Shown here: piece after piece, positions 1-64,000 of the stretch
Layout: every line of letters starts with the position of its first letter
Position numbering within the stretch: position 1 is the first letter of the stretch
Source: Streptomyces sp. NBC_01276
GTDB taxonomy: Bacteria > Actinomycetota > Actinomycetes > Streptomycetales > Streptomycetaceae
DNA length: 64,000 nucleotides
Assembly (NCBI RefSeq): GCF_041435355.1
Contig: NZ_CP108442.1
Span: 5,826,501 to 5,890,500, forward strand
Direction of reading: 5' to 3'
Notes under the pieces: model-generated
The model's database searches: none
Told to the model about the DNA's origin: nothing
What the model saw: only the letters and a program-made list of their open reading frames with translations
Made by a program: the position numbers and the translations under genes

Positions 1-114
1 ATGGCCATGATCGTGCGCGGCTTCGTCGAGCCCATCGCGCGCGAGCTGCCCATGGAGTACGCCCTGGAGCTCAACCGGCTGATCGAGCTGCAGATGGAGG
101 GCTCGGTCGGCTAG
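1..114 (+). CDS. sufB: SufB, C-terminal end (partial)
   Basis: Last 37 codons of an open reading frame that enters from outside the window and ends in TAG. The tail ([18 protein letters not shown]) is the typical C-terminus of SufB, the scaffold subunit of the SufBCD complex on which Fe-S clusters are built with SufC and SufD. Identification rests on that tail and on the SUF genes that follow directly. The visible ATG at position 1 is internal. Confidence 0.85.
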
Positions 115-191
115 TCCCGGCCGCCGCCCGGCATCCAGCACATTCTTTGACGTAGGCAGCGTTTTTTAAGAGAGCGAGCAACACGACAGCC

Positions 192-1370
192 ATGGCTGAG
201 GCTCAGAACATCCCGGCGGGCTCCACCACCGCCGGCGCGATCGCGGTGGCCGCCGAGTCCACCGTCGCCACCCGGATGAGCGCGCCGCCGTCCTTCGACG
301 TGGCCGACTTCCCGGTTCCGCACGGCCGCGAGGAGGAGTGGCGGTTCACCCCGCTCGCCCGCCTCAAGGGCCTGCACGACGGCACCGCGGTCGCCGACGG
401 CACCATGAAGGCCCAGATCGACGCGCCGGAGGGCGTGACGGTCGAGTCGGTCGAGCGCGGCGACGAGCGGATCGGCAAGGCCGGCATGCCCGTCGACCGC
501 GTCTCCGCGCAGGCCTTCTCCTCGTTCGCCAAGGCCACGGTCGTCACCGTGCCCAAGGAGACCGTGCTCGCCGAGCCGATCAGGGTCGCCCTGCACGGCG
601 AGGGCGGCACGACCTTCGGTCACACCGTCTTCGACATCAAGCCCTTCGCCGAGGCGATCATCGTGATCGACCACACCGGTGACGGCGTCCGCGCCGCCAA
701 CGTCGACATCCTCGTCGGCGACGGCGCCAAGGTGACCTTCGTGTCCGTGCAGGACTGGGACGACACCGCCGTCCACACCTCCCAGCACAACGCGCTGGTC
801 GGCCGCGACGCGAGCTTCAAGTCCGTGGTCGTGACCTTCGGCGGCGACCTCGTCCGTCTGCACCCCCGGATCGCCTACGCGGGCCCCGGCGGCGAGGCCG
901 AGATGCTCGGTCTGTACTTCACGGACGCCGGCCAGCACCAGGAGCACCGCCTCCTGGTCACGCACGACGCCCCGCACTGCAAGTCGAACGTGGTCTACAA
1001 GGGCGCGCTCCAGGGCCAGGACGCCCACGCCGTCTGGATCGGTGACGTGCTCATCGAGAAGAGCGCCGAGGGCACCGACACCTACGAGATGAACCGCAAC
1101 CTCGTCCTGACGGACGGCGCGCGGGTCGACTCGGTGCCGAACCTGGAGATCGAGACCGGCGAGATCGTCGGCGCCGGCCACGCCTCCGCCACCGGCCGCT
1201 TCGACGACGAGCAGCTCTTCTACCTCCAGGCGCGCGGCATCCCGGCCGACGAGGCCCGCCGTCTGGTCGTGCGCGGCTTCTTCGCCGAGCTCGTCCAGCA
1301 GATCGGTGTCGACGACATCGAGGAGCGCCTGCTCGCCAGGATCGAGACCGAGCTGGCGGCGTCCGTCTGA
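192..1370 (+). CDS. sufD: Fe-S cluster assembly protein SufD
   Basis: 392 aa. SufD is the SufB paralogue that joins SufB and SufC in the cytosolic SufBC2D scaffold and is needed for iron entry. The mid and C-terminal parts show the beta-helix SufBD core (for example LVTHDAPHCKSNVVYKGAL and the terminal GFFAELVQQI, residues about 255-385). The ATG at 192 follows a 77-bp gap after sufB; the purine-rich AGAGAGCGAG upstream is the likely ribosome site. The stop overlaps the next start by one base (TGATG). The gap contains a short T-run but no convincing hairpin, so sufB and sufD are probably cotranscribed. Confidence 0.95.
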   Translation: MAEAQNIPAGSTTAGAIAVAAESTVATRMSAPPSFDVADFPVPHGREEEWRFTPLARLKGLHDGTAVADGTMKAQIDAPEGVTVESVERGDERIGKAGMPVDRVSAQAFSSFAKATVVTVPKETVLAEPIRVALHGEGGTTFGHTVFDIKPFAEAIIVIDHTGDGVRAANVDILVGDGAKVTFVSVQDWDDTAVHTSQHNALVGRDASFKSVVVTFGGDLVRLHPRIAYAGPGGEAEMLGLYFTDAGQHQEHRLLVTHDAPHCKSNVVYKGALQGQDAHAVWIGDVLIEKSAEGTDTYEMNRNLVLTDGARVDSVPNLEIETGEIVGAGHASATGRFDDEQLFYLQARGIPADEARRLVVRGFFAELVQQIGVDDIEERLLARIETELAASV

Positions 1371-1687
1371 TGAGCTACCTCAAGGCCTGTGCGCTGAGCG
1401 AGCTGGAGGAGAACACCCCCAAGCGGGTGGAACTCGACGGCACGCCGGTGTCCATCGTCCGTGCCGAGGGCGAGGTGTTCGCGATCAACGACATCTGCTC
1501 GCACGCGAACGTCTCGCTCTCGGAGGGCGAGGTCGAGGACTGCATGATCGAGTGCTGGCTGCACGGGTCGGCCTTCGACCTGCGCACCGGGAAGCCTTCC
1601 GGTCTGCCCGCGACCCGCCCCGTACCCGTTTACCCCGTAAAGATCGAAGGGGACGACGTGCTCGTCTCCCTCACCCAGGAGTCCTGA
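1370..1687 (+). CDS. Rieske-type [2Fe-2S] ferredoxin in the SUF operon
   Basis: 105 aa. A small non-heme Rieske protein with the two cluster-binding boxes: C-S-H in DICSHANVSL (near residue 42) and C-W-L-H-G in ECWLHGSAFD (near residue 62). The length matches single-domain Rieske ferredoxins such as those of ring-hydroxylating dioxygenases. Its position between sufD and sufC, with a one-base overlap to sufD and 7 bp to sufC, suggests a role in electron supply or cluster handling for SUF. That role is inference; no dioxygenase partner is nearby. Confidence 0.9.
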   Translation: MSYLKACALSELEENTPKRVELDGTPVSIVRAEGEVFAINDICSHANVSLSEGEVEDCMIECWLHGSAFDLRTGKPSGLPATRPVPVYPVKIEGDDVLVSLTQES

Positions 1688-1694
1688 GGTATCC

Positions 1695-2459
1695 ATGGCA
1701 ACGCTTGAAATCCACGACCTGCACGTCTCCGTCGAGGCCGAGAACGGCGCCCGCGAGATCCTCAAGGGCGTCGACCTCACCGTCAAGCAGGGTGAGACGC
1801 ACGCCATCATGGGTCCGAACGGCTCCGGCAAGTCCACGCTGGCGTACTCGCTGGCCGGGCACCCGAAGTACACCATCACCGGTGGCACCGTGACCCTCGA
1901 CGGCGAAGACGTCCTGGAGATGTCCGTCGACGAGCGCGCCCGCGCCGGCGTCTTCCTCGCCATGCAGTACCCGGTCGAGGTCCCCGGCGTCTCGGTCTCC
2001 AACTTCCTGCGGACCTCGGCCACGGCCATCCGCGGCGAGGCCCCCAAGCTGCGCACCTGGGTGAAGGAGGTCAAGTCCGCGATGGAGCAGCTCCAGATGG
2101 ACCCGGCCTTCGCCGAGCGCAACGTGAACGAGGGCTTCTCCGGCGGTGAGAAGAAGCGCCACGAGATCCTCCAGCTGGAGCTCCTGAAGCCGAAGATCGC
2201 GATCCTCGACGAGACCGACTCCGGCCTGGACGTCGACGCGCTGCGCATCGTCTCCGAAGGCGTCAACCGCGTCCGCGAGACCGGTGAGGTCGGCACCCTG
2301 CTGATCACCCACTACACGCGCATCCTGCGCTACATCAAGCCCGACTTCGTGCACGTGTTCGCCAACGGCCGCATCGCCGAGTCCGGCGGCGCCGAGCTGG
2401 CCGACGTGCTGGAGGCCGAGGGCTACGACAAGTACGTGAAGGGTGGCGCGACCGCGTGA
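1695..2459 (+). CDS. sufC: Fe-S assembly ATPase SufC
   Basis: 254 aa ABC-type ATPase of the SufBCD scaffold. Walker A GPNGSGKST lies at about residue 40, the signature GFSGGEKKR near 146 and Walker B AILDETDSGLD near 170. The D-loop and the extended SufC C-terminus (HVFANGRIAESGG) fit the family rather than a transporter, and no permease is adjacent. The ATG at 1695 is preceded by GAGTCCTGAGG. The stop codon overlaps the GTG start of sufS (GTGA). Confidence 0.96.
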   Translation: MATLEIHDLHVSVEAENGAREILKGVDLTVKQGETHAIMGPNGSGKSTLAYSLAGHPKYTITGGTVTLDGEDVLEMSVDERARAGVFLAMQYPVEVPGVSVSNFLRTSATAIRGEAPKLRTWVKEVKSAMEQLQMDPAFAERNVNEGFSGGEKKRHEILQLELLKPKIAILDETDSGLDVDALRIVSEGVNRVRETGEVGTLLITHYTRILRYIKPDFVHVFANGRIAESGGAELADVLEAEGYDKYVKGGATA

Positions 2460-3712
2460 CACAGCTGCCTGGCCTCCTCGACACCGAGGCGATCCGCAAG
2501 GACTTCCCCCTGCTGGATCGTGTGGTCCACGACGGGAAGAAGATCGTTTACCTGGACAACGCGGCGACCTCGCAGAAGCCGCGCCAGGTGCTCGACGCGC
2601 TGAACGAGTACTACGAGCGGCACAACGCCAACGTCCACCGCGGCGTGCACGTGCTCGCCGAGGAGGCCACGGCGCTGTACGAGGGTGCCCGCGACAAGGT
2701 CGCCGCCTTCATCAACGCACCGAGCCGCGACGAGGTGATCTTCACCAAGAACGCCTCCGAGTCGCTCAACCTGGTGGCGAACATGCTCGGCTGGGCGGAG
2801 GAGCCCTACCGGGTCGACCGCGAGACCGAGATCGCCATCACGGAGATGGAGCACCACTCCAACATCGTGCCGTGGCAGCTGCTCTCGCAGCGCACCGGCG
2901 CGAAGCTGAAGTGGTTCGGCCTCACCGACGACGGCCGGCTCGACCTGTCCAACATCGAAGAGGTCATCACGGAGAAGACGAAGATCGTCTCCTTCACGCT
3001 GGTCTCCAACATCATGGGCACGGTCAACCCGGTCGAGGCGATCGTCCGGCGCGCGCAGGAGGTCGGCGCGCTGGTGCTGATCGACGCCTCGCAGGCCGCT
3101 CCGCACATGCCGCTGGACGTCCAGGCCCTCGGCGCCGACTTCGTGGCCTTCACCGGCCACAAGATGTGCGGCCCGACCGGCATCGGCGTCCTGTGGGGCC
3201 GCCAGGAGCTGCTGGAGGACCTGCCTCCGTTCCTCGGCGGCGGCGAGATGATCGAAACCGTCTCGATGCACTCGTCGACGTACGCTCCCGCGCCCCACAA
3301 GTTCGAGGCCGGTACGCCCCCGATCGCCCAGGCCGTCGGCCTCGGCGCGGCCGTGGACTACCTGACCTCGATCGGCATGGAGAAGATCGCCGCCCACGAG
3401 CACGCGATCACCGAGTACGCGGTCAAGCGCCTCCTGGAGGTGCCCGACCTGCGGATCATCGGCCCGACCACGGCCGAGGACCGCGGCGCCGCGATCTCCT
3501 TCACGCTCGGGGACATCCACCCGCACGACGTCGGCCAGGTGCTCGACGAACAGGGCATCGCGGTCCGCGTGGGACACCACTGCGCGCGCCCCGTCTGCCT
3601 GCGGTACGGAATTCCCGCGACGACGCGAGCGTCGTTCTACCTGTACTCCTCTCCTGCCGAGGTCGACGCGCTGATCGACGGGCTGGAGCACGTACGGAAC
3701 TTCTTCGGATGA
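2456..3712 (+). CDS. sufS: Cysteine desulfurase SufS
   Basis: 418 aa PLP enzyme that removes sulfur from cysteine as a persulfide for Fe-S assembly. The PLP lysine is K236 in FTGHKMCGPTG, and the persulfide cysteine is C376 in the short group-II loop VGHHCARP. Length and motifs are those of SufS rather than IscS. It starts with GTG overlapping the sufC stop, which implies translational coupling, and sufU, its sulfur acceptor, follows 36 bp later. Confidence 0.96.
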   Translation: MTQLPGLLDTEAIRKDFPLLDRVVHDGKKIVYLDNAATSQKPRQVLDALNEYYERHNANVHRGVHVLAEEATALYEGARDKVAAFINAPSRDEVIFTKNASESLNLVANMLGWAEEPYRVDRETEIAITEMEHHSNIVPWQLLSQRTGAKLKWFGLTDDGRLDLSNIEEVITEKTKIVSFTLVSNIMGTVNPVEAIVRRAQEVGALVLIDASQAAPHMPLDVQALGADFVAFTGHKMCGPTGIGVLWGRQELLEDLPPFLGGGEMIETVSMHSSTYAPAPHKFEAGTPPIAQAVGLGAAVDYLTSIGMEKIAAHEHAITEYAVKRLLEVPDLRIIGPTTAEDRGAAISFTLGDIHPHDVGQVLDEQGIAVRVGHHCARPVCLRYGIPATTRASFYLYSSPAEVDALIDGLEHVRNFFG

Positions 3713-3748
3713 CGAAGAGTCGGACGACACGAGGCTGACGAGGACGCA

Positions 3749-4210
3749 GTGAAGCTGGATTCGATGTACCAGGACCTGATCCTGGACCACTACAAGCACC
3801 CGCACGGCCGCGGCCTGCGCGACGGTGACGCCGAGGTGCACCACGTCAACCCGACGTGCGGCGACGAGATCACGCTGCGCGTGAAGTACGACGGGGAGAC
3901 GCTCACCGACGTCTCCTACGAGGGCCAGGGCTGCTCCATCAGCCAGGCCAGCGCGTCCGTACTGAACGAGCTGCTCGTCGGCAAGCAGCTGGCCGAGGCG
4001 CAGAAGATCCAGGCCACGTTCCTGGAGCTGATGCAGTCCAAGGGCAAGCTGGAGCCCGACGAGGCCATGGAGGAGGTGCTGGAGGACGCGGTCGCCTTCT
4101 CCGGCGTCTCCAAGTATCCGGCGCGCGTGAAGTGTGCTCTCCTGAGCTGGATGGCGTGGAAGGACGCGACCGCCCAGGTGCTGGGCGACGCGGAGAGGAA
4201 GACGGCATGA
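3749..4210 (+). CDS. sufU: SufU zinc-dependent sulfurtransferase
   Basis: 153 aa IscU-like protein of the SufU type, which takes persulfide sulfur from SufS by a zinc-ligand exchange. The conserved ligands are visible: C37 and D39 in PTCGDE, C62 in QGCSIS and C129 in VKCALL, with the insertion typical of SufU before the last cysteine. The start is GTG after GAGGACGCA. It overlaps the next gene by 4 bases (ATGA). Confidence 0.95.
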   Translation: MKLDSMYQDLILDHYKHPHGRGLRDGDAEVHHVNPTCGDEITLRVKYDGETLTDVSYEGQGCSISQASASVLNELLVGKQLAEAQKIQATFLELMQSKGKLEPDEAMEEVLEDAVAFSGVSKYPARVKCALLSWMAWKDATAQVLGDAERKTA

Positions 4211-4551
4211 CCGAGAACGCGACGCCCGAGGCGTCGATCAAGCCGGCCACCGAGGAAGAGGTCCGCGAGGCCCTCTACGACGTGGTCGACCCCGAGCTGG
4301 GCATCGACGTCGTCAACCTGGGCCTGATCTACGGCATCCACATCGACGACGCGAACATCGCCACCCTCGACATGACCCTCACCTCGGCGGCCTGCCCGCT
4401 GACGGACGTCATCGAGGACCAGGCGAAGTCGGCGACGGACGGCATCGTCAACGAACTTCGCATCAACTGGGTCTGGATGCCCCCGTGGGGCCCGGACAAG
4501 ATCACGGACGACGGCCGTGAGCAGCTGCGCGCGCTCGGTTTCAACGTCTGA
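4207..4551 (+). CDS. Metal-sulfur cluster assembly factor (DUF59, SufT/PaaD-like)
   Basis: 114 aa. A single MIP18/DUF59 domain covers nearly the whole protein, with the family hallmarks DPELGIDVVNLGLIY (about residues 28-42) and TLTSAACPL (about 58-66) containing the conserved cysteine. Such proteins help deliver Fe-S clusters to client enzymes. The start ATG overlaps the end of sufU, and this is the last gene of the SUF operon: a strong hairpin follows at once. Confidence 0.92.
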   Translation: MTENATPEASIKPATEEEVREALYDVVDPELGIDVVNLGLIYGIHIDDANIATLDMTLTSAACPLTDVIEDQAKSATDGIVNELRINWVWMPPWGPDKITDDGREQLRALGFNV

Positions 4552-4566
4552 CCGACGCGTAAGTGA

Positions 4567-4600
4567 GAGGGCCCCCGGCGCGGTCGTGCCGGGGGCCCTC
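4567..4600 (+). terminator. Hairpin terminator after the SUF operon
   Basis: Perfect 13-bp stem (GAGGGCCCCCGGC with its reverse complement) and an 8-base loop, 15 bp after the last SUF stop codon. There is no long T-run, as is usual in Streptomyces. Confidence 0.8.
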
Positions 4601-4703
4601 CCTGTTCTCCGGCCCGACAAGTGAAGTGCACCAGGAGTTGGCCACGGTGGCCGAATCTTCTCGATGGCCGTCCTGACGGACGGCGCACACGAGAGGAACC
4701 CCA

Positions 4704-6122
4704 GTGACCGTTCGCCTTTCACCGGCCCGCCGCTGCGGCGCCGTGGGCGCCGCCGGAGCCGCGGCCCTGCTCCTGGCCGGGCTGGCCGTGCCCGCCCACG
4801 CGGACACGGGATACGCGGCTCCGACGATCACCCTGTCCGCCGGCCACCTCAGCGGCGCCGTGGGAGCCTTCGGGGACCCCAGCGTCACGGCCGACGTGGA
4901 GCAGGCCGGCGTCCCGGCCGGGTTCCTGCGGCTCCAGGTGGTCTCCTCCAGCAACCCGGCCGTCGCCGCGGTGGGCGACGTACGGCAGGAGCGCACGCCG
5001 GACGGCGACCGCAGGCTGACGGTCCGCGCCCGTGCCCGGGGGTACACCGACCTCACGCTGCGCGTCACCGGCCGCGGCGGCCGGACGGCCACCGCCGTCC
5101 TCTCCTACGCCGCCTCGGCGCGGACCGGCGCCGCCGTCGGGACCCGCTACCTGACCGGCTCCTCCGACGCCTCGGCCGCCGTGGACGTGGGCGGCGGCTA
5201 CGCCCTGGTCGCCGACGACGAGTCCAACGTGCTGCGCCTGTACGACCGCTCCCGCTCCGGCGCACCCGTCAGGACCTGGGACCTGGGCCCCGCGCTGGGC
5301 GCGAAGAAGGAGGCCGACATCGAGGCCGCCGCCCGGGTCGGCGACACCGTCTACTGGACCGGCTCGCTCGGCAACAACAAGGACGGCACGTACAAGGCCG
5401 AACGGAACACCGTCCTCACCACCCGGATCACCGGCTCCGGCGCCTCGACCGAGGTCACCTTCACCGCCGCCTACAAGGGCCTGCGCGACGACCTCGTGGC
5501 CTGGGACACGGCGAACGGCAACCGCTACGGCTTCGCGGCGGGTACGGCCGCGGGTGAGGCGCCGAAGCAGATCGACGGCTTCAACGTGGAGGGGCTGGAG
5601 TTCGCCCCGGGGTCCGCGACCACCGCCTACCTGGGCTTCCGTGCCCCGCTGGCCCCGGCCGTGCCCGGCGGCAAGGCGCTGCTCGTGCCCGTCACCAACC
5701 TGGACCGGGTCCTCGCGGCCGGCGAGAAGCCCGTCTTCGGCGCCGGGATCGAGCTGGACCTCGGCGGGCTCGCGGTCCGCGACATCCGCAAGAACGCCGC
5801 CGGCCAGTACCTGATCCTGGCCGGTTCCTGGGCCGCCGACGACAACTCCGACCCCTACGCCCTCTACCAGTGGGACGGGGTCCCCGGCCACGCCCCGCAC
5901 AAGCGTGCCGACCTGCCGACCGGCGACCCCGGCGGCTGGGAGGCCATCGTGGACGTGCCCGACCTGCGGGTGCCCGGCGCCCGCGTACAGCTCATCACCG
6001 ACAACGGTGCCGCCGACCTCTACGGCGACGGCACCGAAGCCAAGGACCTGACGCACCCGGAGTGGAAGAAGTCCCGCTCCGCGTGGTTCGCGCTCGGCCC
6101 GATTCGTGGGGGACACCGATGA
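4704..6122 (+). CDS. Secreted beta-rich protein, DUF3616-like (copy 1)
   Basis: 472 aa. It begins with a Sec signal peptide: basic start, hydrophobic core GAAGAAALLLAGLAV, and a likely cut after AHA near residue 34. An N-terminal repeat-like region (about 35-145) is followed by a domain starting VDVGGGYALVADDESN that resembles DUF3616 proteins; the family name is from memory. The function is unknown. The GTG at 4704 follows GAGAGGAACCCC, a good ribosome site. Its stop overlaps the start of a close paralogue (ATGA), so the two are coexpressed. Long stretches of DNA are nearly identical between the copies while the N-termini have diverged. Confidence 0.8.
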   Translation: MTVRLSPARRCGAVGAAGAAALLLAGLAVPAHADTGYAAPTITLSAGHLSGAVGAFGDPSVTADVEQAGVPAGFLRLQVVSSSNPAVAAVGDVRQERTPDGDRRLTVRARARGYTDLTLRVTGRGGRTATAVLSYAASARTGAAVGTRYLTGSSDASAAVDVGGGYALVADDESNVLRLYDRSRSGAPVRTWDLGPALGAKKEADIEAAARVGDTVYWTGSLGNNKDGTYKAERNTVLTTRITGSGASTEVTFTAAYKGLRDDLVAWDTANGNRYGFAAGTAAGEAPKQIDGFNVEGLEFAPGSATTAYLGFRAPLAPAVPGGKALLVPVTNLDRVLAAGEKPVFGAGIELDLGGLAVRDIRKNAAGQYLILAGSWAADDNSDPYALYQWDGVPGHAPHKRADLPTGDPGGWEAIVDVPDLRVPGARVQLITDNGAADLYGDGTEAKDLTHPEWKKSRSAWFALGPIRGGHR

Positions 6123-7486
6123 ACAACAAGCACCTGGGTACGGCCGCGCTCGCGGCGATCCTCCTGGCCGGCCTCAACGCCCCTGCCCAGGCGGTCAGTT
6201 ACGGCACACCGACCATCTCGTTCTCGGCTTCGTACCTGTCCGGGGCCGTCGGCGGGGTCGGCGACCAGACCGTGGACGTGGCCGTGGGGCAGAGCGGGGC
6301 CGACGTCTCCGCTCTCACCGTCAGCGCCACCGCCTCCAGCAAGACCTCCGTCGCCGGAACCGGAGACGTCACCGTGACCGGCGCCGGCGCCGTGCGGCAG
6401 CTCGCCGTCACCGCGCGCGGCCGCGGTTACGCCAACCTCACCATCAAGGTGAGCGGACTCGGCGGCAAGAGCGCCACCAAGACCCTCTCCTACGCGGCCT
6501 CCGCCGCCGTCCAGAACCCGGCGGACGCCCGCTACTTCAGCGGCGCCTCCGACTCCTCGGCGGCCGTGGACGTCGGCGGCGGCTACACGGTGGTCGCCGA
6601 CGACGAGTCCAACGTGCTGCGCCTGTACGACCGTTCCCGCTCCGCCGCACCCGTCAGGACCTGGGACTTCAGTTCCCAGCTCGGCGTCACCAAGGAGGTG
6701 GACATCGAGGGCGCGACCCGGATCGGCGACACCATCTACTGGACCGGCTCGCTCGGCAACAACAAGGACGGCGAGTACAAAGCCCCCCGCAACACCGTCT
6801 TCACCACCACGGTGAGCGGCTCCGGCTCCGGAACCCAGCTCGCGTACGGGCGCTCGTACAAGAAGCTCCGCGACGACCTCGTGGCCTGGGACACGGCGAA
6901 CGGCAACCGCTACGGCTTCGCGGCGGGGACGGCCGCGGGTGAGGCGCCGAAGCAGATCGACGGCTTCAACGTGGAGGGGCTGGAGTTCGCCCCGGGGTCC
7001 ACGACCACCGCCTACCTGGGCTTCCGTGCCCCGCTGGCCCCGGCCGTGCCCGGCGGCAAGGCGCTGCTCGTGCCCGTCACCAACTTCGACAAGGTCCTCT
7101 CCAGCGGTTCCAAGGCCGTCTTCGGCGCCGGGATCGAGCTGGACCTCGGCGGGCTCGCGGTCCGCGACATCCGCAAGAACGCCGCCGGCCAGTACCTGAT
7201 CCTGGCCGGTTCCTGGGCCGCCGACGACAACTCCGACCCCTACGCCCTCTACCAGTGGGACGGCGTTCCCGGCCACGCCCCGGTCAAGCGCGCCGACCTG
7301 CCGACCACCGACCCGGGCGGCTGGGAGGCCATCGTGGACGTGCCCGACCTGACGGTCCCCGGGGCCCGGGTGCAGCTGGTCACCGACAGCGGATCGGCCG
7401 ACCTCTACGGCGACGGCACCGAGGCCAAGGACCTGACGCACCCGGAGTGGAAGAAGGCACGGGCCGCCTGGTTCACGCTTTCCTAG
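6119..7486 (+). CDS. Secreted beta-rich protein, DUF3616-like (copy 2)
   Basis: 455 aa. The ATG at 6119 overlaps the stop of copy 1. Signal peptide MNNKHLGTAALAAILLAGL with a likely cut at AQA. Domain layout is as in copy 1: an Ig- or beta-sandwich-like N-terminal part, then VDVGGGYTVVADDESNVLR and a C-terminal part ending ADLYGDGTEAKDLTHPEWKK in both copies. The function is unknown; a secreted or wall-associated role is inferred from the signal peptide. The stop TAG lies in the palindrome CCTAGG and is shared base for base with the stop of the convergent gene. The predicted tail after the shared motif differs from copy 1. Confidence 0.8.
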   Translation: MNNKHLGTAALAAILLAGLNAPAQAVSYGTPTISFSASYLSGAVGGVGDQTVDVAVGQSGADVSALTVSATASSKTSVAGTGDVTVTGAGAVRQLAVTARGRGYANLTIKVSGLGGKSATKTLSYAASAAVQNPADARYFSGASDSSAAVDVGGGYTVVADDESNVLRLYDRSRSAAPVRTWDFSSQLGVTKEVDIEGATRIGDTIYWTGSLGNNKDGEYKAPRNTVFTTTVSGSGSGTQLAYGRSYKKLRDDLVAWDTANGNRYGFAAGTAAGEAPKQIDGFNVEGLEFAPGSTTTAYLGFRAPLAPAVPGGKALLVPVTNFDKVLSSGSKAVFGAGIELDLGGLAVRDIRKNAAGQYLILAGSWAADDNSDPYALYQWDGVPGHAPVKRADLPTTDPGGWEAIVDVPDLTVPGARVQLVTDSGSADLYGDGTEAKDLTHPEWKKARAAWFTLS

Positions 7487-8313
7487 GGGGCCGTTTCTGC
7501 GGTCAGGGTCTGCGCCAGGTGTTCGTGGCGGATCCGCCGGTCCACGTAGAGGAGACCGGCGGGCAGCTGGGGGAAGGCCGGCAGCAGGACCAGGGCCGCC
7601 AGTGCGCCCGGGAGGCCGGCCTGCGCCAGCAGCGCGTACCCGGCACCCGCGGTGAAGGCGACGGCCGGTGCGGTCCAGCAGAAGGTGCGCCACCAGGCAC
7701 CCCGCACCAGCCGGGCGGAGCGGCGCAGCGCCGCCACCGGGCCGAGTCCCTCGTACCCGGCGGCGGTGGGCGCCAGCGAGAACAGCACGCCCAGCCACAG
7801 GGCGAGCGGAGCCAGGGGCAGCAGCACCGGCGGCGGCAGCCCCGCCGCCAGGGCCGCCGCACCCGGGCCCGCCGCCGTCAGCAGGGCCATCAGCTGGGCG
7901 CCGAGCACCCGGGGGGTACGGGGCAGCGCGGCCCCGAGGAGCCCCGGCACGGTCACGGCGCGGCCCAGGACCGCCGGCCGCAGCAGGGCCGCGATCAGGG
8001 CGGTGGCCAGCGCGCAGGTGAAGACCAGGAACAGGGCCGCCGCCGGGAGGAGCACCCATACGAAGGCCCGTTCGCCGGCCCGGGGGCTGAGCGAGGCCAG
8101 GGCCGCCGCCCCCGCCGCCGCGACGACCAGTACCCCCGCCGCGAGCTGGCCGAGGAGCAGGGCACCGCACAGCCGGCCGCCGTAGCGGGACAGGGCGGTG
8201 AAGGCGCCCGCGAGGATGTCGCCGGGCCCCAGCGGGCGCAGGGGCACCACGCCCGGCCGGGGCCGTTGTGGAGGCAGCCAGCCGCCGCCCCTGTGGGTCC
8301 AGTGCTGTGCCAT
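7483..8313 (-). CDS. Multi-pass membrane protein of unknown function
   Basis: 276 aa from the ATG at 8313 (MAQHWTHRGG); an in-frame upstream extension to 8391 is possible but runs into the divergent promoter. The soluble, Pro/Arg-rich N-terminus of about 35 residues is followed by five to six long Ala/Leu/Val membrane segments, with RRSARLVRGAWWRTFCW between the later ones. This layout resembles Streptomyces membrane proteins with a glycerophosphoryl-diester-phosphodiesterase-type membrane domain, but I cannot name a function. It is convergent with the secreted paralogues and divergent from the SMR pump. Confidence 0.7.
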   Translation of the reverse strand: MAQHWTHRGGGWLPPQRPRPGVVPLRPLGPGDILAGAFTALSRYGGRLCGALLLGQLAAGVLVVAAAGAAALASLSPRAGERAFVWVLLPAAALFLVFTCALATALIAALLRPAVLGRAVTVPGLLGAALPRTPRVLGAQLMALLTAAGPGAAALAAGLPPPVLLPLAPLALWLGVLFSLAPTAAGYEGLGPVAALRRSARLVRGAWWRTFCWTAPAVAFTAGAGYALLAQAGLPGALAALVLLPAFPQLPAGLLYVDRRIRHEHLAQTLTAETAP

Positions 8314-8383
8314 GCGCGGTCCCCCTGTCGTGTGCGGGGGGACACCGTAGTACCGGAGCCTGTGAGTGTCCTGAGGCTTGCGT

Positions 8384-8423
8384 GTGTACATGTGTACGCA
8401 TCGATGTGTACTGTTGTACGCAT
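8384..8423 (+). promoter_or_regulatory. Two tandem operators before the SMR/TetR operon
   Basis: Two 18-bp elements with the pattern GTGTACNNNNGTACGCAT lie at 8384-8401 and 8406-8423, 22 bp apart start to start (two helical turns). Each is internally near-palindromic around the spacer. The second covers the ATG of the SMR gene. Binding by the TetR protein encoded downstream is inferred from position. No ribosome site precedes the ATG, so the transcript may be leaderless. Confidence 0.7.
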
Positions 8424-8745
8424 GCCGTACGTACTGCTTGCGGCGGCCATAGCCGCCGAGGTCGCCGGGACCACCGCGATGAAGTACAGCGAGGGGTTCA
8501 CCAGGCTCTGGCCCTCACTGGGGACGCTGCTGGGCTACGTGGTGGCCTTCAGCCTGCTCGCACAGACGCTCAGATCGATGTCGGTCGGCACGGCGTACGC
8601 GATCTGGGCCGGAGTCGGCACCGCCGCCATCGCCGCCATCGGCATGGTGTTCATGGGGGAGGCCGCCAGCGCCGCGAAACTCGCCGGGATCGCACTGATC
8701 GTCGCCGGGGTGGTCCTGCTGAACCTCGGCGGAGCGGCCCACTGA
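8422..8745 (+). CDS. SMR family multidrug efflux transporter
   Basis: 107 aa with four predicted membrane helices, the standard SMR size. The key glutamate is E13 in AAAIAAEVAGTTAMK, equivalent to E14 of EmrE, and YAIWAGVGT keeps the tryptophan of the Qac/EmrE branch. It should act as a dimer exporting cationic toxic compounds against protons. The ATG at 8422 overlaps a putative operator. The stop overlaps the TetR start (TGATG), so pump and regulator form one operon. Confidence 0.9.
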   Translation: MPYVLLAAAIAAEVAGTTAMKYSEGFTRLWPSLGTLLGYVVAFSLLAQTLRSMSVGTAYAIWAGVGTAAIAAIGMVFMGEAASAAKLAGIALIVAGVVLLNLGGAAH

Positions 8746-9290
8746 TGGCCGCCGGAGCGCGCCGGTACGACCCGGAGCGGCGGCAGCGGATCATCGACGC
8801 CGCGATCCGGGTGGTGGGGGACAAGGGGATCGCGGGGCTGAGCCACCGCAGCGCCGCGGCCGAGGCGGACGTGCCGCTCGGCTCGACGACCTACCACTTC
8901 AAGAGCCTGGACGATCTGCTGGTGGCGGCCCTCCGGCAGGCCAACGAGGCCTACGCGCCCGCGTTCGCGCCGCGCGGGGGCGAGGACCTGGCGGATGCCC
9001 TGGCCCGGCTGCTGGGGGAGGTCCTGGCGGCGGACCGGGGGCGGGCGGAGCTGGAGTACGAGCTCTACCTGGCCGCCCTGCGCCGGCCCGCGCTGCGGCC
9101 GGTCGCGGCCGAGTGGCTGGAGTCGGTGGCCGAGGCGCTGGCGGAACACACCGATCCGGTGACGGCGCGGGCGCTGGTGGCCGTGATGGACGGCATCTGC
9201 CTCCAGGTCCTGCTGACGGACTCCCCGTACGAGGAGGCGTACGCCCGCGAGATCCTCGCCCGGGTCCTGGGCCTGCCCCGCCGGCCGTGA
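8745..9290 (+). CDS. TetR family transcriptional regulator
   Basis: 181 aa. The N-terminal helix-turn-helix covers about residues 10-55 (RRQRIIDAAIRVVGDKG, then the recognition part PLGSTTYHFKS). The C-terminal ligand-binding domain is all-helical and not recognisable to a ligand. It is translationally coupled to the SMR pump, so it is probably a local repressor acting on the two GTGTAC-type sites upstream of the pump and sensing a pump substrate (inference). Confidence 0.9.
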   Translation: MAAGARRYDPERRQRIIDAAIRVVGDKGIAGLSHRSAAAEADVPLGSTTYHFKSLDDLLVAALRQANEAYAPAFAPRGGEDLADALARLLGEVLAADRGRAELEYELYLAALRRPALRPVAAEWLESVAEALAEHTDPVTARALVAVMDGICLQVLLTDSPYEEAYAREILARVLGLPRRP

Positions 9291-9326
9291 GCGGCGCGAT
9301 GTCGCCGTGCCGGAGGCCGCCGCGGT

Positions 9327-10202
9327 TCAGGGTGCGGAGCGGACCGCCTCCAGGGCCGCGGCGACGCTCGCCTCGATGTCCCGGATCGGGTAGAACACCT
9401 CGCGCACCGTGCGCTCCCGGTCCACGACCAGCGTCAGCCGCTTCAGCCGGCTCACCCCGCCCGCGCGGAAGGTCGGCAGTCGCAGGGCCGTCACCAGGTC
9501 GAGTTCCGCGTCCGAGAGGAGCGGGAAGCGCAGTCGCTCGTGCTCCGCGAACTCCCGCTGCTCGTCCGGGCGCTGGGTCGAGACCCCGTGGACGGTGGCG
9601 CCGGCCGCGGTGAACTCCGCGAGCTGGTCGCGGAAGGTACACGACTCCAGCGTGCACCCCTTCGCCCCGGGGATCCCGGCCCAGCCGGGCGGGTAGGACT
9701 CGCTCCGGGCGTACGCGCCGGGGAAGCAGTACAGGACGGTGAACGGCGTGTCCGCCACCGCGTCGCGGAGCTCGCCGAAACGGTCCGGCAGCAGCAGCTC
9801 CGGCAGTCGGGTGCCGCGCAGCGCGTGCACCCGCGCGGCCTCCTTCGAGGACTCCTCGGTCGTCGCCGTCATCTCTCCCTCTCCCAGGATCCAGGCGTCG
9901 CCCCAGTCCTGGAGGGCGACCAGGACCGGGAGCAGGCCCCGCCCGCGCGGGGTCAGCCGGTATTCGTGCCGCACCGGGCGTTCCTGGTACGGCGTGCGCG
10001 TCAGCACCCCGGCCTCGACGAGCAGCTTCAGCCGCTCGGCGAGCACCTTGCGGGACATGCCCAGCTCGCGCTGGAGCTCGTCGAAGCGGTGCAGACCGCG
10101 CGCGGTGTCGCGCACGATCAGCAGCGTCCACCAGTCGCCCACGACGTCGAGGGCCTGGGCGATGGAACAGTCCGCGTCGCCGAGGTGTGTGCGCTGGGCC
10201 AT
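9327..10202 (-). CDS. HxlR winged-helix regulator fused to a peroxiredoxin domain
   Basis: 291 aa with two domains. Residues 1 to about 110 are an HxlR/MarR-like winged helix (CSIAQALDVVGDWWTLLIVRD, then LGMSRKVLAERLKLLVEAGVL), including the N-terminal cysteine C12 used as a redox switch in some HxlR proteins. Residues about 125-285 are an AhpC/TSA-like domain with GCTLESCTFRD. C183 and C188 have the five-residue spacing of the peroxidatic and resolving cysteines of BCP-type peroxiredoxins. It is divergent from an MFS transporter with two palindromes between them. A peroxide- or electrophile-sensing regulator is a reasonable inference. Confidence 0.85.
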   Translation of the reverse strand: MAQRTHLGDADCSIAQALDVVGDWWTLLIVRDTARGLHRFDELQRELGMSRKVLAERLKLLVEAGVLTRTPYQERPVRHEYRLTPRGRGLLPVLVALQDWGDAWILGEGEMTATTEESSKEAARVHALRGTRLPELLLPDRFGELRDAVADTPFTVLYCFPGAYARSESYPPGWAGIPGAKGCTLESCTFRDQLAEFTAAGATVHGVSTQRPDEQREFAEHERLRFPLLSDAELDLVTALRLPTFRAGGVSRLKRLTLVVDRERTVREVFYPIRDIEASVAAALEAVRSAP

Positions 10203-10230
10203 GGCACTCCTTTGTCCGTTGACCCCAGGC

Positions 10231-10269
10231 TGTCATGCTGACATAGTCCGTTCCTAAAGGGAACTTACT
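10231..10269. promoter_or_regulatory. Two palindromes between the HxlR-Prx and MFS genes
   Basis: TGTCA-TGC-TGACA at 10231-10243 is a perfect inverted repeat. At 10250-10264 a second perfect repeat, GTTCC and GGAAC around TAAAG, extends at its ends by AGT (10245-10247) and ACT (10267-10269). They occupy the 90-bp divergent promoter region and are natural operator candidates for the HxlR-type regulator. Confidence 0.6.
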
Positions 10270-10292
10270 CGGGGACGCAAGGGGGCACGGGT

Positions 10293-11525
10293 GTGCTGCA
10301 GGGGCTCAAGGACCTACCGAAGGTCGTGTGGCTGCTGGCTGCGGGGATCTTCGTCAACGCCGTCGCCAGTTTCACCGTCGTCTTCGTCTTCCTCTACCTG
10401 ACCGGCCCGCGCGGCCTCGACGCCACCGGGGCGGGCCTGGTCGTCGGCATCGGCGGCATCGGCCTGGTCGCGGGCAATTTCACCGGCGGCTGGTACGGCG
10501 ACCGCTTCGGCCACCGCCGGGTGCTGCTCGCCGCCTCGGCCCTCGGCGGAACGGCCCTCGTCGCCCTGCCGGCGGTCCCCACCCTCCCGCTGGCACTCCT
10601 GCTGGCGCTCGCCCAGTACGCATCCGGGGTGATCCGCGCCGCCAACTCCGCGCTGGTCGCCGTCACCGTGCAGGAAGGCTCCCGCCGCCAGGCCTTCGCC
10701 GTCACCCGCTGCCTGTCCAACGGAGGCTTCGCGGTGGGCGGACCCCTCGGATCCCTCATCGCGACCGGGCTCTCCTACGACTGGCTCTTCGTCGCGGACG
10801 GCCTCGGCACCCTCCTCTTCGCCCTCTGGACCGCCCGGGTCGTCCCGGCCCGGGCCGCCACCGCCCCTCCCGCGGCCCCGGACGGGGGTCTGGGCCGCGG
10901 GGGGCTGTGGCCGGAGCTGCGGGCGCGGCCCGCCGTACTGGTCCTGCTCGGTGCGATCGCCGTCGTCGACGTCGTCTACCGGCAGCACCTGACGACCTTC
11001 CCCGTCTACCTCGCCGACCACGGTCTGGACACCCGCGCGTACGGATGGCTCATCGGGGTCAACTGCGGCGTCATCCTGCTCCTGGAGATCCCCGCCGCCC
11101 TCGCCCTGCGCCGGCGCTCCCCGCTGCACGTCATCGGCGTCGGGCTGGTGCTGGTGGGCGGCGGCTACGCGATGCTGATGGCGGGGGTCGGCACCGCGAC
11201 GGCCGTGGCGATGATGCTGCTGCTCACCCTCGGGGAGATCCTCTACAAGACCACCGCCACGGCGTACGTCGCGGACGAGTCGCCCGAGCACGCCGTCGGC
11301 CGGTTCCAGAGCCTGTACGCGGGTGTCTCCATCAGCGGGTTCGTCCTCGCCGCGCCCCTCGGGGGAGCCCTGTACGACACCGCGCCGGACCTGCTGTGGC
11401 CGCTGTGCGCGGCGCTCGGCGCGGCTGCCGGGGGGATCGTGCTGGTCACGGGTGCGCGGGAGGTGAGGCGACGCGTACGACCGGCACATGAGACCGGTTC
11501 GCGACCGAAGGCCGTCGCCGGTTAG
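10293..11525 (+). CDS. MFS transporter
   Basis: 410 aa with about 12 hydrophobic segments. The loop GGWYGDRFGHRRVLL between helices 2 and 3 (about residue 65) is the MFS motif A. Substrate cannot be told from sequence; drug or metabolite export is common in this class. It starts with GTG at 10293 and is divergent from the HxlR-peroxiredoxin gene, which probably controls it. dapD follows after 9 bp, although dapD is a housekeeping gene and likely has its own promoter. Confidence 0.88.
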   Translation: MLQGLKDLPKVVWLLAAGIFVNAVASFTVVFVFLYLTGPRGLDATGAGLVVGIGGIGLVAGNFTGGWYGDRFGHRRVLLAASALGGTALVALPAVPTLPLALLLALAQYASGVIRAANSALVAVTVQEGSRRQAFAVTRCLSNGGFAVGGPLGSLIATGLSYDWLFVADGLGTLLFALWTARVVPARAATAPPAAPDGGLGRGGLWPELRARPAVLVLLGAIAVVDVVYRQHLTTFPVYLADHGLDTRAYGWLIGVNCGVILLLEIPAALALRRRSPLHVIGVGLVLVGGGYAMLMAGVGTATAVAMMLLLTLGEILYKTTATAYVADESPEHAVGRFQSLYAGVSISGFVLAAPLGGALYDTAPDLLWPLCAALGAAAGGIVLVTGAREVRRRVRPAHETGSRPKAVAG

Positions 11526-11534
11526 GTTTCGGAT

Positions 11535-12515
11535 ATGACTGCTACGCGTACCACCGGCGCCGTCGCCGCCGGACTTGCCACCATCGCCGCCGACGGCACC
11601 GTCCTCGACACCTGGTTCCCCGCCCCCGAGCTGGTCGCCGAGCCCGGCCCGGCAGGCACCGAGCGCCTCACCGCCGAGCAGGCCGTGGAGCTCCTCGGCG
11701 CGGCCGCGGCCAAGGCCATCCGCTCGGACGCGGTCCGCGGCGTCGAGGTCGTAGCCGTCCGCACCGCCATCGCCTCCCTGGAGGACAAGCCGCTGGACGC
11801 GCACGACGCGTACCTGCGCCTGCACCTGCTCAGCCACCGCCTGGTCAAGCCGCACGGCCAGAACCTCGACGGCGTCTTCGGCCTGCTGGCCAACGTCGCC
11901 TGGACCTCGCTGGGCCCGGTCCCGGTCGACCAGGTCGAGACCGTCCGCCTGAACGCCCGCGCCGAGGGCCTGCACCTCCAGGTCACCTCGATCGACAAGT
12001 TCCCCCGCATGACCGACTACGTCGCCCCCAAGGGCGTGCGCATCGCCGACGCCGACCGCGTCCGCCTCGGCGCGCACCTCGCCGAGGGCACCACCGTCAT
12101 GCACGAGGGCTTCGTCAACTTCAACGCCGGCACCCTCGGCACCTCCATGGTCGAGGGCCGGATCTCGGCGGGCGTCGTCGTCGGGGACGGCTCCGACATC
12201 GGCGGCGGCGCGTCCACCATGGGCACCCTCTCGGGCGGCGGCAAGCAGATCATCTCGATCGGCGAGCGCACCCTGATCGGCGCCGAGGCGGGCGTGGGCA
12301 TCGCCCTGGGCGACGAGTGCGTCGTCGAGGCCGGCCTCTACGTGACCGCGGGCACCCGCGTGACCCTGCCGGACGGCGAGATCGTCAAGGCCCTGGAGCT
12401 CTCGGGCGCCGACAACATCCTCTTCCGCCGCAACTCGGTCACCGGCGCCGTCGAGGCCCGCCCCTACAAGGCGGCCTGGGGCGGCCTGAACGAGGTCCTG
12501 CACAGCCACAACTGA
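11535..12515 (+). CDS. dapD: Tetrahydrodipicolinate N-succinyltransferase DapD
   Basis: 326 aa. Catalyses succinyl transfer from succinyl-CoA to tetrahydrodipicolinate in lysine and meso-diaminopimelate synthesis. The size and layout are those of the long actinobacterial form: an N-terminal domain to about residue 160, then a left-handed beta helix of hexapeptide repeats ([39 protein letters not shown]). The C-terminus with [16 protein letters not shown] is characteristic. ATG at 11535, 9 bp after the MFS stop. A hairpin follows at 12608. Confidence 0.95.
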
Positions 12516-12607
12516 CGCCCGGCCGCCCTCACCTGCGGCTGAGCACCCGACCAACGCCCTGACCAGCGGCTGAGCCGCCACCGGTGGTCAACGTCGGTCA
12601 CCAACGA

Positions 12608-12645
12608 GCGCCCTCCCACGGCCCCGCGCGGGCCCGGGAGGGCGC
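12608..12645 (+). terminator. Hairpin terminator after dapD
   Basis: A 10-bp stem, GCGCCCTCCC at 12608-12617 with its complement at 12636-12645, encloses a smaller GCCC/GGGC hairpin. It sits about 95 bp after dapD and before the next gene. Confidence 0.6.
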
Positions 12646-12716
12646 ACGCGTTCCGGCTCCGCCGATGCCGTACGGGCCCGTGCGCGAAGCCGTTCACCCG
12701 GCCCTGCCCTCGACCC

Positions 12717-13262
12717 ATGGATGCATTATGGACGGCCCTCATAGCCGCCGGCGCGGCCGTCGTGGCCAGCGCGACCACGGGTTGGTTCACCTCCCGAGCC
12801 GCCAGGACGCAGGCGCTCTTGAGCCGTGAGGCGCAACTCGCGCAGCTCCGGCACGCACGGGCCGAGCACAGGTACCAGCAGCGCCGGGCGGCCTACGCGG
12901 AGTTCGCGAAGGCCGCCGGCGTCCTGCACAGCAGGGTGGGGGACATGGTCGCCGTCGCGGGGGATCCCGACGCGTTCGCGCTCCTGCTGGACGAGTCGCG
13001 TACGGAGCGGGCCGTGCTGATGAGCGCGATGCACGTGGCGTTCCTGGAAGGGCCCGCGGACGTGGGGGCTGCGGTCCGTGAGCTCTACGAGACCGTGAAC
13101 GGATTCTGGAGCGCGGCCCGCCGGCTTCACGAAGCCGTGTGTTCGGGTGATGCGGACCGTGCCGAGGAGCACCGGGAGCTGATGAACCGGTGCCGTGTCG
13201 CGGCCCGGCGCAGCCGCGACGCCTTCGTGGAGGCGGTGCGGGAGGCCATGGCGCCGGGCTGA
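12717..13262 (+). CDS. Conserved hypothetical protein with N-terminal membrane anchor
   Basis: 181 aa. An N-terminal hydrophobic segment (ALWTALIAAGAAVVASATTG) is followed by a charged, helical, coiled-coil-like domain rich in Arg, Ala and Glu (SREAQLAQLRHARAEHRYQQ and onwards). This resembles small Streptomyces proteins of unknown function whose helical domain faces the cytoplasm. ATG at 12717; no clear ribosome site, so the exact start is uncertain. No function can be assigned. Confidence 0.7.
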   Translation: MDALWTALIAAGAAVVASATTGWFTSRAARTQALLSREAQLAQLRHARAEHRYQQRRAAYAEFAKAAGVLHSRVGDMVAVAGDPDAFALLLDESRTERAVLMSAMHVAFLEGPADVGAAVRELYETVNGFWSAARRLHEAVCSGDADRAEEHRELMNRCRVAARRSRDAFVEAVREAMAPG

Positions 13263-13311
13263 CGGAGCGTGCGGGGCCGGGCGCTGCCGAGGGTGCCGGG
13301 ACGGTGCCGCG

Positions 13312-13566
13312 TCAGTGCAGGGGGATCGTGCGGATCAGGCCCGCGAAGGCCTGCTCCTCCGCCTCCGTCAGCTCCACCGACTCCATGGGGTGCGCACCGG
13401 CGGTGCGCTGGGCCGGGATGGCCGGCAGGCCGTCGTGGGCGCCCGGATCGGGGTGGTGGAGGCGGCTGTCCCGCAGCATGTGGCCGAGGCCGAGGACCCA
13501 GACGAGCGCCGCCACGAGCAGCACGGCCAGGCCGATTTCCTGGGCGGGGGAGATGGAGGGGAACAC
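13312..13566 (-). CDS. Small single-pass membrane protein, unknown function
   Basis: 84 aa from a GTG at 13566, chosen because GGAGGA lies four bases upstream. A longer in-frame start to 13647 is possible. One membrane helix (GLAVLLVAALVWVLGLG, about residues 10-26) is followed by a polar tail ending VELTEAEEQAFAGLIRTIPLH. The size and layout suggest a small membrane protein. It is convergent with the preceding gene. Function unknown. Confidence 0.55.
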   Translation of the reverse strand: MFPSISPAQEIGLAVLLVAALVWVLGLGHMLRDSRLHHPDPGAHDGLPAIPAQRTAGAHPMESVELTEAEEQAFAGLIRTIPLH

Positions 13567-13761
13567 GCGGTCCTCCGATGAGTGCGTACGGTGCGAGCCG
13601 GTACGGAGCCGGGGCGGACGATCGGGCGTGCAGACACTCAACACCACAACCAGCCGAAATCGGGAGGTGTGTGGCGAGCGTCACGCCAGGGGCGAAAGTC
13701 CCCTCCCGTACGGGCTGGACGGCCGTCGCGGCTCCGGTCGGTGGCCACGGAGTGACCGACG

Positions 13762-13812
13762 GCCACGGCTCCGGTGCGCCGCCACGGCTCCGGTGCGCCG
13801 CTACGGCTCCAG
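13762..13812 (+). repeat. Short 19-bp tandem repeat at the end of an acetyltransferase gene
   Basis: Two exact copies of GCCACGGCTCCGGTGCGCC (13762-13780 and 13781-13799) and a third partial copy from 13800 (GCTACGGCTCC). The partial copy contains the last codons and the stop of the minus-strand acetyltransferase gene, so the array looks like slippage copies of that gene's 3' end. Confidence 0.75.
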
Positions 13813-14256
13813 ACGGAGCTTGAACCCCTCGTGGCTGCGCGCGAAACCGAGACGCTCGTAGAACCGGTGCGCGGCCGTCCGCCGCTTGTCGCTGGTCAGC
13901 TGGACCAGGCCGCAGCCCCGCCCGCGGGCCCGCTCCACCGCCAGACCCATCAGCTCGGCGCCGAGGCCACCGCCGCGCCGGTCGGCGCGGATCCGTACCG
14001 CCTCGACCAGCGCCCGCTCCCGCCCGCCCTGACCCAGGCCCGGGATGTAGGTGAGCTGCAGGCAGCCGATCAGCGCGTCCCCGTCCTGGAGGACCAGCAG
14101 CTCGTTGCGGGGGTCGGCCTCGATGGCGGCGAAGGCCCGCTCGTGGGCCGCGCCGGCCTCGACCGGGACCGGACCGGTGGTTCGGTCCCCGGCCCCGTCG
14201 GCCAGCAGGGCCAGTACGGCGGGCAGGTCCTGGCGGGTGGCGAGGCGGAAGATCAT
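13801..14256 (-). CDS. GNAT family N-acetyltransferase
   Basis: 151 aa from ATG at 14256 (MIFRLATRQDLPAVLALL). GNAT motifs are present: the beta-strand ALIGCLQLTYIPGLG, the acetyl-CoA loop RRGGGLGAELM (about residues 95-105), and HRFYERLGFARSHEGFKL near the C-terminus. This type often acetylates small amines or toxins; the substrate is unknown. It lies 64 bp from the convergently placed end of the nuclease gene on the same strand. Its stop lies in a 19-bp tandem repeat. Confidence 0.88.
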   Translation of the reverse strand: MIFRLATRQDLPAVLALLADGAGDRTTGPVPVEAGAAHERAFAAIEADPRNELLVLQDGDALIGCLQLTYIPGLGQGGRERALVEAVRIRADRRGGGLGAELMGLAVERARGRGCGLVQLTSDKRRTAAHRFYERLGFARSHEGFKLRLEP

Positions 14257-14320
14257 GACCTGAGCATGGCAGGGGGCCCGGCCGGGACGGCGGCCGGGCT
14301 CCCTGCGGTCAGAGGAGGGA

Positions 14321-16162
14321 CTACGGGCGGAAGCGCAGCACCTGCGGGTCGTGGTCGCTGTTCTGGGCGGAGAACTCGGCGTTGACGTGCACGCTGTCGT
14401 ACGCGTAGTTCTTGACCCCCGGGCTGACCAGGATCTGGTCCAGCACCTGGGCGTTGCCCTGGTAGACGTAGGAGTAACGTTCCGCCTTCGGCAGCGACTT
14501 GATCGCCGAGTACAGCGCCCCGCCGTCCTCCAGCGCCTGCGCGGTGCCGGAGAACTCGAAGTCGTTGATGTCACCGACGGCGAGCACGGAGGCGTGCTTG
14601 TCGGCCGCCAGCAGCTGCTTCACGAACCCGTTCACGGCCTGCGCCTGGAGCAGTCGCTTGGTCTCCGAGGAGCGCACCGGGGGCTGGTGGACCGAGGTCA
14701 GGCCCTCGTCGCCGCCCTTGGAGGAGAAGTGGTTGGCGATGACGAAGACCGTCTTGCCCTTGAAGACGAACTCGCCGGCCAGCGGCTTGCGGCTGTCGGC
14801 CCACGCCGGGTTCGCCGGGTCGATCCGGCCGGGGGAGTGGGTCAGCGCGGCCTTGCCGTTCTCCGTCGTGACCCCGGTCGCCGTCACGGCGTCGCCGGGC
14901 GCGCGCTCGGTGAAGGAGACCCGCGCCGGGTTGAAGAGGAACACCTGGCGGATGTTGCCGCCGGGCTCGCCGCCGTCCTTGTTGTTCTCCGGGCTGACCG
15001 AACGCCACTGGTAGGCGGGGCCGCCCGCGGCGGCGATGGCCGCCGTGAACTTCGTCAGCGTCTGCTCGGCCGACACGGTGCCGTCGTTCTTGGCGCCGTT
15101 GTCGTCCTGGATCTCCTCCAGGGCCAGGATGTCGGGCGAGGCGAGGTTCTCCACGACCGCCTTGGCGAGGTTGTCGAACTTCGTCTGCGGGTCGGTCGGG
15201 TCGAGGTTCTCGACGTTGTACGTGGCCACCGCGAGCTCGTTCGCCGCCTGCGGCTTGGTCTTCTCGGGCGCGAGGGTGCCCGCCTTGACGGTGCCCAGGG
15301 TGCGGGCGACCAGGGTGTAGCCGCCGAACTGGTTGAAGTCGAGGGGGCCCTCGGTGGTCCCGGTCAGCTTGTCGCCGACGTTGGCCACCGGGAACGGCTG
15401 CTGCGCGACCGGCGCGAGCTGCTGGACCTGGAGGCGGCCGGTGTTCTGGGACTCGTACGAGCCGTAGAGCGTCCCGCCGCGCTTGGCGGTGTTCTCCCAG
15501 CCCTTCACCGTGACCCACATCTCGCTGTACGGGTCGGTGGCGCCGACCACGCGCGAGGTGCCGATCTTGACGTTCATGCCCTCCAGGGACTCGTAGTAGT
15601 CCAGGGCGTAGCGCGAGGGCTCCAGGGTCAGGCCGTTGATGCTGTTGGCGGCGGCCGGGTCGCCCGCCGGGGCGTAGGCGGCCGGTACCGAGTACTCGTT
15701 GACGGCGACGGCCGCGGGCAGCGCGTTGCCGGAGGAGACCACCGTGACGGTGGGCTTGGCTATCTGGGTGACCGACTGGTTGCCGGAGTTGACGCCGCCG
15801 GGGACGTACTCGCCGACCGTGCCCGAGACCTTGACCGCGTCGCCGACGGCGACGGTCGGGGCCGAACTGGTGAAGACGAAGATGCCCTCGCTGGTGGCGG
15901 GGTCGTCGTCGGCGTCGGGGTCCTGGATCCAGAATCCGCGCGAGCCGTAGGTGCGAACGCCCGTGACGATGCCCTGGACGTCGGCGACCGGCTTGCCGTT
16001 GAGCGGGGATGTCCGGGTGGTGCCCTGGATGTCGTGGATGCGTATCGGATCGGCGGACACGACGCCTTCGGCCGCGCCGGCGGTGCCCGCGAGCAGGCCG
16101 GAGGCCAGGGCGGTGGCGACGAGGGCCGCGACGGCGGCGGAACGGGGATGCGAGGAGCGCAT
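14321..16162 (-). CDS. Secreted endonuclease/exonuclease/phosphatase family nuclease
   Basis: 613 aa from the ATG at 16162, which gives a clean signal peptide (MRSSHPRSAAVAALVATALA, likely cut after AGA). Residues about 40-290 form an OB-fold-like region of the ExeM/NucH type (IRIHDIQGTTRTSPLNGKPV, VQGIVTGV). Residues about 300-613 are an endonuclease/exonuclease/phosphatase domain with ATYNVENL, LALEEIQD, ANHFSSKGGD, VGDINDFE and the terminal SDHDPQVLRF, the usual metal and catalytic boxes. An extracellular DNase is the likely role. An in-frame start at 16228 would add 22 residues before the signal. Confidence 0.9.
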   Translation of the reverse strand: MRSSHPRSAAVAALVATALASGLLAGTAGAAEGVVSADPIRIHDIQGTTRTSPLNGKPVADVQGIVTGVRTYGSRGFWIQDPDADDDPATSEGIFVFTSSAPTVAVGDAVKVSGTVGEYVPGGVNSGNQSVTQIAKPTVTVVSSGNALPAAVAVNEYSVPAAYAPAGDPAAANSINGLTLEPSRYALDYYESLEGMNVKIGTSRVVGATDPYSEMWVTVKGWENTAKRGGTLYGSYESQNTGRLQVQQLAPVAQQPFPVANVGDKLTGTTEGPLDFNQFGGYTLVARTLGTVKAGTLAPEKTKPQAANELAVATYNVENLDPTDPQTKFDNLAKAVVENLASPDILALEEIQDDNGAKNDGTVSAEQTLTKFTAAIAAAGGPAYQWRSVSPENNKDGGEPGGNIRQVFLFNPARVSFTERAPGDAVTATGVTTENGKAALTHSPGRIDPANPAWADSRKPLAGEFVFKGKTVFVIANHFSSKGGDEGLTSVHQPPVRSSETKRLLQAQAVNGFVKQLLAADKHASVLAVGDINDFEFSGTAQALEDGGALYSAIKSLPKAERYSYVYQGNAQVLDQILVSPGVKNYAYDSVHVNAEFSAQNSDHDPQVLRFRP

Positions 16163-16510
16163 GGGCGGGAACTCCGGATGTGTGGAGGAAGGGGGCCTCA
16201 TGGGCCCCGGTACATCTACGCGCGTCAATTTCCTGTGTGACCAGGGAAGTTGTCAAGGCCTCCAGGGAAGACAAGAGTTGACTGTGGGATGAACCAAAGG
16301 CGATGGCCCGCCGGGGCTGCCCGAAATGCGTCTACCCTGGTACGCCGTACCAGGCATGACGGCCCGTCCGTAGCGCCTCCCCGGCGCCGTCTCCGCGCAT
16401 CGTCCGCACAATCCCCCGCCCCACCGCCCCGCACCACCCCCCGACCGTCCCGCCGTCCCGCGCGTCCCGTCCGAACCGCTCTACGCATCCCGCCCGAGGA
16501 GAACCACCGC
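16163..16510. other. Divergent promoter region with direct repeats
   Basis: 348 bp between the nuclease (minus) and the next gene (plus). CCAGGGAAG occurs at 16241-16249 and again at 16262-16270, 21 bp apart. On the minus strand each reads CTTCCCTGG, and TTGACA precedes the second. This looks like a regulator site for the nuclease promoter. The remainder (16280-16490) shows no feature I can support; GAGGAGA at about 16494 is the ribosome site of the next gene. Confidence 0.4.
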
Positions 16511-17989
16511 ATGTCCGCAGAGCCGCACCCCACGCTGCCGCCGGTACGGCTGCACTCCGATGCGGAGCTGGCCCGCGACGCCCTCGTCGCACCGCTGTTC
16601 GCCCGCGCCGTACGCCTCGCCCGCTGGGCCGGGCCCGACACCCGTGTCGACGTCGGCGGCGAACTCGTTGCCCGGCAGCTGGCCGAGGCCGTGGCACTGC
16701 TCGGCCTCGACGCCGACGACGAGGACAGCCCCGGCCACGCGGCCCAGGCCTGGCGGGTCGCCGTGGACACCGGCCTGGTCGACGTGACGGAGCCGGAGGA
16801 GGACGTCGAGGGCGGCGGCGACGGCGCCGAGCCCGAGTACGGCACCGCCGCCCCCGGGGAGGACCTCGCCCTGGTCGCCGACGGCGCGCCCGGCGACGTG
16901 CTCGACCTGTGGCTCGCGGCCCTGGACGCCGTCCTCGCCGACGCCGCCGTGCCCGACCTGGACGACCTCGTCGACGCCCTGGACGCGGGCGGCGAGATCG
17001 ACTTCGACCGGCTCGACTGGAACCCCCAGCGCGAGGCCGACTTCCTCGACGGGGTCCTCGCCAACCTCTACCTGCTCACCGTCAGCGAGGGCGGTGCGGG
17101 CGAGGGGCCGGTGCCGCTTCCGGTGCTCGCCGCCTCGATGATCGTGCCCGACGACATGGGCGACCCCACCGACGCGGTCCTGGAGCAGGTCTCGGAGGCG
17201 ATGATGCGCCTCGACGACCAGTTCCGGCAGCTGGAGCCCATCGGGCTGGTGGAGTTCCGCCCCGTCGACGAGGAGCTGATGACGGAGGCCGACGACCTCC
17301 CCGACACCGGTATCGAGGACGACGAGGACGTGTCCCGCTACGGGATGGTCCGGCTGACCCCGCTCGGCCTGTACGGCGTCCGCGCCCGCATGCTGGAGGC
17401 CGGGGTCGAGGCCCCCGCCCTCGGCGAATTCGCCGGCAAGGGCGCCGATGCCCTGCTCGACGCGGTCTCCTTCTACTCCGAGGACGCGGCGCAGGCCGAG
17501 ATCGAGCAGTGGCTGGCGGGGCGTGAACTGCCCGCCGCGGTCGCCGAGCTGCTCGCCGCGGCCCGCGGCGCAGACGAGGCCGCCCCGCTGCGCCGGCTGC
17601 GCTGCCAGCAGGCCCTGACCCCGGCCGGGCGGGAGGCCGAGCCGGCCGTCCGGGCCGTGCTGGACGACCCGGAGCTCGGCGGGCTCGCCCGGGTCTGGCT
17701 CGCCGAACACGGGGTGACCGACGTACCGGCGCCGGACCCGGAGATGGTGCTGTGGCTGACGGTCGACACCATCGCCGCGCAGCTCGCCGCGGACGGGGAG
17801 ACCGAGGAGCTGCCGCTGCTGATGCGGACGCTGACCGAGCACCACAACGAGTTCTTCGAGCTGGCATGGCGGGTCGAGCACCCCGCGACGGGGTACGTGC
17901 TGGAGGCCATGGGGCGGCTCCACCCCGACAAGAAGTCCTCGAAGGAGGCGCGCAAGGCCGCGTTCAAGGCCCGCTCCCGCCGGCCCTGA
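16511..17989 (+). CDS. Conserved hypothetical protein, paralogue of the gene at 47839
   Basis: 492 aa from ATG at 16511, preceded by GAGGAGA; an in-frame extension upstream to 16250 has poor support. It starts with a region containing ARAVRLARWAG, which matches ADAVRLARWAE in the gene at 47839. A very acidic stretch (about 95-125) and an Asp-rich middle follow. The C-terminal half carries alpha-helical repeats (LARVWLAEHGVTD, VLWLTVDTIAAQLA) that align with LLWLAEHDGVDPD and TWLWVDTAAAIA in the paralogue. It is cytoplasmic, with no catalytic motif recognised. It is probably a Streptomyces-type family of unknown function. Confidence 0.75.
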   Translation: MSAEPHPTLPPVRLHSDAELARDALVAPLFARAVRLARWAGPDTRVDVGGELVARQLAEAVALLGLDADDEDSPGHAAQAWRVAVDTGLVDVTEPEEDVEGGGDGAEPEYGTAAPGEDLALVADGAPGDVLDLWLAALDAVLADAAVPDLDDLVDALDAGGEIDFDRLDWNPQREADFLDGVLANLYLLTVSEGGAGEGPVPLPVLAASMIVPDDMGDPTDAVLEQVSEAMMRLDDQFRQLEPIGLVEFRPVDEELMTEADDLPDTGIEDDEDVSRYGMVRLTPLGLYGVRARMLEAGVEAPALGEFAGKGADALLDAVSFYSEDAAQAEIEQWLAGRELPAAVAELLAAARGADEAAPLRRLRCQQALTPAGREAEPAVRAVLDDPELGGLARVWLAEHGVTDVPAPDPEMVLWLTVDTIAAQLAADGETEELPLLMRTLTEHHNEFFELAWRVEHPATGYVLEAMGRLHPDKKSSKEARKAAFKARSRRP

Positions 17990-18184
17990 CCGGTCCGGCC
18001 GGGTCAGGGCCGGGACGCGGGCCCTGACCCGGCGGCGGAAGGCGTGGGGCGCCCAGGGGCTCCGGCCGGTTCGGGGGTCCCGGCCGGGCCGGGCGTCCGG
18101 GCGGCCGGTGCACAACCAGCCGTTCGAGTGGCCGGAGTACGCCATTCCGGCCACCGGCAAGGGGTCGGCTCCGCTTTCGGGGTA

Positions 18185-18206
18185 GTTCAGCCGCCGTTCA
18201 CGTACG
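18185..18206 (+). promoter_or_regulatory. PHO box (PhoP-binding direct repeats) before phoX-like gene
   Basis: Two adjoining 11-bp units, GTTCAGCCGCC (18185-18195) and GTTCACGTACG (18196-18206). Streptomyces PHO boxes are tandem 11-bp repeats with a GTTCA core, so this fits a PhoR-PhoP site. It ends 63 bp before the start of a secreted PhoX-family phosphatase. The rest of the 280-bp gap (17990-18269) shows nothing else clear. Confidence 0.7.
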
Positions 18207-18269
18207 GGCGGGAGCGTGTGCGCCGACGACCGTACGTCAGGCGCACCCCCTCCCCACCCTGGAGACCCG

Positions 18270-19718
18270 ATGCCCCTCAGCCGCAGAGACTTCACCGCCC
18301 GTACCGTCATCGCGGGAGCGGGTGTCGCCCTCACCGGAACGGTCGGCGCCCTGGCCACCGCCCCCGGGGCCCTGGCCGCCGACGACGGCCCCGGCGCGAA
18401 CGGGCACGACGAGCACGGCCGCCCCCACGGCCCCGGCTACGGCCCGCTCCTGCCGGACCCCGCCGGACTCCTCGCGCTCCCGGCCGGGTTCACCTACCGC
18501 GTGATCACCCACAGCGGTGTCACCACCCTCGAAACCGGCGAGAGCACCCCGTCCAACCACGACGGGACGGCCACGTTCGAGGGACACCGCGGGGTCACCC
18601 TCCTCGTCAACAACCACGAGCTGAAGGGGCCGCGCGCGAACTGGGCGCACCCCGTCCCGCTCACCGAAGGCCTGGTCTACGATCCGGCCGCGGCCGGCGG
18701 CTGCACCGTCGTCGAGGTCCGGCGCGGCGGCGAGGTCGCCGAATGGGTGGGCATCGCCGGTACGTCGACCAACTGCGCCGGCGGGGCCACCCCCTGGGAC
18801 ACCTGGCTGACCTGCGAGGAGACCGAGGACCTGGCCGGCAAGAACGGCATGACCAAGGACCACGGCTACGTCTTCGAGGTCGACCCCAACGACCGCCGGG
18901 CCAACCGTGACCCGAAGCCGGTCAAGGCGTTCGGACGGTACGCCCACGAGGCCGTGGTCATCGACCCGCGCCAGGGTCACGCCTACCTGACCGAGGACGC
19001 CTCCGGTCCCAACGGGCTGCTCTACCGCTGGACCCCGCCGCAGGGCTTCCGGCACGGGCGCGGCAGACTCCGTACGCTCGCGGCCGACGCCGGGGTGCTC
19101 GCGGCCGCCAAGTGCTTCGACTCCTCCGGCCGGTTCGTGGACGACCTCTCGCGCGCCACGAAGACCGGCACCGTGTACGGGGTCGACTGGGTGGCGGTCG
19201 CCGACCGCGACGCGCGGACCGTCCCGGTGCGCAAGCAGTTCGCCGCGGGCGCCGTGACCCGGGCGCGCAAGCTGGAGGGGATGTGGTGGGCTGACGGGGG
19301 CGCGTACTTCGTGTCCTCCTACGCGCGGGAGGAGAGCCCGGGCGCCGCGCACGACGGCCAGGTGTGGTTCTACGATCCGAAGCGGCGCACCATCCGCCTC
19401 GTCGTCCTGATCGGGGTGAACGCCGCCCCGGGGGCGGACGGCGGCTACGACGGCCCCGACAACATCACCGTGTCGCCGTACGGCGGCCTGGTCATCGCCG
19501 AGGACGGCAGCGGTCTGCAGCACCTGCTCGGGGCGACCGAGTCGGGCCGGGTCTACCCGCTGGCGCGCAACGAGCTGAACATCGGCACCGCCGAGGCGCC
19601 CGAGTACTCGGAGTTCACCGGGGTCTGCTTCTCCCCCGACGGCCGCACCCTGTACGCCAACATCCAGGAGCCCGGCATCATGCTGGCCGTGACCGGCCCC
19701 TGGCGGCGCGACCGCTGA
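18270..19718 (+). CDS. PhoX-family (DUF839) secreted phosphatase
   Basis: 482 aa. The N-terminus MPLSRRDFTARTVIAGAGVA has a twin-arginine signal (SRRDFT), and the likely cleavage follows ALA near residue 36. The mature part matches PhoX/DUF839 beta-propeller phosphatases: LPAGFTYRVITHSG, STPSNHDGTATF, LLVNNHEL, NCAGGATPWDTWLTCEE, LYRWTPP and NITVSPYGGLVIAEDG. These enzymes use calcium and iron and release phosphate outside the cell. A PHO box upstream points to induction at low phosphate. ATG at 18270 follows GGAGACCCG. Confidence 0.88.
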   Translation: MPLSRRDFTARTVIAGAGVALTGTVGALATAPGALAADDGPGANGHDEHGRPHGPGYGPLLPDPAGLLALPAGFTYRVITHSGVTTLETGESTPSNHDGTATFEGHRGVTLLVNNHELKGPRANWAHPVPLTEGLVYDPAAAGGCTVVEVRRGGEVAEWVGIAGTSTNCAGGATPWDTWLTCEETEDLAGKNGMTKDHGYVFEVDPNDRRANRDPKPVKAFGRYAHEAVVIDPRQGHAYLTEDASGPNGLLYRWTPPQGFRHGRGRLRTLAADAGVLAAAKCFDSSGRFVDDLSRATKTGTVYGVDWVAVADRDARTVPVRKQFAAGAVTRARKLEGMWWADGGAYFVSSYAREESPGAAHDGQVWFYDPKRRTIRLVVLIGVNAAPGADGGYDGPDNITVSPYGGLVIAEDGSGLQHLLGATESGRVYPLARNELNIGTAEAPEYSEFTGVCFSPDGRTLYANIQEPGIMLAVTGPWRRDR

Positions 19719-19764
19719 GGCAGGGCCCGGGCGCCGGCGCCGTACGGCCCGACCGCGGACGCCG

Positions 19765-19794
19765 TGGGGCTCCGCCCGTCCGGGCGGGGCCTCA
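19765..19794. terminator. Hairpin between convergent genes
   Basis: Stem of CCGCCC with GGGCGG (loop GTCC), extended outward by mostly paired G/C bases from about 19765 to 19794. It lies between the phoX-like gene and the convergent small gene and overlaps the stop of the latter. Confidence 0.45.
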
Positions 19795-19968
19795 CCGGTC
19801 CGCGCAGACCTCCGCACGGGAGGCCGCGGCCCATTCCTCCAGCAGGAACTCGTACGCCTCCGAGGGCCACTCCTCGTCCACCCGGGTCTCGACAAGCAGC
19901 CGTATCGCCTCGTTCGCCTCGGCGGCGGACGGGCGCGCGGGGCCAGCGGGCCGGAGTGTGTTCTGCAT
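19792..19968 (-). CDS. Small conserved hypothetical protein
   Basis: 58 aa from ATG at 19968 (MQNTLRPAGPARPSAAEANE), with a longer in-frame start at 20022 possible. The body AIRLLVETRVDEEWPSEAYEFLLEEWAAA is amphipathic and acidic, like a small soluble helical protein. No ribosome site is obvious. No function known. Confidence 0.5.
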   Translation of the reverse strand: MQNTLRPAGPARPSAAEANEAIRLLVETRVDEEWPSEAYEFLLEEWAAASRAEVCADR

Positions 19969-20080
19969 GGGTTCAAGGCTACGGGCGGGCACTGACAGCC
20001 ACCTCCGGATTACGCGTGGCATCCATCACCCGGTGGCGCTTCCCCGAGTGCCCGGTCGCGTCATGTGCCCGCCCACCTGC

Positions 20081-21340
20081 TCAGAGTGCCTGCGAGGCGG
20101 GCTTGACCATGCCGCGCACTGTGCGGGACTTCACAAAGTCGCCCATGGCCGTCATCTCCCATTCCCCGGAGAACTGCTTGATCAACTTGGCCATCATGAC
20201 CCCGGTCTGCGGCTCGGCGCTCGTGAGGTCGAAGCGCACCAGCTCCTCGCCGCTCGCCGCGTCGATGAGCCGGCAGTAGGCCTTGGCGACCTCGGTGAAC
20301 TTCTGGCCGGAGAAGGAGTTCACCGTGAAGACCAGGCCGGTGGCCTCGGCGGGCAGCCGGCCGAGGTCCACGACGATCACCTCGTCGTCCCCGGCGCCCT
20401 CGCCGGTGAGGTTGTCGCCCGAGTGCTTGATCGCGCCGCCCAGGATGGAGAGCTTGCCGAAGTAGCAGCTGTCGATGTGGTTGCGCTGCGGGCCGTAGGC
20501 GATGACGGAGGCGTCGAGGTCGATGTCGGCGCCGCGGAACGCGGGCTCCCAGCCGAGGCCCATCTTGACCTGGGAGAGCAGCGGGCGCCCGCCCTTGACC
20601 AGGGAGACCGTCTGGTTCTTCTGGAGGCTGACCCGGCCCTTGTCGAGGTTGATCTTCCCGGCGCCGGCCGGGGCGGTGGCGGGCGCGGCCGGCGGGGCGG
20701 CGGGCGTCGCGGACCCGTCGGCGGCCGGACCGCCGAGCCAGGGGGAGACCGGGTGCGAGACCGAGGGTGCGGGAGGCGCGGGAGGTGCGGGGGGCACCGG
20801 CGGGGCGGCGGGGGCCGCGGCCGCGGGGGCGGCCGGTTCCTCGTCCACGGAGACCCCGAAGTCCGTCGCGATGCCGGCGAGGCCGTTGGCGTACCCCTGG
20901 CCGACCGCGCGGACCTTCCACACGCCGCCGCGCTGGTAGACCTCGACGACCACGAGGGCGGTCTCCGGGCCCAGCCGCGGCGGGGTGAAGGTGGCGATCA
21001 CCGCTCCGGACGCCGCGTCCCGCACGGTGGCGGTGGGCTCGATGCCCTGGAAGGTCTGCCCGGCGGCATCGGGGCTGGCCGTGACCACGATGCGCTCGAT
21101 GCCGGAAGGCAGCGCGCCGGTGTCCACGGTGATGGAGTCCGGCGCCGCCCCGCCACCGGACCGGTAGCTGACACCGGGCCCGGACGGCTGGTTGTAGAAG
21201 ATGAAATCGGCGTCGGAACGCACCTTGCCGTCCGCCGCGAGGAGGAGGCCCGACACGTCGAGCCGCACCGGGGCGGCCACGTCCACCGTCACGCCGACGG
21301 TGTTGAGCGGCAGGTTGGAACCAGGGGTCATAGCGGTCAT
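20081..21340 (-). CDS. Double TerD-domain protein
   Basis: 419 aa. Two TerD domains are joined by a long Ala/Pro linker. The first, residues about 5-165, has LPLNTVGVTVDV, DADFIFYNQPSGPGVSY and VVVEVYQRGGVWKVRAVGQG. The linker (about 170-230) is nearly all Pro, Ala and Gly. The second domain, about 230-415, has INLDKGRVSLQKNQTVSL, GLGWEP, IDLDASVIAYG, HSGDNLTGEGAGDDE and SGEWEMTAMGDF. TerD proteins bind calcium and belong to tellurite-resistance and stress systems; the Asp-rich loops are kept in the second domain. ATG at 21340, or the internal MTPGSNLPL start at 21331. No other ter gene is adjacent. Confidence 0.9.
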   Translation of the reverse strand: MTAMTPGSNLPLNTVGVTVDVAAPVRLDVSGLLLAADGKVRSDADFIFYNQPSGPGVSYRSGGGAAPDSITVDTGALPSGIERIVVTASPDAAGQTFQGIEPTATVRDAASGAVIATFTPPRLGPETALVVVEVYQRGGVWKVRAVGQGYANGLAGIATDFGVSVDEEPAAPAAAAPAAPPVPPAPPAPPAPSVSHPVSPWLGGPAADGSATPAAPPAAPATAPAGAGKINLDKGRVSLQKNQTVSLVKGGRPLLSQVKMGLGWEPAFRGADIDLDASVIAYGPQRNHIDSCYFGKLSILGGAIKHSGDNLTGEGAGDDEVIVVDLGRLPAEATGLVFTVNSFSGQKFTEVAKAYCRLIDAASGEELVRFDLTSAEPQTGVMMAKLIKQFSGEWEMTAMGDFVKSRTVRGMVKPASQAL

Positions 21341-21406
21341 GCCCGGAGAACGACCGGAGCCGCTTTGCCGTTCCCTTACCCTCGCGGGAGATTCCCGGAG
21401 GCCGGG

Positions 21407-21628
21407 TCAGCGCCGGTTGCGGGGGTGGTCGCGTGCCGTGCGCTCGTTGCCGAACTTGTACGAGCCCGTCCAGCGGGCCATCACCAGCTGGGAGTCACCG
21501 GACTCCACCTCGGCCAGGAACTTGTCGGCCCGGCCACCGCGCAGGGTGCCCGCGGCGCGGCCCTGGTGCGTGATGACGACGGTGCGGTCGTGGCGTACCT
21601 CGTACGTGAACCCGTGCGGCTTCGGCAT
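21407..21628 (-). CDS. Small conserved hypothetical protein
   Basis: 73 aa from ATG at 21628 (MPKPHGFTYEVRHDRTVVIT); an upstream in-frame start at 21664 would add a less typical Pro-rich N-terminus. The sequence is basic and soluble, predicted mainly beta strand (VVITHQGRAAGTL, LVMARWTGSYKFG). It is similar in style to small Streptomyces proteins of unknown function. It lies between the TerD gene and the aldehyde dehydrogenase on the same strand. Confidence 0.55.
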   Translation of the reverse strand: MPKPHGFTYEVRHDRTVVITHQGRAAGTLRGGRADKFLAEVESGDSQLVMARWTGSYKFGNERTARDHPRNRR

Positions 21629-21713
21629 GCGCGCAGCCTGCCCCGCCGACGGCGGGGCGGGCAACGGATTTAGCGGCCCCGGCCCGGCCCGGGGCGCGCC
21701 CGCGGCCGTGGGC

Positions 21714-23258
21714 TCAGCGCTCCCCTCCGGTCACCCGGCGGGGCAGTCCCAGGGGATTGGCCTCGCGCAGCTCCGGCGGGAGCAGCGCGTCCGGGACGGA
21801 CTGGTACGCCACCGGGCGCAGCCAGCGCTCGATCGCGGTGCCGCCGACGGAGGTGGAGTGGGAGGTGGCCGCCGGGTAGGGGCCGCCGTGGTGCTGGGCC
21901 GGGGCCACCGCGACCCCGGTCGGCCAGCCGTTCACCACGATCCGCCCGGCCAGCTCCGTGACCTGCCCGATCAGTTCGGCGGCCGACGGGGAGCCGGCCG
22001 GGCCCGGGGCGCCCTCGGTCTCGGCGGCGGACAGGTGGAGGGTGGCGCTCAGGTTGCCGCCGAGCCGGGCCAGCACCTCGGTCGCCTCGCGCGGGTCGGC
22101 GTAGCGGACGACGACCGTCACCGGGCCGAAGCACTCCTCCAGGAGCACCTCGTGGGGGCCGCCCTCCAGGAGGGTCGCGGCCGGGACGCTCAGGTAGCCC
22201 GCGCCGACGGAGTGCTCCCCGCCGGGGCCCGGGAGGACGGGGGCCGTGACGCCGGGCAGCGCGGCCCGCTCGCGGACGCCGGCGAGGAAGTTCTCCCGCA
22301 TCCGGTGGTCCAGCAGTACCCCCGGTCCGGTCTCCCCGAGGGACTTCCCGAGCCTGCCGGCGAGCCGGTCGCCGTCGGGGCCCTCGGGGACCAGGACCAG
22401 GCCCGGCTTGACGCAGAACTGGCCCACCCCGAGGGTGACCGCGCCCGCGAGGCCGCCACCGATCTCCTCGGCGCCCTCGGCGGCGGCCGCCGGGGTGATC
22501 ACGACGGGGTTGAGGGAGCCGAGTTCGCCGTGGAAGGGGATGGGGACCGGCCGGGCCGCGGCCGCGTCGAACAGGGCCCGTCCGCCCCGCAGGGATCCGG
22601 TGAACCCGGCCGCGGTGACGAGGGGGTGGCGGACCAGCTCCAGCCCGGCGTCGAAGCCGTGCACGACGTGCACCACCTCGGGCGGCAGCCCGCTCGCCTC
22701 CGCGGCCCGGCGCAGCAGCGCGGCGCACAGCTCGGAGGTGGCCGGGTGGTCGGGGTGGGCCTTGACGACCACGGGGCAGCCGGCGGCGAGGGCGCTGGCC
22801 GTGTCCCCGCCGGGGACGGAGAAGGCGAGCGGGAAGTTGGAGGCGGCGTAGACGGCGACCACGCCGAGCGGCACCTTGTACCGGCGCAGTTCGGGGCGCG
22901 GCGGGGTGAGCGTGGCGTCGGCGCGGTCGATGCGGACGTCGAGGTGGGAGCCCTCCTCGACGGAGTCCGCGAAGGCCCGCAGCTGGCCGGTGGTGCGGGC
23001 GAGTTCGCCGGTGAGGCGGGCCTGGCCGAGCGCGGTCTCGGCGTCGGCGGTCTCGACGACCAGGGGGCCGGCCTCGTCGAGCAGGTCGGCGGCGGTGCGC
23101 AGGAAGGCGACGCGGGTGGTGCGGTCGGCCAGGGCGGCGCGGGCGGAGTGCGCCGCGCGGACGGCCCGGTCCACGTCCGGGGGTGTCGCTTCGGTGGTGA
23201 CCTCTTCGCGCTGCTTCCCGGTGCGGGGGTCCACACTCCAGACTGGTGTCGCTGCCAT
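21714..23258 (-). CDS. Aldehyde dehydrogenase, alpha-ketoglutaric semialdehyde type
   Basis: 514 aa NADP-dependent ALDH. The catalytic cysteine is C282 in GVGQFCVKPG, and the general base is E245 in FHGELGSLNPV, which is typical of 2,5-dioxopentanoate dehydrogenases. VYAASNFPLAFSVPGGDTASALA (split around residue 140) is the cofactor-binding start. These enzymes make 2-oxoglutarate in sugar-acid or hydroxyproline degradation. ATG at 23258 has AGGAGG ten bases upstream. It is divergent from an IclR regulator, with an inverted repeat in the shared promoter region. Confidence 0.88.
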   Translation of the reverse strand: MAATPVWSVDPRTGKQREEVTTEATPPDVDRAVRAAHSARAALADRTTRVAFLRTAADLLDEAGPLVVETADAETALGQARLTGELARTTGQLRAFADSVEEGSHLDVRIDRADATLTPPRPELRRYKVPLGVVAVYAASNFPLAFSVPGGDTASALAAGCPVVVKAHPDHPATSELCAALLRRAAEASGLPPEVVHVVHGFDAGLELVRHPLVTAAGFTGSLRGGRALFDAAAARPVPIPFHGELGSLNPVVITPAAAAEGAEEIGGGLAGAVTLGVGQFCVKPGLVLVPEGPDGDRLAGRLGKSLGETGPGVLLDHRMRENFLAGVRERAALPGVTAPVLPGPGGEHSVGAGYLSVPAATLLEGGPHEVLLEECFGPVTVVVRYADPREATEVLARLGGNLSATLHLSAAETEGAPGPAGSPSAAELIGQVTELAGRIVVNGWPTGVAVAPAQHHGGPYPAATSHSTSVGGTAIERWLRPVAYQSVPDALLPPELREANPLGLPRRVTGGER

Positions 23259-23278
23259 GGCCCGCTGCCTCCTGGATC

Positions 23279-23294
23279 GTTCAGTATTCTGAAC
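23279..23294. promoter_or_regulatory. Inverted repeat between the aldehyde dehydrogenase and IclR genes
   Basis: GTTCAGTATTCTGAAC: perfect 6-bp arms GTTCAG and CTGAAC around TATT. It lies 21 bp upstream of the dehydrogenase start and about 100 bp before the IclR gene. Autoregulation by the IclR protein is inferred from position. Confidence 0.6.
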
Positions 23295-23395
23295 GCCGTT
23301 CCGGTGGATGAATGATCACTTCTGCTGCGGACTCTATTTCCGCGTCCACCGCGTGACAAGTGGCGATCAGAGCCGACCAGAGGGGAAGCAGGCGC

Positions 23396-24232
23396 ATGAC
23401 GACAGCCGAGACGGGTGAGACTGGCAGGACAGACGTGACGGGGCAGACTGGCGGGACGGCTGAGACGGGGGAGGCGGCCGGGGCGGCGCCCGTGAAGTCG
23501 GCGGTGCGCACGGTGCTGCTGCTGGAGCACTTCGCTGCCCGGCCGGGACTGCACAGCCTCGCCGACATCCAGAACGACCTCTCCCTGCCCAAGTCCAGCC
23601 TCTACATGCTGCTGCGCACCCTGGTGAACCTGGGCTGGGTGGAGACGGACGCCACCGGCACCCGGTACGGCATCGGCGTACGGGCCCTGCTCGTCGGCAG
23701 CTCGTACATCGACGGGGACGAGGTGGTGGCGGCGGCCCGCCCCACCCTGGACCGGCTCTCGGACGACACCACCGAGACCATCCACCTGGCCCGGATGGAC
23801 GGGACCAGCGTGGTGTACCTCGCGACCCGGCAGTCCCAGCACTACCTGCGGCCCTTCACCCGGGTCGGGCGGCGGCTGCCGGTGCACTCGACCGCGCTCG
23901 GCAAGGCGCTGCTGGCCACGCACACCGACGAGGAGGTGCGCAGGCTGCTGCCCCGGCGGCTGGAGGCGGTCACGCAGCACACCATCACCGACCGGGAGCA
24001 ACTGGTCGAGGAGCTGGCGCTGGTGCGGGAGCAGGGGTACGCGCTGGACCGCGAGGAGAACACCCTCGGGCTGCGCTGCTTCGGGGTGGCCGTGCCGTAC
24101 CGGACGCCGGCGCGGGACGCGGTGAGCTGCTCGGTGCCGGTGGCGCGGCTGACGCCGGGGCACGAACAGCTGATCAAAGCGGCGCTGTTCGAGGCGCGGG
24201 ACCGGCTGTCGGTGGTGACGCGGCGGATGTGA
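23396..24232 (+). CDS. IclR family transcriptional regulator
   Basis: 278 aa from ATG at 23396 (preceded by AGGGGAAGCA). The N-terminal region of about 40 residues is Gly/Thr/Glu-rich and low-complexity. The winged helix (about 45-105) contains LADIQNDLSLPKSSLYMLLRTLVNLGWV, and the IclR effector domain contains RLPVHSTALGKALLA (about 165) and GYALDREENTLGLRCFGVAV. It is divergent from an aldehyde dehydrogenase and probably controls it in response to a sugar-acid or hydroxyproline-type catabolite (inference). Confidence 0.9.
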   Translation: MTTAETGETGRTDVTGQTGGTAETGEAAGAAPVKSAVRTVLLLEHFAARPGLHSLADIQNDLSLPKSSLYMLLRTLVNLGWVETDATGTRYGIGVRALLVGSSYIDGDEVVAAARPTLDRLSDDTTETIHLARMDGTSVVYLATRQSQHYLRPFTRVGRRLPVHSTALGKALLATHTDEEVRRLLPRRLEAVTQHTITDREQLVEELALVREQGYALDREENTLGLRCFGVAVPYRTPARDAVSCSVPVARLTPGHEQLIKAALFEARDRLSVVTRRM

Positions 24233-24393
24233 GCGGGTCCCCGGGGCGGACGGTTGCCCGGGTGGGGGCGTGCGGGTGGGGCGTGCGGTGGGCGGTGGTG
24301 CGCTGCGGACGTGTGGGTTCCTCCCCCGGGTGGGGGAGACGGATCACCTTCGTGGGGGAGGTGGCGGGGCGCCGCGCACGGGACCGTTGGGAC

Positions 24394-25377
24394 ATGACCA
24401 CACGAGCGGCGCAGACAACGGCCCCGACGCGGCCGACGGCTCCCCACCCGGGGGCCGGGCGGCGGATCCTGGCGGGCGCGGCCCTGGCCGCCACCCTGCC
24501 GTACCTCACCCTCAAGGCGGCCTGGGTGGCCGGGAGCCATCTCGGCATACCGGAGGACAGCATCCTGCTGAAGCCCGGGCTGTTCTTCACGGTCGCCAAC
24601 TCCGTGACGCTGGCGATGGACGCCTGCGTGATCCTGCTCGTGCTGGTGCTCACCCGCCCCTGGGGCATGCGGGTGCCGTCCTGGCTGCTGACCCTGCCGG
24701 TCTTCGTCGCCACCGGGCTGCTCACCCCGATCGTCCTCGGCTACCCCTCCCAACTCCTCGTCAAGGCCCTGGGCATGGGCGCGGACGAGCGGGTCCGGGC
24801 CGCGTCGAAGCCCTTCCTCGAACCCTGGGTGTTCGTGGTCGTCTACAGCGGCTTCATCATCCAGGCGGTCGCCCTGGCCGGACTGTTCGTCCCCTACGCG
24901 CGCAAGCGCTGGGGCGGCCTCTGGCAGGGCGCGGCCGGCCGGCGGCTCCCGTCTCCCACGGGGGTGGTGGCGGGAGCCGCGGCGGTGTGCGCCGCGGCCG
25001 TGGGCGCGGCGGACCTGTACTGGGCCTTCGGGGGGAGCGCCGGGCTCTCCGCGCACCAGGCCGCGGTGTACTCGGCGGAGACGGGAGTGGTGTCCGCGGC
25101 CCACACGGTCTGCGCGTTCGCGGCCGCCGCGGGGGCGCTGCTGCTGGCCCGCGGCGGGAGGGGCCGTGCGGACCTGCGGCTGGCCCTCGCCTGGATCGGC
25201 GCGGGCGCGACGTTCAGCTGGGGGACGTGGATGCTGCTCTCGGCCCTGGGGCCGCAGCTCGACTCGGGCGACGGGGCCACCCTGGCGGTCACTCTGACCT
25301 ACGCTGGCCAGATGATCACCGGGCTGCTCTCGGCCGGAGTCCTCATACGGTTCCTGAGGTCCCGCCGGACCGCCTGA
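24394..25377 (+). CDS. Multi-pass membrane protein upstream of a two-component system
   Basis: 327 aa from ATG at 24394 (MTTRAAQTTAPTRPT). About eight hydrophobic segments follow a short polar N-terminus, including LGIPEDSILLKPGLFFTVAN and LVLVLTRPWGMRVPSWLLT. No known family recognised with confidence. It is 138 bp before the histidine kinase on the same strand and could be a membrane partner or target of it (inference). The upstream 161 bp is very G-rich and contains a CTCCCCC/GGGGGAG hairpin near 24323. Confidence 0.7.
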   Translation: MTTRAAQTTAPTRPTAPHPGAGRRILAGAALAATLPYLTLKAAWVAGSHLGIPEDSILLKPGLFFTVANSVTLAMDACVILLVLVLTRPWGMRVPSWLLTLPVFVATGLLTPIVLGYPSQLLVKALGMGADERVRAASKPFLEPWVFVVVYSGFIIQAVALAGLFVPYARKRWGGLWQGAAGRRLPSPTGVVAGAAAVCAAAVGAADLYWAFGGSAGLSAHQAAVYSAETGVVSAAHTVCAFAAAAGALLLARGGRGRADLRLALAWIGAGATFSWGTWMLLSALGPQLDSGDGATLAVTLTYAGQMITGLLSAGVLIRFLRSRRTA

Positions 25378-25515
25378 GGCGGCGCGGACGCCCGTGGCCG
25401 GGGACGGAGCCCGGGGCCCGGGCCGGTGGCCGAGGGCGGAGCACCGGGGGACGGAGCACCGGGGGACGGGGCGGAGCGGGGCCGTGCGGGGCGGGCGCGA
25501 GCGATCGGGGGAGTG

Positions 25516-27000
25516 GTGAGCGGGTTCGACGGGGAGGGACCGGGACCGGGGCACCCGGAGGCGGTGCGCGGGTGGACGCGGCGGGTGCGGGAGTGGGCGG
25601 GGCGGGCGCTGGGAGCGCGGGCCCGGCTGCGGTGGGTGCACCAGATACTCGGCGGGGCTCTGCTGATGCCCTACCTCCTGGTCGCCCAGGTCGGGGTCGG
25701 CATGGCAGCCGGCGGGGTCAATGCGATGAACTCCATCGGGCTGACCCTGATCGCCTACGCCGCCGCCCTTCCGCTGGCCGCCGTCACCGGGCTGGTCGGG
25801 CTGGTGCGGCCGCTGTCGGTGGCCGCGGTGCGGGCCATGTGCGGGGTGCCGGGGGACACCCTGGCCGAGGGGCAGGCCCGGTCCTGGGCGACCCGGTGGC
25901 GGGCCTCCGCCTGGTGGACCCTGCACCTGGGGGTCGGCGCGGTGGTCAGCGGGGTGAGTCTCGCGGCGCCGCCCATGGCGGTCGTGCTGATCGTGCTGCC
26001 GCTCTCGGACACCCTGCGCGGATCCCACCTCGGGATGGGCCGGCTCAGTACGACGGCCGGGGCGTTCGTGGCCCCCGTGCTCGGGGTGGGGCTGCTGGCC
26101 GGGGTCGTCCTCTGCGCCGCCGGGGCGGGGGCGCAGCTGGCCCGGCTCGCGCCCGTGCTGCTGGGCCCGACCGCGGCGGACCGGCTGGCCGCCGCCGAGG
26201 AACGGGCGGCCGACCTCGCCGTGCGCAACCGGCTGGCCCGGGAGCTGCACGACGCGGTGGGACACGCCCTGAGCGCCGTCACCCTCCAGGCGGGCGCGGC
26301 CCGGCGGGTGCTCGACAGCGACCCCGGATTCGTCCGGGAGGCGCTCGCCGCGATCGAGGACACGACCCGGCGCACCGTGGGCGAGCTGGACGCCGTGCTC
26401 GGCCTGCTGCGCGACGGCGACCCGGCGCGGGCCGACGCGGCGCCCGCCCCGACCCTGGCGGCCGACCTCGACGGGCTGCTGGCCCGCAGCCGGGCGGGCG
26501 GCACCGCCATCACCGCCGAGCAGCACCCCGGGCCGGCCGGGGACTGGGCGCAGCTCCCGGCGATCGCCTCGCGCGAGGCGTACCGGATCGTCCAGGAGGG
26601 CCTCAGCAACGCCCTGCGCCACGGGGCGGGGCCGGTCGCCCTGCGGATCCGGGTCCACACGTCCGACCGTCACCGTGAACTGGAGATCACCATGACCAAC
26701 CCGACGGCGCAGTCCCCCACCCCGCGTGCGGGGGAAGAACGGCGCACCACCGGCGGCCGCGGGCTGCGGGGCGCCGCCGAGCGGGCCGCGCTGCTCGGCG
26801 GCCGCGTCGAGGCCGGGCCGTACGACGGCGGGTGGCGCCTGAGGGCGTCCCTGCCGCTCGGCCTCACCCCCGACGGGCCGGACGGCGGCTCCCCCGGCGG
26901 GTTCGCCGAGAGATCCGTCCGGGGGTCCGCCGGGGAGTCCCCCGACGGGAACGTGGCCGTGGGGCGGGCCGTGGGCCGCCCCCCGGGGGCCCGGCGATGA
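25516..27000 (+). CDS. Sensor histidine kinase (HisKA_3, NarL-type partner)
   Basis: 494 aa from the GTG at 25516; the GTG at 25513 and an upstream in-frame start at 25426 are alternatives. Four or more membrane segments occupy residues about 45-215. The dimerisation domain has RELHDAVGHALSAVTLQAG with the phosphorylated H245. The ATPase part has the N box EAYRIVQEGLSNALRHG and the G2 box TTGGRGLRGAAERAALL. The C-terminal tail of about 55 residues is Gly/Pro-rich. It overlaps its response regulator by an ATGA. The ATP-lid loop holds a CCCCGC/GCGGGG hairpin that is just coding sequence. Confidence 0.92.
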   Translation: MSGFDGEGPGPGHPEAVRGWTRRVREWAGRALGARARLRWVHQILGGALLMPYLLVAQVGVGMAAGGVNAMNSIGLTLIAYAAALPLAAVTGLVGLVRPLSVAAVRAMCGVPGDTLAEGQARSWATRWRASAWWTLHLGVGAVVSGVSLAAPPMAVVLIVLPLSDTLRGSHLGMGRLSTTAGAFVAPVLGVGLLAGVVLCAAGAGAQLARLAPVLLGPTAADRLAAAEERAADLAVRNRLARELHDAVGHALSAVTLQAGAARRVLDSDPGFVREALAAIEDTTRRTVGELDAVLGLLRDGDPARADAAPAPTLAADLDGLLARSRAGGTAITAEQHPGPAGDWAQLPAIASREAYRIVQEGLSNALRHGAGPVALRIRVHTSDRHRELEITMTNPTAQSPTPRAGEERRTTGGRGLRGAAERAALLGGRVEAGPYDGGWRLRASLPLGLTPDGPDGGSPGGFAERSVRGSAGESPDGNVAVGRAVGRPPGARR

Positions 27001-27662
27001 GCCGGCCGCCGTTGCGCGTGCTGATCGCCGATGACGAGCGGATGGTCCGTACCGCCCTGCGCGTCATCCTCGACGCCGAACCCGATCTGGAGGTCGTCGG
27101 GGAGGCCGCCTCCGGAGCCGAGGCCGTCGGGCTGGTCCGTTCACTGGCGCCGGACGTGGTGCTGATGGACGTCCGGATGCCGGAGATCGACGGCATCCGG
27201 GCCACCGAGCAGATCCTCGCGACCATGGCCGAACCGCCCCGGATCGTGGTCGTCACCACCTTCGAGAACGACGCCTACGTCTACGACGCGCTGCGTGCGG
27301 GCGCCTCCGGGTTCCTGCTGAAGCGGGCCGACGCGGACGAGCTGATCGGCGCGGTCCGACTCGTCGCCCGGGGTGACTCGCTGCTCTTCCCGGCCGCCGT
27401 CCGCGCGCTGGCGGCGGCGCACACGGCCGCGGCCGCCGCCGCGGCCCCCGTCTGGGCCTCCCGGCTCACGGAGCGCGAGGCGGACGTCCTGCGCCTGATG
27501 GCCTCCGGCCTGTCGAACCACGAGATCAGCGAGCACCTGGGGGTGGGCCCGCAGACCGTCAAGACGCACGTGGCCGGCGTCCTGGCCAAGACCGGCTCCC
27601 GCGACCGCACCCAGGCGGTCATCGCCGCCTACGAGGGAGGCTTCATCATGAGGAAAGGCTGA
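26997..27662 (+). CDS. NarL/FixJ family response regulator
   Basis: 221 aa. The receiver domain (about 1-120) has the acidic pocket VLIADDE and the phosphorylation site D58 in VVLMDVRMPE, with the switch residue T in VVTTFEND and K in FLLKRADADEL. The C-terminal LuxR-type helix-turn-helix covers about 150-215 (LTEREADVLRLMASGLSNHE). The start overlaps the kinase stop, so the pair is cotranscribed. Targets are unknown; the membrane protein at 24394 is the obvious neighbour. Confidence 0.94.
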   Translation: MSRPPLRVLIADDERMVRTALRVILDAEPDLEVVGEAASGAEAVGLVRSLAPDVVLMDVRMPEIDGIRATEQILATMAEPPRIVVVTTFENDAYVYDALRAGASGFLLKRADADELIGAVRLVARGDSLLFPAAVRALAAAHTAAAAAAAPVWASRLTEREADVLRLMASGLSNHEISEHLGVGPQTVKTHVAGVLAKTGSRDRTQAVIAAYEGGFIMRKG

Positions 27663-27724
27663 GAACCCCGCCACAATCGGGGCAGAGCGGAACGCACGGG
27701 ACCGTCCGCGCGTCCTTCAGGGGG

Positions 27725-29173
27725 ATGAACAAGACGATCAGGCGTGCGTCGGTCTTCTGTCTGCTTCTGGTGCTGGCCCTTTTGGTGCGGGTCACCTGGG
27801 TGCAGGCATACCAAGGCCAGGCCCTCGCAGACGACAAGAACAACCGGCGCAACCTCATCGGGCAGTACGAGAACCCGTTGGGGAACATCATCGTGGGCGG
27901 GCAGGCCATCACCGGCTCCACGAAGACGGGCGGCAAGGACTTCGGGTACAAGAGGACGTACGTCGACGGCCCGCTCTACGCGCCGATCACCGGCTACAGC
28001 TCCCAGGCCTACGGCACCACGATGCTGGAGGGCGTCTACAAGAACGTCCTGAACGGCTCCGACAGCCGGCTCAAGACGGTCATGGACACGCTCACCAACA
28101 AGCGGGCCGATCCGGGCAACGTCCTGACGACCATCGACAGGGACGTCCAGAAGGCCACCTACGACGCCCTGCAGGGCAAGCAGGGTGCGGCCGTGGCCAT
28201 GGACCCGGCGACGGGAGAGATCCTCGCCGTCGTCAACAACCCCTCGTACGACCCGGGCCGGATCACCGGAGCCAACGACGCGGAGGCCTGGAAGGAACTG
28301 TCGGCCGACCAGGGCAAGGCCATGGAGAACGTGGCGCTGCGCAAGCCGCAGGCCCCCGGTTCCACCTTCAAGCTGGTCACCCTCGCGGCGGCGATCGAGA
28401 ACGGGCTGGTCACCAACATCGACGCGCCGACCGGCATCGCGGCCCCGTACACGATCCCGGGCACCCGCACGAACCTGCCCAGCGAGGCGGGCGACGCCGC
28501 CTGCAACAACGTCTCGGCGCGCACCGCCCTCAAGCTGTCCTGCAACAACGTCTTCGCCGAGCTGGCCTCCCGGCTGGGCCAGGACAAGATGCGCGCGACG
28601 GCCGAGAAGCTCGGGTTCAACGTCCAGATCGACACCCCGGTCCGCACCAACCCGGCGAGCAAGTACCCGACGAAGAAGATGTCCGTCGACCAGGTCGCGC
28701 AGACGGGTATCGGCCAGTTCGACGTGCAGGCCACGCCGCTCCAGATCTCCATGGTGACCGCCGCCATCGCGAACGGCGGCAAGCTCGTCGCGCCGCACAT
28801 GGTCTCCGAGGTCACCGACGCCGACGGCAACGTCCTGGAGAGCTTCAAGAACCCGAAGTCGCAGGAGGTCATGAGCGCGAGGACCGCCTCGATGCTCCAG
28901 GACGCCATGCGCACGGTGGCCAGCGAAGGCGGCGGCAAGCCCGCCCAGGTGGCGGGCGCCGAGGTGGGCGGCAAGACGGGTACCGCCCAGCGCGGCGTGG
29001 ACAACAACATCCCGCCGCTCGCCTGGTTCACCTCGTACGGCAAGTCGGGCGGCAAGCAGATCGCCGTGGCCGTGATGATCGAGAACTCGGACACCGACCG
29101 TTCCGAGATCGGCGGCGGCAAGCTGGCCGCGCCGATCGCCCAGAAGATGATGGCGGCCTGGCTGAAGAAGTGA
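27725..29173 (+). CDS. Class B penicillin-binding protein (D,D-transpeptidase)
   Basis: 482 aa. One N-terminal signal anchor (RRASVFCLLLVLALLVRVTW). The N-terminal non-catalytic module runs to about 140. The transpeptidase domain has S213 and K216 in PGSTFKLV, S272 in the SCN motif of KLSCNNVF and K417 in GGKTGTAQ. This matches the small secreted PbpA/FtsI-like proteins of actinobacteria. It cross-links peptidoglycan outside the membrane. It lies 62 bp after the response regulator gene, so readthrough is possible, although the family is normally housekeeping. Confidence 0.93.
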   Translation: MNKTIRRASVFCLLLVLALLVRVTWVQAYQGQALADDKNNRRNLIGQYENPLGNIIVGGQAITGSTKTGGKDFGYKRTYVDGPLYAPITGYSSQAYGTTMLEGVYKNVLNGSDSRLKTVMDTLTNKRADPGNVLTTIDRDVQKATYDALQGKQGAAVAMDPATGEILAVVNNPSYDPGRITGANDAEAWKELSADQGKAMENVALRKPQAPGSTFKLVTLAAAIENGLVTNIDAPTGIAAPYTIPGTRTNLPSEAGDAACNNVSARTALKLSCNNVFAELASRLGQDKMRATAEKLGFNVQIDTPVRTNPASKYPTKKMSVDQVAQTGIGQFDVQATPLQISMVTAAIANGGKLVAPHMVSEVTDADGNVLESFKNPKSQEVMSARTASMLQDAMRTVASEGGGKPAQVAGAEVGGKTGTAQRGVDNNIPPLAWFTSYGKSGGKQIAVAVMIENSDTDRSEIGGGKLAAPIAQKMMAAWLKK

Positions 29174-29237
29174 CGGTCGCACGGGAGAGGACGACGCGCC
29201 GGGAACCGAACGGGGTTACCGGCGCGTTCTCCCTCCC

Positions 29238-29729
29238 ATGATCAGGACCGCGCTCCCGACCGACATCGCCGCCATCGCCGCCCTGCACAGCCGGGCGCGC
29301 GCCACCTACTACCGGGGCCGCGTCCCGGAGGAGGAGTACAGCGGCGCGGCGGAACTGGCCCGGTCCCGCGAGGGCTGGGCCCGCGCGGTGGGCCGGGCGG
29401 AGTCGCAGGGCCGGGTGTTCTGCGCCGAACGGGACGGAGAGGTCACCGGCGTGGCCGCCTACCTCACCGTCGGCGGCGAGACCACCCTCACCCAGCTCCA
29501 CGTCGACCCCGCCCACTGGCGCCGGGGCACCGGGGCCGCCCTGCACGCCGCCTGCCTCGACGCCTGGCGCCGGGCCGGGATCGAGCGGGTCCGCCTGGAG
29601 GTCTACGGGCACAACCTGCGCGCCCAGGCCTTCTACGCCTCCCACGGCTGGCGCCCCGACCCGGCGGACACCCCCTCCGGCACCCACCGCACCCTCTGGC
29701 TCCGGGTGCCCCGCGCGTCCGGGGAATGA
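29238..29729 (+). CDS. GNAT family N-acetyltransferase
   Basis: 163 aa. N-terminal strand MIRTALPTDIAAIAALHSRAR, acetyl-CoA loop HWRRGTGAALHAACLD (about 94-109), and LEVYGHNLRAQAFYASHGWRPD near the C-terminus, all as in GNAT enzymes. The substrate is unknown. It lies 64 bp after the penicillin-binding protein gene; the gap holds no clear terminator. The next gene starts 68 bp downstream. Confidence 0.9.
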   Translation: MIRTALPTDIAAIAALHSRARATYYRGRVPEEEYSGAAELARSREGWARAVGRAESQGRVFCAERDGEVTGVAAYLTVGGETTLTQLHVDPAHWRRGTGAALHAACLDAWRRAGIERVRLEVYGHNLRAQAFYASHGWRPDPADTPSGTHRTLWLRVPRASGE

Positions 29730-29797
29730 GACGGGCCGATGGATGGTTGAACCGCAAACCGTTTCATCCCCATCAGAACCCGGAGAAAAGAAGGATC

Positions 29798-30505
29798 ATG
29801 CGCGTCGAGATCTGGAGCGACATCGCCTGCCCCTGGTGCTACATCGGCAAGGCCCGTTTCACCAAGGGCCTGGCCGCGTTCGCGCACCGCGACGAGGTGG
29901 AGGTCGTCTTCCGGTCCTTCGAGCTCGACCCGGGCGGCGCCAAGGGCGTCACGGCCCCCGTGCTGGAGATGCTGGCCCGCAAGTACGGCCGCACCCTCGA
30001 CGAGGCGCGCGGCATGGAGGAGCACGTCGCGGCGAGCGCCCGCGCCGAAGGGCTGACGTACCGGACCGAGGGCCGCGACCACGGCAACACCTTCGACATC
30101 CACCGGCTGCTGCACCTGGCCGCCGCCCGCGGCCGCCAGGAGGAGCTGCTCGACCTCGCCTACCGGGCCAACTTCGCCGAGGAGCGGTCGGTCTTCGACC
30201 CCGAGGTGCTGGTCGCGCTCGCCGTGGAGGCGGGGCTGGACGAGGCGGAGGCCCGGGAGGTCCTCGCCGACGAGTCCGCCTACGCCGACGGGGTCCGTGC
30301 GGACGAGCGCGAGGCGGCCGAACTCGGCGCCAACGCCGTGCCGTTCTTCGTGTTCGACCGCCGTTACGGCATCTCCGGCGGCCAGCCGGCCGAGGTGTTC
30401 ACCCAGGCGCTGGAGCAGGCCTGGGCCGGACGCGAGCCGGTCGGGACGGACGCCGCCGCCGAGGCCTGCGAGCCGGACGGGGCCTGCGCCGTTCCCCAGG
30501 CCTGA
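29798..30505 (+). CDS. DsbA family oxidoreductase (FrnE-like)
   Basis: 235 aa from ATG at 29798, with AAAGAAGG upstream. The thioredoxin-fold active site CPWC occupies residues 11-14 in SDIACPWCYIGK. The helical insert typical of DsbA/FrnE follows, and the cis-proline motif is NAVPFFVFDRRYGISGGQ (about 183). There is no signal peptide, so it acts in the cytoplasm like FrnE, a protein-disulfide or small-thiol oxidoreductase. The C-terminal tail carries two more cysteines (EACEPDGACAVP). Confidence 0.9.
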   Translation: MRVEIWSDIACPWCYIGKARFTKGLAAFAHRDEVEVVFRSFELDPGGAKGVTAPVLEMLARKYGRTLDEARGMEEHVAASARAEGLTYRTEGRDHGNTFDIHRLLHLAAARGRQEELLDLAYRANFAEERSVFDPEVLVALAVEAGLDEAEAREVLADESAYADGVRADEREAAELGANAVPFFVFDRRYGISGGQPAEVFTQALEQAWAGREPVGTDAAAEACEPDGACAVPQA

Positions 30506-30512
30506 CCCGGCG

Positions 30513-30559
30513 GGAGGGGCGGGGGCGGGGCTTCCGGTGCGCGGACCCCCGCCCCCTCC
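30513..30559 (+). terminator. Probable hairpin after the DsbA-like gene
   Basis: GGAGG-GGCGGGGG pairs with CCCCCGCC-CCTCC across about 20 bases with a one-base bulge. Downstream, to 30638, is a less G+C-rich stretch with two GAGTTGA copies (30611 and 30628) that probably holds the next promoter. Confidence 0.5.
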
Positions 30560-30638
30560 TCTTCATAAGTCGACCTTTGGGTTCGCCTGCATAAAAAGGC
30601 AATGGACTTTGAGTTGATCCTGGCGCAGAGTTGACGCC

Positions 30639-31706
30639 ATGGACGCCACGGACCTTCCTCTCGCCGACCTGTGCCGCGCCGAGTTCGCGCACTCCACCAC
30701 CTACCTCAACACGGCCACCAGCGGGATCCTCCCGCGCGCGGCCGTGGCCGAGGTGCGGGCGCTCGCCGAGGCCGCCGGGGCCGGACTGCCCGCCGGATTC
30801 GGCGACTTCGAGCGCGTGGACCGGGTCCGGGCGGCCTTCGCCCGCCTGGTCGGCGTCGACGCCGGACGGGTGGCCGTCGGCTCCTCCGTCGCCGCCCACG
30901 TCGGAGTGGTCTCGGCCTCCCTGCCGGCCGGCGCCGAAGTCCTGGTGCCCGAGGGCGACTTCGCCTCCGTCATGAACCCCTTCGTGGTGCGCGGCGACCT
31001 CAAGGTCCGCTTCGCGCCCTTGGAGTCCCTCGCCGAAGCCGTGGACGCGGGCACCGAGCTGGTCGCGCTGAGCGCCGTCCAGTCCGCCGACGGGCGCACC
31101 GCCGACCTCGCCGCGATCCGCGCGGCGGCCGCCGCGCACGGCGCACGGATGCTCGTCGACGCGACCCATGCCGCGGGCTGGCTGCCCTTCGACGCCTCGC
31201 CCTACGCGTACACGGTCACCGCCGGGTACAAGTGGCTGCTGGGCGGCCGGGGAGCCTCGTACCTCACGGTCTCCGAGGAGGCCCAGCCCGGCCTGGTCCC
31301 GCTGCACGCGGGCTGGGTGGCCGCCGAGTCGATGTGGGACGCCACCTACGGCCCGATGCGCCGACTCGCCCGGGACGCGCGCCGGTTCGACGAGTCCCCC
31401 GCCTTCCTCGCCTACCACGCCGCCGAGCCCTCGCTCGCGCTGCTGGAGCGGGTCGGCATCGAGGCCGTGCACGCGCACGACACCGCGCTGGCCGCCCGGT
31501 ACCGGGCCGGACTCGCCCGCCTCGGCCACGAACCCGTGCCGGGCGAGGCCCCGATCGTCTCCGTCCCGGGCCTCGCCGGCCACCAGGCGCGGCTCCTCGA
31601 AGCCGGGGTGTCCACCGCGGCCCGGGCCGGAGCGCTGCGGGCCTCGTTCCACCTGTACAACACGGAAGCGGACGTCGACCGGCTGCTGGACGTGCTGGCC
31701 GGCTGA
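30639..31706 (+). CDS. Class V aminotransferase-fold PLP enzyme
   Basis: 355 aa. The PLP lysine is K198 in TVTAGYKWLLGG, and the cofactor aspartate lies in MLVDATHAAGWLPF. NTATSGILPRAAVAEV at the N-terminus is typical of the class V/kynureninase-like group, which includes EgtE-like C-S lyases. The exact reaction cannot be read; SufS-type persulfide loops are absent. ATG at 30639 follows GCAGAGTTGACGCC. It is convergent with a second class V enzyme. Confidence 0.85.
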   Translation: MDATDLPLADLCRAEFAHSTTYLNTATSGILPRAAVAEVRALAEAAGAGLPAGFGDFERVDRVRAAFARLVGVDAGRVAVGSSVAAHVGVVSASLPAGAEVLVPEGDFASVMNPFVVRGDLKVRFAPLESLAEAVDAGTELVALSAVQSADGRTADLAAIRAAAAAHGARMLVDATHAAGWLPFDASPYAYTVTAGYKWLLGGRGASYLTVSEEAQPGLVPLHAGWVAAESMWDATYGPMRRLARDARRFDESPAFLAYHAAEPSLALLERVGIEAVHAHDTALAARYRAGLARLGHEPVPGEAPIVSVPGLAGHQARLLEAGVSTAARAGALRASFHLYNTEADVDRLLDVLAG

Positions 31707-31772
31707 CCCCGCCACCCCGACCCCGCCGCCCAGACCCCGCCCCGGGGCTCCGCCTCCGAGGCCCCCGAGTCC

Positions 31773-32843
31773 CTACCGCCAGGCCGCCGTCGCCGCCGCC
31801 AGCGCCGGGGCGGGGTCCGCGGACAGTGCCGAGGCCAGGGCGTTCAGCGCGGCCGCGACCCCTTCGGGCGAGGCCGCGGGGCCGTAGTGGTTGACCCGGA
31901 CCATCTCCTGGGCCAGGGCCCCGCCGCCCGCCGCGAGCGGGGCCGACGGGTCAGCCGACAGGGCCTTCGCCACCACCAGGGCGGCCTCCGCGACCCGCAG
32001 CGTCGTCGCCACCGGCGCCGCCTGCGCCGGGTCCGCGACCCACGGGGCGATGCCGAGTGCCGCCGCGCCCGCCCGGGTGGCGCGGGCGGCGGCTCGGTGG
32101 CGGGCCGGCACCCCGTCCGGGCCCTCGGCCGAGATCCGGTCCAGGCAGGCCTCCAGCGCCAGCATCTCCAGCTGCGCGGGCGCGTGCAGCAGGGCCTTGC
32201 GCCCACCGTCGATCCAGCGCTCCTTCCAGTCGAGGAGGGAGAGGTAGGAGCGGCGCGGCGCCGCCGGGTTCTGCGCGAACCGGTCCCACGCGCGGTCCGA
32301 CACCGACACCGCCGAGACCCCCGCCGGGCCGCCCATCGCCTTCTGGGCGCCGATCACGCACAGGTCCACGCCCCACGCGTCCGGCAGCAGCGGCTCGGCG
32401 CCCACCGAGGCCACCGCGTCCAGCATGAACAGCGCCCCGTGGGCCCGTACCGCCTCACCGATCTCCGCCACCGGGTTGGTGTTGCCGGTGGCCGCCTCGG
32501 CGTGCACCAGTGAGACGAAGTCGATCTCCGGGTGCGCGGCCAGGGCGCGCGCCACCTGCTCGCCGGTGACCGCCGTGTCGAAGGGCACGGCCAGGTCCAC
32601 CACGCGGGCCCCGGCGTCGCGCAGCCAGTTGCCGAAGGTGGTCCCGTAGGGCCCGGTGACGATGTTCAGCGCCGTCGAACCGGGCCGCGCGCCCGAGCGG
32701 ATGCAGCCCTCCAGCGGCAGCAGCGCCTCGCCCTGGGTGATCACCACGTCCTGCCGGGTGCCGAGGAGTGCGGCCACTGCCCGCTCGATCGTCGCGAAGC
32801 GCTCGGGGGTCAGCGGCGGAAGGTCCAGGAGGGGGTGGGTCAC
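31773..32843 (-). CDS. Class V aminotransferase, alanine-glyoxylate/ureidoglycine type
   Basis: 356 aa from a GTG at 32843 (MTHPLLDLPPLTPERF); the in-frame start at 32909 would overlap the divergent gene. The PLP lysine is K168 in CVIGAQKAMGGPAG, and the cofactor aspartate is in FMLDAVASVGAEP. The N-terminal glycine-rich entry seen in most alanine-glyoxylate transaminases is reduced, so it is a short form. The substrate is unknown; serine-glyoxylate, alanine-glyoxylate and ureidoglycine-glyoxylate are all possible. It is divergent from an amidohydrolase with 64 bp between starts. Confidence 0.82.
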   Translation of the reverse strand: MTHPLLDLPPLTPERFATIERAVAALLGTRQDVVITQGEALLPLEGCIRSGARPGSTALNIVTGPYGTTFGNWLRDAGARVVDLAVPFDTAVTGEQVARALAAHPEIDFVSLVHAEAATGNTNPVAEIGEAVRAHGALFMLDAVASVGAEPLLPDAWGVDLCVIGAQKAMGGPAGVSAVSVSDRAWDRFAQNPAAPRRSYLSLLDWKERWIDGGRKALLHAPAQLEMLALEACLDRISAEGPDGVPARHRAAARATRAGAAALGIAPWVADPAQAAPVATTLRVAEAALVVAKALSADPSAPLAAGGGALAQEMVRVNHYGPAASPEGVAAALNALASALSADPAPALAAATAAWR

Positions 32844-32907
32844 GGCGGTGCTCTCTTCGTCCGGGGTTACCGGGTGAGCGTACCCAGCACGCGCGTAGGG
32901 TGCCGAC

Positions 32908-34002
32908 ATGAGTGATCAGAGCGGTGTGCTCCATGTGAAGGGACGGGTCCTGGTCGGGCCCCACGAGGTGCGCGACGAGCTGTGGATCGTCGGCGGCCGG
33001 ATCTCCTGGGAGCGGCCGCGCGCCGCCCGCGAGATCACCACCGTCACCGGCTGGGCCCTGCCCGGTCTGGTCGACGCGCACTGCCACGTGGGCCTGGACG
33101 CCCACGGTCCGGTCGACGCGGAGACCGCCGAGGAACAGGCCCTGACCGACCGGGACGCGGGCACCCTCCTGATCCGCGACGCCGGTTCCCCCTCCGACAC
33201 GCGCTGGATCGACGACCGCGCCGACCTTCCGAAGATCATCCGCGCGGGCCGGCACATCGCCCGGACCCGCCGCTACATCCGCAACTACGCCCACGAGATC
33301 GAGCCCGCCGACCTGGTCGAGTACGTCGGCCGCGAGGCGCTGCGCGGCGACGGCTGGGTGAAGCTGGTCGGCGACTGGATCGACCGCGACGCCGGCGACC
33401 TGACGGCGTGCTGGCCGCGCGCCGAGGTCGAGGCTGCCATCGCCGAGGCCCACCGGCTCGGCGCCCGGGTCACGGCGCACTGCTTCGCCGAGGACTCGCT
33501 GCGCGACCTCGTCGAGGCGGGCATCGACTGCGTGGAGCACGCCACGGGCCTCACCGAGGACACCATCCCGCTGTTCGCGGAGCGCGGCGTGGCGATCGTG
33601 CCGACCCTGGTGAACATCGCGACGTTCCCGAAGCTGGCGGCGGGCGGCGAGACGAAGTTCCCCCGCTGGTCGGCGCACATGCGCAGGCTGCACGAGCGGC
33701 GCTACGACACGGTGCGGGCGGCCTGGGACGCGGGCGTGCCGGTGTACGTCGGCACCGACGCGGGGGGTTCCCTGCCGCACGGGCTGGTCGCCGCCGAGGT
33801 CGCGGAGCTCGTCAAGGCCGGGATTCCGGCCCTGGACGCCCTCTCGGCGACGGCCTGGGCGGCCCGCGAGTGGCTCGGGCGGCCGGGCCTGACCGAAGGG
33901 GCGCCGGCCGACCTCGTGGTGTACGCGTCCGACCCGCGGGCCGACGTGCGGGCCCTGGCCCGGCCGGAGCGCGTGATCGTGAACGGCGAGGTCCGCGCCT
34001 AG
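32908..34002 (+). CDS. Metal-dependent amidohydrolase
   Basis: 364 aa. Urease-superfamily metal ligands appear in order: the H-x-H pair in VDAHCHVG (near 56), histidines in VTAHCF and VEHATG (near 190 and 212), and the aspartate in YVGTDAGGSLPHG (near 285). WVKLVGDW may supply the carboxylated lysine of a binuclear centre. It probably hydrolyses an amide or cyclic amide, with imidazolonepropionase- or prolidase-like members as closest types. ATG at 32908, divergent from the aminotransferase. Confidence 0.85.
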   Translation: MSDQSGVLHVKGRVLVGPHEVRDELWIVGGRISWERPRAAREITTVTGWALPGLVDAHCHVGLDAHGPVDAETAEEQALTDRDAGTLLIRDAGSPSDTRWIDDRADLPKIIRAGRHIARTRRYIRNYAHEIEPADLVEYVGREALRGDGWVKLVGDWIDRDAGDLTACWPRAEVEAAIAEAHRLGARVTAHCFAEDSLRDLVEAGIDCVEHATGLTEDTIPLFAERGVAIVPTLVNIATFPKLAAGGETKFPRWSAHMRRLHERRYDTVRAAWDAGVPVYVGTDAGGSLPHGLVAAEVAELVKAGIPALDALSATAWAAREWLGRPGLTEGAPADLVVYASDPRADVRALARPERVIVNGEVRA

Positions 34003-34309
34003 CACCGCACCCGGACGCCGGCGGACGCTTGTTGACGGGGCGTGACGTCCGCGCCCCGTCGGTCGTTCATGATGCCCGGTCCGCAGTCCGGCAGCCGCCG
34101 CGGTGGGGCGGGAGGGAACGCGCGTGCCGAATGGGGCGCCACAAATCGAATACGTGCATGGAAACCACCCGTTGGGGTGAACTCACGCCAGGTGCCTGCC
34201 CGTTCACTCACAGTGCGTAAAGATTTCGAGCGTCGAAGCCGTCGGCGCGCGCAATGTCCCCCATTGGCGGCGCCGCGACGGCGCCCATCTCCCTGGGGGT
34301 TCCACCATC
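34003..34309. other. Intergenic region with a stem-loop
   Basis: 307 bp without a gene. GACGGGGCG (34034-34042) pairs with CGCCCCGTC (34052-34060), a 9-bp hairpin that may end the amidohydrolase transcript. Around 34141-34165 a lower-G+C patch (CACAAATCGAATACGTGCAT) and GTTCACTCACAGTGCGTAAAG near 34201 probably belong to the promoter of the next gene. A GGCGCC-centred palindrome lies close to that gene's start. Confidence 0.45.
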
Positions 34310-35227
34310 TTGAACAGCAACACCTTCCGCCTGCCCGCGGCCGTTCTGCTCGCCACGGGCACGGTGGCCCTGCTCTGCGCGCCGCCCGCCCTCGCCACGG
34401 GCGGCCCCGGCGGCGGTACGGGTACGGGCAGTTCCGGCGCCGTCGTCCTGCGGGCCGGACTGGACGTCGGCCTGCTCAACAAGTCCGTGCACGTACCGCT
34501 GAAGGCCACCCTCAACGAGGTCAGCGCCCCCGCCACCGCCGAGAAGACCGCCCTGACCGTCACCCTCGACGGAGCCGAACAGGGGCAGCCGGTGAGCGTC
34601 CTGAAGGCGGAGGCCGCGACCGCCAAGGCCACCGCCGACCAGAGCCGCGCCCAGGCGGAGGCGAACCTCGCCCACGCCAGGGTGCACGTCCCCGGACTGC
34701 CGGCGCTCTCCCTCATCGAGGTGGAGAAGGTCACCTCCAAGGCCGTCTGCGAGGCGGGCAAGAAGCCGGTCGCGAGCTCGAACGTCCTCGGTTCCGTCAC
34801 CGCGCTCGGAAAGAAGGTCACCCTGACGGCGGGCGGTCCCAGCAAGGTCGAGGTCCCGGGTGTGGGCCTCGTCAGCCTGGAGCTGTTCGGAACGCAGACC
34901 ACCTCCACCACCGCCGCCGCGTCCGCGCTCCGGCTGAAGGTGTCCGTGAACCCGCTGAACCTGAACGTGGCCGAGGTCGACGGCGAGGTCGTGCTCGCCG
35001 AGGCGCACTGCACCGCCCCCGAGGGCCCCGCCCCCTCGACGGGCCCGTCGGCGAAGCCCGACATCAAGGCGCAGGCCGCCACCGGACCGGGCACGGCCGT
35101 CACCCACGCCGACCTCGCCGAGACCGGAGCCGCTTCCGTGCCCCCGTACGTCGCGGGCGGCGCGCTGCTCCTCCTCGGCATCGGCGCGGGCGCGCTCGTC
35201 GTGACCCGGCGCGGCAGGGCCTCGTAG
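34310..35227 (+). CDS. LAETG-anchored surface protein, SCO1860-like
   Basis: 305 aa. Signal peptide (about 1-30, likely cut after ALA). A beta-rich, Ala/Thr/Val-rich body follows with two cysteines (KAVCEAG, EAHCTAPE). The C-terminal sorting signal is LAETG at residues 269-273, then a hydrophobic segment (VAGGALLLLGIGAGALVV) and RRGRAS. LAxTG is the class E sortase motif of Streptomyces. The name SCO1860-like is from memory, and that family sits next to cobalamin genes there too. The start is TTG at 34310; its weak ribosome site leaves some doubt. Confidence 0.85.
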   Translation: MNSNTFRLPAAVLLATGTVALLCAPPALATGGPGGGTGTGSSGAVVLRAGLDVGLLNKSVHVPLKATLNEVSAPATAEKTALTVTLDGAEQGQPVSVLKAEAATAKATADQSRAQAEANLAHARVHVPGLPALSLIEVEKVTSKAVCEAGKKPVASSNVLGSVTALGKKVTLTAGGPSKVEVPGVGLVSLELFGTQTTSTTAAASALRLKVSVNPLNLNVAEVDGEVVLAEAHCTAPEGPAPSTGPSAKPDIKAQAATGPGTAVTHADLAETGAASVPPYVAGGALLLLGIGAGALVVTRRGRAS

Positions 35228-35292
35228 CGTCCGCGGCCGCGCCGCCCGGCGGGTGGCGCGCTCCCCGGGCCCGGCCGGCCGCGCCCCCGGTG

Positions 35293-36714
35293 CTACCGGG
35301 CGGCCAGCGCCAGGGCGTGGTCCAGGGCCTGGAGGAGCCGGCCCGTCGTCGCGCGGTCCCGGACCGCCAGGCGCAGCCAGGAGGCGTCCAGACCCGGGAA
35401 GGTGTCGCCGCGGCGGACCGCGAAGCCGAGGGCGCGCAGCCGGGTGCGGACCTCCGCCGCCCCCGCCACCCGGATCAGCACGAACGGTCCCTCCGCGACG
35501 CCGGCCACCGAGATCTCCTCGAACTCCGCGAGCCCGGCCAGCAGGTGCGCCCGGTCCACCGCGATCCGCCGGGCCGCCTCCTCCGCCTCGGCCAGCGCCT
35601 CCGGAGCCACACAGGCCTCGGCCGCCACCAGCGCAGGCGTCGACACCGGCCACAGCGGCTGCGCGGCCGCCAGCTTCGCGATCACCTCCGGCTCCGCCAG
35701 CACGTAGCCGATCCGCAGTCCGGCCAGCCCCCAGGTCTTGGTGAGGCTCCGGAGCACCACCAGCCCCGGCACGTCCATCCGCCCCGCCAGGGCCTCCCGT
35801 TCGCCCGGGACGGCGTCCATGAAGGCCTCGTCCACCACCAGGGTCCGTCCCGGCCGGGCCAGCGCCGCCAGCCCCGCCGCCGGGTGCAGCACGGAGGTGG
35901 GGTTGGTGGGGTTCCCGACGACCACCAGGTCGGCGTCCTCCGGCACCGCCGCCGGGTCCAGCCGGAACCCGTCCGCCGCGCGCAGCACCACCCGTTCCAC
36001 CCGGTGCCCGGCGTCCCGCAGGGCCGCCTCCGGCTCGGTGAACTGCGGGTGCACCACCACCGGCCGTACGGCGCCCAGGGCCCGCGCGATCAGGACGAAC
36101 GCCTCCGCCGCCCCCGCCGTCAGCAGCACCCGCTCCACCGGCAGCCCGTGCCGGGCCGCCACCGCCGCCCGCGCGGTCCGGCCGTCCGGGTACGCGGCCA
36201 GTGAGCCGAGGCTGTCCGCGATCCGGCGCCTCAGCCACTCCGGCGGGGTGTCCGCCCGCACGTTGACCGCCAGGTCCACCAGGGCGCCGCCCGCGTCCAC
36301 CACCTCCGCGTCCCCGTGGTGGCGCAGGTCGTGCTCCTGCACGGTGGCCACCGCACAGGTCGCCGCCACCGACCGGCGCTTGGGCACCAGGAGTTCCCCG
36401 CCGCCCGCCAGCGCCGCCGCCTCCGCCACCGACGCCGTCCCGGTGGCCTCGCGCACGGCCCCGGAGGGATGCGGTACGGAGATCCGCGCGAGCTCCTCGG
36501 CGGGATAGCCGACCAGAGGCACACCGAAACGTTCCGCCGCCCCGGCGATCCCCGCCTCCAGGGTCTTGGACTCCACCGTGGCCAGCGCCGTCACCGCCCC
36601 CGTGGACAGCCCGGCGCCCCGCAGCGTCTCCTCGACGAGCGCGCAGACCTCCGCCACGGAGACCCCCGCCCGTCCGCCGACCCCGACCACCAGCTTGGTC
36701 ACGTACTCGCCCAC
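35293..36714 (-). CDS. cobC: CobE-like domain fused to CobC-type PLP enzyme
   Basis: 473 aa. Residues about 5-120 match the CobE/CbiG C-terminal domain ([55 protein letters not shown]). The rest is a histidinol-phosphate-aminotransferase-like enzyme with K326 in [15 protein letters not shown] and the aspartate in [15 protein letters not shown]. CobC/CobD enzymes make the aminopropanol arm of cobalamin. Joining it to CobE in one chain is a type known from actinobacteria (Rv2231c-like). The GTG at 36714 has GGGGAGGACC upstream. No cobalamin riboswitch lies in front of it. Confidence 0.88.
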
Positions 36715-36823
36715 CGGGGTCCTCCCCTCGTAGTCACTTGCGTCTGTCTGTCGTCAACACGGTGTCGCCCGCCACCCGCGCGCGGAAGTGCGCGCCCGGC
36801 CGACAGTCGGTATTCAGGGGCAC

Positions 36824-37549
36824 ATGGCGGTGATCGTGGCGTTGGGCGCGTTCCTGATGACGCTGGCGGGCGGATGGACGGCGCAACGCGTCACCGACCG
36901 CCGCCACCTCGTGCTGGGCCTGGCCGGCGGGCTGATGCTCGGCGTGGTGGGCCTCGACCTGCTCCCCGAGGCGATCCACGCCGCCGGCGACGAGCTCTTC
37001 GGCGTCCCGCTCGCCCTGCTGCTCTTCGTGGGCGGGTTCCTCATCGCCCACGTGGTGGAGCGGGTACTGGCGGTCCGCCAGGCGTCGCACGGCGCCGAGA
37101 ACGGCGGCCGGGTCCCCCAGGTCGGGCTCACGGCCGCCGCCGCCATGGTCGGCCACAGCCTCGCCGACGGGGTGGCGCTGGGCGCCGCCTTCCAGGTCGG
37201 CGGGGGGATGGGCCTCGCCGTGGCACTGGCCGTCCTCACGCACGACTTCGCCGACGGCTTCAACACGTACACCCTCACCACCCTCTACGGGAACGACCGG
37301 GGCAAGGCCCTGAAGATGCTCTTCGCGGACGCGGCGGCACCGGTCGTGGGCGCCGCGTCCACTCTGCTGTTCACCCTTCCGGAGGAACCCCTCGGGGCCT
37401 ACCTCGGCTTCTTCGCGGGTGTCCTGCTGTACCTCGCCGCGGCCGAGATCCTGCCCGAGGCGCACCACGAACACCCCGCCCTCTCCACCCTGATGTGCAC
37501 GCTGGGCGGAGTGGCCGGGATCTGGCTCGTGGTCGGCGTCGCGGACTGA
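36824..37549 (+). CDS. ZIP-family-like metal transporter
   Basis: 241 aa from ATG at 36824. About eight membrane segments. ZIP-like metal motifs are VGHSLADGVALGAAF and LTHDFADGFNTYTL, with the H-S-x-x-D-G and H-D-F-A-D-G pattern. AEILPEAHHEHPALS lies near the end. It is embedded in opposite orientation between two cobalamin genes, so uptake of cobalt or zinc is a natural guess, but there is no direct evidence for either. Confidence 0.8.
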   Translation: MAVIVALGAFLMTLAGGWTAQRVTDRRHLVLGLAGGLMLGVVGLDLLPEAIHAAGDELFGVPLALLLFVGGFLIAHVVERVLAVRQASHGAENGGRVPQVGLTAAAAMVGHSLADGVALGAAFQVGGGMGLAVALAVLTHDFADGFNTYTLTTLYGNDRGKALKMLFADAAAPVVGAASTLLFTLPEEPLGAYLGFFAGVLLYLAAAEILPEAHHEHPALSTLMCTLGGVAGIWLVVGVAD

Positions 37550-37562
37550 CCTCACCCGCGGA

Positions 37563-39038
37563 TCACCCGCCGTCCCGGGCGCCCCCGACGGCCCCGGACT
37601 CCGCGGCGGCCCGTGCCGCCGCCGTGAAGCGGGCGGCCACGGAAGGCCGCGCCGCCCAGTGGGTGTGCAGGTAGCTGGCGTGCACCCCGCCCCGCACGAA
37701 GCCCTCGACCCGCCGCTCCGGATGAGTGAACCCCCAGGCCGGCGTGGTGCCGGCGCCCGGCTCGATCACCGTCCGGTGGAACTCGTGGCCGCGCAGCCGC
37801 GTCCCGTTGGCGGCGAGCGAGCTGTCCGCCACCGCCACCGCCTCCCGGTACCCGAGCGTGAGCCGCTCCGACATCCGCGCGTCGGCGTCGAGCACCCCGC
37901 ACATCGGCTTCCCGTCCAGCGAACCGGCCAGGTAGAGCAACCCGGCGCACTCGGCCGCCACCGGCCCGCCGGCCGCCGCGAAGGCGGCCACGGCCGCCCG
38001 CAGCGGCTCGTTCGCGGACAGCTCGGGCGCGTACACCTCGGGGAACCCGCCCCCGATCACCAGGCCGGACGTCCCGTCCGGGAGCGCCTCGTCCCGCAGC
38101 GGGTCGAAGGCGACCACCTCCGCCCCGGCGGCCGTGAGCAGCTCCGCGTGCTCGGCGTAGGAGAAGGTGAAGGCGGGCCCGCCGGCGACGGCCACCACCG
38201 GTCGCGGCCCGGTCGGCCCGGCCGGTGCGGGGGACGCGGGAGACCCGGCGGGCGATCCGGACGGCGCCGCCGGCCGGGACCCCTCCGCCACCCCGGCCAG
38301 CGCCTCCCGGGGCGACCACACCGCGCAGTCCAGCGGCGGCGCCGTACGGGCCAGCGCCAGCAGGGCCTCCAGGTCGCAGCCGGCCCGCACCTGCTCGGCC
38401 AGGGCCGCCACGGCGGCCACCGCGTCGGCCCGCCGCTCCGCCACCGGGACCAGCCCCAGGTGCCGCGACGGGGTCGCCACCTGCGGAGCCCGCCGCAGCA
38501 CGCCGAGGACCGGCATCCCGGCCTCCTCCAGCGCCTCGCGCAGCATGACCTCGTGCCGGTCGGAGCCCACCTTGTTCAGGATCACCCCGCCGAGCCGCAC
38601 CCGCGGGTCGAAGGAGGCGAAGCCGTGCACCAGCGCCGCCACCGACCGGGACTGCGAGGAGGCGTCCACCACGAGCACCACCGGCGCCCGCAGCAGCTTC
38701 GCGACCTGCGCCGTGGAGGCCAGCTCGCCCCGGCCCGCGGCCCCGTCGTAGAGCCCCATCACGCCCTCGACCACGGCGAGGTCGCACCCGGCGGAGCCGT
38801 GCGCGAACAGCGGGGCCACCAGTTCCGGACCGCACATGAAGGCGTCCAGGTTCCGGCCGGGCCGGCCCGTGGCGAGCGCGTGGTAGCCGGGGTCGATGTA
38901 GTCGGGCCCGGCCTTGTGCGGGGACACGGCGAGGCCGCGCTCCGCGAAGGCCGCCATCAGGCCCGTCGCCACGGTGGTCTTGCCGCTGCCGGAGGACGGC
39001 GCGGCGATCACCAGCCGGGGCACGTTCACGGACGTCAC
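37563..39038 (-). CDS. cobB: Cobyrinic acid a,c-diamide synthase CobB
   Basis: 491 aa. Glutamine-dependent amidation of cobyrinate carboxyls a and c. ATP-binding P-loop APSSGSGKTTV (about 12-22); KAGPDYIDP follows. The C-terminal glutaminase part has VVAVAGGPAFTFSYAEH and GPVAAECAGLLYL with the nucleophile cysteine. A Pro/Gly/Ser-rich linker lies near residue 250. The GTG at 39038 overlaps the cobO stop (GTGA). It is the last gene of the riboswitch operon. Confidence 0.95.
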   Translation of the reverse strand: MTSVNVPRLVIAAPSSGSGKTTVATGLMAAFAERGLAVSPHKAGPDYIDPGYHALATGRPGRNLDAFMCGPELVAPLFAHGSAGCDLAVVEGVMGLYDGAAGRGELASTAQVAKLLRAPVVLVVDASSQSRSVAALVHGFASFDPRVRLGGVILNKVGSDRHEVMLREALEEAGMPVLGVLRRAPQVATPSRHLGLVPVAERRADAVAAVAALAEQVRAGCDLEALLALARTAPPLDCAVWSPREALAGVAEGSRPAAPSGSPAGSPASPAPAGPTGPRPVVAVAGGPAFTFSYAEHAELLTAAGAEVVAFDPLRDEALPDGTSGLVIGGGFPEVYAPELSANEPLRAAVAAFAAAGGPVAAECAGLLYLAGSLDGKPMCGVLDADARMSERLTLGYREAVAVADSSLAANGTRLRGHEFHRTVIEPGAGTTPAWGFTHPERRVEGFVRGGVHASYLHTHWAARPSVAARFTAAARAAAESGAVGGARDGG

Positions 39039-39634
39039 CACTCGATGCCCTTCTGGCCCTTCTGGCCCGCGTCCATCGGGTGCTTGACCTTGGTCATCTC
39101 CGTGACCAGGTCCGCGAACTCCAGCAGCTCCCGAGGTGCGTTGCGGCCCGTGATGACCACGTGCTGGGTGCCGGGACGGTTGCGCAGCACCTCGATGACC
39201 TCGTTCACGTCGATCCAGCCCCAGTGCATCGGGTACGCGAACTCGTCGAGCACGTACAGGCGGTGCGTCTCGGCGGCCAGGTCGCGCTTGACCTGCTCCC
39301 AGCCCTCCTTCGCCGCCTGCTCGTTGTCGAGCTGCGCGTCGCGCTGGACCCAGGACCAGCCCTCGCCCATCTTGTGCCAGACGACCGGGCCGCCCTCGCC
39401 GGAAGCGCCCAGCACCTTCAGCGCGTTCTCCTCGCCGACCTTCCACTTCGCCGACTTGACGAACTGGAACACCCCGATCGACCAGCCCTGGTTCCAGGCG
39501 CGCAGCGCCAGCCCGAAGGCGGCCGTCGACTTGCCCTTGCCCGGGCCGGTGTGGACGAAGACGAGCGGACGGTTGCGGCGCTGACGCGTCGTGAGTCCGT
39601 CGTCGGGAACGACGGACGGCTGTCCCTGCGGCAT
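39035..39634 (-). CDS. cobO: Cob(I)yrinic acid a,c-diamide adenosyltransferase CobO
   Basis: 199 aa. P-loop HTGPGKGKSTAAFG (about 32-45), plus YVLDEFAYPMHWGWID and RPGTQHVVITGRNAP typical of CobO/CobA/BtuR adenosyltransferases. It adds the adenosyl group to reduced corrinoid. The ATG at 39634 overlaps the stop of the upstream chelatase gene (TAATG), and its own stop overlaps cobB. Confidence 0.96.
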   Translation of the reverse strand: MPQGQPSVVPDDGLTTRQRRNRPLVFVHTGPGKGKSTAAFGLALRAWNQGWSIGVFQFVKSAKWKVGEENALKVLGASGEGGPVVWHKMGEGWSWVQRDAQLDNEQAAKEGWEQVKRDLAAETHRLYVLDEFAYPMHWGWIDVNEVIEVLRNRPGTQHVVITGRNAPRELLEFADLVTEMTKVKHPMDAGQKGQKGIEW

Positions 39635-41742
39635 TACGCGGCCCTCCTGGAGGCGCTGTGGGGTGATGCGGTCGATGTCACCGCGGTACGTACGTTCTTC
39701 ACGAGCCCGGCCAGCGAGTCGGCCCGCAGCCCGTCGAGGGTCACGGCCGGCGCCCCCAGATCGGCGGCGAGCGACCCGGCCAGTCCCAGCCGGACCGGCC
39801 CGGACTCGCAGTCCACGACCACCGAGGCGATCCCCTCGGCGGCCAGCAGCCGGGCGCTGCGGCCCGACAGCTCACGCGGCGTGCCGCCCGCCCGGCCGCC
39901 CGGCACACCGGCCGAGGTGGCCCGTCCGTCGGTCACGACCACGAGCAGCGGGCGCCGCGACGGGTCCCGCAGGCGTTCGACGCGCAGCACCTCGTGGGCC
40001 TTGAGCAGCCCGGCGGCGAGCGGGGTGCGCCCGCCGGTCGGCAGCCGTTCCAGACGGACGGCCGCGGCGTCCACCGACGAGGTGGGCGGCAGCGCCAGTT
40101 CGGCCCCGGACCCGCGGAAGGTGATCAGGCCGACCTTGTCGCGGCGCTGGTAGGCGTCGAGGAGCAGCGACATGACGGCGCCCTTGACGGCGCTCATCCG
40201 CTGCCGGGCGGCCATCGACCCGGAGGCGTCGACCACGAACAGCACGAGGTTGCCCTCGCGGCCCTCGCGGGTGGCCTGGCGCAGGTCGTCCTTGCGGATG
40301 ACCAGCCCGCGCCCGTCGCGCCCGCGTGCCTTCTGGTGCGGGGCGGCGGCGTGGACGGTGGCCGCCAGGTGCAGCTTCGTCAGGTGGCCGCGGGGGCGCT
40401 GGGAGCCGGTGGTGCGGCCGTGGGCGGTGCGGGCGCGGGACCGCCGCCCCGCGGCTCCCTCGCCGAGACCGGGCACGCTGAGCACCTTGGTGCGGAACGG
40501 CTCGGCGGCCCCCACGGGGGCCTGCTCGGCGGCGCCGGAGCCCTGGGGGGAGGGCTGCGGGGCGTCCTCGCGGGCGGTGTCGGGGGCGTCCGGGGCGGCC
40601 TCGGGGGAGTCCTGGGCGGGGGGCCCGTCGTGCTGCGGGGGGACCCCGCCGCCGTCCCCGTCCGGGCCGCCGTCGCCGTCGCCGTCCGGGCCCTGGGGCT
40701 CCGGGTCGGGCTCGGGCTCCGGCTCCTCGTCCGGGAAGCCGTCCAGGATCCGGTCCAGCATCTCCTCGTCCAGACCCGGCGCGTCGAACGGATTGCGGCG
40801 CCTGCGGTGGGGGAGCGCCAGCAGCGCGGCCTGCCGCACGTCTTCCTTCCGCACCTCGGTCCGCCCGGCCCAGGCGGCCAGCGCGGTCGCGGTCCGGGCC
40901 ATCACGATGTCGGCCCGCATGCCGTCGACCTCGAAGCCGGCGCAGGTGGCGGCGATCTGGAGCAGCGAGGTGTCACCCAGCACCACCTGCGGCAGCAGGG
41001 CCCGGGCGGCCACGACCCGGGCGCGCACCTCCCGCTCGTCCACGGACCAGCGGGCCGCGAAGCCCGCGGGATCGTCCTCGTAGGCCAGCCGGCGGCGGAC
41101 CACCTCGACGCGCTGGGCGGGCTCGCGGGAGGCCGCCACCTCGACGGTCAGCCCGAACCGGTCCAGCAACTGCGGCCGCAGTTCGCCCTCCTCGGGGTTC
41201 ATCGTGCCGACGAGGAGGAAGCGGGCCGCGTGGCGCACCGAGACGCCCTCGCGCTCCACGTAGGAGGCGCCCATCGCCGCGGCGTCGAGCAGGACGTCCA
41301 CCAAGTGGTCGTGGAGCAGGTTCACTTCGTCGACGTACAGGATCCCGCGGTGCGCGTCGGCCAGCAGCCCCGGCTCGAAGGCCTTCACCCCCTCGGCCAG
41401 CGCCCGCTCGATGTCGAGGGCGCCGACGAGGCGGTCCTCGGAGGCGCCGACGGGCAGCTCCACCATGCGGGCGGGACGGGCCGTGCCCGCGCCCGCCTCG
41501 TGCGGCCCGTCCGGGCAGCCCGGGTCCGGAGCGGCGGGCGCGCACGAGAAGCGGCAGCCGGGAACGACGTCCACCTGCGGCAGCAGCGCGGACAGAGCGC
41601 GGACGGCGGTGGACTTGGCGGTCCCCTTCTCGCCGCGCACGAGCACGCCGCCGACCGCCGGGCTCACGGCGTTGAGGAGGAGGGCCAGCCGCAGGTCGTC
41701 CTGCCCGACCACGGCCGAGAAGGGGAAATGGGGACTGCTCAT
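39634..41742 (-). CDS. Fused BchI/BchD-type (ChlI-ChlD) cobaltochelatase AAA subunit
   Basis: 702 aa from ATG at 41742 (MSSPHFPFSAVVGQDDLRLA). The AAA+ part has Walker A GEKGTAKST (about 35) and YVDEVNLLHDHLVDVLLD (about 133). An acidic and Pro-rich linker lies at about 345-420. The VWA domain ends the protein with the metal site VVDASGSMAARQ (about 520). Such fusions serve as the CobS/CobT equivalents that power cobalt insertion with CobN. cobN itself is not in this window. Start choice: the longer in-frame frame would read through the CRISPR-like repeat. Confidence 0.9.
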   Translation of the reverse strand: MSSPHFPFSAVVGQDDLRLALLLNAVSPAVGGVLVRGEKGTAKSTAVRALSALLPQVDVVPGCRFSCAPAAPDPGCPDGPHEAGAGTARPARMVELPVGASEDRLVGALDIERALAEGVKAFEPGLLADAHRGILYVDEVNLLHDHLVDVLLDAAAMGASYVEREGVSVRHAARFLLVGTMNPEEGELRPQLLDRFGLTVEVAASREPAQRVEVVRRRLAYEDDPAGFAARWSVDEREVRARVVAARALLPQVVLGDTSLLQIAATCAGFEVDGMRADIVMARTATALAAWAGRTEVRKEDVRQAALLALPHRRRRNPFDAPGLDEEMLDRILDGFPDEEPEPEPDPEPQGPDGDGDGGPDGDGGGVPPQHDGPPAQDSPEAAPDAPDTAREDAPQPSPQGSGAAEQAPVGAAEPFRTKVLSVPGLGEGAAGRRSRARTAHGRTTGSQRPRGHLTKLHLAATVHAAAPHQKARGRDGRGLVIRKDDLRQATREGREGNLVLFVVDASGSMAARQRMSAVKGAVMSLLLDAYQRRDKVGLITFRGSGAELALPPTSSVDAAAVRLERLPTGGRTPLAAGLLKAHEVLRVERLRDPSRRPLLVVVTDGRATSAGVPGGRAGGTPRELSGRSARLLAAEGIASVVVDCESGPVRLGLAGSLAADLGAPAVTLDGLRADSLAGLVKNVRTAVTSTASPHSASRRAA

Positions 41743-41815
41743 GAGACGGTCGCTCCTTCGAGTGGCTCGTGCCGACGCACGGGCCGACGTGCTCCGATCG
41801 TGCAGGGGTCGCCGA

Positions 41816-41896
41816 GTGCTCCCCGCCCGCGCGGGGATGGTCCCGGGAGGGTCGTGCCCATGCGGTGCGCGCTCCTGGTGGTCCCCGCGCACGCGG
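41816..41896 (+). CRISPR. Type I-E CRISPR-like repeat plus a degenerate copy
   Basis: The repeat at 41816-41844 (29 bp) begins GTGCTCCCCGC and ends GCGGGGATGGTCCC. It shares the TCCCCGC...GCGGGGAT hairpin core and the near-terminal CC of the E. coli-type I-E repeat. A second, degenerate copy (GTGGTCCCCGCGCACGCGG, 41878-41896) starts 62 bp later, leaving a 33-bp spacer-like stretch. This fits a collapsed or terminal piece of an array. No cas genes lie in the window. It sits in the 172-bp gap between bchID and cobQ, where cobN is normally found. Confidence 0.55.
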
Positions 41897-41914
41897 CCCG
41901 CGGGGCCCGCCCCC

Positions 41915-43435
41915 TCACGGGGCGCCCGGGGGGAGGAACGGGAGGCCCGCGGGGGCGCCCCCCTCGATCAGCCGCAGCAGCGCGTCGGTGTCGGCGTGCT
42001 CGGCGATCAGGTCGCCCAGCAGGTCGAGCTGCTCCTCGCGCAGCGCGCCGAAGGAGGTGTCCGGGGCCGGGACGAACCGGCGCCCCGCGGCCGCGGCCAC
42101 CTCCCGCAGGAACGCCCGGCGGAATCCGTCGGACTCCAGCGAGCCGTGCCAGTGGGTGCCCCAGACGGCGCCGACCCGGCAGCCGTCGAGGAAGGGGGTG
42201 CCGCCGAGGACCTCGGCCACGCCGTGGTGGATCTCGTAGCCCTCCACCGGCTCGCCGAGGGCCGTGCCCACCGGCCGGGCCAGGGTCTTCTCCCGTTCGA
42301 AGCGGACCCGGACCGGCAGCAGCCCGAGGCCCGCCACCGCGCCGGCCTTCGACTCGACCTCGTCCTCGATGTGCTCGCCGAGCAACTGGAAGCCGCCGCA
42401 GACGCCCAGCACCGGGCGGCCCTCGGCGGCCCGCCGGGCGAGGGCGTCCGCGAGCCCGCGCTCGCGCAGCCACTCCAGCGCCTTCACGGTGCCGCGCGTA
42501 CCCGGGACGACGACCAGGTCCGCGTCGGCCAGTTCCTCGGCCCGGTCCACGAACCGCACCACCACGCCCGGCTCGGCCGCGAGCGCGTCGACGTCGGTGA
42601 AGTTCGACATCAGCGGCACCGCGCACACCGCGACCCGCAGCACGTCCTCGCCGACCGGCGGGGCCACGACCGATTCGCGCACCGCGCCGCGCAGGGAGAC
42701 CCGCAGGCCGTCCTCCTCGTCGATGCCCAGCCCGTGCCGGAACGGCAGCACCCCGTACGTCGCCCGTCCCGTCAGCCCGCGCAGCATCTCCATGCCGGGC
42801 TCCAGGAGGGTGACGTCGCCCCGGAACTTGTTGACCATGTAGCCCGCGATCAGCGACTGGTCCTCGGGGGAGAGCAGCGCCGTCGTCCCGAAGAAGGAGG
42901 CGAAGACCCCGCCCCGGTCGATGTCGCCGACCACGACCACCGGGAAGCGCGCGGCCCGCGCGATGCCCATGTTCACGATGTCGGTCCGGCGCAGGTTGAT
43001 CTCGGCCGGACTGCCCGCCCCCTCGCAGATCACGGCGTCATACGTGCCCCGCAGCTGCTCCAGGCAGTCCGTGACGATGCCGAGCAGCTGTTCCTGCCGC
43101 CCTCCGTGGTAGCCCCGCGCGCTCATCTCGCCCACGGGCTTGCCCAGCAGCACCACCTGGCTGCTGCGGTCGCTGCCGGGCTTGAGCAGGACGGGGTTCA
43201 TCAGGGCCGTCGGCTCCACCCGCGCGGCCTGCGCCTGCATGGCCTGGGCGCGGCCGATCTCGGCGCCCTCCCGGGTCACGAAGGAGTTGAGGGACATGTT
43301 CTGGGCCTTGAACGGGGCCACCTTCACGCCCTGCCGGGCGAGCCAGCGGCAGATGCCCGCCGTGACCACGCTCTTGCCCGCGTCCGAGGTCGTACCGGCG
43401 ACCAGCAGTCCGCCGCCGCGCCGCGCGCCGCTCAT
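41915..43435 (-). CDS. cobQ: Cobyric acid synthase CobQ
   Basis: 506 aa. Amidates the b, d, e and g side chains of adenosylcobyrinic acid a,c-diamide using glutamine and [21 protein letters not shown] is the N-terminal nucleotide-binding region, with [20 protein letters not shown] after it. The glutaminase domain has [18 protein letters not shown] (about 345-362) with the nucleophile cysteine and EIHHGVAEV. The ATG at 43435 overlaps the end of cbiB. It is followed in the transcript by the 172-bp gap holding the CRISPR-like repeat. Confidence 0.96.
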
Positions 43436-44415
43436 GCGCGTCCCTTCGTCGTCGAGGTGGTACGGGCGCTCCGCAGTGCGCGGGAGGCCAGGGTCCGGCC
43501 CGCCACGCAGGCCCCCAGCGCCAGCCAGGTGACCCGCCGCGACAGCCTTACCGCACGGTCGATGTCGGCGACCTCCACCGGCCGCCCGGCGGCTCCGTTG
43601 AGCACCGCCCGGTGTTCGACCCGGCCGCCGTAGGACAGGGTTCCGCCGAGGCGGACGCCGAGGGCGCCGGCGAAGGAGGCCTCCACCGGGCCGGCGTTGG
43701 GACTCGGATGGGCGGCGGCGTCGGCGCGCCAGGCCCGCAGGGCTCCGCGCCGGTCCGGTCCGGCCGCCACGGCGGCGAGGGCGGTCAGCCGGGCCCCGGG
43801 CCAGCCGGCCAGGTCGTCGAGCCGGGCGGAGGCCCAGCCGTAGCGCAGGTAGCGGGGCGACCTGTGCCCCACCATCGCATCGAGGGTGTTGACGGCGCGG
43901 AAGGCCAGCAGCCCGGGGATCCCGGCGACGGCGCCCCACACCAGGGCCCCGACGACCGCGTCGGAGGTGTTCTCGGCGACAGACTCCACGACGGCGCGGG
44001 CCATCTGCTGTTCGTCCAGCGCGTGCGGGTCCCGCCCGCACAGGTGGGGGAGCCGTTCCCGGGCGACCTCCGCGTCCCCGACGGCGAGTGCCCCGCCGAT
44101 GGCGCGGGCCTCGCGGCCGAGGGAGGTGCCGCCGACCACGGCCCAGGTGGCCGCGGCGGTCAGGGCGATACGGGCGGCCGCGGGCCGGGAGCGCACGGCG
44201 CGGGCGCCCAGCGCGCCGACGGCGGCCGCGCCCCCGGCGCAGACGAGGGTGTGCAGGGCGCCCCGGGCGCGGTCGTCGCGCCACAGGGCGCCCTCGACGG
44301 CGGCGGCGGTTCGTCCGAAGGCGGCCACGGGGTGCCCACGGCGCGGATCCCCGAGGATCCGGTCGCCGATCAGGCCCGCCGTGACGCCGTACGCGAAGAC
44401 GCGGTCGGCACGCAT
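43432..44415 (-). CDS. cbiB: Adenosylcobinamide-phosphate synthase CbiB/CobD
   Basis: 327 aa membrane protein that attaches the aminopropanol arm to adenosylcobyric acid. [21 protein letters not shown] (split near residue 20) and [23 protein letters not shown] are signature regions, with [20 protein letters not shown] in the middle and several membrane helices. It is the first gene behind the cobalamin riboswitch; its product acts after CobQ and together with CobC. The stop overlaps the cobQ start. Confidence 0.95.
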
Positions 44416-44463
44416 GGTGGCAGGTATGTCCTCACTCAGGGTCCGCGCCCTGGTTCGACGTGT

Positions 44464-44575
44464 CCGGCGGCGAGAGTTCCTGGCTCCCGGGGTCCCGCAC
44501 GCGCCGCGTGGGGCCCCCGGTGACAGTGGCGGGACCGCGCCGGATTCGCACCGGACTTCCTCTCCATGCCGCCGT
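44464..44575 (-). promoter_or_regulatory. Cobalamin (AdoCbl) riboswitch
   Basis: On the minus strand the leader reads AGGAAGTCCGGTGCGAATCC, then GGCGCGGTCCCGCCACTGTC, which contains the B12 box and the neighbouring conserved core. GAGCCAGGAACTC lies at the 3' side. The outer stem can form between 44466-44471 and 44568-44573 (GGCGGC/GCCGCC). The 48 bases before cbiB hold a CAGGG/CCCTG hairpin that may be part of the expression platform. It should turn off the cbiB-cobQ-bchID-cobO-cobB operon when cobalamin is plentiful. Confidence 0.92.
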
Positions 44576-44673
44576 GATGGCTCGGGCAGTCCACCACGCC
44601 CCGCGAACGCCCGTCAACTCGCTGTTGACCTGCGGTGGGACGGAGGGCGAAGGGGAGGCGGGGGCATGCGAAA

Positions 44674-44702
44674 GCTCCCCCCGGGAGAAGTCCGGGGGGA
44701 GC
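44674..44702 (-). terminator. Hairpin terminator after the pit operon
   Basis: A perfect 11-bp stem, GCTCCCCCCGG with its complement, and a 7-base loop, 24 bp past the small membrane protein gene. It separates the pit transcript from the cob riboswitch downstream on the same strand. The 44576-44673 stretch shows no other feature. Confidence 0.75.
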
Positions 44703-44725
44703 CTTCGAGGAGCTTCGGGGGACCC

Positions 44726-44947
44726 TCAGCTGACGATCAGGTAGATCGCGTAGGTGACGGCCGCGGCGCAGAGCGCGAAGCAGGCGTAGGCACCGCTGCG
44801 GGCCAGGGTGGCGGCCCCGCCCTGCTCGGTGGCGGCCTCGTGCTTGGAGAGGCCCATCAGGCCCAGGGTGAACAGGGCCACGAGGGCGACGGTGGCGGAG
44901 AGGCTGACCCCGAAGACGGAGCCGAGTGCTGCCCAGTCGATCTTCAT
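44726..44947 (-). CDS. Small two-helix membrane protein next to pit
   Basis: 73 aa with two membrane helices (SVFGVSLSATVALVALFTLG and ACFALCAAAVTYAIYLIV) and a short polar loop LSKHEAATEQGG. It lies 28 bp after the phosphate transporter gene with its own AGAGGAAACGG ribosome site. I recall a similar small gene beside pit in other Streptomyces. A role as an accessory subunit of the transporter is inference. Confidence 0.8.
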   Translation of the reverse strand: MKIDWAALGSVFGVSLSATVALVALFTLGLMGLSKHEAATEQGGAATLARSGAYACFALCAAAVTYAIYLIVS

Positions 44948-44975
44948 ACTGCCGTTTCCTCTGTCGTTCTCGGGG

Positions 44976-46256
44976 TCAGACCGCGGCGGCCGGAGCCGCG
45001 GGGGTCGCCGGGTTCGCCGTCGCGGCCGGGATGGTGGCCTTGAGGTCCTCGTCCGTCACGGCGGCCGTCGTACCCGCGGTCGGCGGGACGGCCACGGCCG
45101 CGATGGCGGTGGTGACGACGCCGGGCTGCTCGTCGCCGGCCCCGGTGGAGGCGGCGTCGATCTCGTTGACGTTGGTGTGGTCGACGACCTGGCGGCGGGA
45201 GATGACCCAGATGGCGACGCAGGAGGCGACCAGGAAGACCGCGACGGCGGCCACGCCGACGTCACCGGTCCGCATGACCAGCTCGGCACCGGAGGCCACC
45301 AGGGCGGCGGCCGGCAGGGTCAGGCCCCACGCGACGAACATGCGGGTGGCGGTGGACCAGCGGACCACGCCGCCCTTGCGGCCCAGGCCCGCACCCATGA
45401 CCGCGCCGGAGCAGGCGTGGGTGGTGGAGAGGGAGAAGCCGAGGCTGGAGGAGGCCAGGATGACGCTGGCGGCCGAGGTCTGGGCGGCGAAGCCCTGCTG
45501 CGGCTGCAGGTCGGTCAGGCCACTGCCCATGGTGCGGATGATGCGCCAGCCGCCGATGGAGGTGCCCAGGGCGATGGCCAGACCGGCGGAGACGATGACC
45601 CAGACCGGCGGGTTCGAGCCGGGCGCGAGCGCGCCGCCGGCGACGAGGGCCAGGGTGATGATGCCCATGGTCTTCTGCGCGTCGTTGGTGCCGTGCGCGA
45701 GGGAGACCAGGCCGGCCGAGGCGATCTGACCGGCGCGGTAGCCCTTGGTGGCGGTCTTCTCGCCGACCTTGCCACCGAGCCTGTACGTGAGCCTGGCGGC
45801 CAGCATCGAGGCCACACCGGCCACGATCGGCGCGGCGACCGCGGGGATCAGCACCTTGGTGACGACGACGTCGCCGTTGACCGCGCCCAGGCCGGCGGAG
45901 GCGACCGCAGCACCGATCAGGCCGCCCATCAGGGCGTGCGAGGAGCTGGACGGCAGGCCGACCAGCCAGGTGACGAGGTTCCAGAGGATCGCGCCGACCA
46001 GGGCGGCGAAGATCACTTCTGGCTGGATGCCCTCTTCGTTGACCAGGCCCTTGGAGATCGTCTTGGCGACCTCCACGGACATGAACGCGCCGACGAGGTT
46101 GAGCACGGCGGACATGGCCACCGCCGTCTTGGGCTTGAGGGCGCCGGTCGAGATGGTGGTGGCCATCGCGTTGGCCGTGTCGTGGAAACCGTTCGTGAAG
46201 TCGAACACGAGAGCGGTGATGATCACGATCCCGAGGAGAAGCGTTATGTGCTCCAT
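44976..46256 (-). CDS. Low-affinity inorganic phosphate transporter (Pit)
   Basis: 426 aa Pit/PiT-family symporter. Signature motifs: FTNGFHDTANAMATTISTGA near residue 20, and LVTWLVGLPSSSSHALMGG with the second family repeat STTHACSGAVMGAGL near residue 285. About ten membrane segments. The C-terminal about 80 residues are Ala/Val-rich and cytoplasmic. It imports metal-phosphate complexes when phosphate is plentiful. A PHO box lies 48 bp upstream, so PhoP probably controls it. Confidence 0.94.
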   Translation of the reverse strand: MEHITLLLGIVIITALVFDFTNGFHDTANAMATTISTGALKPKTAVAMSAVLNLVGAFMSVEVAKTISKGLVNEEGIQPEVIFAALVGAILWNLVTWLVGLPSSSSHALMGGLIGAAVASAGLGAVNGDVVVTKVLIPAVAAPIVAGVASMLAARLTYRLGGKVGEKTATKGYRAGQIASAGLVSLAHGTNDAQKTMGIITLALVAGGALAPGSNPPVWVIVSAGLAIALGTSIGGWRIIRTMGSGLTDLQPQQGFAAQTSAASVILASSSLGFSLSTTHACSGAVMGAGLGRKGGVVRWSTATRMFVAWGLTLPAAALVASGAELVMRTGDVGVAAVAVFLVASCVAIWVISRRQVVDHTNVNEIDAASTGAGDEQPGVVTTAIAAVAVPPTAGTTAAVTDEDLKATIPAATANPATPAAPAAAV

Positions 46257-46303
46257 TTACCCAGGCTTCTGTTTGACGTCAGTGGCTCGGCGACCGTAGG
46301 CAA

Positions 46304-46325
46304 CCTGGGTGAACGGAAGATGAAC
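46304..46325 (-). promoter_or_regulatory. PHO box before pit
   Basis: On the minus strand two joined 11-bp units, GTTCATCTTCC (46325 to 46315) and GTTCACCCAGG (46314 to 46304). This is very close to the usual Streptomyces PHO box repeat. TTGCCTACGGT follows as a possible weak third unit. PhoP control of the transporter is inferred. Confidence 0.82.
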
Positions 46326-46577
46326 TGACTCGGGACGGATGGTGTCCCGCCCCGACCCGCGATCGGGCCCTTGGTCCCGATTCTGTCGTAGATATATCGA
46401 TTAATGCATGTCAGAGCCGGGTGAACGGGCTCCTCCGGACAGGCCTTCCGGCCGGTACGGCCCTCCTGGTCGGACCGGGAAAGAGAGGTAGATCACTCCG
46501 GTTCCATCGCGGCGCGGTCCGCGCGGCCGGGATCCCCTCCGGTGGCCCGCCCGCCCCCGCGCGCCGACACTGGAGCC
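46326..46577. other. Divergent intergenic region with an A+T-rich patch
   Basis: The gap between pit and the hydrolase gene is 321 bp in total. ATCGGG/CCCGAT near 46362 can form a small hairpin. At about 46390-46410 lies an unusually A+T-rich piece, GTAGATATATCGATTAATGC, in an otherwise G+C-rich region, which could be a promoter or regulator site. The remaining bases show no feature. Confidence 0.4.
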
Positions 46578-47708
46578 GTGCGTACCGCCACAGCGACGGC
46601 AGCGGCCGTCACCACCACCCTGATCGGTGCCGGAGCGGCCGCCGTCGCGGCCGGCCGGTACGCCGCCGACGCCGCCCTGCGCAGCGAGCCGGGCCGCCCC
46701 CTGCCCGGCGGACCCCGGCTCAGCGTCCACTCCGCCGGCGACGGCCGCGTGGTGCTCACCCGCTCCCTGGCCTCCCTGCGCCCGGGGACCTACGGACTGG
46801 CCGCGCCCGGGGTGCACGCCGTGGTCGGGCCCGTCCTCGACGAGGGCCGGGCCGCCCCGGACACCGTCGTGCGCCGCCTGATCGCCGTCACCCACGGCAG
46901 CCTCGAGCCCGGCACCCGCGTCACCCTCACCCCCCAGGTCCACCTGGGCAACCCGCGCACCGCCCTCGGGCTCGACCACGCCGACGTGGACGTCCCCGGG
47001 GAGCTGGGTCCCCTCCCCGCCTGGTTCGTGCCCGAGGCCCGCGACACGTGGGTGATCACCGTGCACGGGCTGGGGGCCGGGCGGGAGCACCCGATGGTGG
47101 TCATGCCCTTCCTGCGGCGCCAGCGCCTCCCGGTGCTCGACCTCGCCTACCGCGGGGACCTCGGCGCCCCCGCCTCCCCGGACGGCATCGGCCACCTCGG
47201 GGAGTCGGAGTGGCGGGACCTGGACGCCGCCATCCGCTACGCCGTGCGCTACGGGGCCCGGCGCGTGATCCTGCACGGCTGGTCGACCGGGGGCGCCATG
47301 GCCCTGCACGCCGTCGAGCGCTCCGCCCTGGCCGGCCGGATCTCCGGAGTCGTGCTCGACTCGCCCGTCCTGGACTGGCACGCCACCCTGCGCGCGCTCG
47401 CCGCCGCCCGCCGCACCCCGGCCCCGCTGATCCCGCTCGCGGTCCGGGCGGCCGAGGGCCGCGCGGGACTGCGCGCCGACCGGCGGCCCCCGGGCTCCGA
47501 CCCCGGCGCCCTGCGCGTCCCGGTCCTGATCTTCCACGGGCCCGACGACACCCTCGCCCCCTGGGAACCCTCCCGCCGGCTCGCCGCCGCCCGGCCCGAC
47601 CTCGTCACCCTGCAGACCGTCAGGAACGCGGCGCACGGGGCGATGTGGAACGCCGACCCGGCCCGGTACGAGGAGGCGCTGCGCCGCTTCCTCGTCCCCC
47701 TCATGTGA
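46578..47708 (+). CDS. Alpha/beta hydrolase with N-terminal membrane segment
   Basis: 376 aa from GTG at 46578, with GGAG five bases before. A hydrophobic N-terminus (ATATAAAVTTTLIGAGAAAV) may anchor or export it. The catalytic triad is S236 in LHGWSTGGAMAL, aspartate in FHGPDDTLAPWE and histidine in RNAAHGAMWN. The oxyanion region is TVHGLGAGREHP. The substrate is unknown; family members include esterases and peptidases. It is divergent from pit. Confidence 0.85.
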   Translation: MRTATATAAAVTTTLIGAGAAAVAAGRYAADAALRSEPGRPLPGGPRLSVHSAGDGRVVLTRSLASLRPGTYGLAAPGVHAVVGPVLDEGRAAPDTVVRRLIAVTHGSLEPGTRVTLTPQVHLGNPRTALGLDHADVDVPGELGPLPAWFVPEARDTWVITVHGLGAGREHPMVVMPFLRRQRLPVLDLAYRGDLGAPASPDGIGHLGESEWRDLDAAIRYAVRYGARRVILHGWSTGGAMALHAVERSALAGRISGVVLDSPVLDWHATLRALAAARRTPAPLIPLAVRAAEGRAGLRADRRPPGSDPGALRVPVLIFHGPDDTLAPWEPSRRLAAARPDLVTLQTVRNAAHGAMWNADPARYEEALRRFLVPLM

Positions 47709-47838
47709 CCCCTATATGTGAAGGGGCTGTGGCGGAGGAGGCAGGGAGGGGGGATTGCCCCGGTTCGTCCACCCGCTGACCTGTGGAAACGACCGGTTCC
47801 GTTTGGGCTTTCGGCCAGTGACGGGCGAGACTGCTTCC

Positions 47839-49254
47839 GTGACGTCCCGAAAGCCTGATGAGCAGTTGGCTCGCGACTCCAGACTCCGACTCGTCTCCCC
47901 GCGCTCCGTCGCCACGGCGCGCAAGGCGGTGACCGACCGGCGAACCCGGACGGCCCCCCGCCCGCCGGCGGGCACCCCCGCAACGGCGGACCTGGCGAAC
48001 CGGGCCCGCGCCTCCCTCGCCGACGCGGTACGGCTGGCCCGCTGGGCCGAGCTGAACCTCGGAGCGGGCGACGGCGGCCGGCCCGCCCCGACGGGCGCAC
48101 TGCCCGCCGCCGACGTCGAACGGGCCGCCGGCGAGCTGCGCCTGACGCACGGCCAGATCCGGGTCGGCTGGGACCGCGCCCGCCTCTCGGGCCTCGTCGA
48201 GGTGCACGGAGGCCACGCCCGGCCCGGCTGGCGGCTGCGCGCCTGGGACCGCGACGACAGCGCGGTGCTGCGCGGCTGGGTCGCCCTCTTCGACGCCTGG
48301 TCGCTCGTCCACCCGGCCCCCGCCGACATCGCCGCCTCGGCCGTCGCCGAGGTCGTCGAGGCGATGCCCCAGCTCCTGTCGCTGCTCCAGCTCTCGGCCG
48401 GCCCCGTGACCGTCCCGGACCTGCTGGACCTCCTCGGGCAGCGGGTCACCGAACTGCGCGACGAGCGCTGCGAGGTCCCCTGCGGCCCCGGTCCCGCTCC
48501 CGGCTCCGCCGCCGCCCCGCAGACCCGGCCGCTCCCGCTCGCCCGGCTGCTGCGCTGGGCGCTCGGCGGCCTCGCCGCCGTGGACGCCGTCACCCTCGGT
48601 CCCGCCCGCGCCACCCTCACCCCGCTGGGGAGCTGGGCCGTCTGGGTCAAGCTGGAGCAGATCTGCGTCGCCGCGCAGAGCCCGGCCGGGAACATCGAGC
48701 AGTCCGCCGCCGCCATGCTGCACGGCTGCGCCCGGCTCACGCCCGGACCGGCCCGTGCCGAGTACCAGGCCTGGCTCGCAGCCCGGCCCGTGGGCCACGC
48801 CGTCAGCGAGCTGCTGCACGCCGCCCGCGGCGAGGACGCCCTGCTGCGCGGCCTGGCCTTCGAGGCCCTGCGCGTGGTCGGCGCCCCCGCCGAGCCCGAG
48901 GTCCGCGCGGCCGTACGGGAACCCGCGCTGCGCCCCTACGCCCTGCTCTGGCTCGCCGAGCACGACGGGGTGGACCCCGACGAGGCCCAGGACGTCCTGA
49001 CCCCCGAGGAGTCGACCTGGCTCTGGGTGGACACGGCCGCGGCCATCGCCGACCACGGCGAGGCCGACCTGCTCGCCCGCCACCTCGACTCGGCCGTCCG
49101 CACCACCGTGCCCCGGCTCCTGGACGAGGTCCGCGCGGTCGGCCACCCCCGCACGGTGCAGGTGCTGGTCGCCCTCGCGGCCGCCCACCCCGACCCGGCC
49201 CTGGCCAAGGCCGTCCGCCGGGCCGCCTTCCAGGTCCACACCGGCGGCGCGTGA
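47839..49254 (+). CDS. Conserved hypothetical protein, paralogue of the gene at 16511
   Basis: 471 aa from GTG at 47839; an in-frame TTG at 47755 would add 28 residues, and neither has a strong ribosome site. ADAVRLARWAELNLG (about 55-70) and the C-terminal helical repeats (LLWLAEHDGVDPDEA, TWLWVDTAAAIADHGE) match the gene at 16511. The acidic middle part of that paralogue is missing. It looks cytoplasmic and helical. No domain with known activity was recognised. Confidence 0.72.
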   Translation: MTSRKPDEQLARDSRLRLVSPRSVATARKAVTDRRTRTAPRPPAGTPATADLANRARASLADAVRLARWAELNLGAGDGGRPAPTGALPAADVERAAGELRLTHGQIRVGWDRARLSGLVEVHGGHARPGWRLRAWDRDDSAVLRGWVALFDAWSLVHPAPADIAASAVAEVVEAMPQLLSLLQLSAGPVTVPDLLDLLGQRVTELRDERCEVPCGPGPAPGSAAAPQTRPLPLARLLRWALGGLAAVDAVTLGPARATLTPLGSWAVWVKLEQICVAAQSPAGNIEQSAAAMLHGCARLTPGPARAEYQAWLAARPVGHAVSELLHAARGEDALLRGLAFEALRVVGAPAEPEVRAAVREPALRPYALLWLAEHDGVDPDEAQDVLTPEESTWLWVDTAAAIADHGEADLLARHLDSAVRTTVPRLLDEVRAVGHPRTVQVLVALAAAHPDPALAKAVRRAAFQVHTGGA

Positions 49255-49277
49255 CGGCGTGCGTACGCGCCGCGGGC

Positions 49278-49673
49278 TCAGACCTGCGGCGCGTACGTCC
49301 CGAAGCTCCAGACGTTGCCCTCGGTGTCCCGCGCCATGTAGTCCCGCGAGCCGTAGTCCTGGTCGGTGGGTTCCATCAGGATCTCGACCCCGTGCTCCAC
49401 GGCCCGGCGGTGATGGGCGTCCACGTCGTCGACCACCAGGTAGACGCCCGACGGGCCGGCGCCCTCCATGGCCTTGTCGAACGCGCCGCCGCGCCCCTTG
49501 CTGCCGAGCATCACGGCGCCGTTCCCGTACGCCAGCTCCGCGTGCATCACGGCGCCGTCGTCGCCCTCGTACACCGCCACCTGGGTGAATCCGAACGCTT
49601 CGGTCAGCTGCCGGATCGCCGCCTTGGCGTCGCGGTAGAGCAGGGTCGGAAAGACGGTCGGAACGCCTGCCAT
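49278..49673 (-). CDS. VOC superfamily (glyoxalase/dioxygenase-like) protein
   Basis: 131 aa from ATG at 49673, eight bases after GAGGGAG; a GTG at 49682 is an alternative. FPTLLYRDAKAAIRQLTEAFGF starts the first beta-alpha-beta-beta-beta unit, and GVYLVVDDVDAHHRRAVEHG with DYGSRDYMARDTEGNVWSFGTY forms the second; the latter carries the typical terminal motif. This is close to the PhnB/YdcJ-like single-domain VOC proteins. The ligand is unknown. Confidence 0.85.
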   Translation of the reverse strand: MAGVPTVFPTLLYRDAKAAIRQLTEAFGFTQVAVYEGDDGAVMHAELAYGNGAVMLGSKGRGGAFDKAMEGAGPSGVYLVVDDVDAHHRRAVEHGVEILMEPTDQDYGSRDYMARDTEGNVWSFGTYAPQV

Positions 49674-49741
49674 GACGATCACTCCCTCTCAGGAACGTGC
49701 GCGTGTGACTCGCAGCACAGCATGGCAGGCGCCACCGACAG

Positions 49742-50632
49742 TCAGCGGAAGGTGTTGCACTGGGCCATGTCGCCCGTGCGGTAGCCCTGGTAGAACCACT
49801 GCCGGCGCTGCTGGGCGGAACCGTGGGTCCAGGACTCCGGGGTGACGCGGCCCTGGAACTTCTCCTGGATCCGGTCGTCGCCCACCGCGGCCGCCGCGTC
49901 CAGGCCGTCCCTGATGTCCTGGTCGGTGAGGCTCGTGATCAGCGGCCGCCCCGTCGACTCGTCCGGGGTCCTCGTCGCGTTGCGCGCCCACACCCCGGCG
50001 TAGCAGTCGGCCTGCAGCTCGACCTTGACCGCGTTGCTGTTCGCGCCCTGCCGCCCGTCCTGGGCCCGTTGGAGTGTTCCGGTCAGGTTCTGGATGTGGT
50101 GGCCGTACTCGTGGGCGACGACGTACGCCTGGGCGAAGGGGCCGCCGCTCGCGCCGAACTTAGTCCGCAGCTCGTCGAAGAAGCCCAGGTCCAGATAGAC
50201 CTGCCGGTCGGCGGGGCAGTAGAAGGGGCCGACCGCCGAGGTGGCCGCGCCGCACGCGGTGTTCACCCGGCCGGTGAAGAAGACCGTGGACGCCGGGGAG
50301 TACTGCCCGCCGCGCCTTTGGAACTCCTGCTTCCAGAAGTCCTGGGTGCTGTTCACCACCGCGACGAGCCGGCAGTCCTCCCGGGTGTTCGCGTCCTGCC
50401 CGGTTCGGCAGGCCTGCTGCACCCGGGCCGCCGAGGACGAGGTCGCCACGGGCTGCGGGCTGCCGTCCGAGAGCCCCAGCTGGTCCGGACCCACCCCGAA
50501 GAGCAGGCCCAGCACCAGGGCGATCAGCCCGACGATCCCGCCGCCGACCGTGGCCTTCCCGCCCGGGATGCTGCTCCCGCGCTGGTCACTGACCTCGGAA
50601 GTGTCCAGATTGGCGTCGTCGTCGAACTGCAT
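49742..50632 (-). CDS. Neutral zinc metallopeptidase (YpfJ/KPN_02809 family)
   Basis: 296 aa from ATG at 50632 (MQFDDDANLDTSEVSDQRGS). A single membrane helix follows the short cytoplasmic N-terminus (GGIVGLIALVLGLLFGVG, about 31-48). The zinc site is the HEYGH motif at residues 174-178, with the third ligand probably in VELQADCYAG. Four cysteines are in the outer domain. It belongs to the family annotated as neutral zinc metallopeptidase, with the catalytic part outside the cell. The substrate is unknown. Confidence 0.88.
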   Translation of the reverse strand: MQFDDDANLDTSEVSDQRGSSIPGGKATVGGGIVGLIALVLGLLFGVGPDQLGLSDGSPQPVATSSSAARVQQACRTGQDANTREDCRLVAVVNSTQDFWKQEFQRRGGQYSPASTVFFTGRVNTACGAATSAVGPFYCPADRQVYLDLGFFDELRTKFGASGGPFAQAYVVAHEYGHHIQNLTGTLQRAQDGRQGANSNAVKVELQADCYAGVWARNATRTPDESTGRPLITSLTDQDIRDGLDAAAAVGDDRIQEKFQGRVTPESWTHGSAQQRRQWFYQGYRTGDMAQCNTFR

Positions 50633-50772
50633 ACCGCACCGCCCTCGCGTCCCGTGGCCGCCCCTGCGGCGAGAATCAACCCCTTCATCCTGATACGCGC
50701 CCGGACGCCCCGGTGGCGTCCCGGGGCCGAACGGGGGACGGGAGGCCCCGAAAAGTGGTTGCGCACCCCCGG

Positions 50773-50778
50773 TAGAAT
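50773..50778 (+). promoter_or_regulatory. Putative -10 box TAGAAT of the ABC-F leader transcript
   Basis: TAGAAT lies six bases before an ATG, so transcription would start at or next to that ATG. No good -35 box is seen at the normal distance (TTGCGC is only eight bases away), which leaves some doubt. Confidence 0.45.
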
Positions 50779-50784
50779 GAACCC

Positions 50785-50808
50785 ATGGCAAATCTCCTCG
50801 CGGATTAG
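50785..50808 (+). CDS. Seven-codon leader open reading frame MANLLAD
   Basis: ATG GCA AAT CTC CTC GCG GAT TAG, 63 bases before the ABC-F start. With the -10 box directly upstream it would be at the 5' end of a leaderless message. Short leader peptides commonly attenuate ABC-F antibiotic-resistance genes through stalled ribosomes. That role is inferred here, because no competing hairpin is obvious between it and the next gene. Confidence 0.4.
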   Translation: MANLLAD

Positions 50809-50871
50809 CGGCGTCGAAGCAACGCGCGTCCTGCCCCCCTTCCGCCGTCCCCACCGCCCTGGAGTATTTCC

Positions 50872-52470
<1,599 letters not shown>

Positions 52471-52570
52471 CGGGCCCCCGGCCCGCTGATCCAGTTCCTT
52501 ATGGATCATTCGGCTCAGGCGTGATCCATCATCTGAGTGAGACGGTCTCGTACCGTCGCGCCCCGTACGA

Positions 52571-52618
52571 CGGCCCCGGCCGCAGCCTCCCCGAGGCGCG
52601 GCCGGGGCCGGATTTTTT
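52571..52618 (+). terminator. Strong Rho-independent terminator after the ABC-F gene
   Basis: A perfect 13-bp stem, CGGCCCCGGCCGC with its complement, and a 14-base loop, followed by GA and six Ts. It is the only canonical T-tail terminator I saw in this window. It lies in the 353-bp gap before the small HTH gene; the remaining gap (52619-52823) shows only that gene's ribosome site GAGGAGG. Confidence 0.9.
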
Positions 52619-52823
52619 CCGCGCCTGGCCCCTGACCTGGTGATTCCCCTCGGCGGCGGAGAAGTGTGACGGAGGTCATGCGGCGGAAGAGGAGATTCCG
52701 TTCTGCTCGGGCGTCCACCCCCCGGGAAATGCCGTCGTACCGACCTTGCTGAATGGGTGGCCAGGAAGCCGGGGAGGGGTGATCATGAGAAGTCCAGAGC
52801 GCACTTCCCACGAGGAGGCACGG

Positions 52824-53045
52824 GTGGCCGAGACTCTGAAGAAGGGCAGCCGGGTTACCGGCGCCGCGCGCGACAAGCTCGCGGCAGACCTGAAGAAGAA
52901 GTACGACTCCGGTGCGAGTATCCGGGCGCTGGCCGAAGAGACCGGCCGGTCCTACGGATTCGTCCACCGGATGCTCAGTGAGTCCGGAGTCACGCTGCGT
53001 GGTCGCGGTGGCGCGACGCGCGGCAAGAAGGCGGCTGCGGCCTGA
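52824..53045 (+). CDS. Small helix-turn-helix protein
   Basis: 73 aa from GTG at 52824, with GAGGAGG about seven bases before; in-frame starts up to 52746 lack this. A single HTH covers the middle (DLKKKYDSGASIRALAEETG, then RSYGFVHRMLSESG). Basic N- and C-termini (GTG-coded MAETLKKGSRVTGAARDKLA and the Lys/Arg tail RGGATRGKKAAAA) suggest DNA binding. I recognise this as a highly conserved small Streptomyces protein, but no regulon is known to me. Confidence 0.88.
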   Translation: MAETLKKGSRVTGAARDKLAADLKKKYDSGASIRALAEETGRSYGFVHRMLSESGVTLRGRGGATRGKKAAAA

Positions 53046-53121
53046 CCCTGGCCGTCAGGCCGAGGCCGGCGCCGGAGGCGCGCGACAGCTTGTACGGCTC
53101 CACGCACGGTTCTTCGGTGAC

Positions 53122-53149
53122 CCCCGGTCGGCCCCGCGGCCGACCGGGT
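53122..53149 (+). terminator. Hairpin terminator after the small HTH gene
   Basis: CCCGGTCGGCC at 53123-53133 pairs perfectly with its complement at 53138-53148 around a CCGC loop, about 78 bp after the stop codon. Confidence 0.75.
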
Positions 53150-53209
53150 GGTTACTGTGCAGTCACTTAGGCCGAGCATGCGGCCACGACTGCACACCGG
53201 AGGCACCAG

Positions 53210-53989
53210 ATGGCTCTGCTCGACAAGGACGGCGTACGGCTCACCATCGACGACACGCTCGCCACGGTGACCCTGACCAATCCGGCCAAGCGAAACGCCC
53301 AATCCCCCGCGCTCTGGCGGGCGTTGGCGGAGGCCGGACGGTCGTTGCCGGGCACCGTCCGGGTCGTCGTGCTGCGCGGCGAGGGCAAGTCCTTCTCCGC
53401 AGGGCTCGACCGGCAGGCGTTCACCCCCGAAGGCTTCGAGGGCGAGCCGTCCTTCCTCGATCTGGCGCGTGGTTCCGACGAGATCCTCGATTCCACCATC
53501 GCCGAGTACCAGGAGGCCTTCACCTGGTGGCGGCGCAATGACATCGTCTCCATCGCCGCGGTGCAGGGGCACGCGATCGGCGCCGGCTTCCAGCTCGCGC
53601 TCGCGTGCGACCTGCGCGTGGTCGCGGACGACGTGCAGTTCGCCATGCGCGAGACCAGCCTGGGCCTGGTCCCCGACCTCGCGGGCACCCAGCCGCTGAC
53701 CGCACTGGTCGGCTACGCCCGCGCGCTCGAAATCTGCGCTACCGGCCGCTTCGTGCACGCGGAGGAGGCCGAACGGGTCGGCCTCGCCAACCTGGTGGTA
53801 CCGGCCGACGAGCTCGACGCCGCCGTTCAGGACCTCAGCACCGCACTGCTCGCACCGCCCCGCGACGCGGTGATCGAGACCAAGGCCCTGCTCCGCGAGG
53901 CCAACTCCCGCCCCTACGACGACCAGCGCACCGCCGAGCGGGCCGCGCAGGCCCGCCGTCTGCGCGACCTGGCGGGCCTCTCCGACTGA
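53210..53989 (+). CDS. Enoyl-CoA hydratase/isomerase (crotonase) family protein
   Basis: 259 aa. Oxyanion-hole regions are GEGKSFSAGLDRQAF and QGHAIGAGFQLALACDL. At the position of the first catalytic glutamate of classical hydratases (CELAM) this protein has Gln (FQLAL), whereas the second glutamate is kept in AMRETSLGLVPDLAGT. It may therefore be an isomerase or another crotonase-fold enzyme rather than a true hydratase. ATG at 53210 follows CCGGAGGCACCAG. The C-terminal helix ends RRLRDLAGLSD. Confidence 0.87.
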   Translation: MALLDKDGVRLTIDDTLATVTLTNPAKRNAQSPALWRALAEAGRSLPGTVRVVVLRGEGKSFSAGLDRQAFTPEGFEGEPSFLDLARGSDEILDSTIAEYQEAFTWWRRNDIVSIAAVQGHAIGAGFQLALACDLRVVADDVQFAMRETSLGLVPDLAGTQPLTALVGYARALEICATGRFVHAEEAERVGLANLVVPADELDAAVQDLSTALLAPPRDAVIETKALLREANSRPYDDQRTAERAAQARRLRDLAGLSD

Positions 53990-54067
53990 CCCGGACGAAA
54001 CCCCGTACCGCCGGGGCGGCCCTCCCGCCGCTCCGCGCCACCGCACGTCACCGCGCGCCGGGCCCAC

Positions 54068-54105
54068 CCGGCCGGCGGAACCGGACACACGGTTCCGCCG
54101 GCCGG
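54068..54105 (+). terminator. Hairpin terminator after the crotonase gene
   Basis: A perfect 15-bp stem, CCGGCCGGCGGAACC with its complement, and an 8-base loop GGACACAC. It lies 78 bp after the crotonase stop and before the Asp23 operon. Confidence 0.85.
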
Positions 54106-54185
54106 CGTAGTCCCGGCGCGTTCGTGCGCGCGGGGACTTACGGTGGACAGGAGTCCGCAGTCCGCACGGCGCGAAAGGACCAGCG

Positions 54186-54617
54186 ATGACCGAATCCGCA
54201 TCAGGGGGTTCCGGCAGGGCCCCCGCCGACCGCGGCCGCACCACCATCGCCGACGGGGTGGTCGAGAAGATCGCCGGGCTCGCCGCCCGCGAGGTGGTCG
54301 GCGTCCACGCCCTCGGCAGCGGCAGCGGCCTCTCCCGTACCTTCGGGGCCGTTCGCGACCGGGTGCCCGGCGGGGCCAAGTCCGCCGTCAGCCGCGGGGT
54401 GAAGGCCGAGGTCGGCGAGGTCCAGACGGCCCTCGACCTGGAGATCGTCGTCGACTACGGCGTGTCGATCCGTGACGTCGCCCGGGCGGTCCGTGAGAAC
54501 GTCATCTCGGCGGTCGAGCGGATGACCGGCCTGGAGGTCGTCGAGGTCAACATCGCGGTCGGCGACGTCAAGCTGCCGGACGAGGAAGACGATGAACCGG
54601 AGTCCCGGCTCCACTAG
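54186..54617 (+). CDS. Asp23/Gls24 family envelope stress protein (first copy)
   Basis: 143 aa. The Asp23 domain covers about 20-130: TTIADGVVEKIAGLAAREVVGV, then LDLEIVVDYGVSIRDVARAV and LEVVEVNIAVGDVKLP. Asp23 proteins polymerise at the membrane with the anchor AmaP and respond to cell-envelope stress. It is the first gene of a five-gene operon with AmaP at the end. ATG at 54186 follows GAAAGGACCAGCG. Confidence 0.92.
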   Translation: MTESASGGSGRAPADRGRTTIADGVVEKIAGLAAREVVGVHALGSGSGLSRTFGAVRDRVPGGAKSAVSRGVKAEVGEVQTALDLEIVVDYGVSIRDVARAVRENVISAVERMTGLEVVEVNIAVGDVKLPDEEDDEPESRLH

Positions 54618-54635
54618 ACGGGAGGGGACACGCAC

Positions 54636-54833
54636 ATGAGCATGGCGGTCGCCGGCCTGCTGGCCGGCATGGCACTCGGCTTCGCCGGCTACTTCGGTGG
54701 CTTCGGGGCCTTCCTGCTGGTGGCGGCGCTCGGCGCCGTCGGATTCGTCGTCGGCCGGTTCCTCGACGGGGACCTGGAGGCCGGAGACCTGTTCCGCCCG
54801 CGCGGCCGCGACGACCGGCGCGGACCCCGATGA
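54636..54833 (+). CDS. Small membrane protein (DUF2273-like) of the Asp23 operon
   Basis: 65 aa with two closely spaced membrane helices (AVAGLLAGMALGFAGYFGGF and FLLVAALGAVGFVVGRFLDG) and an Arg/Asp-rich C-terminal tail. Such small proteins are regular members of Asp23/AmaP operons. ATG at 54636, 18 bp after the first gene; its stop overlaps the next gene's start. Confidence 0.85.
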   Translation: MSMAVAGLLAGMALGFAGYFGGFGAFLLVAALGAVGFVVGRFLDGDLEAGDLFRPRGRDDRRGPR

Positions 54834-55261
54834 GCGACGATCCGGGCACCCGGCCCGGCCCCGGTCCGGGCACACCGCCGGCCACCCCGCCGGCCACCCC
54901 CGCGCCCCGGGCCGTGCCGCCGCGGGTGCCGCCCGCCGAGCGGGGGGCCACCCGCATCGCCGACCGGGTCGTCGCCAAGATCGCCGCCCAGGCCGCCCGG
55001 GAGGCCCTCGACGTCCTGCCCGGACAGGCCCCGCACGCGGCGGTCACCGTCCACCACGACATCGCCCGGGTACGGGTCAGCCTGGAGCTGGCCTACCCCT
55101 CCGACCTCGCCATCCAGTGCGCGGACGTCCGCCGCCGGGTCGCCCTCCGGATCGAGGAGTGCGCCGGCATGACCGTCCCCGAGGTCGACATCGACATCGA
55201 ACACCTGCACCCACCGCAGCACCGGCCGGCCTCCGCCGGTCGCGTCCGGCGGCTGCGGTGA
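54830..55261 (+). CDS. Asp23/Gls24-like protein (second copy)
   Basis: 143 aa. The N-terminal 35 residues are a Pro/Gly-rich linker. The Asp23-like domain then shows TRIADRVVAKIAAQAAREAL, VHHDIARVRVSLELAYPSDL and VDIDIEHLHPPQ. It is more diverged than the first copy. ATG at 54830 overlaps the preceding gene; the stop overlaps the GTG of the next gene. Confidence 0.85.
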   Translation: MSDDPGTRPGPGPGTPPATPPATPAPRAVPPRVPPAERGATRIADRVVAKIAAQAAREALDVLPGQAPHAAVTVHHDIARVRVSLELAYPSDLAIQCADVRRRVALRIEECAGMTVPEVDIDIEHLHPPQHRPASAGRVRRLR

Positions 55262-55788
55262 CGACCCCGCACCGTTTCCGCTCCGCCCGGCGGATCCCCG
55301 CCGGGCTCACCGCACTGGCGGTGCTCGCGCTGGCCGGGCTGTTCCTCTACGACCTGGCCGGCGTACGGGCCGGGCGGCCCGCGATGGGCTGGCGCCACGA
55401 ACTCGCCGGACAACTGGAACGGCACACCCCGGCCGACACCGGGGTACTGGTGGCCGGCGCGCTCCTCGCACTGGCCGGGGCCGTCCTCCTGCTGCTGGCC
55501 CTCGCCCCCGGAGTGCGCGGGCTGCTGCCGATGCGGGCCGAGCCGGGCGTGCGGGCGGGGATCCGGCGCAAGGCCGCCGCCCTGGTGCTGCGGGACCGGG
55601 CCATGGAGGTCTCCGGGGTGCGGTCGGTCCGGGTGCGCATGGGCCGTGGCCGCGTCGGGATCCGGGCCACCTCGCACTTCCGCGAACTGGACGACGTACG
55701 CGCCGACCTCGACGAGGTGCTCGCCGTCGGCATCGAGGAACTGGGCCTCGCGCATCCGCCGCGGCCCCGGGTCAGGGTCAGGAGGTGA
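55258..55788 (+). CDS. DUF6286-like membrane protein of the Asp23 operon
   Basis: 176 aa from the GTG overlapping the preceding stop (GTGA). Two membrane helices (LTALAVLALAGLFLYDLAGV and GVLVAGALLALAGAVLLLLA) flank a loop with GWRHELAGQLERHTPADTGV. A cytoplasmic C-terminal domain of about 70 residues follows (RDRAMEVSGVRSVRVRMGRG). This matches the protein often called DUF6286 in Streptomyces, which I name with moderate confidence. It may share the Asp23-AmaP membrane assembly. Confidence 0.75.
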   Translation: MTTPHRFRSARRIPAGLTALAVLALAGLFLYDLAGVRAGRPAMGWRHELAGQLERHTPADTGVLVAGALLALAGAVLLLLALAPGVRGLLPMRAEPGVRAGIRRKAAALVLRDRAMEVSGVRSVRVRMGRGRVGIRATSHFRELDDVRADLDEVLAVGIEELGLAHPPRPRVRVRR

Positions 55789-55792
55789 GCGG

Positions 55793-56350
55793 ATGCTCGG
55801 AGTGGTGAACCGGATCCTGCTGGGGCTGACCGGGCTGGTCCTGCTGGCCGCCGGGGTCTGCCTGCTGACCGGCTCCCGGCCGCTCGGCGGCCGGCACGCC
55901 CCCCTGCTCACGGCCGAGGCCCGCCGCCGGTACGGGCACCCCGAGGGCTGGTGGTGGTGGGCGCTCCTCGCCGCCCTGGCGGTGTGCGTCCTGCTCGCGC
56001 TGTGGTGGCTGCTGGCGCAGCTGCGGCGCTCCCGCCTCCCGGCGCTGCCCGTGGACACCGGCGACGGGGCGTACGCCCTGCTGCGGGGCCACACGCTGGA
56101 AGCGGCGGTGGCAGCCGAGGCGGGAGCGCTCGACGGGGTCGCCGGGTGCAAGGTCGCCCTCCGGGGCCGGCGGGGCTCCCCGGCCCTGCGCATCGCGCTG
56201 GAGCTGGAACCCCACGCCGTGCCCGCCGACGCGCTCGCCGGGCTCGCGGGCCCCGTCCTCACGCACGCCCGGACCTCGGCGGGCCTCCCGGAACTGCCCG
56301 CGGAGGCCCGCCTGGAGGTCGCCTCCCACCACGCGCGGCGCGTGACCTGA
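55793..56350 (+). CDS. amaP: Alkaline shock response membrane anchor AmaP-like protein
   Basis: 185 aa. Two N-terminal membrane helices (VVNRILLGLTGLVLLAAGVC and WWWWALLAALAVCVLLALWW) and a soluble C-terminal domain (residues about 80-185) of alternating strands and helices, as in AmaP. AmaP anchors Asp23 to the membrane. ATG at 55793, four bases after the upstream stop with GGAGGTGAGC. It is the last gene of the operon. Confidence 0.85.
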   Translation: MLGVVNRILLGLTGLVLLAAGVCLLTGSRPLGGRHAPLLTAEARRRYGHPEGWWWWALLAALAVCVLLALWWLLAQLRRSRLPALPVDTGDGAYALLRGHTLEAAVAAEAGALDGVAGCKVALRGRRGSPALRIALELEPHAVPADALAGLAGPVLTHARTSAGLPELPAEARLEVASHHARRVT

Positions 56351-56374
56351 CGGGGCGCCCGCCGGGAGCGCGGC

Positions 56375-57130
56375 TCAGAAACCGTGGCGCGAGCCGCCGT
56401 CCACCGGGAGCATCACCCCGGTGAGGTAGGAGGCCGCCGGGGACAGCATGAAGGCCGCCGTCCGCCCGAACTCCTGCGGCGTTCCGTACCGCCGCAGCGG
56501 GATCCGGGACTCGTTCCCCGCGCGGGCGGCGTCCACGTCCCCGGACAGCGCGTCCAGCTCACGGACCCGGTCGGTGTCGATCCGGGCCGGCAGCAGCCCG
56601 ACCACACGGATCCCGCGCGGGCCCAGTTCCACCGACAGGGACTTCGCGAAGCCCGCGAGCCCGGGGCGCAGGCCGTTCGAGATGGTCAGGCCGGGGATCG
56701 GTTCGTGGACGGAGCCCGACAGCACGAAACCGACGACCCCGCCCTCGCCCAGGGCCTCCGCCGCCGCGCGGGCGAGGCGGACCGCGCCCAGGAAGACCGA
56801 CTCGAAGGCCGTCGTCCACTGCTCGTCGGTGTTGTCCGCCGCACTGCCGGCCGGCGGTCCGCCGACGCTGATGAGGATGCCGTCGAAGCGGCCGAAGCGT
56901 TCCCTCGCGGTGGCCACCAGCCGGGCCGCCGACTCCGGGTCGGAATTGTCCGCCGCCAGGCCCAGCGCGTTCGGGCCGAGTTCGGCCGCGGCGTCCGCCG
57001 CCCGCTTCTCGTCCCGGCCGGTCAGTACGACCTTCGCCCCGTCGGCGGTCAGTTCCCGCGCGGAGGCGAAGCCGAGCCCGCGGGTGGCTCCGGTGACGAT
57101 GTAGACACGGTCCTTCAGTCCAAGATCCAT
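56375..57130 (-). CDS. Short-chain dehydrogenase/reductase
   Basis: 251 aa from ATG at 57130; an in-frame GTG at 57139 next to the SURF1 stop is equally possible. The Rossmann cofactor loop is IVTGATRGLGFASARELTAD, with VVLTGRDEKRA after it. The usual serine lies in GFVLSGSVHEPIPGL, but the expected YxxxK is replaced by a looser NGLRPGLAGFAKSL, so the catalytic tyrosine is not evident (N-G-L instead). The end LTGVMLPVDGGSRHGF is typical of classical SDRs. The substrate is unknown. Confidence 0.85.
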   Translation of the reverse strand: MDLGLKDRVYIVTGATRGLGFASARELTADGAKVVLTGRDEKRAADAAAELGPNALGLAADNSDPESAARLVATARERFGRFDGILISVGGPPAGSAADNTDEQWTTAFESVFLGAVRLARAAAEALGEGGVVGFVLSGSVHEPIPGLTISNGLRPGLAGFAKSLSVELGPRGIRVVGLLPARIDTDRVRELDALSGDVDAARAGNESRIPLRRYGTPQEFGRTAAFMLSPAASYLTGVMLPVDGGSRHGF

Positions 57131-57140
57131 GCGGGTCACG

Positions 57141-57926
57141 CTACGCCGAAGCGGGCTCCAGTGGCACGGCCTTCGCCGCGGCCTCCTCGCGGTCGCGCTT
57201 CTCCCGGCGCACCAGGACCACCCAGCCCACCGGTACCGCCGCCGCGAACAGCCACCACTGGACCGCGTACGCCATGTGCGGGCCGATCGAGTCGTGATCG
57301 GGCTCGGCCACCGCCTCCGGGCTGCCGCCCGGCGGGAGCGGGGCGGTGAGTTCCAGGTAGCCGCCGAGGACGGGCCGGCCCTGGGCGGCCGCCTGCTGCC
57401 CGCTGTCGATCAGCATCACCTGGCGGTCGGGCAGGCCCTTGCGGTCCTTGATCCCGCTGTCGCCGCTGGTCTCGTCGGCCTTCAGCCGCCCGGTGACCGT
57501 GACCTCGCCCGCGGGCGCGGCCGGCACCGGCGGATAGGCGCGCGGGTCGTCGCCGCCCGCGACCCAGCCGCGGTTGACCAGCACCACCCGGCCGTCGGCC
57601 AGCACCAGCGGGGTGACGACCTGGAAACCGACCTTGTCGTCGTTGGAGGTGCGCATCCGCACGACCACCTCGCGCGCCGGGTCGTAGGTGCCGGTGGCGG
57701 TGACGGCGCGCCAGTAGTCGGCCCTCGGGACGGTGTGGCCGGGCGAGGTGACCTCGGTGATCGGCACCGGCTTCCCGTACAGGTTCTTCGCGATCAGCTC
57801 GTTCTGCGCGACGCGGTGCTCGTGGCGGTGGAACTGCCAGAACCCCAGCTTGATCATCGCGGGGATGAGGACGAGGGCGATGAGGGTGAGGCACACCCAC
57901 TGCCGGGTCAGGACGAAGCGGTACAC
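57141..57926 (-). CDS. SURF1 family cytochrome oxidase assembly protein
   Basis: 261 aa from GTG at 57926 (MYRFVLTRQWVCLTLIALVL); longer in-frame starts exist. N- and C-terminal membrane helices flank the SURF1 domain: LGFWQFHRHEHRVAQNELI, YDPAREVVVRMRTSND, VNRGWVAGGDDPRAYPP and HMAYAVQWWLFAAAVPVGWV. SURF1 helps load heme a into aa3-type cytochrome oxidase. It lies in a minus-strand run with a zinc-ribbon and an exonuclease gene upstream. Confidence 0.9.
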   Translation of the reverse strand: MYRFVLTRQWVCLTLIALVLIPAMIKLGFWQFHRHEHRVAQNELIAKNLYGKPVPITEVTSPGHTVPRADYWRAVTATGTYDPAREVVVRMRTSNDDKVGFQVVTPLVLADGRVVLVNRGWVAGGDDPRAYPPVPAAPAGEVTVTGRLKADETSGDSGIKDRKGLPDRQVMLIDSGQQAAAQGRPVLGGYLELTAPLPPGGSPEAVAEPDHDSIGPHMAYAVQWWLFAAAVPVGWVVLVRREKRDREEAAAKAVPLEPASA

Positions 57927-58006
57927 GCCCACGACGGTACCCGCAGCGACGGGGACCCCGGCGGCCGGGTGGCCGTCCGGGGTCGGGACGACGGGGGAAG
58001 CGGGGG

Positions 58007-58240
58007 TCAGACGCGGTCGGTGATGCCCACCTTCCCCTCCGCGCGGGCGCAGTGCGCGCCGCAGAACCACTGCCCCTGGACCTCGACGCCCTGCCCGATG
58101 ATCTGGACCCGGCAGTGCTCGCAGATGGGCGCCATGCGGTGGATGGCGCAGGAGAAGCAGTCGAAGACGTGCACCGCGCCCTGCGCGTGCACCTCGAAGG
58201 ACATGCCGTAATCGTTTCCGCAGACCTCACAACGTGCCAT
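58007..58240 (-). CDS. Small cysteine-rich zinc-ribbon protein
   Basis: 77 aa from ATG at 58240 (MARCEVCGNDYGMSFEVHAQ). It has four C-x2/3-C pairs: CEVC, CFSC, CEHC and CGAHC, enough for two zinc sites. This is similar to a small conserved actinobacterial protein of unknown function. It lies 81 bp upstream of SURF1 on the minus strand. Alternative upstream start at 58282. Confidence 0.8.
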   Translation of the reverse strand: MARCEVCGNDYGMSFEVHAQGAVHVFDCFSCAIHRMAPICEHCRVQIIGQGVEVQGQWFCGAHCARAEGKVGITDRV

Positions 58241-58325
58241 GCGCCGCATGCTGCGCACGACGGACGGCCGGAACAAGATCAACCGGGGTGAGTCGCGGCC
58301 CCTGCACCCGGCCGGAGCAACGCCC

Positions 58326-59309
58326 CTAACACTCCGGCGCGGGCGCCACGTCGCGCAGCAGCTGGGTGAAGGCCGCCTCGTCCACCACCGGGGTGCCGAA
58401 GGCCTTCGCCTTGACCGTCTTCGAGGTCGCCGAGTCGGGGTCGTTGGTCACCAGGAGGCTGGTGAGCCGCGACACGCTCGTCGCGACGTGCAGGCCGGCC
58501 TCCACCGCCCGGTCCTCCAGCAGCTCCCGGTCCACCGAGGTGTCACCGGAGAACGCGACCCGCATGCCCTGCTTGAGCGGCGTGCCGTCCTCGAAGCGCC
58601 CCGGGTTGGGGTACGGGCACGGCGGCCGCTTGCGCGAGGCCCGCCAGGTGCCGGAGCCGCCGTACGAGGCCTGGTAGCCGATCCGGGGCGTGGCGGGGGA
58701 GTCCGACCACTCCGTCAGCGCGCGGCACTCCAGCAGGGGCAGCCGTACGCCGCCCCGCGCGGCCGTGTGCAGCGACGGACGGAAGGCCTCCGCCAGCACC
58801 CGGGCGTCGTCGAGCGCGTGGTGGGCGCGCTGCTGGACCACGCCGTAGTGCGCGGCGAGCGACTCCAGCTTGTGGTTGGGCAGCGGCAGGGCCAGTTCCT
58901 TCGACAGGGCGATGGTGCACAGCCGCTGGCTCACCGGGGCGGTGCGGGCGGCCCGCGCGTACTCCCGGGCGATCATCTGCCAGTCGAAGATGGCGTTGTG
59001 CGCGACGAGCACCCGGTCCGCGAGCCGCTCCGCGAACTCCTCGGCGATGTCCTCGAAGAGGGGCGCGTCGGCGAGCATCTCGCTGGTGAGCCCGTGGATC
59101 CAGACCGGACCCGGGTCCCGGCGCGGGTTGACCAGGGTGTACCAGTGGTCCTCCACCTCGCCCCGCGCGTCGAGGCGGTAGACGGCGGCGGACACGATCC
59201 GGTCGTCACGAGCGAGCCCGGTGGTCTCCACGTCGACGACCGCGTACCCCTTGGGGTACGCGGTCGGCCACGTCGTGTCTGCGGTCGTACGGTCGTCGAG
59301 CATGGTCAC
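58326..59309 (-). CDS. DEDD 3'-5' exonuclease with BRCT domain
   Basis: 327 aa. The DnaQ-like exonuclease (about 15-195) shows D and E in VVDVETTGL, D in VLVAHNAIFDWQM and H and D in HHALDDARV. A BRCT domain follows at about 245-322 (LKQGMRVAFSGDTSVDRELL, VATSVSRLTSLLVTNDPDSA). This is an architecture seen in actinobacterial DNA-repair-type exonucleases. ATG at 59309 or 59303. Confidence 0.9.
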   Translation of the reverse strand: MTMLDDRTTADTTWPTAYPKGYAVVDVETTGLARDDRIVSAAVYRLDARGEVEDHWYTLVNPRRDPGPVWIHGLTSEMLADAPLFEDIAEEFAERLADRVLVAHNAIFDWQMIAREYARAARTAPVSQRLCTIALSKELALPLPNHKLESLAAHYGVVQQRAHHALDDARVLAEAFRPSLHTAARGGVRLPLLECRALTEWSDSPATPRIGYQASYGGSGTWRASRKRPPCPYPNPGRFEDGTPLKQGMRVAFSGDTSVDRELLEDRAVEAGLHVATSVSRLTSLLVTNDPDSATSKTVKAKAFGTPVVDEAAFTQLLRDVAPAPEC

Positions 59310-59352
59310 AGAGGATATCGGCCCCGACCGACAGCCGTGGCCCGATGGCCCT

Positions 59353-61989
59353 TCAGCACAGCTCCGCCACGAGGTCCGCCGCGCTCACCGGGGTGAGGGA
59401 TCCCGCCACTTCGCCGGGCCCCGGGAAGAGGCGGTACGCGGTCCCCGAAGCCCCGCGCGGGGCCGGGACCGCGTGCACGGTCGCGAGGAAGACCCGCTTT
59501 CCGGCGGCCAGTTCACCGGCGGCCGCGTCGGCATCGGCGGGCTCCCGCCGTTCCTGGGGCTCCTCCAGCGCGGCGACCCGGGCGGCGAATCCGGCCACCG
59601 TTTCCCCGGCCCCGGCCCGGTAGAGCCACAGTTCGTCGGGAAGGACGGGATGCGGTGCCCGGCGCACGACCGCCACCTCGCGGGAGCGGGCCGCCGCCCG
59701 CCACACCGCCAGGTCCCACAGGGTCGTACGGGTGCCCGAGCCGAAGTGCTCCCACACGTCGCGGGCCACGGACGCCAGCCGGTCCCCGTGCGAACGCACG
59801 CTCTGGAAACCGCCGGACGGGGGCAGGTGCACGTCGGCCCACAGCGCCCGCCGGGCGGCCAGGTCCACCACCATCGGCATGCAGACCCGCGACCGTCCGG
59901 CCAGGTCGAAGCGCTGGCGCACGGTGCGCGGATCGTAGGAGGCGTCCCTGGGGCCGTCGGCCGGCAGGCCCATGAAGCCCGCGAAGGCGTCCGGCAGTGT
60001 GTCGAAGGGCACGTTGTTGTAGCTCAGGACCAGGGGGACGGCGTAGCGGTCCCCGTTGCGGGCGAGGGCGGCCGGGTCCAGGTCCACGTACTCGGTGGCG
60101 CCGAGCGGCGCGGGCGCCGAGGTGAGGTCGCCCGAGTGGGTGGCGGTGCCGCGCGGGCCGTGGCGCAGCGAGGTGTAGTCGCACAGGCCCGTGAACCGCC
60201 ACTCGGCGTCGAAGAAGGCGACCGACAGGTCCAGGTCGGTGATCTGGCCCTCGGGCTCGGTCCAGTGCAGGAACAGCCGCAGCACCTCGTCCTCCGGCAG
60301 CCGCTGCACGCTGCCGCGCGGGACGGCGACCAGGGCCCTGGCGGTGGTGCGCTCGCCGAAGGGCACGGTCAGCTCGGCGAGCCCGGAGTCGAGGACGGCC
60401 AGCTCGTACGGGTCCCCCGGCGCGGCGCCGAACCGGCGCAGCACCTCGGCCTCCAGCCGGGCCGTGACCTCCTCGACGAGGGGTGCGGGCAGCGGCGCCC
60501 GCTCCTCCCACGCCACCTGGGCGCGGGCGACCCGGCCGTTCGGGAAGAACACCCGGCGGCCGCCGCCGCGGTCCTCGGCCCGGGGCCGCAGCGCGCCGAG
60601 CGCGGACAGCAGCGGGCCCGGCGCGACGGCGGGCAGCGCGCGCGCCAGCGCGCGCCGCAGCTCAGGCAGCGGCTCGGCGCCCGGGTGCAGCCGCAGCAGG
60701 TGGTCGAGGCGGCGTACGAGCTCGCCCGGGCGCTGCCCGGCGAGTACGACGGCGCCCGCGGCGTCCCCCGAGGCGAGGGCCCGCTCCAGCCGGCCGGCCC
60801 AGGTGGCGGGCAGGATCCGGTCCCCGGCGACCCGCACGGCCTCGGGGTGCGCGGCGGCCGACTCCAGCAGGGCGGTGCCGAAGGCGGTCGCCGGGGACAC
60901 GGTGGTGCCCCGCAGCGCGGCGAAGGCGAGCGCGGCGCGCGGGTGCCGGGCGTGCCGCTCGAAGGGGTGCAGGCTCTCGGCGGCACGCTTCCAGGCCACC
61001 GGATGCCGCAGCAGGTCCTCGACCAGGTACTGCGGGTTCAACGCGTCGAGCACCGCGAGGAGTTCCCGGCGCAGCGGCCGGGCGAGCGTGGCGAACCGGG
61101 GCGCCGGCAGCAGCCCGGCCTCCCCGCCCGACAGCACGGCCAGCAGGCGCAGCACGTCGGTGGCGGTGGTCAGGTGCCGCAGCAGCGGGGCCCGGTCGCC
61201 GGCTCCGGGCAGCAGGGCGGCGAGCACCAGTGCCCTGGTCTCCCGTACGGGGATCTCCGCGGGCAGCCAGCCGGGGTCCGCTGGGGCGGCCGCCAGCAGG
61301 ACGGCCAGGTCCTCGCGGTCCTGCGGGGAGAGCGGGGTCCGGCGGGCGACCAGGGACCGGACCTCGGCGAAGGCGTCCGCCCCGGCGTCGGCGCCCAGGC
61401 GCAGCAGCCGCAGCGGGCCGATCGGCGCCGCCTTGAGCGGGGTGCGCGGGGCGGTGCGCAGGAAGGGGTCGGCGGGGTCGACGCGGCGGTGGCAGACGGG
61501 GCAGCCCGCGTAGTCGGCGCCGTCCCAGCACAGGCGGCACACCAGGTGGGCGCAGGGGGCCACGGGGTGGACGGTGCCGCTCTCGCCGCACAGCACGCAG
61601 GGCTGGGCGGGCTGCTGCGCGAGGAAGCTGAAGACCCTGGCCACGTAGAGCCGGTCGGTGTCGCGGGTGACCGAGAACGGGAAACGGCGGAAGAGCGGCA
61701 CGTGCGTGCGGTCGGAGCCGAGCAGCTCGTCGGCGAGGGCGTTCAGCCGGGCCCCGGCGGCGGCCAGTTCGGCGGGGCCGAGCGCGTTCAGGGCCGCGTA
61801 CAGCTGCGGGGTCGGGGCCTGGCCCCGGTCGAGGAGGTCGGTCTCCACGCGCCGGAGGCCCGGGGCCGGGGCGGGGGCCGCTGCCGGGGTCCGCTCCGGA
61901 GTCCGCTCCGGGGTCCCTTCCGGGCCGGGCACGTGGTCGACGTAGACGGTCTGAAGCCGGCGCAGCAGCACGGACTCGATGGTGGACAC
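59353..61989 (-). CDS. Large protein with RING finger and TerD-like domain (MXAN_6230/SCO0854-like)
   Basis: 878 aa from GTG at 61989, nine bases after GGAGGGG; in-frame frame to 62016 includes that ribosome site, so it is not used. An N-terminal helical part (1-125) leads to a RING-type zinc finger at about 131-167, with CVLCG, CAHLVC, CWDGADYAGC and CPVC as ligands. A long Ala/Leu/Arg helical-repeat middle follows. A TerD-like beta domain at about 580-720 has ITDLDLSVAFFDAEW, HSGDLTSAPAPLGATEYVDL and YAVPLVLSYNNVPF. The name is from memory. The RING hints at a protein-binding scaffold or eukaryote-like ligase activity; that part is inference. Confidence 0.85.
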   Translation of the reverse strand: MSTIESVLLRRLQTVYVDHVPGPEGTPERTPERTPAAAPAPAPGLRRVETDLLDRGQAPTPQLYAALNALGPAELAAAGARLNALADELLGSDRTHVPLFRRFPFSVTRDTDRLYVARVFSFLAQQPAQPCVLCGESGTVHPVAPCAHLVCRLCWDGADYAGCPVCHRRVDPADPFLRTAPRTPLKAAPIGPLRLLRLGADAGADAFAEVRSLVARRTPLSPQDREDLAVLLAAAPADPGWLPAEIPVRETRALVLAALLPGAGDRAPLLRHLTTATDVLRLLAVLSGGEAGLLPAPRFATLARPLRRELLAVLDALNPQYLVEDLLRHPVAWKRAAESLHPFERHARHPRAALAFAALRGTTVSPATAFGTALLESAAAHPEAVRVAGDRILPATWAGRLERALASGDAAGAVVLAGQRPGELVRRLDHLLRLHPGAEPLPELRRALARALPAVAPGPLLSALGALRPRAEDRGGGRRVFFPNGRVARAQVAWEERAPLPAPLVEEVTARLEAEVLRRFGAAPGDPYELAVLDSGLAELTVPFGERTTARALVAVPRGSVQRLPEDEVLRLFLHWTEPEGQITDLDLSVAFFDAEWRFTGLCDYTSLRHGPRGTATHSGDLTSAPAPLGATEYVDLDPAALARNGDRYAVPLVLSYNNVPFDTLPDAFAGFMGLPADGPRDASYDPRTVRQRFDLAGRSRVCMPMVVDLAARRALWADVHLPPSGGFQSVRSHGDRLASVARDVWEHFGSGTRTTLWDLAVWRAAARSREVAVVRRAPHPVLPDELWLYRAGAGETVAGFAARVAALEEPQERREPADADAAAGELAAGKRVFLATVHAVPAPRGASGTAYRLFPGPGEVAGSLTPVSAADLVAELC

Positions 61990-62103
61990 GCGTGATTTCC
62001 CCTCCGCGAACGACAAAGCGGGGGCGGAGAGTGGGCGCGCGGGTTCGTCGTAGAAGGAGAGAAGGATGCACGCCGCGGAGCCGCCCCCGCGTCATGGATC
62101 CCA

Positions 62104-62757
62104 TCACGGGCCCGGGCGGCCGGGCAAACCCTTAATCCCCGGCGGCGCGAGCAGGGCCTCGGTCAGGGCCCGCACCGACAGCAGGAACAGCCGTTCCGGG
62201 TCGGCCGGGCGGGACAGGGCGCGGGCGAGGGCCGGGTCGTCGGGGGCCGCGGCGGGGTCCCAGAGGTCGCCCTCGGCGGGGGACTGGGCGGGGGAGCGTT
62301 CACGGTTGCGCTCGACGAGCAGGAAGCCGACGATCTGGAACTGGATCGCGCGCACGGCGTCGGCGGCCCGGGCGCCGCGCAGCCCGGCGGCGTGCACCTC
62401 GTGGACCAGGGCCTGCTGGGCGGGCAGGAACATCCGCTCGGTGAGGCCGCGCTCGTGGACCATCGCGATCAGGTGCGGGCGCCCGCGCAGTTCGCGGCGC
62501 AGGATCCGGGCCACCGACAGGATCCGGTCGGCCGGGGTGCGGCCGACGGGGCGGACGGCGCCCATCTCCTGGACGGTGCGTTCCACGAGGGCGTCGAGCA
62601 GGGACTCGCGGTTGCCGACGTGCCAGTAGATGGAGGTCACCGCCGTGCCCAGGTCGGCGGCGAGCCCGCGCATGGTCAGGGCCGCCGGACCGTGCCGTCT
62701 GACCAGCGCGGCGGCCGCTCCCAGTACCTCCTCACGGGTCAGCGGGTTCCTCGCCAT
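62104..62757 (-). CDS. TetR/AcrR family transcriptional regulator
   Basis: 217 aa. N-terminal HTH at about 6-52 (TREEVLGAAAALVRRHGPAA, then AVTSIYWHVGNRESLLDALV). The C-terminal domain resembles the TetR_C ligand-binding family (VRAIQFQIVGFLLVERNRER). It is divergent from an acetoacetate-decarboxylase-family gene with a good palindrome between them, so it probably represses that operon and itself. Confidence 0.9.
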   Translation of the reverse strand: MARNPLTREEVLGAAAALVRRHGPAALTMRGLAADLGTAVTSIYWHVGNRESLLDALVERTVQEMGAVRPVGRTPADRILSVARILRRELRGRPHLIAMVHERGLTERMFLPAQQALVHEVHAAGLRGARAADAVRAIQFQIVGFLLVERNRERSPAQSPAEGDLWDPAAAPDDPALARALSRPADPERLFLLSVRALTEALLAPPGIKGLPGRPGP

Positions 62758-62828
62758 GGGCCGTCCGCCAATCTGTCGATCCGTCAGTTTCGGTACGTGC
62801 GGGGGTCTTTACCCTTCATCGGCGGCGG

Positions 62829-62843
62829 TGTAACTGTGTTACA
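62829..62843. promoter_or_regulatory. Palindromic operator TGTAAC-TGT-GTTACA
   Basis: Perfect 6-bp inverted arms with a 3-bp spacer, in the 111-bp region between the TetR gene and the decarboxylase-like gene, 25 bp before the latter's ATG. The shape suits a TetR dimer. Confidence 0.78.
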
Positions 62844-62868
62844 GACCGACCGAAGGAGGGTGCGATTC

Positions 62869-63666
62869 ATGGCACGCGTACGGTACGGAGCGCGCACCGA
62901 GGCCGAGATCGCGGCGTCGCGCGAGAAGAGTTCGAAGCTCCCCGACATCTGGTCCACCGGGGTCGTGGCCGTCTGGGAGAGCGATCCGGACGTGGTGGCG
63001 GCCGTCCTGCCGCCCCCGCTCAAGCCCGCCGAGCGGCCCCTGGTGCGGGCCAACATCAGCAAGGTCGACCTCCCGGGCTACCCGCTCGGCGCCGGCTCGG
63101 TGGCCGTCGCCGCCCGGCACGGCGGCGTCGAGGGCTGGTACCCGCTGGTCATGCCGATGACGCACGAGCGCGCCCTGACCGGTGGCCGCGAGGTGTTCGG
63201 CGAGCCCAAGAAGCTGGGCGAGGTGACCGTCGAACGCGAGGGTCTGGTCGTGCGGGCCGCCCTCGCCCGGCACGGGATCGCCTTCGTCGAGGTGCGCGGG
63301 GCGGTGGACCGCCCGCTGCCGCTGCCCGAGCCCGTCCTGAAGACCGATTTCTACTTCAAGTTCCTCCCCGCGGTGGACGGTTCGGGCTTCGAGTCCGACC
63401 CGGTGCTCGTCCACTGCACGCGCAACGAGAAGGTCCGCAAGCTGGAGCACATCACCGGTGACGTGGTGCTCCGCGAGTCGATGTACGACCCCGTGGCCGA
63501 TCTCCCCGTACGCCGCGTCGTCGAGATCACCATCGGCGAGAAGACCACCGACCAGAAGGGCCGGGCCGTCGAGCGCGTCAGCGCCCAGGCCCTGCTCCCG
63601 TACGTCCACCAGCGCTACGACGACCCGATGCAGATCCTCGACGGACCGCCCGAGGGGAGCGTCTGA
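62869..63666 (+). CDS. Acetoacetate decarboxylase family protein
   Basis: 265 aa. The family core has LTGGREVFGEPKKLGEVTVE with K114-K115, equivalent by position to the Schiff-base lysine pair of classical acetoacetate decarboxylase. The substrate may differ, since Streptomyces members act in varied pathways. ATG at 62869 follows GAAGGAGGGTGCG. It forms an operon with the SDR that starts one base after its stop. Confidence 0.88.
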   Translation: MARVRYGARTEAEIAASREKSSKLPDIWSTGVVAVWESDPDVVAAVLPPPLKPAERPLVRANISKVDLPGYPLGAGSVAVAARHGGVEGWYPLVMPMTHERALTGGREVFGEPKKLGEVTVEREGLVVRAALARHGIAFVEVRGAVDRPLPLPEPVLKTDFYFKFLPAVDGSGFESDPVLVHCTRNEKVRKLEHITGDVVLRESMYDPVADLPVRRVVEITIGEKTTDQKGRAVERVSAQALLPYVHQRYDDPMQILDGPPEGSV

Positions 63667-63667
63667 G

Positions 63668-64000
63668 ATGCGCCTCGAACCGGGACAGGTGGCCGTCGTC
63701 ACCGGCGCCGCGAGCGGCATCGGCCTGGCCATGGCCCGCCGCTTCGCCGCCGAGGGACTGAAGGTGGTCCTCGCCGACGTGGAGGAGGGCGCCCTGCACG
63801 GGGCCGCCGGGGAGCTGGCCGCCGAGGGGGCCGAGGTCCTGGCCCGCGTCGTCGACGTCAGCGACCGCGACTCCGTGCTCTCCCTGGCCGACGCCGCCTA
63901 CGACGCCTTCGGCGCAGTCCACGTGCTGTGCAACAACGCGGGCGTCGGCTCGGGCGCCGAGGGCCGGATGTGGGAGCACGAGCCCAACGACTGGAAGTGG
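63668..64000 (+). CDS. Short-chain dehydrogenase/reductase, N-terminal part (cut by window edge)
   Basis: First 111 codons of an SDR. Cofactor motif AVVTGAASGIGLAMARRFAA and the structural motif HVLCNNAGVGSGAE are present; the catalytic part lies beyond position 64000. ATG at 63668, one base after the upstream stop, so it is in the decarboxylase-like operon under the TetR regulator. Confidence 0.9.
   Translation, partial: MRLEPGQVAVVTGAASGIGLAMARRFAAEGLKVVLADVEEGALHGAAGELAAEGAEVLARVVDVSDRDSVLSLADAAYDAFGAVHVLCNNAGVGSGAEGRMWEHEPNDWKW

Follow-up and report, generated by a model that had tools for sequence, protein, structure and literature searches.

Analysis of a 64,000-nucleotide stretch of Streptomyces sp. 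NBC_01276 (the window) and of the corresponding loci in related genomes points to a CRISPR unit that carries a guide against other strains' versions of the gene beside it. In the window, two type I-E repeats enclose one spacer at a place where the initial annotation reported a repeat scar. That this is a stray scar is contradicted by intact two-repeat, one-spacer I-E units found upstream of cobaltochelatase in 13 other genomes of the genus (7 named Streptomyces), at the same place and with spacers resembling the adjacent cobalamin genes. We consider it probable that a guide and an immune allele are linked at this locus and that the host's Cascade would attack DNA bearing foreign alleles. What can be read directly from sequence is the position and geometry of the unit, the apparent source of its spacer, the mismatch or PAM change in the resident gene and a six-base pattern in the guides.

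A decayed one-spacer unit in a cobalamin operon

The features concerned are:

41816-41844, plus strand: repeat 1, an intact 29-nt type I-E repeat by direct reading, GTGCTCCCCGCCCGCGCGGGGATGGTCCC
41821-41836, plus strand: stem of repeat 1
41837-41844, plus strand: 8-nt handle of repeat 1
41845-41877, plus strand: single spacer, 33 nt, apparently a degraded copy of the cobaltochelatase start of related strains (site F)
41878-41906, plus strand: repeat 2, decayed, with 19 nt kept (41878-41896) and the 3' arm of the stem gone
39634-41742, minus strand: putative cobaltochelatase, fused ChlI/ChlD-type subunit (TIGR02442, 841.7 bits; cut-off 779.45)
41915-43435, minus strand: cobQ, cobyric acid synthase (NF001989, 585.7 bits)
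41720-41757, plus strand: resident counterpart of site F, at the cobaltochelatase start, with 15 of 27 read positions matching

The unit lies between the cobaltochelatase start and the cobQ end, on the strand opposite to that of the operon, which is carried in an 8.2-Mb contig. The initial annotation was right about the 29-nt repeat, the 33-nt spacer and a second copy that begins at 41878 and decays after 19 nt. The repeat has the 6-bp stem expected of a type I-E array, and the spacing of 62 is one base above the 61 (29 + 32) of the relatives. Comparison with other repeats in the 9.37-Mb genome, also proposed there, gave repeat 1 as the single match at up to 3 mismatches, against 0 in a reversed control. 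A looser repeat pattern matched 19 places in the genome versus 5 in the control, and the two next-best places had no second repeat within the 300 bases examined.

Two repeat-like hairpins elsewhere in the genome are each one mismatch from the I-E pattern and have no second repeat in 300 bases. One (L003 1501-1525; G000:C1:4382487-4382511) precedes a small basic open reading frame that by eye is ribosomal protein bS22-like, and the other (L004 1501-1525; G000:C1:5612260-5612284) closely precedes a reading frame that by eye is DivIVA-like. A search of window positions 41700-42000 against Rfam at E-values up to 1 matched no family. Farther along, at 44475-44561 on the minus strand, a cobalamin riboswitch (RF00174, 35.7 bits) stands upstream of the minus-strand cobalamin genes.

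Recurrence of the unit in related genomes

The initial annotation proposed that its reading would fall if relatives showed no repeat in the same gap. The gap was found to hold the same unit in some relatives, although most are without it. A first survey found an intact unit at this place in L027 and L037, and scanning named contigs for the pattern gave nine Streptomyces (L056, L059, L060, L064, L066, L069, L070, L073 and L076), two of which, L059 and L070, have degraded units; these nine were accepted from 23 matches, 4 further Streptomyces being rejected on inspection and 10 matches in other bacteria left aside. A pattern search of 392 genomes contributed G089 (L051) and the degraded G339 (L053), while a search with a chelatase probe contributed L174, L177 and L187, whose other neighbor is cobN-like, and a single repeat in L172. 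A homologous repeat 1 is present in all 13 intact units, and repeat 2 is intact in most unit-bearing relatives. Single stems in the same gap of L113 (G031) and L094 (G059) are probably further remnants.

A scan of 150 oriented loci that permitted spacings of 59-63 returned 12 two-stem units, every one with a spacing of exactly 61, to which L069 was added to reach 13; in the degraded L059 unit the spacing is shorter than 61. Across the 12 units, stem 1 lies 85-92 nt from a fixed chelatase codon, with either cobQ or cobN as the other neighbor (cobN replaces cobQ in three unit-bearing relatives), and no third stem occurs in the first 320 bases, leaving one spacer per unit. The true I-E repeat, the 61-bp period and the decayed trailing repeat of the window would all suit an ordinary remnant of a longer phage-directed array. 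Such an origin is nevertheless very improbable, as each of the 12 units has a single spacer, no third stem and no spacer of other origin, and a search for a plasmid or phage source of the chelatase gene found no copy at 80% or higher protein identity in plasmid and phage collections. Of the two possibilities raised in the initial annotation, an orphan mini-array with a decayed end stands, and a chance remnant of an ordinary array finds no support.

The unit is rare, and most relatives are without it. It was present in 5 of 134 distinct genomes whose loci were fetched for other reasons, and a covariance model run on 199 genomes of the genus placed three units on top (103, 94 and 93 bits), everything else among the matches listed scoring 66 or less. 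The window copy scored 56.9 bits, among matches taken as ordinary arrays (not individually inspected), and tandem matches of other genomes of the genus, likewise taken for ordinary I-E arrays, aligned with window positions 41815-41896. Within the stems, 97.4% of cells pair and three pairs have changed on both sides, values equalled by 3 of 500 and 5 of 500 shuffles. Pair types were no more numerous than in shuffles (210 of 500), and one slid control had an equal covariation score. On a chelatase tree the units are scattered, requiring 14 changes for 17 labelled tips of 149, and shuffled labels gave a minimum of 14 and a mean of 16.3 changes (some genomes are present twice).

The last base of repeat 1, inspected by eye in 14 units with the window included, is G in 4 of 4 spacers from AAG sites and C or T in 7 of 10 spacers from AAC sites, as if it were the third PAM base brought in at integration.

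Spacers resemble the flanking gene

All 13 intact-unit spacers resemble a flanking gene, the cobaltochelatase or, in two units, cobN. Each resembles an in-frame stretch directly after an Asn or Lys codon, and the stretches fall at five sites:

Site A, chelatase, preceding residue N: AVSPAVGGVLV
Site B, chelatase, preceding residue K: GTAKSTAVRAL
Site C, chelatase, preceding residue N: LLHDHLVDLLL
Site D, chelatase, preceding residue N: PFDAPGLDEDK
Site E, CobN, preceding residue K: KSNPWALRGIT

Counting the degraded units brings the total to seven, with B2 and the window's site F. Controls with shuffled spacers were run for L027, L037, L187 and the degraded L059 and L070, and mean scores were 39.8 versus 18.8 for L027, 31.9 versus 22.8 for L037 and 47.0 versus 23.7 for L187. 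The degraded L059 spacer corresponds to B2, four codons into B, a position given by 90 of 133 loci, and the degraded L070 spacer is a decayed A, given by 71 of 133 loci. Plain identity scoring was discarded because it drowned in GC-rich noise.

A PAM-anchored scan of both strands assigned the window spacer, 33 nt in length versus 32 nt in the relatives, to site F, which lies across the chelatase start on the opposite strand. Across eleven loci in nine genomes, site F agrees with the spacer at 21 of the 27 positions read by Cascade and at 24-25 of all 32, the match always follows AAC or AAG, and the score was reached by 1 of 400 dinucleotide shuffles. The resident site F of the window, in its best register, has GGG where the relatives show AAC or AAG. 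A 3-bp shift at the resident site is also found in some unit-free genomes (L159), so it need not have originated as an escape. An assignment of the window spacer to the Walker-A site B was rejected at 24.0 versus 24.7 for shuffled spacers, in a panel that started after the start codon.

Scans along the chelatase gene addressed its coding more broadly. A deficit scan had a mixed outcome, and a scan of codon rarity placed the target site among the 28 highest-ranked windows in 8 of 11 genomes and at ranks 40, 84 and 161 in the others; rank 40 is that of the window genome, which was scored at the wrong site. The chelatases of L064 and L027 are unusually coded at sites A, B and B2 while their present spacers resemble C, and this odd coding looks like the mark of earlier spacers.

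Targets elsewhere were also sought for two spacer cores in their four carrier genomes. The C core common to L060 and L073 has no second site with fewer than 3 mismatches in either genome; at 3 mismatches there are 5 places versus 2 in a reversed control (array excluded), one of which is the same site in both genomes and lacks an AA PAM. In its carrier genomes the E core matches the resident cobN only, with 2-3 mismatches and a changed PAM.

Mismatches and PAM changes in most resident alleles

The spacers were compared with panels of one allele per genome, taken from genomes that have neither a unit nor a remnant. Because residue patterns served to select the alleles, these panels lack divergent ones; for sites A-D the selecting pattern included the preceding residue, and D was recounted free of that constraint. 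L053 and L059 entered some tests only, and the resident site of L187 one test only. Over 13 spacers (degraded L070 in, L187 left out), the resident gene had a mean percentile of 0.135, meaning that other alleles match the spacers better; the value was 0.147 without L070 and 0.180 when each related pair was represented by one member. Counted over Cascade-read positions, the closest non-array alleles have 0-4 mismatches to the intact spacers and ten residents have 7-10. The residents of L064 and L056 are not poor by rank (0.342 and 0.699), and even the nearest allele has at least 4 read mismatches to those spacers.

An allele with zero read mismatches was found for three spacers only, those of L174, L177 and L187, and the resident protospacers of these three are themselves not specially recoded. 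Their PAM codons are CGG in L174 and L177 (AAG in 63 of 67 others) and GCA in L187 (AAC or AAT in 115 of 120 others). L051 has AAA where 144 of 145 others have AAG, and L073 has AAT, which is common to 19 of 149 alleles. In 12 of 13 scored cases, the PAM codon of the unit's own site has changed or the seed has one or more mismatches. The exception is L069, whose own gene still offers AAG and matches the seed throughout, so that only 8 other mismatches would protect it.

These values bear on the proposal that the crRNA brings Cascade to the cell's own cobalamin genes and damps their expression, like other crRNA-like regulators. The array does lie within the operon and resemble its genes; moreover, in the available part of an E. 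coli study, AAG and a short seed are enough for binding (PMC5904413), and L069 retains both. A regulator of this kind should keep its PAM and seed, and the other 12 scored cases do not, with the caveat that almost no allele matches the seed of L056 or L064 perfectly. We therefore regard regulation in cis as improbable.

Effector genes and PAM

With Cas7e as the marker of an I-E effector, its profile (TIGR01869) found no match in the whole window genome, which extends the earlier remark that the window lacks cas genes. Cas7e is present in 9 of the 13 intact-unit genomes versus 131 of 392 genomes of the genus (p = 0.014), the intact units lacking a match being L027, L064, L177 and L187. It is found in none of the four genomes with degraded two-repeat units (window, L053, L059 and L070). 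Among single-stem remnants it occurs in G249 and G031 and is missing from G059; with two of three positive, decay does not simply track loss of Cas. With its second repeat broken and Cas7e missing from the genome, the window copy reads as a fossil, dead or dying.

The PAM measured in S. avermitilis is AAG, according to the part of the report available (PMC4762764). The AAC found before sites A, C, D and mostly F does not fit the PAM given there.

A six-base pattern in the guides

The accessible portion of the source (PMC5904413) describes E. coli Cascade as leaving each sixth base of the crRNA flipped out and without a pairing partner. Since the first base of each spacer also opens a codon, third codon bases alternate between read (3, 9, 15, 21, 27) and unread (6, 12, 18, 24, 30), and this alternation allows codon wobble to be separated from reading by Cascade. 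Spacer bases found in fewer than 5% of alleles occupy 31 of 65 unread versus 6 of 65 read third positions (p = 1.5e-6), with counts of 3, 3, 6, 7, 3 and 31 over phases 1-6. With one of each related pair the figures are 22 of 50 unread versus 4 of 50 read (p = 6.5e-5). The rare bases of 12 resident targets show a mirror pattern, with counts of 5, 2, 13, 0, 2 and 3 over the phases (13 read versus 3 unread, p = 0.02); for the nine less related residents the 9 read versus 3 unread is not significant (p = 0.15). The contrast between guides and residents gives p = 1.1e-5, or 6.4e-4 with related ones dropped. Ordinary alleles treated as pseudo-spacers (n = 651, some genomes twice) show no difference, at 0.080 per allele for phase 3 and 0.086 for phase 6.

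No single result is stronger, in our view, than the guide pattern, and it is a post hoc one, noticed after the first comparisons. Its apparent meaning is that the guides are held to what Cascade reads in other alleles. The resident genes, in turn, seem to have changed at positions that Cascade reads, the mirror pattern being the weaker part.

The guide pattern also weighs on a scar of autoimmunity, in which Cas1-Cas2 repeatedly inserted self DNA next to its source, the target mutated, the cell survived and the array was left idle. This account would lead one to expect residents that are less like the spacers than other alleles are, and also the decayed units of the window, L053, L059 and L070, whose genomes lack Cas7e. 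A useless spacer should nevertheless drift evenly, and the changes cluster at positions that Cascade does not read. Moreover, the spacers of L060 and L073 share 22 identical bases despite chelatase fragments that are 85% identical, and by eye the sequences before the two arrays are unlike. Accidental spacers normally join existing arrays, which counts further against the account, and we consider it unlikely.

A final alternative is an RNA element of the operon unrelated to Cas, consisting of hairpins in an untranslated region or of long-range pairing between the inverted gene copy and the mRNA. The element does stand before the chelatase start on the transcribed strand, and its stems are kept. 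The 29 + 32 geometry, the AAG or AAC before the sources and the six-base pattern instead point to Cascade, and the folding of the window copy is not clearly superior to that of shuffles (z -1.12, plus strand only). Of all the explanations weighed, we find this one the least credible.

Model of a guide linked to an immune allele

We hypothesize, in keeping with the reading of a guide linked to an immune allele, that the one-spacer mini-array beside the cobaltochelatase gene would be transcribed and processed into one crRNA, and that this crRNA would be used by the host's own Cascade-Cas3, encoded elsewhere. The spacer would copy a PAM-flanked stretch of the flanking cobalamin gene in the version of other strains, and the resident gene would have escaped through recoded read positions or an altered PAM codon. 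Resident DNA would be spared, and an incoming foreign allele, arriving for example on chromosomal fragments through conjugation, would be attacked and cut. A unit that entered a Cas-positive recipient would attack the recipient's own allele until its replacement, and the benefit would be allele exclusion or drive. Guide and immunity would have to be inherited together, which would account for targets lying next door.

A more specific version of this model, which we hold as possible but doubtful, is a natural chromosomal cleave-and-rescue element. Guide and recoded immune allele of a B12 gene would spread or defend themselves by borrowing Cascade-Cas3 to destroy non-immune Streptomyces alleles during conjugation, and serial changes of target site would leave layers of recoding.

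If the model is true, bacterial chromosomes carry CRISPR guides against another allele of an adjacent gene, which would provide a mechanism for allele exclusion and recombination barriers and would be nature's equivalent of a synthetic gene drive. With the sixth-base pattern, computation alone could test whether a guide has been read by a type I effector over evolution.

Comparison with known systems

No description of such units was found in the open-access literature, a scope that excludes most subscription papers. Engineered cleave-and-rescue elements link a guide to a recoded copy of the target gene. The units described here likewise appear to join a guide to a resistant version of its target, but they are natural, Cas would act in trans and the killing is a prediction. 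CreA and other crRNA-like RNAs that serve as antitoxins or regulators retain their seed match and act at a site resident in the genome; the present units resemble them as CRISPR-derived single guides that partially match their own genome, whereas the resident matches here are mostly broken. In haloarchaea, the spacers of interspecies mating described by Turgeman-Grott in 2019 reportedly match chromosomal and housekeeping genes of related species, as the spacers do here. Those spacers are said to belong to ordinary arrays of several spacers with no linkage to the gene they target, in contrast to the linked single spacer of these units.

The S. avermitilis I-E array, as far as the available portion of its description goes, is similar in type, in its 32-bp spacers and in an AAG PAM that is shared at some sites, and it differs from the present units, which have one spacer resembling the flanking gene and no adjacent cas genes (PMC4762764). 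The closest described case is that of the mini-CRISPR arrays of the Sulfolobales viruses SPV1 and SPV2, which in the accessible part of the report serve superinfection exclusion and are located on virus genomes (PMC6858448). Both systems, by that partial account, have one or two spacers without cas genes (in the window, one spacer flanked by cob genes) and occupy the same place with differing spacers. In both, the spacers match near-array sequence of relatives and the carrier's own counterpart is mutated so that self would be spared, with L056, L064 and L069 as exceptions here. In contrast to the arrays of SPV1 and SPV2, as far as these are described there, the present units are not virus-borne and lie on a bacterial chromosome beside a housekeeping operon, with one spacer, a type I-E repeat and a six-base guide pattern. 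The logic of the virus mini-CRISPR is here moved to the housekeeping operon of a bacterial chromosome.
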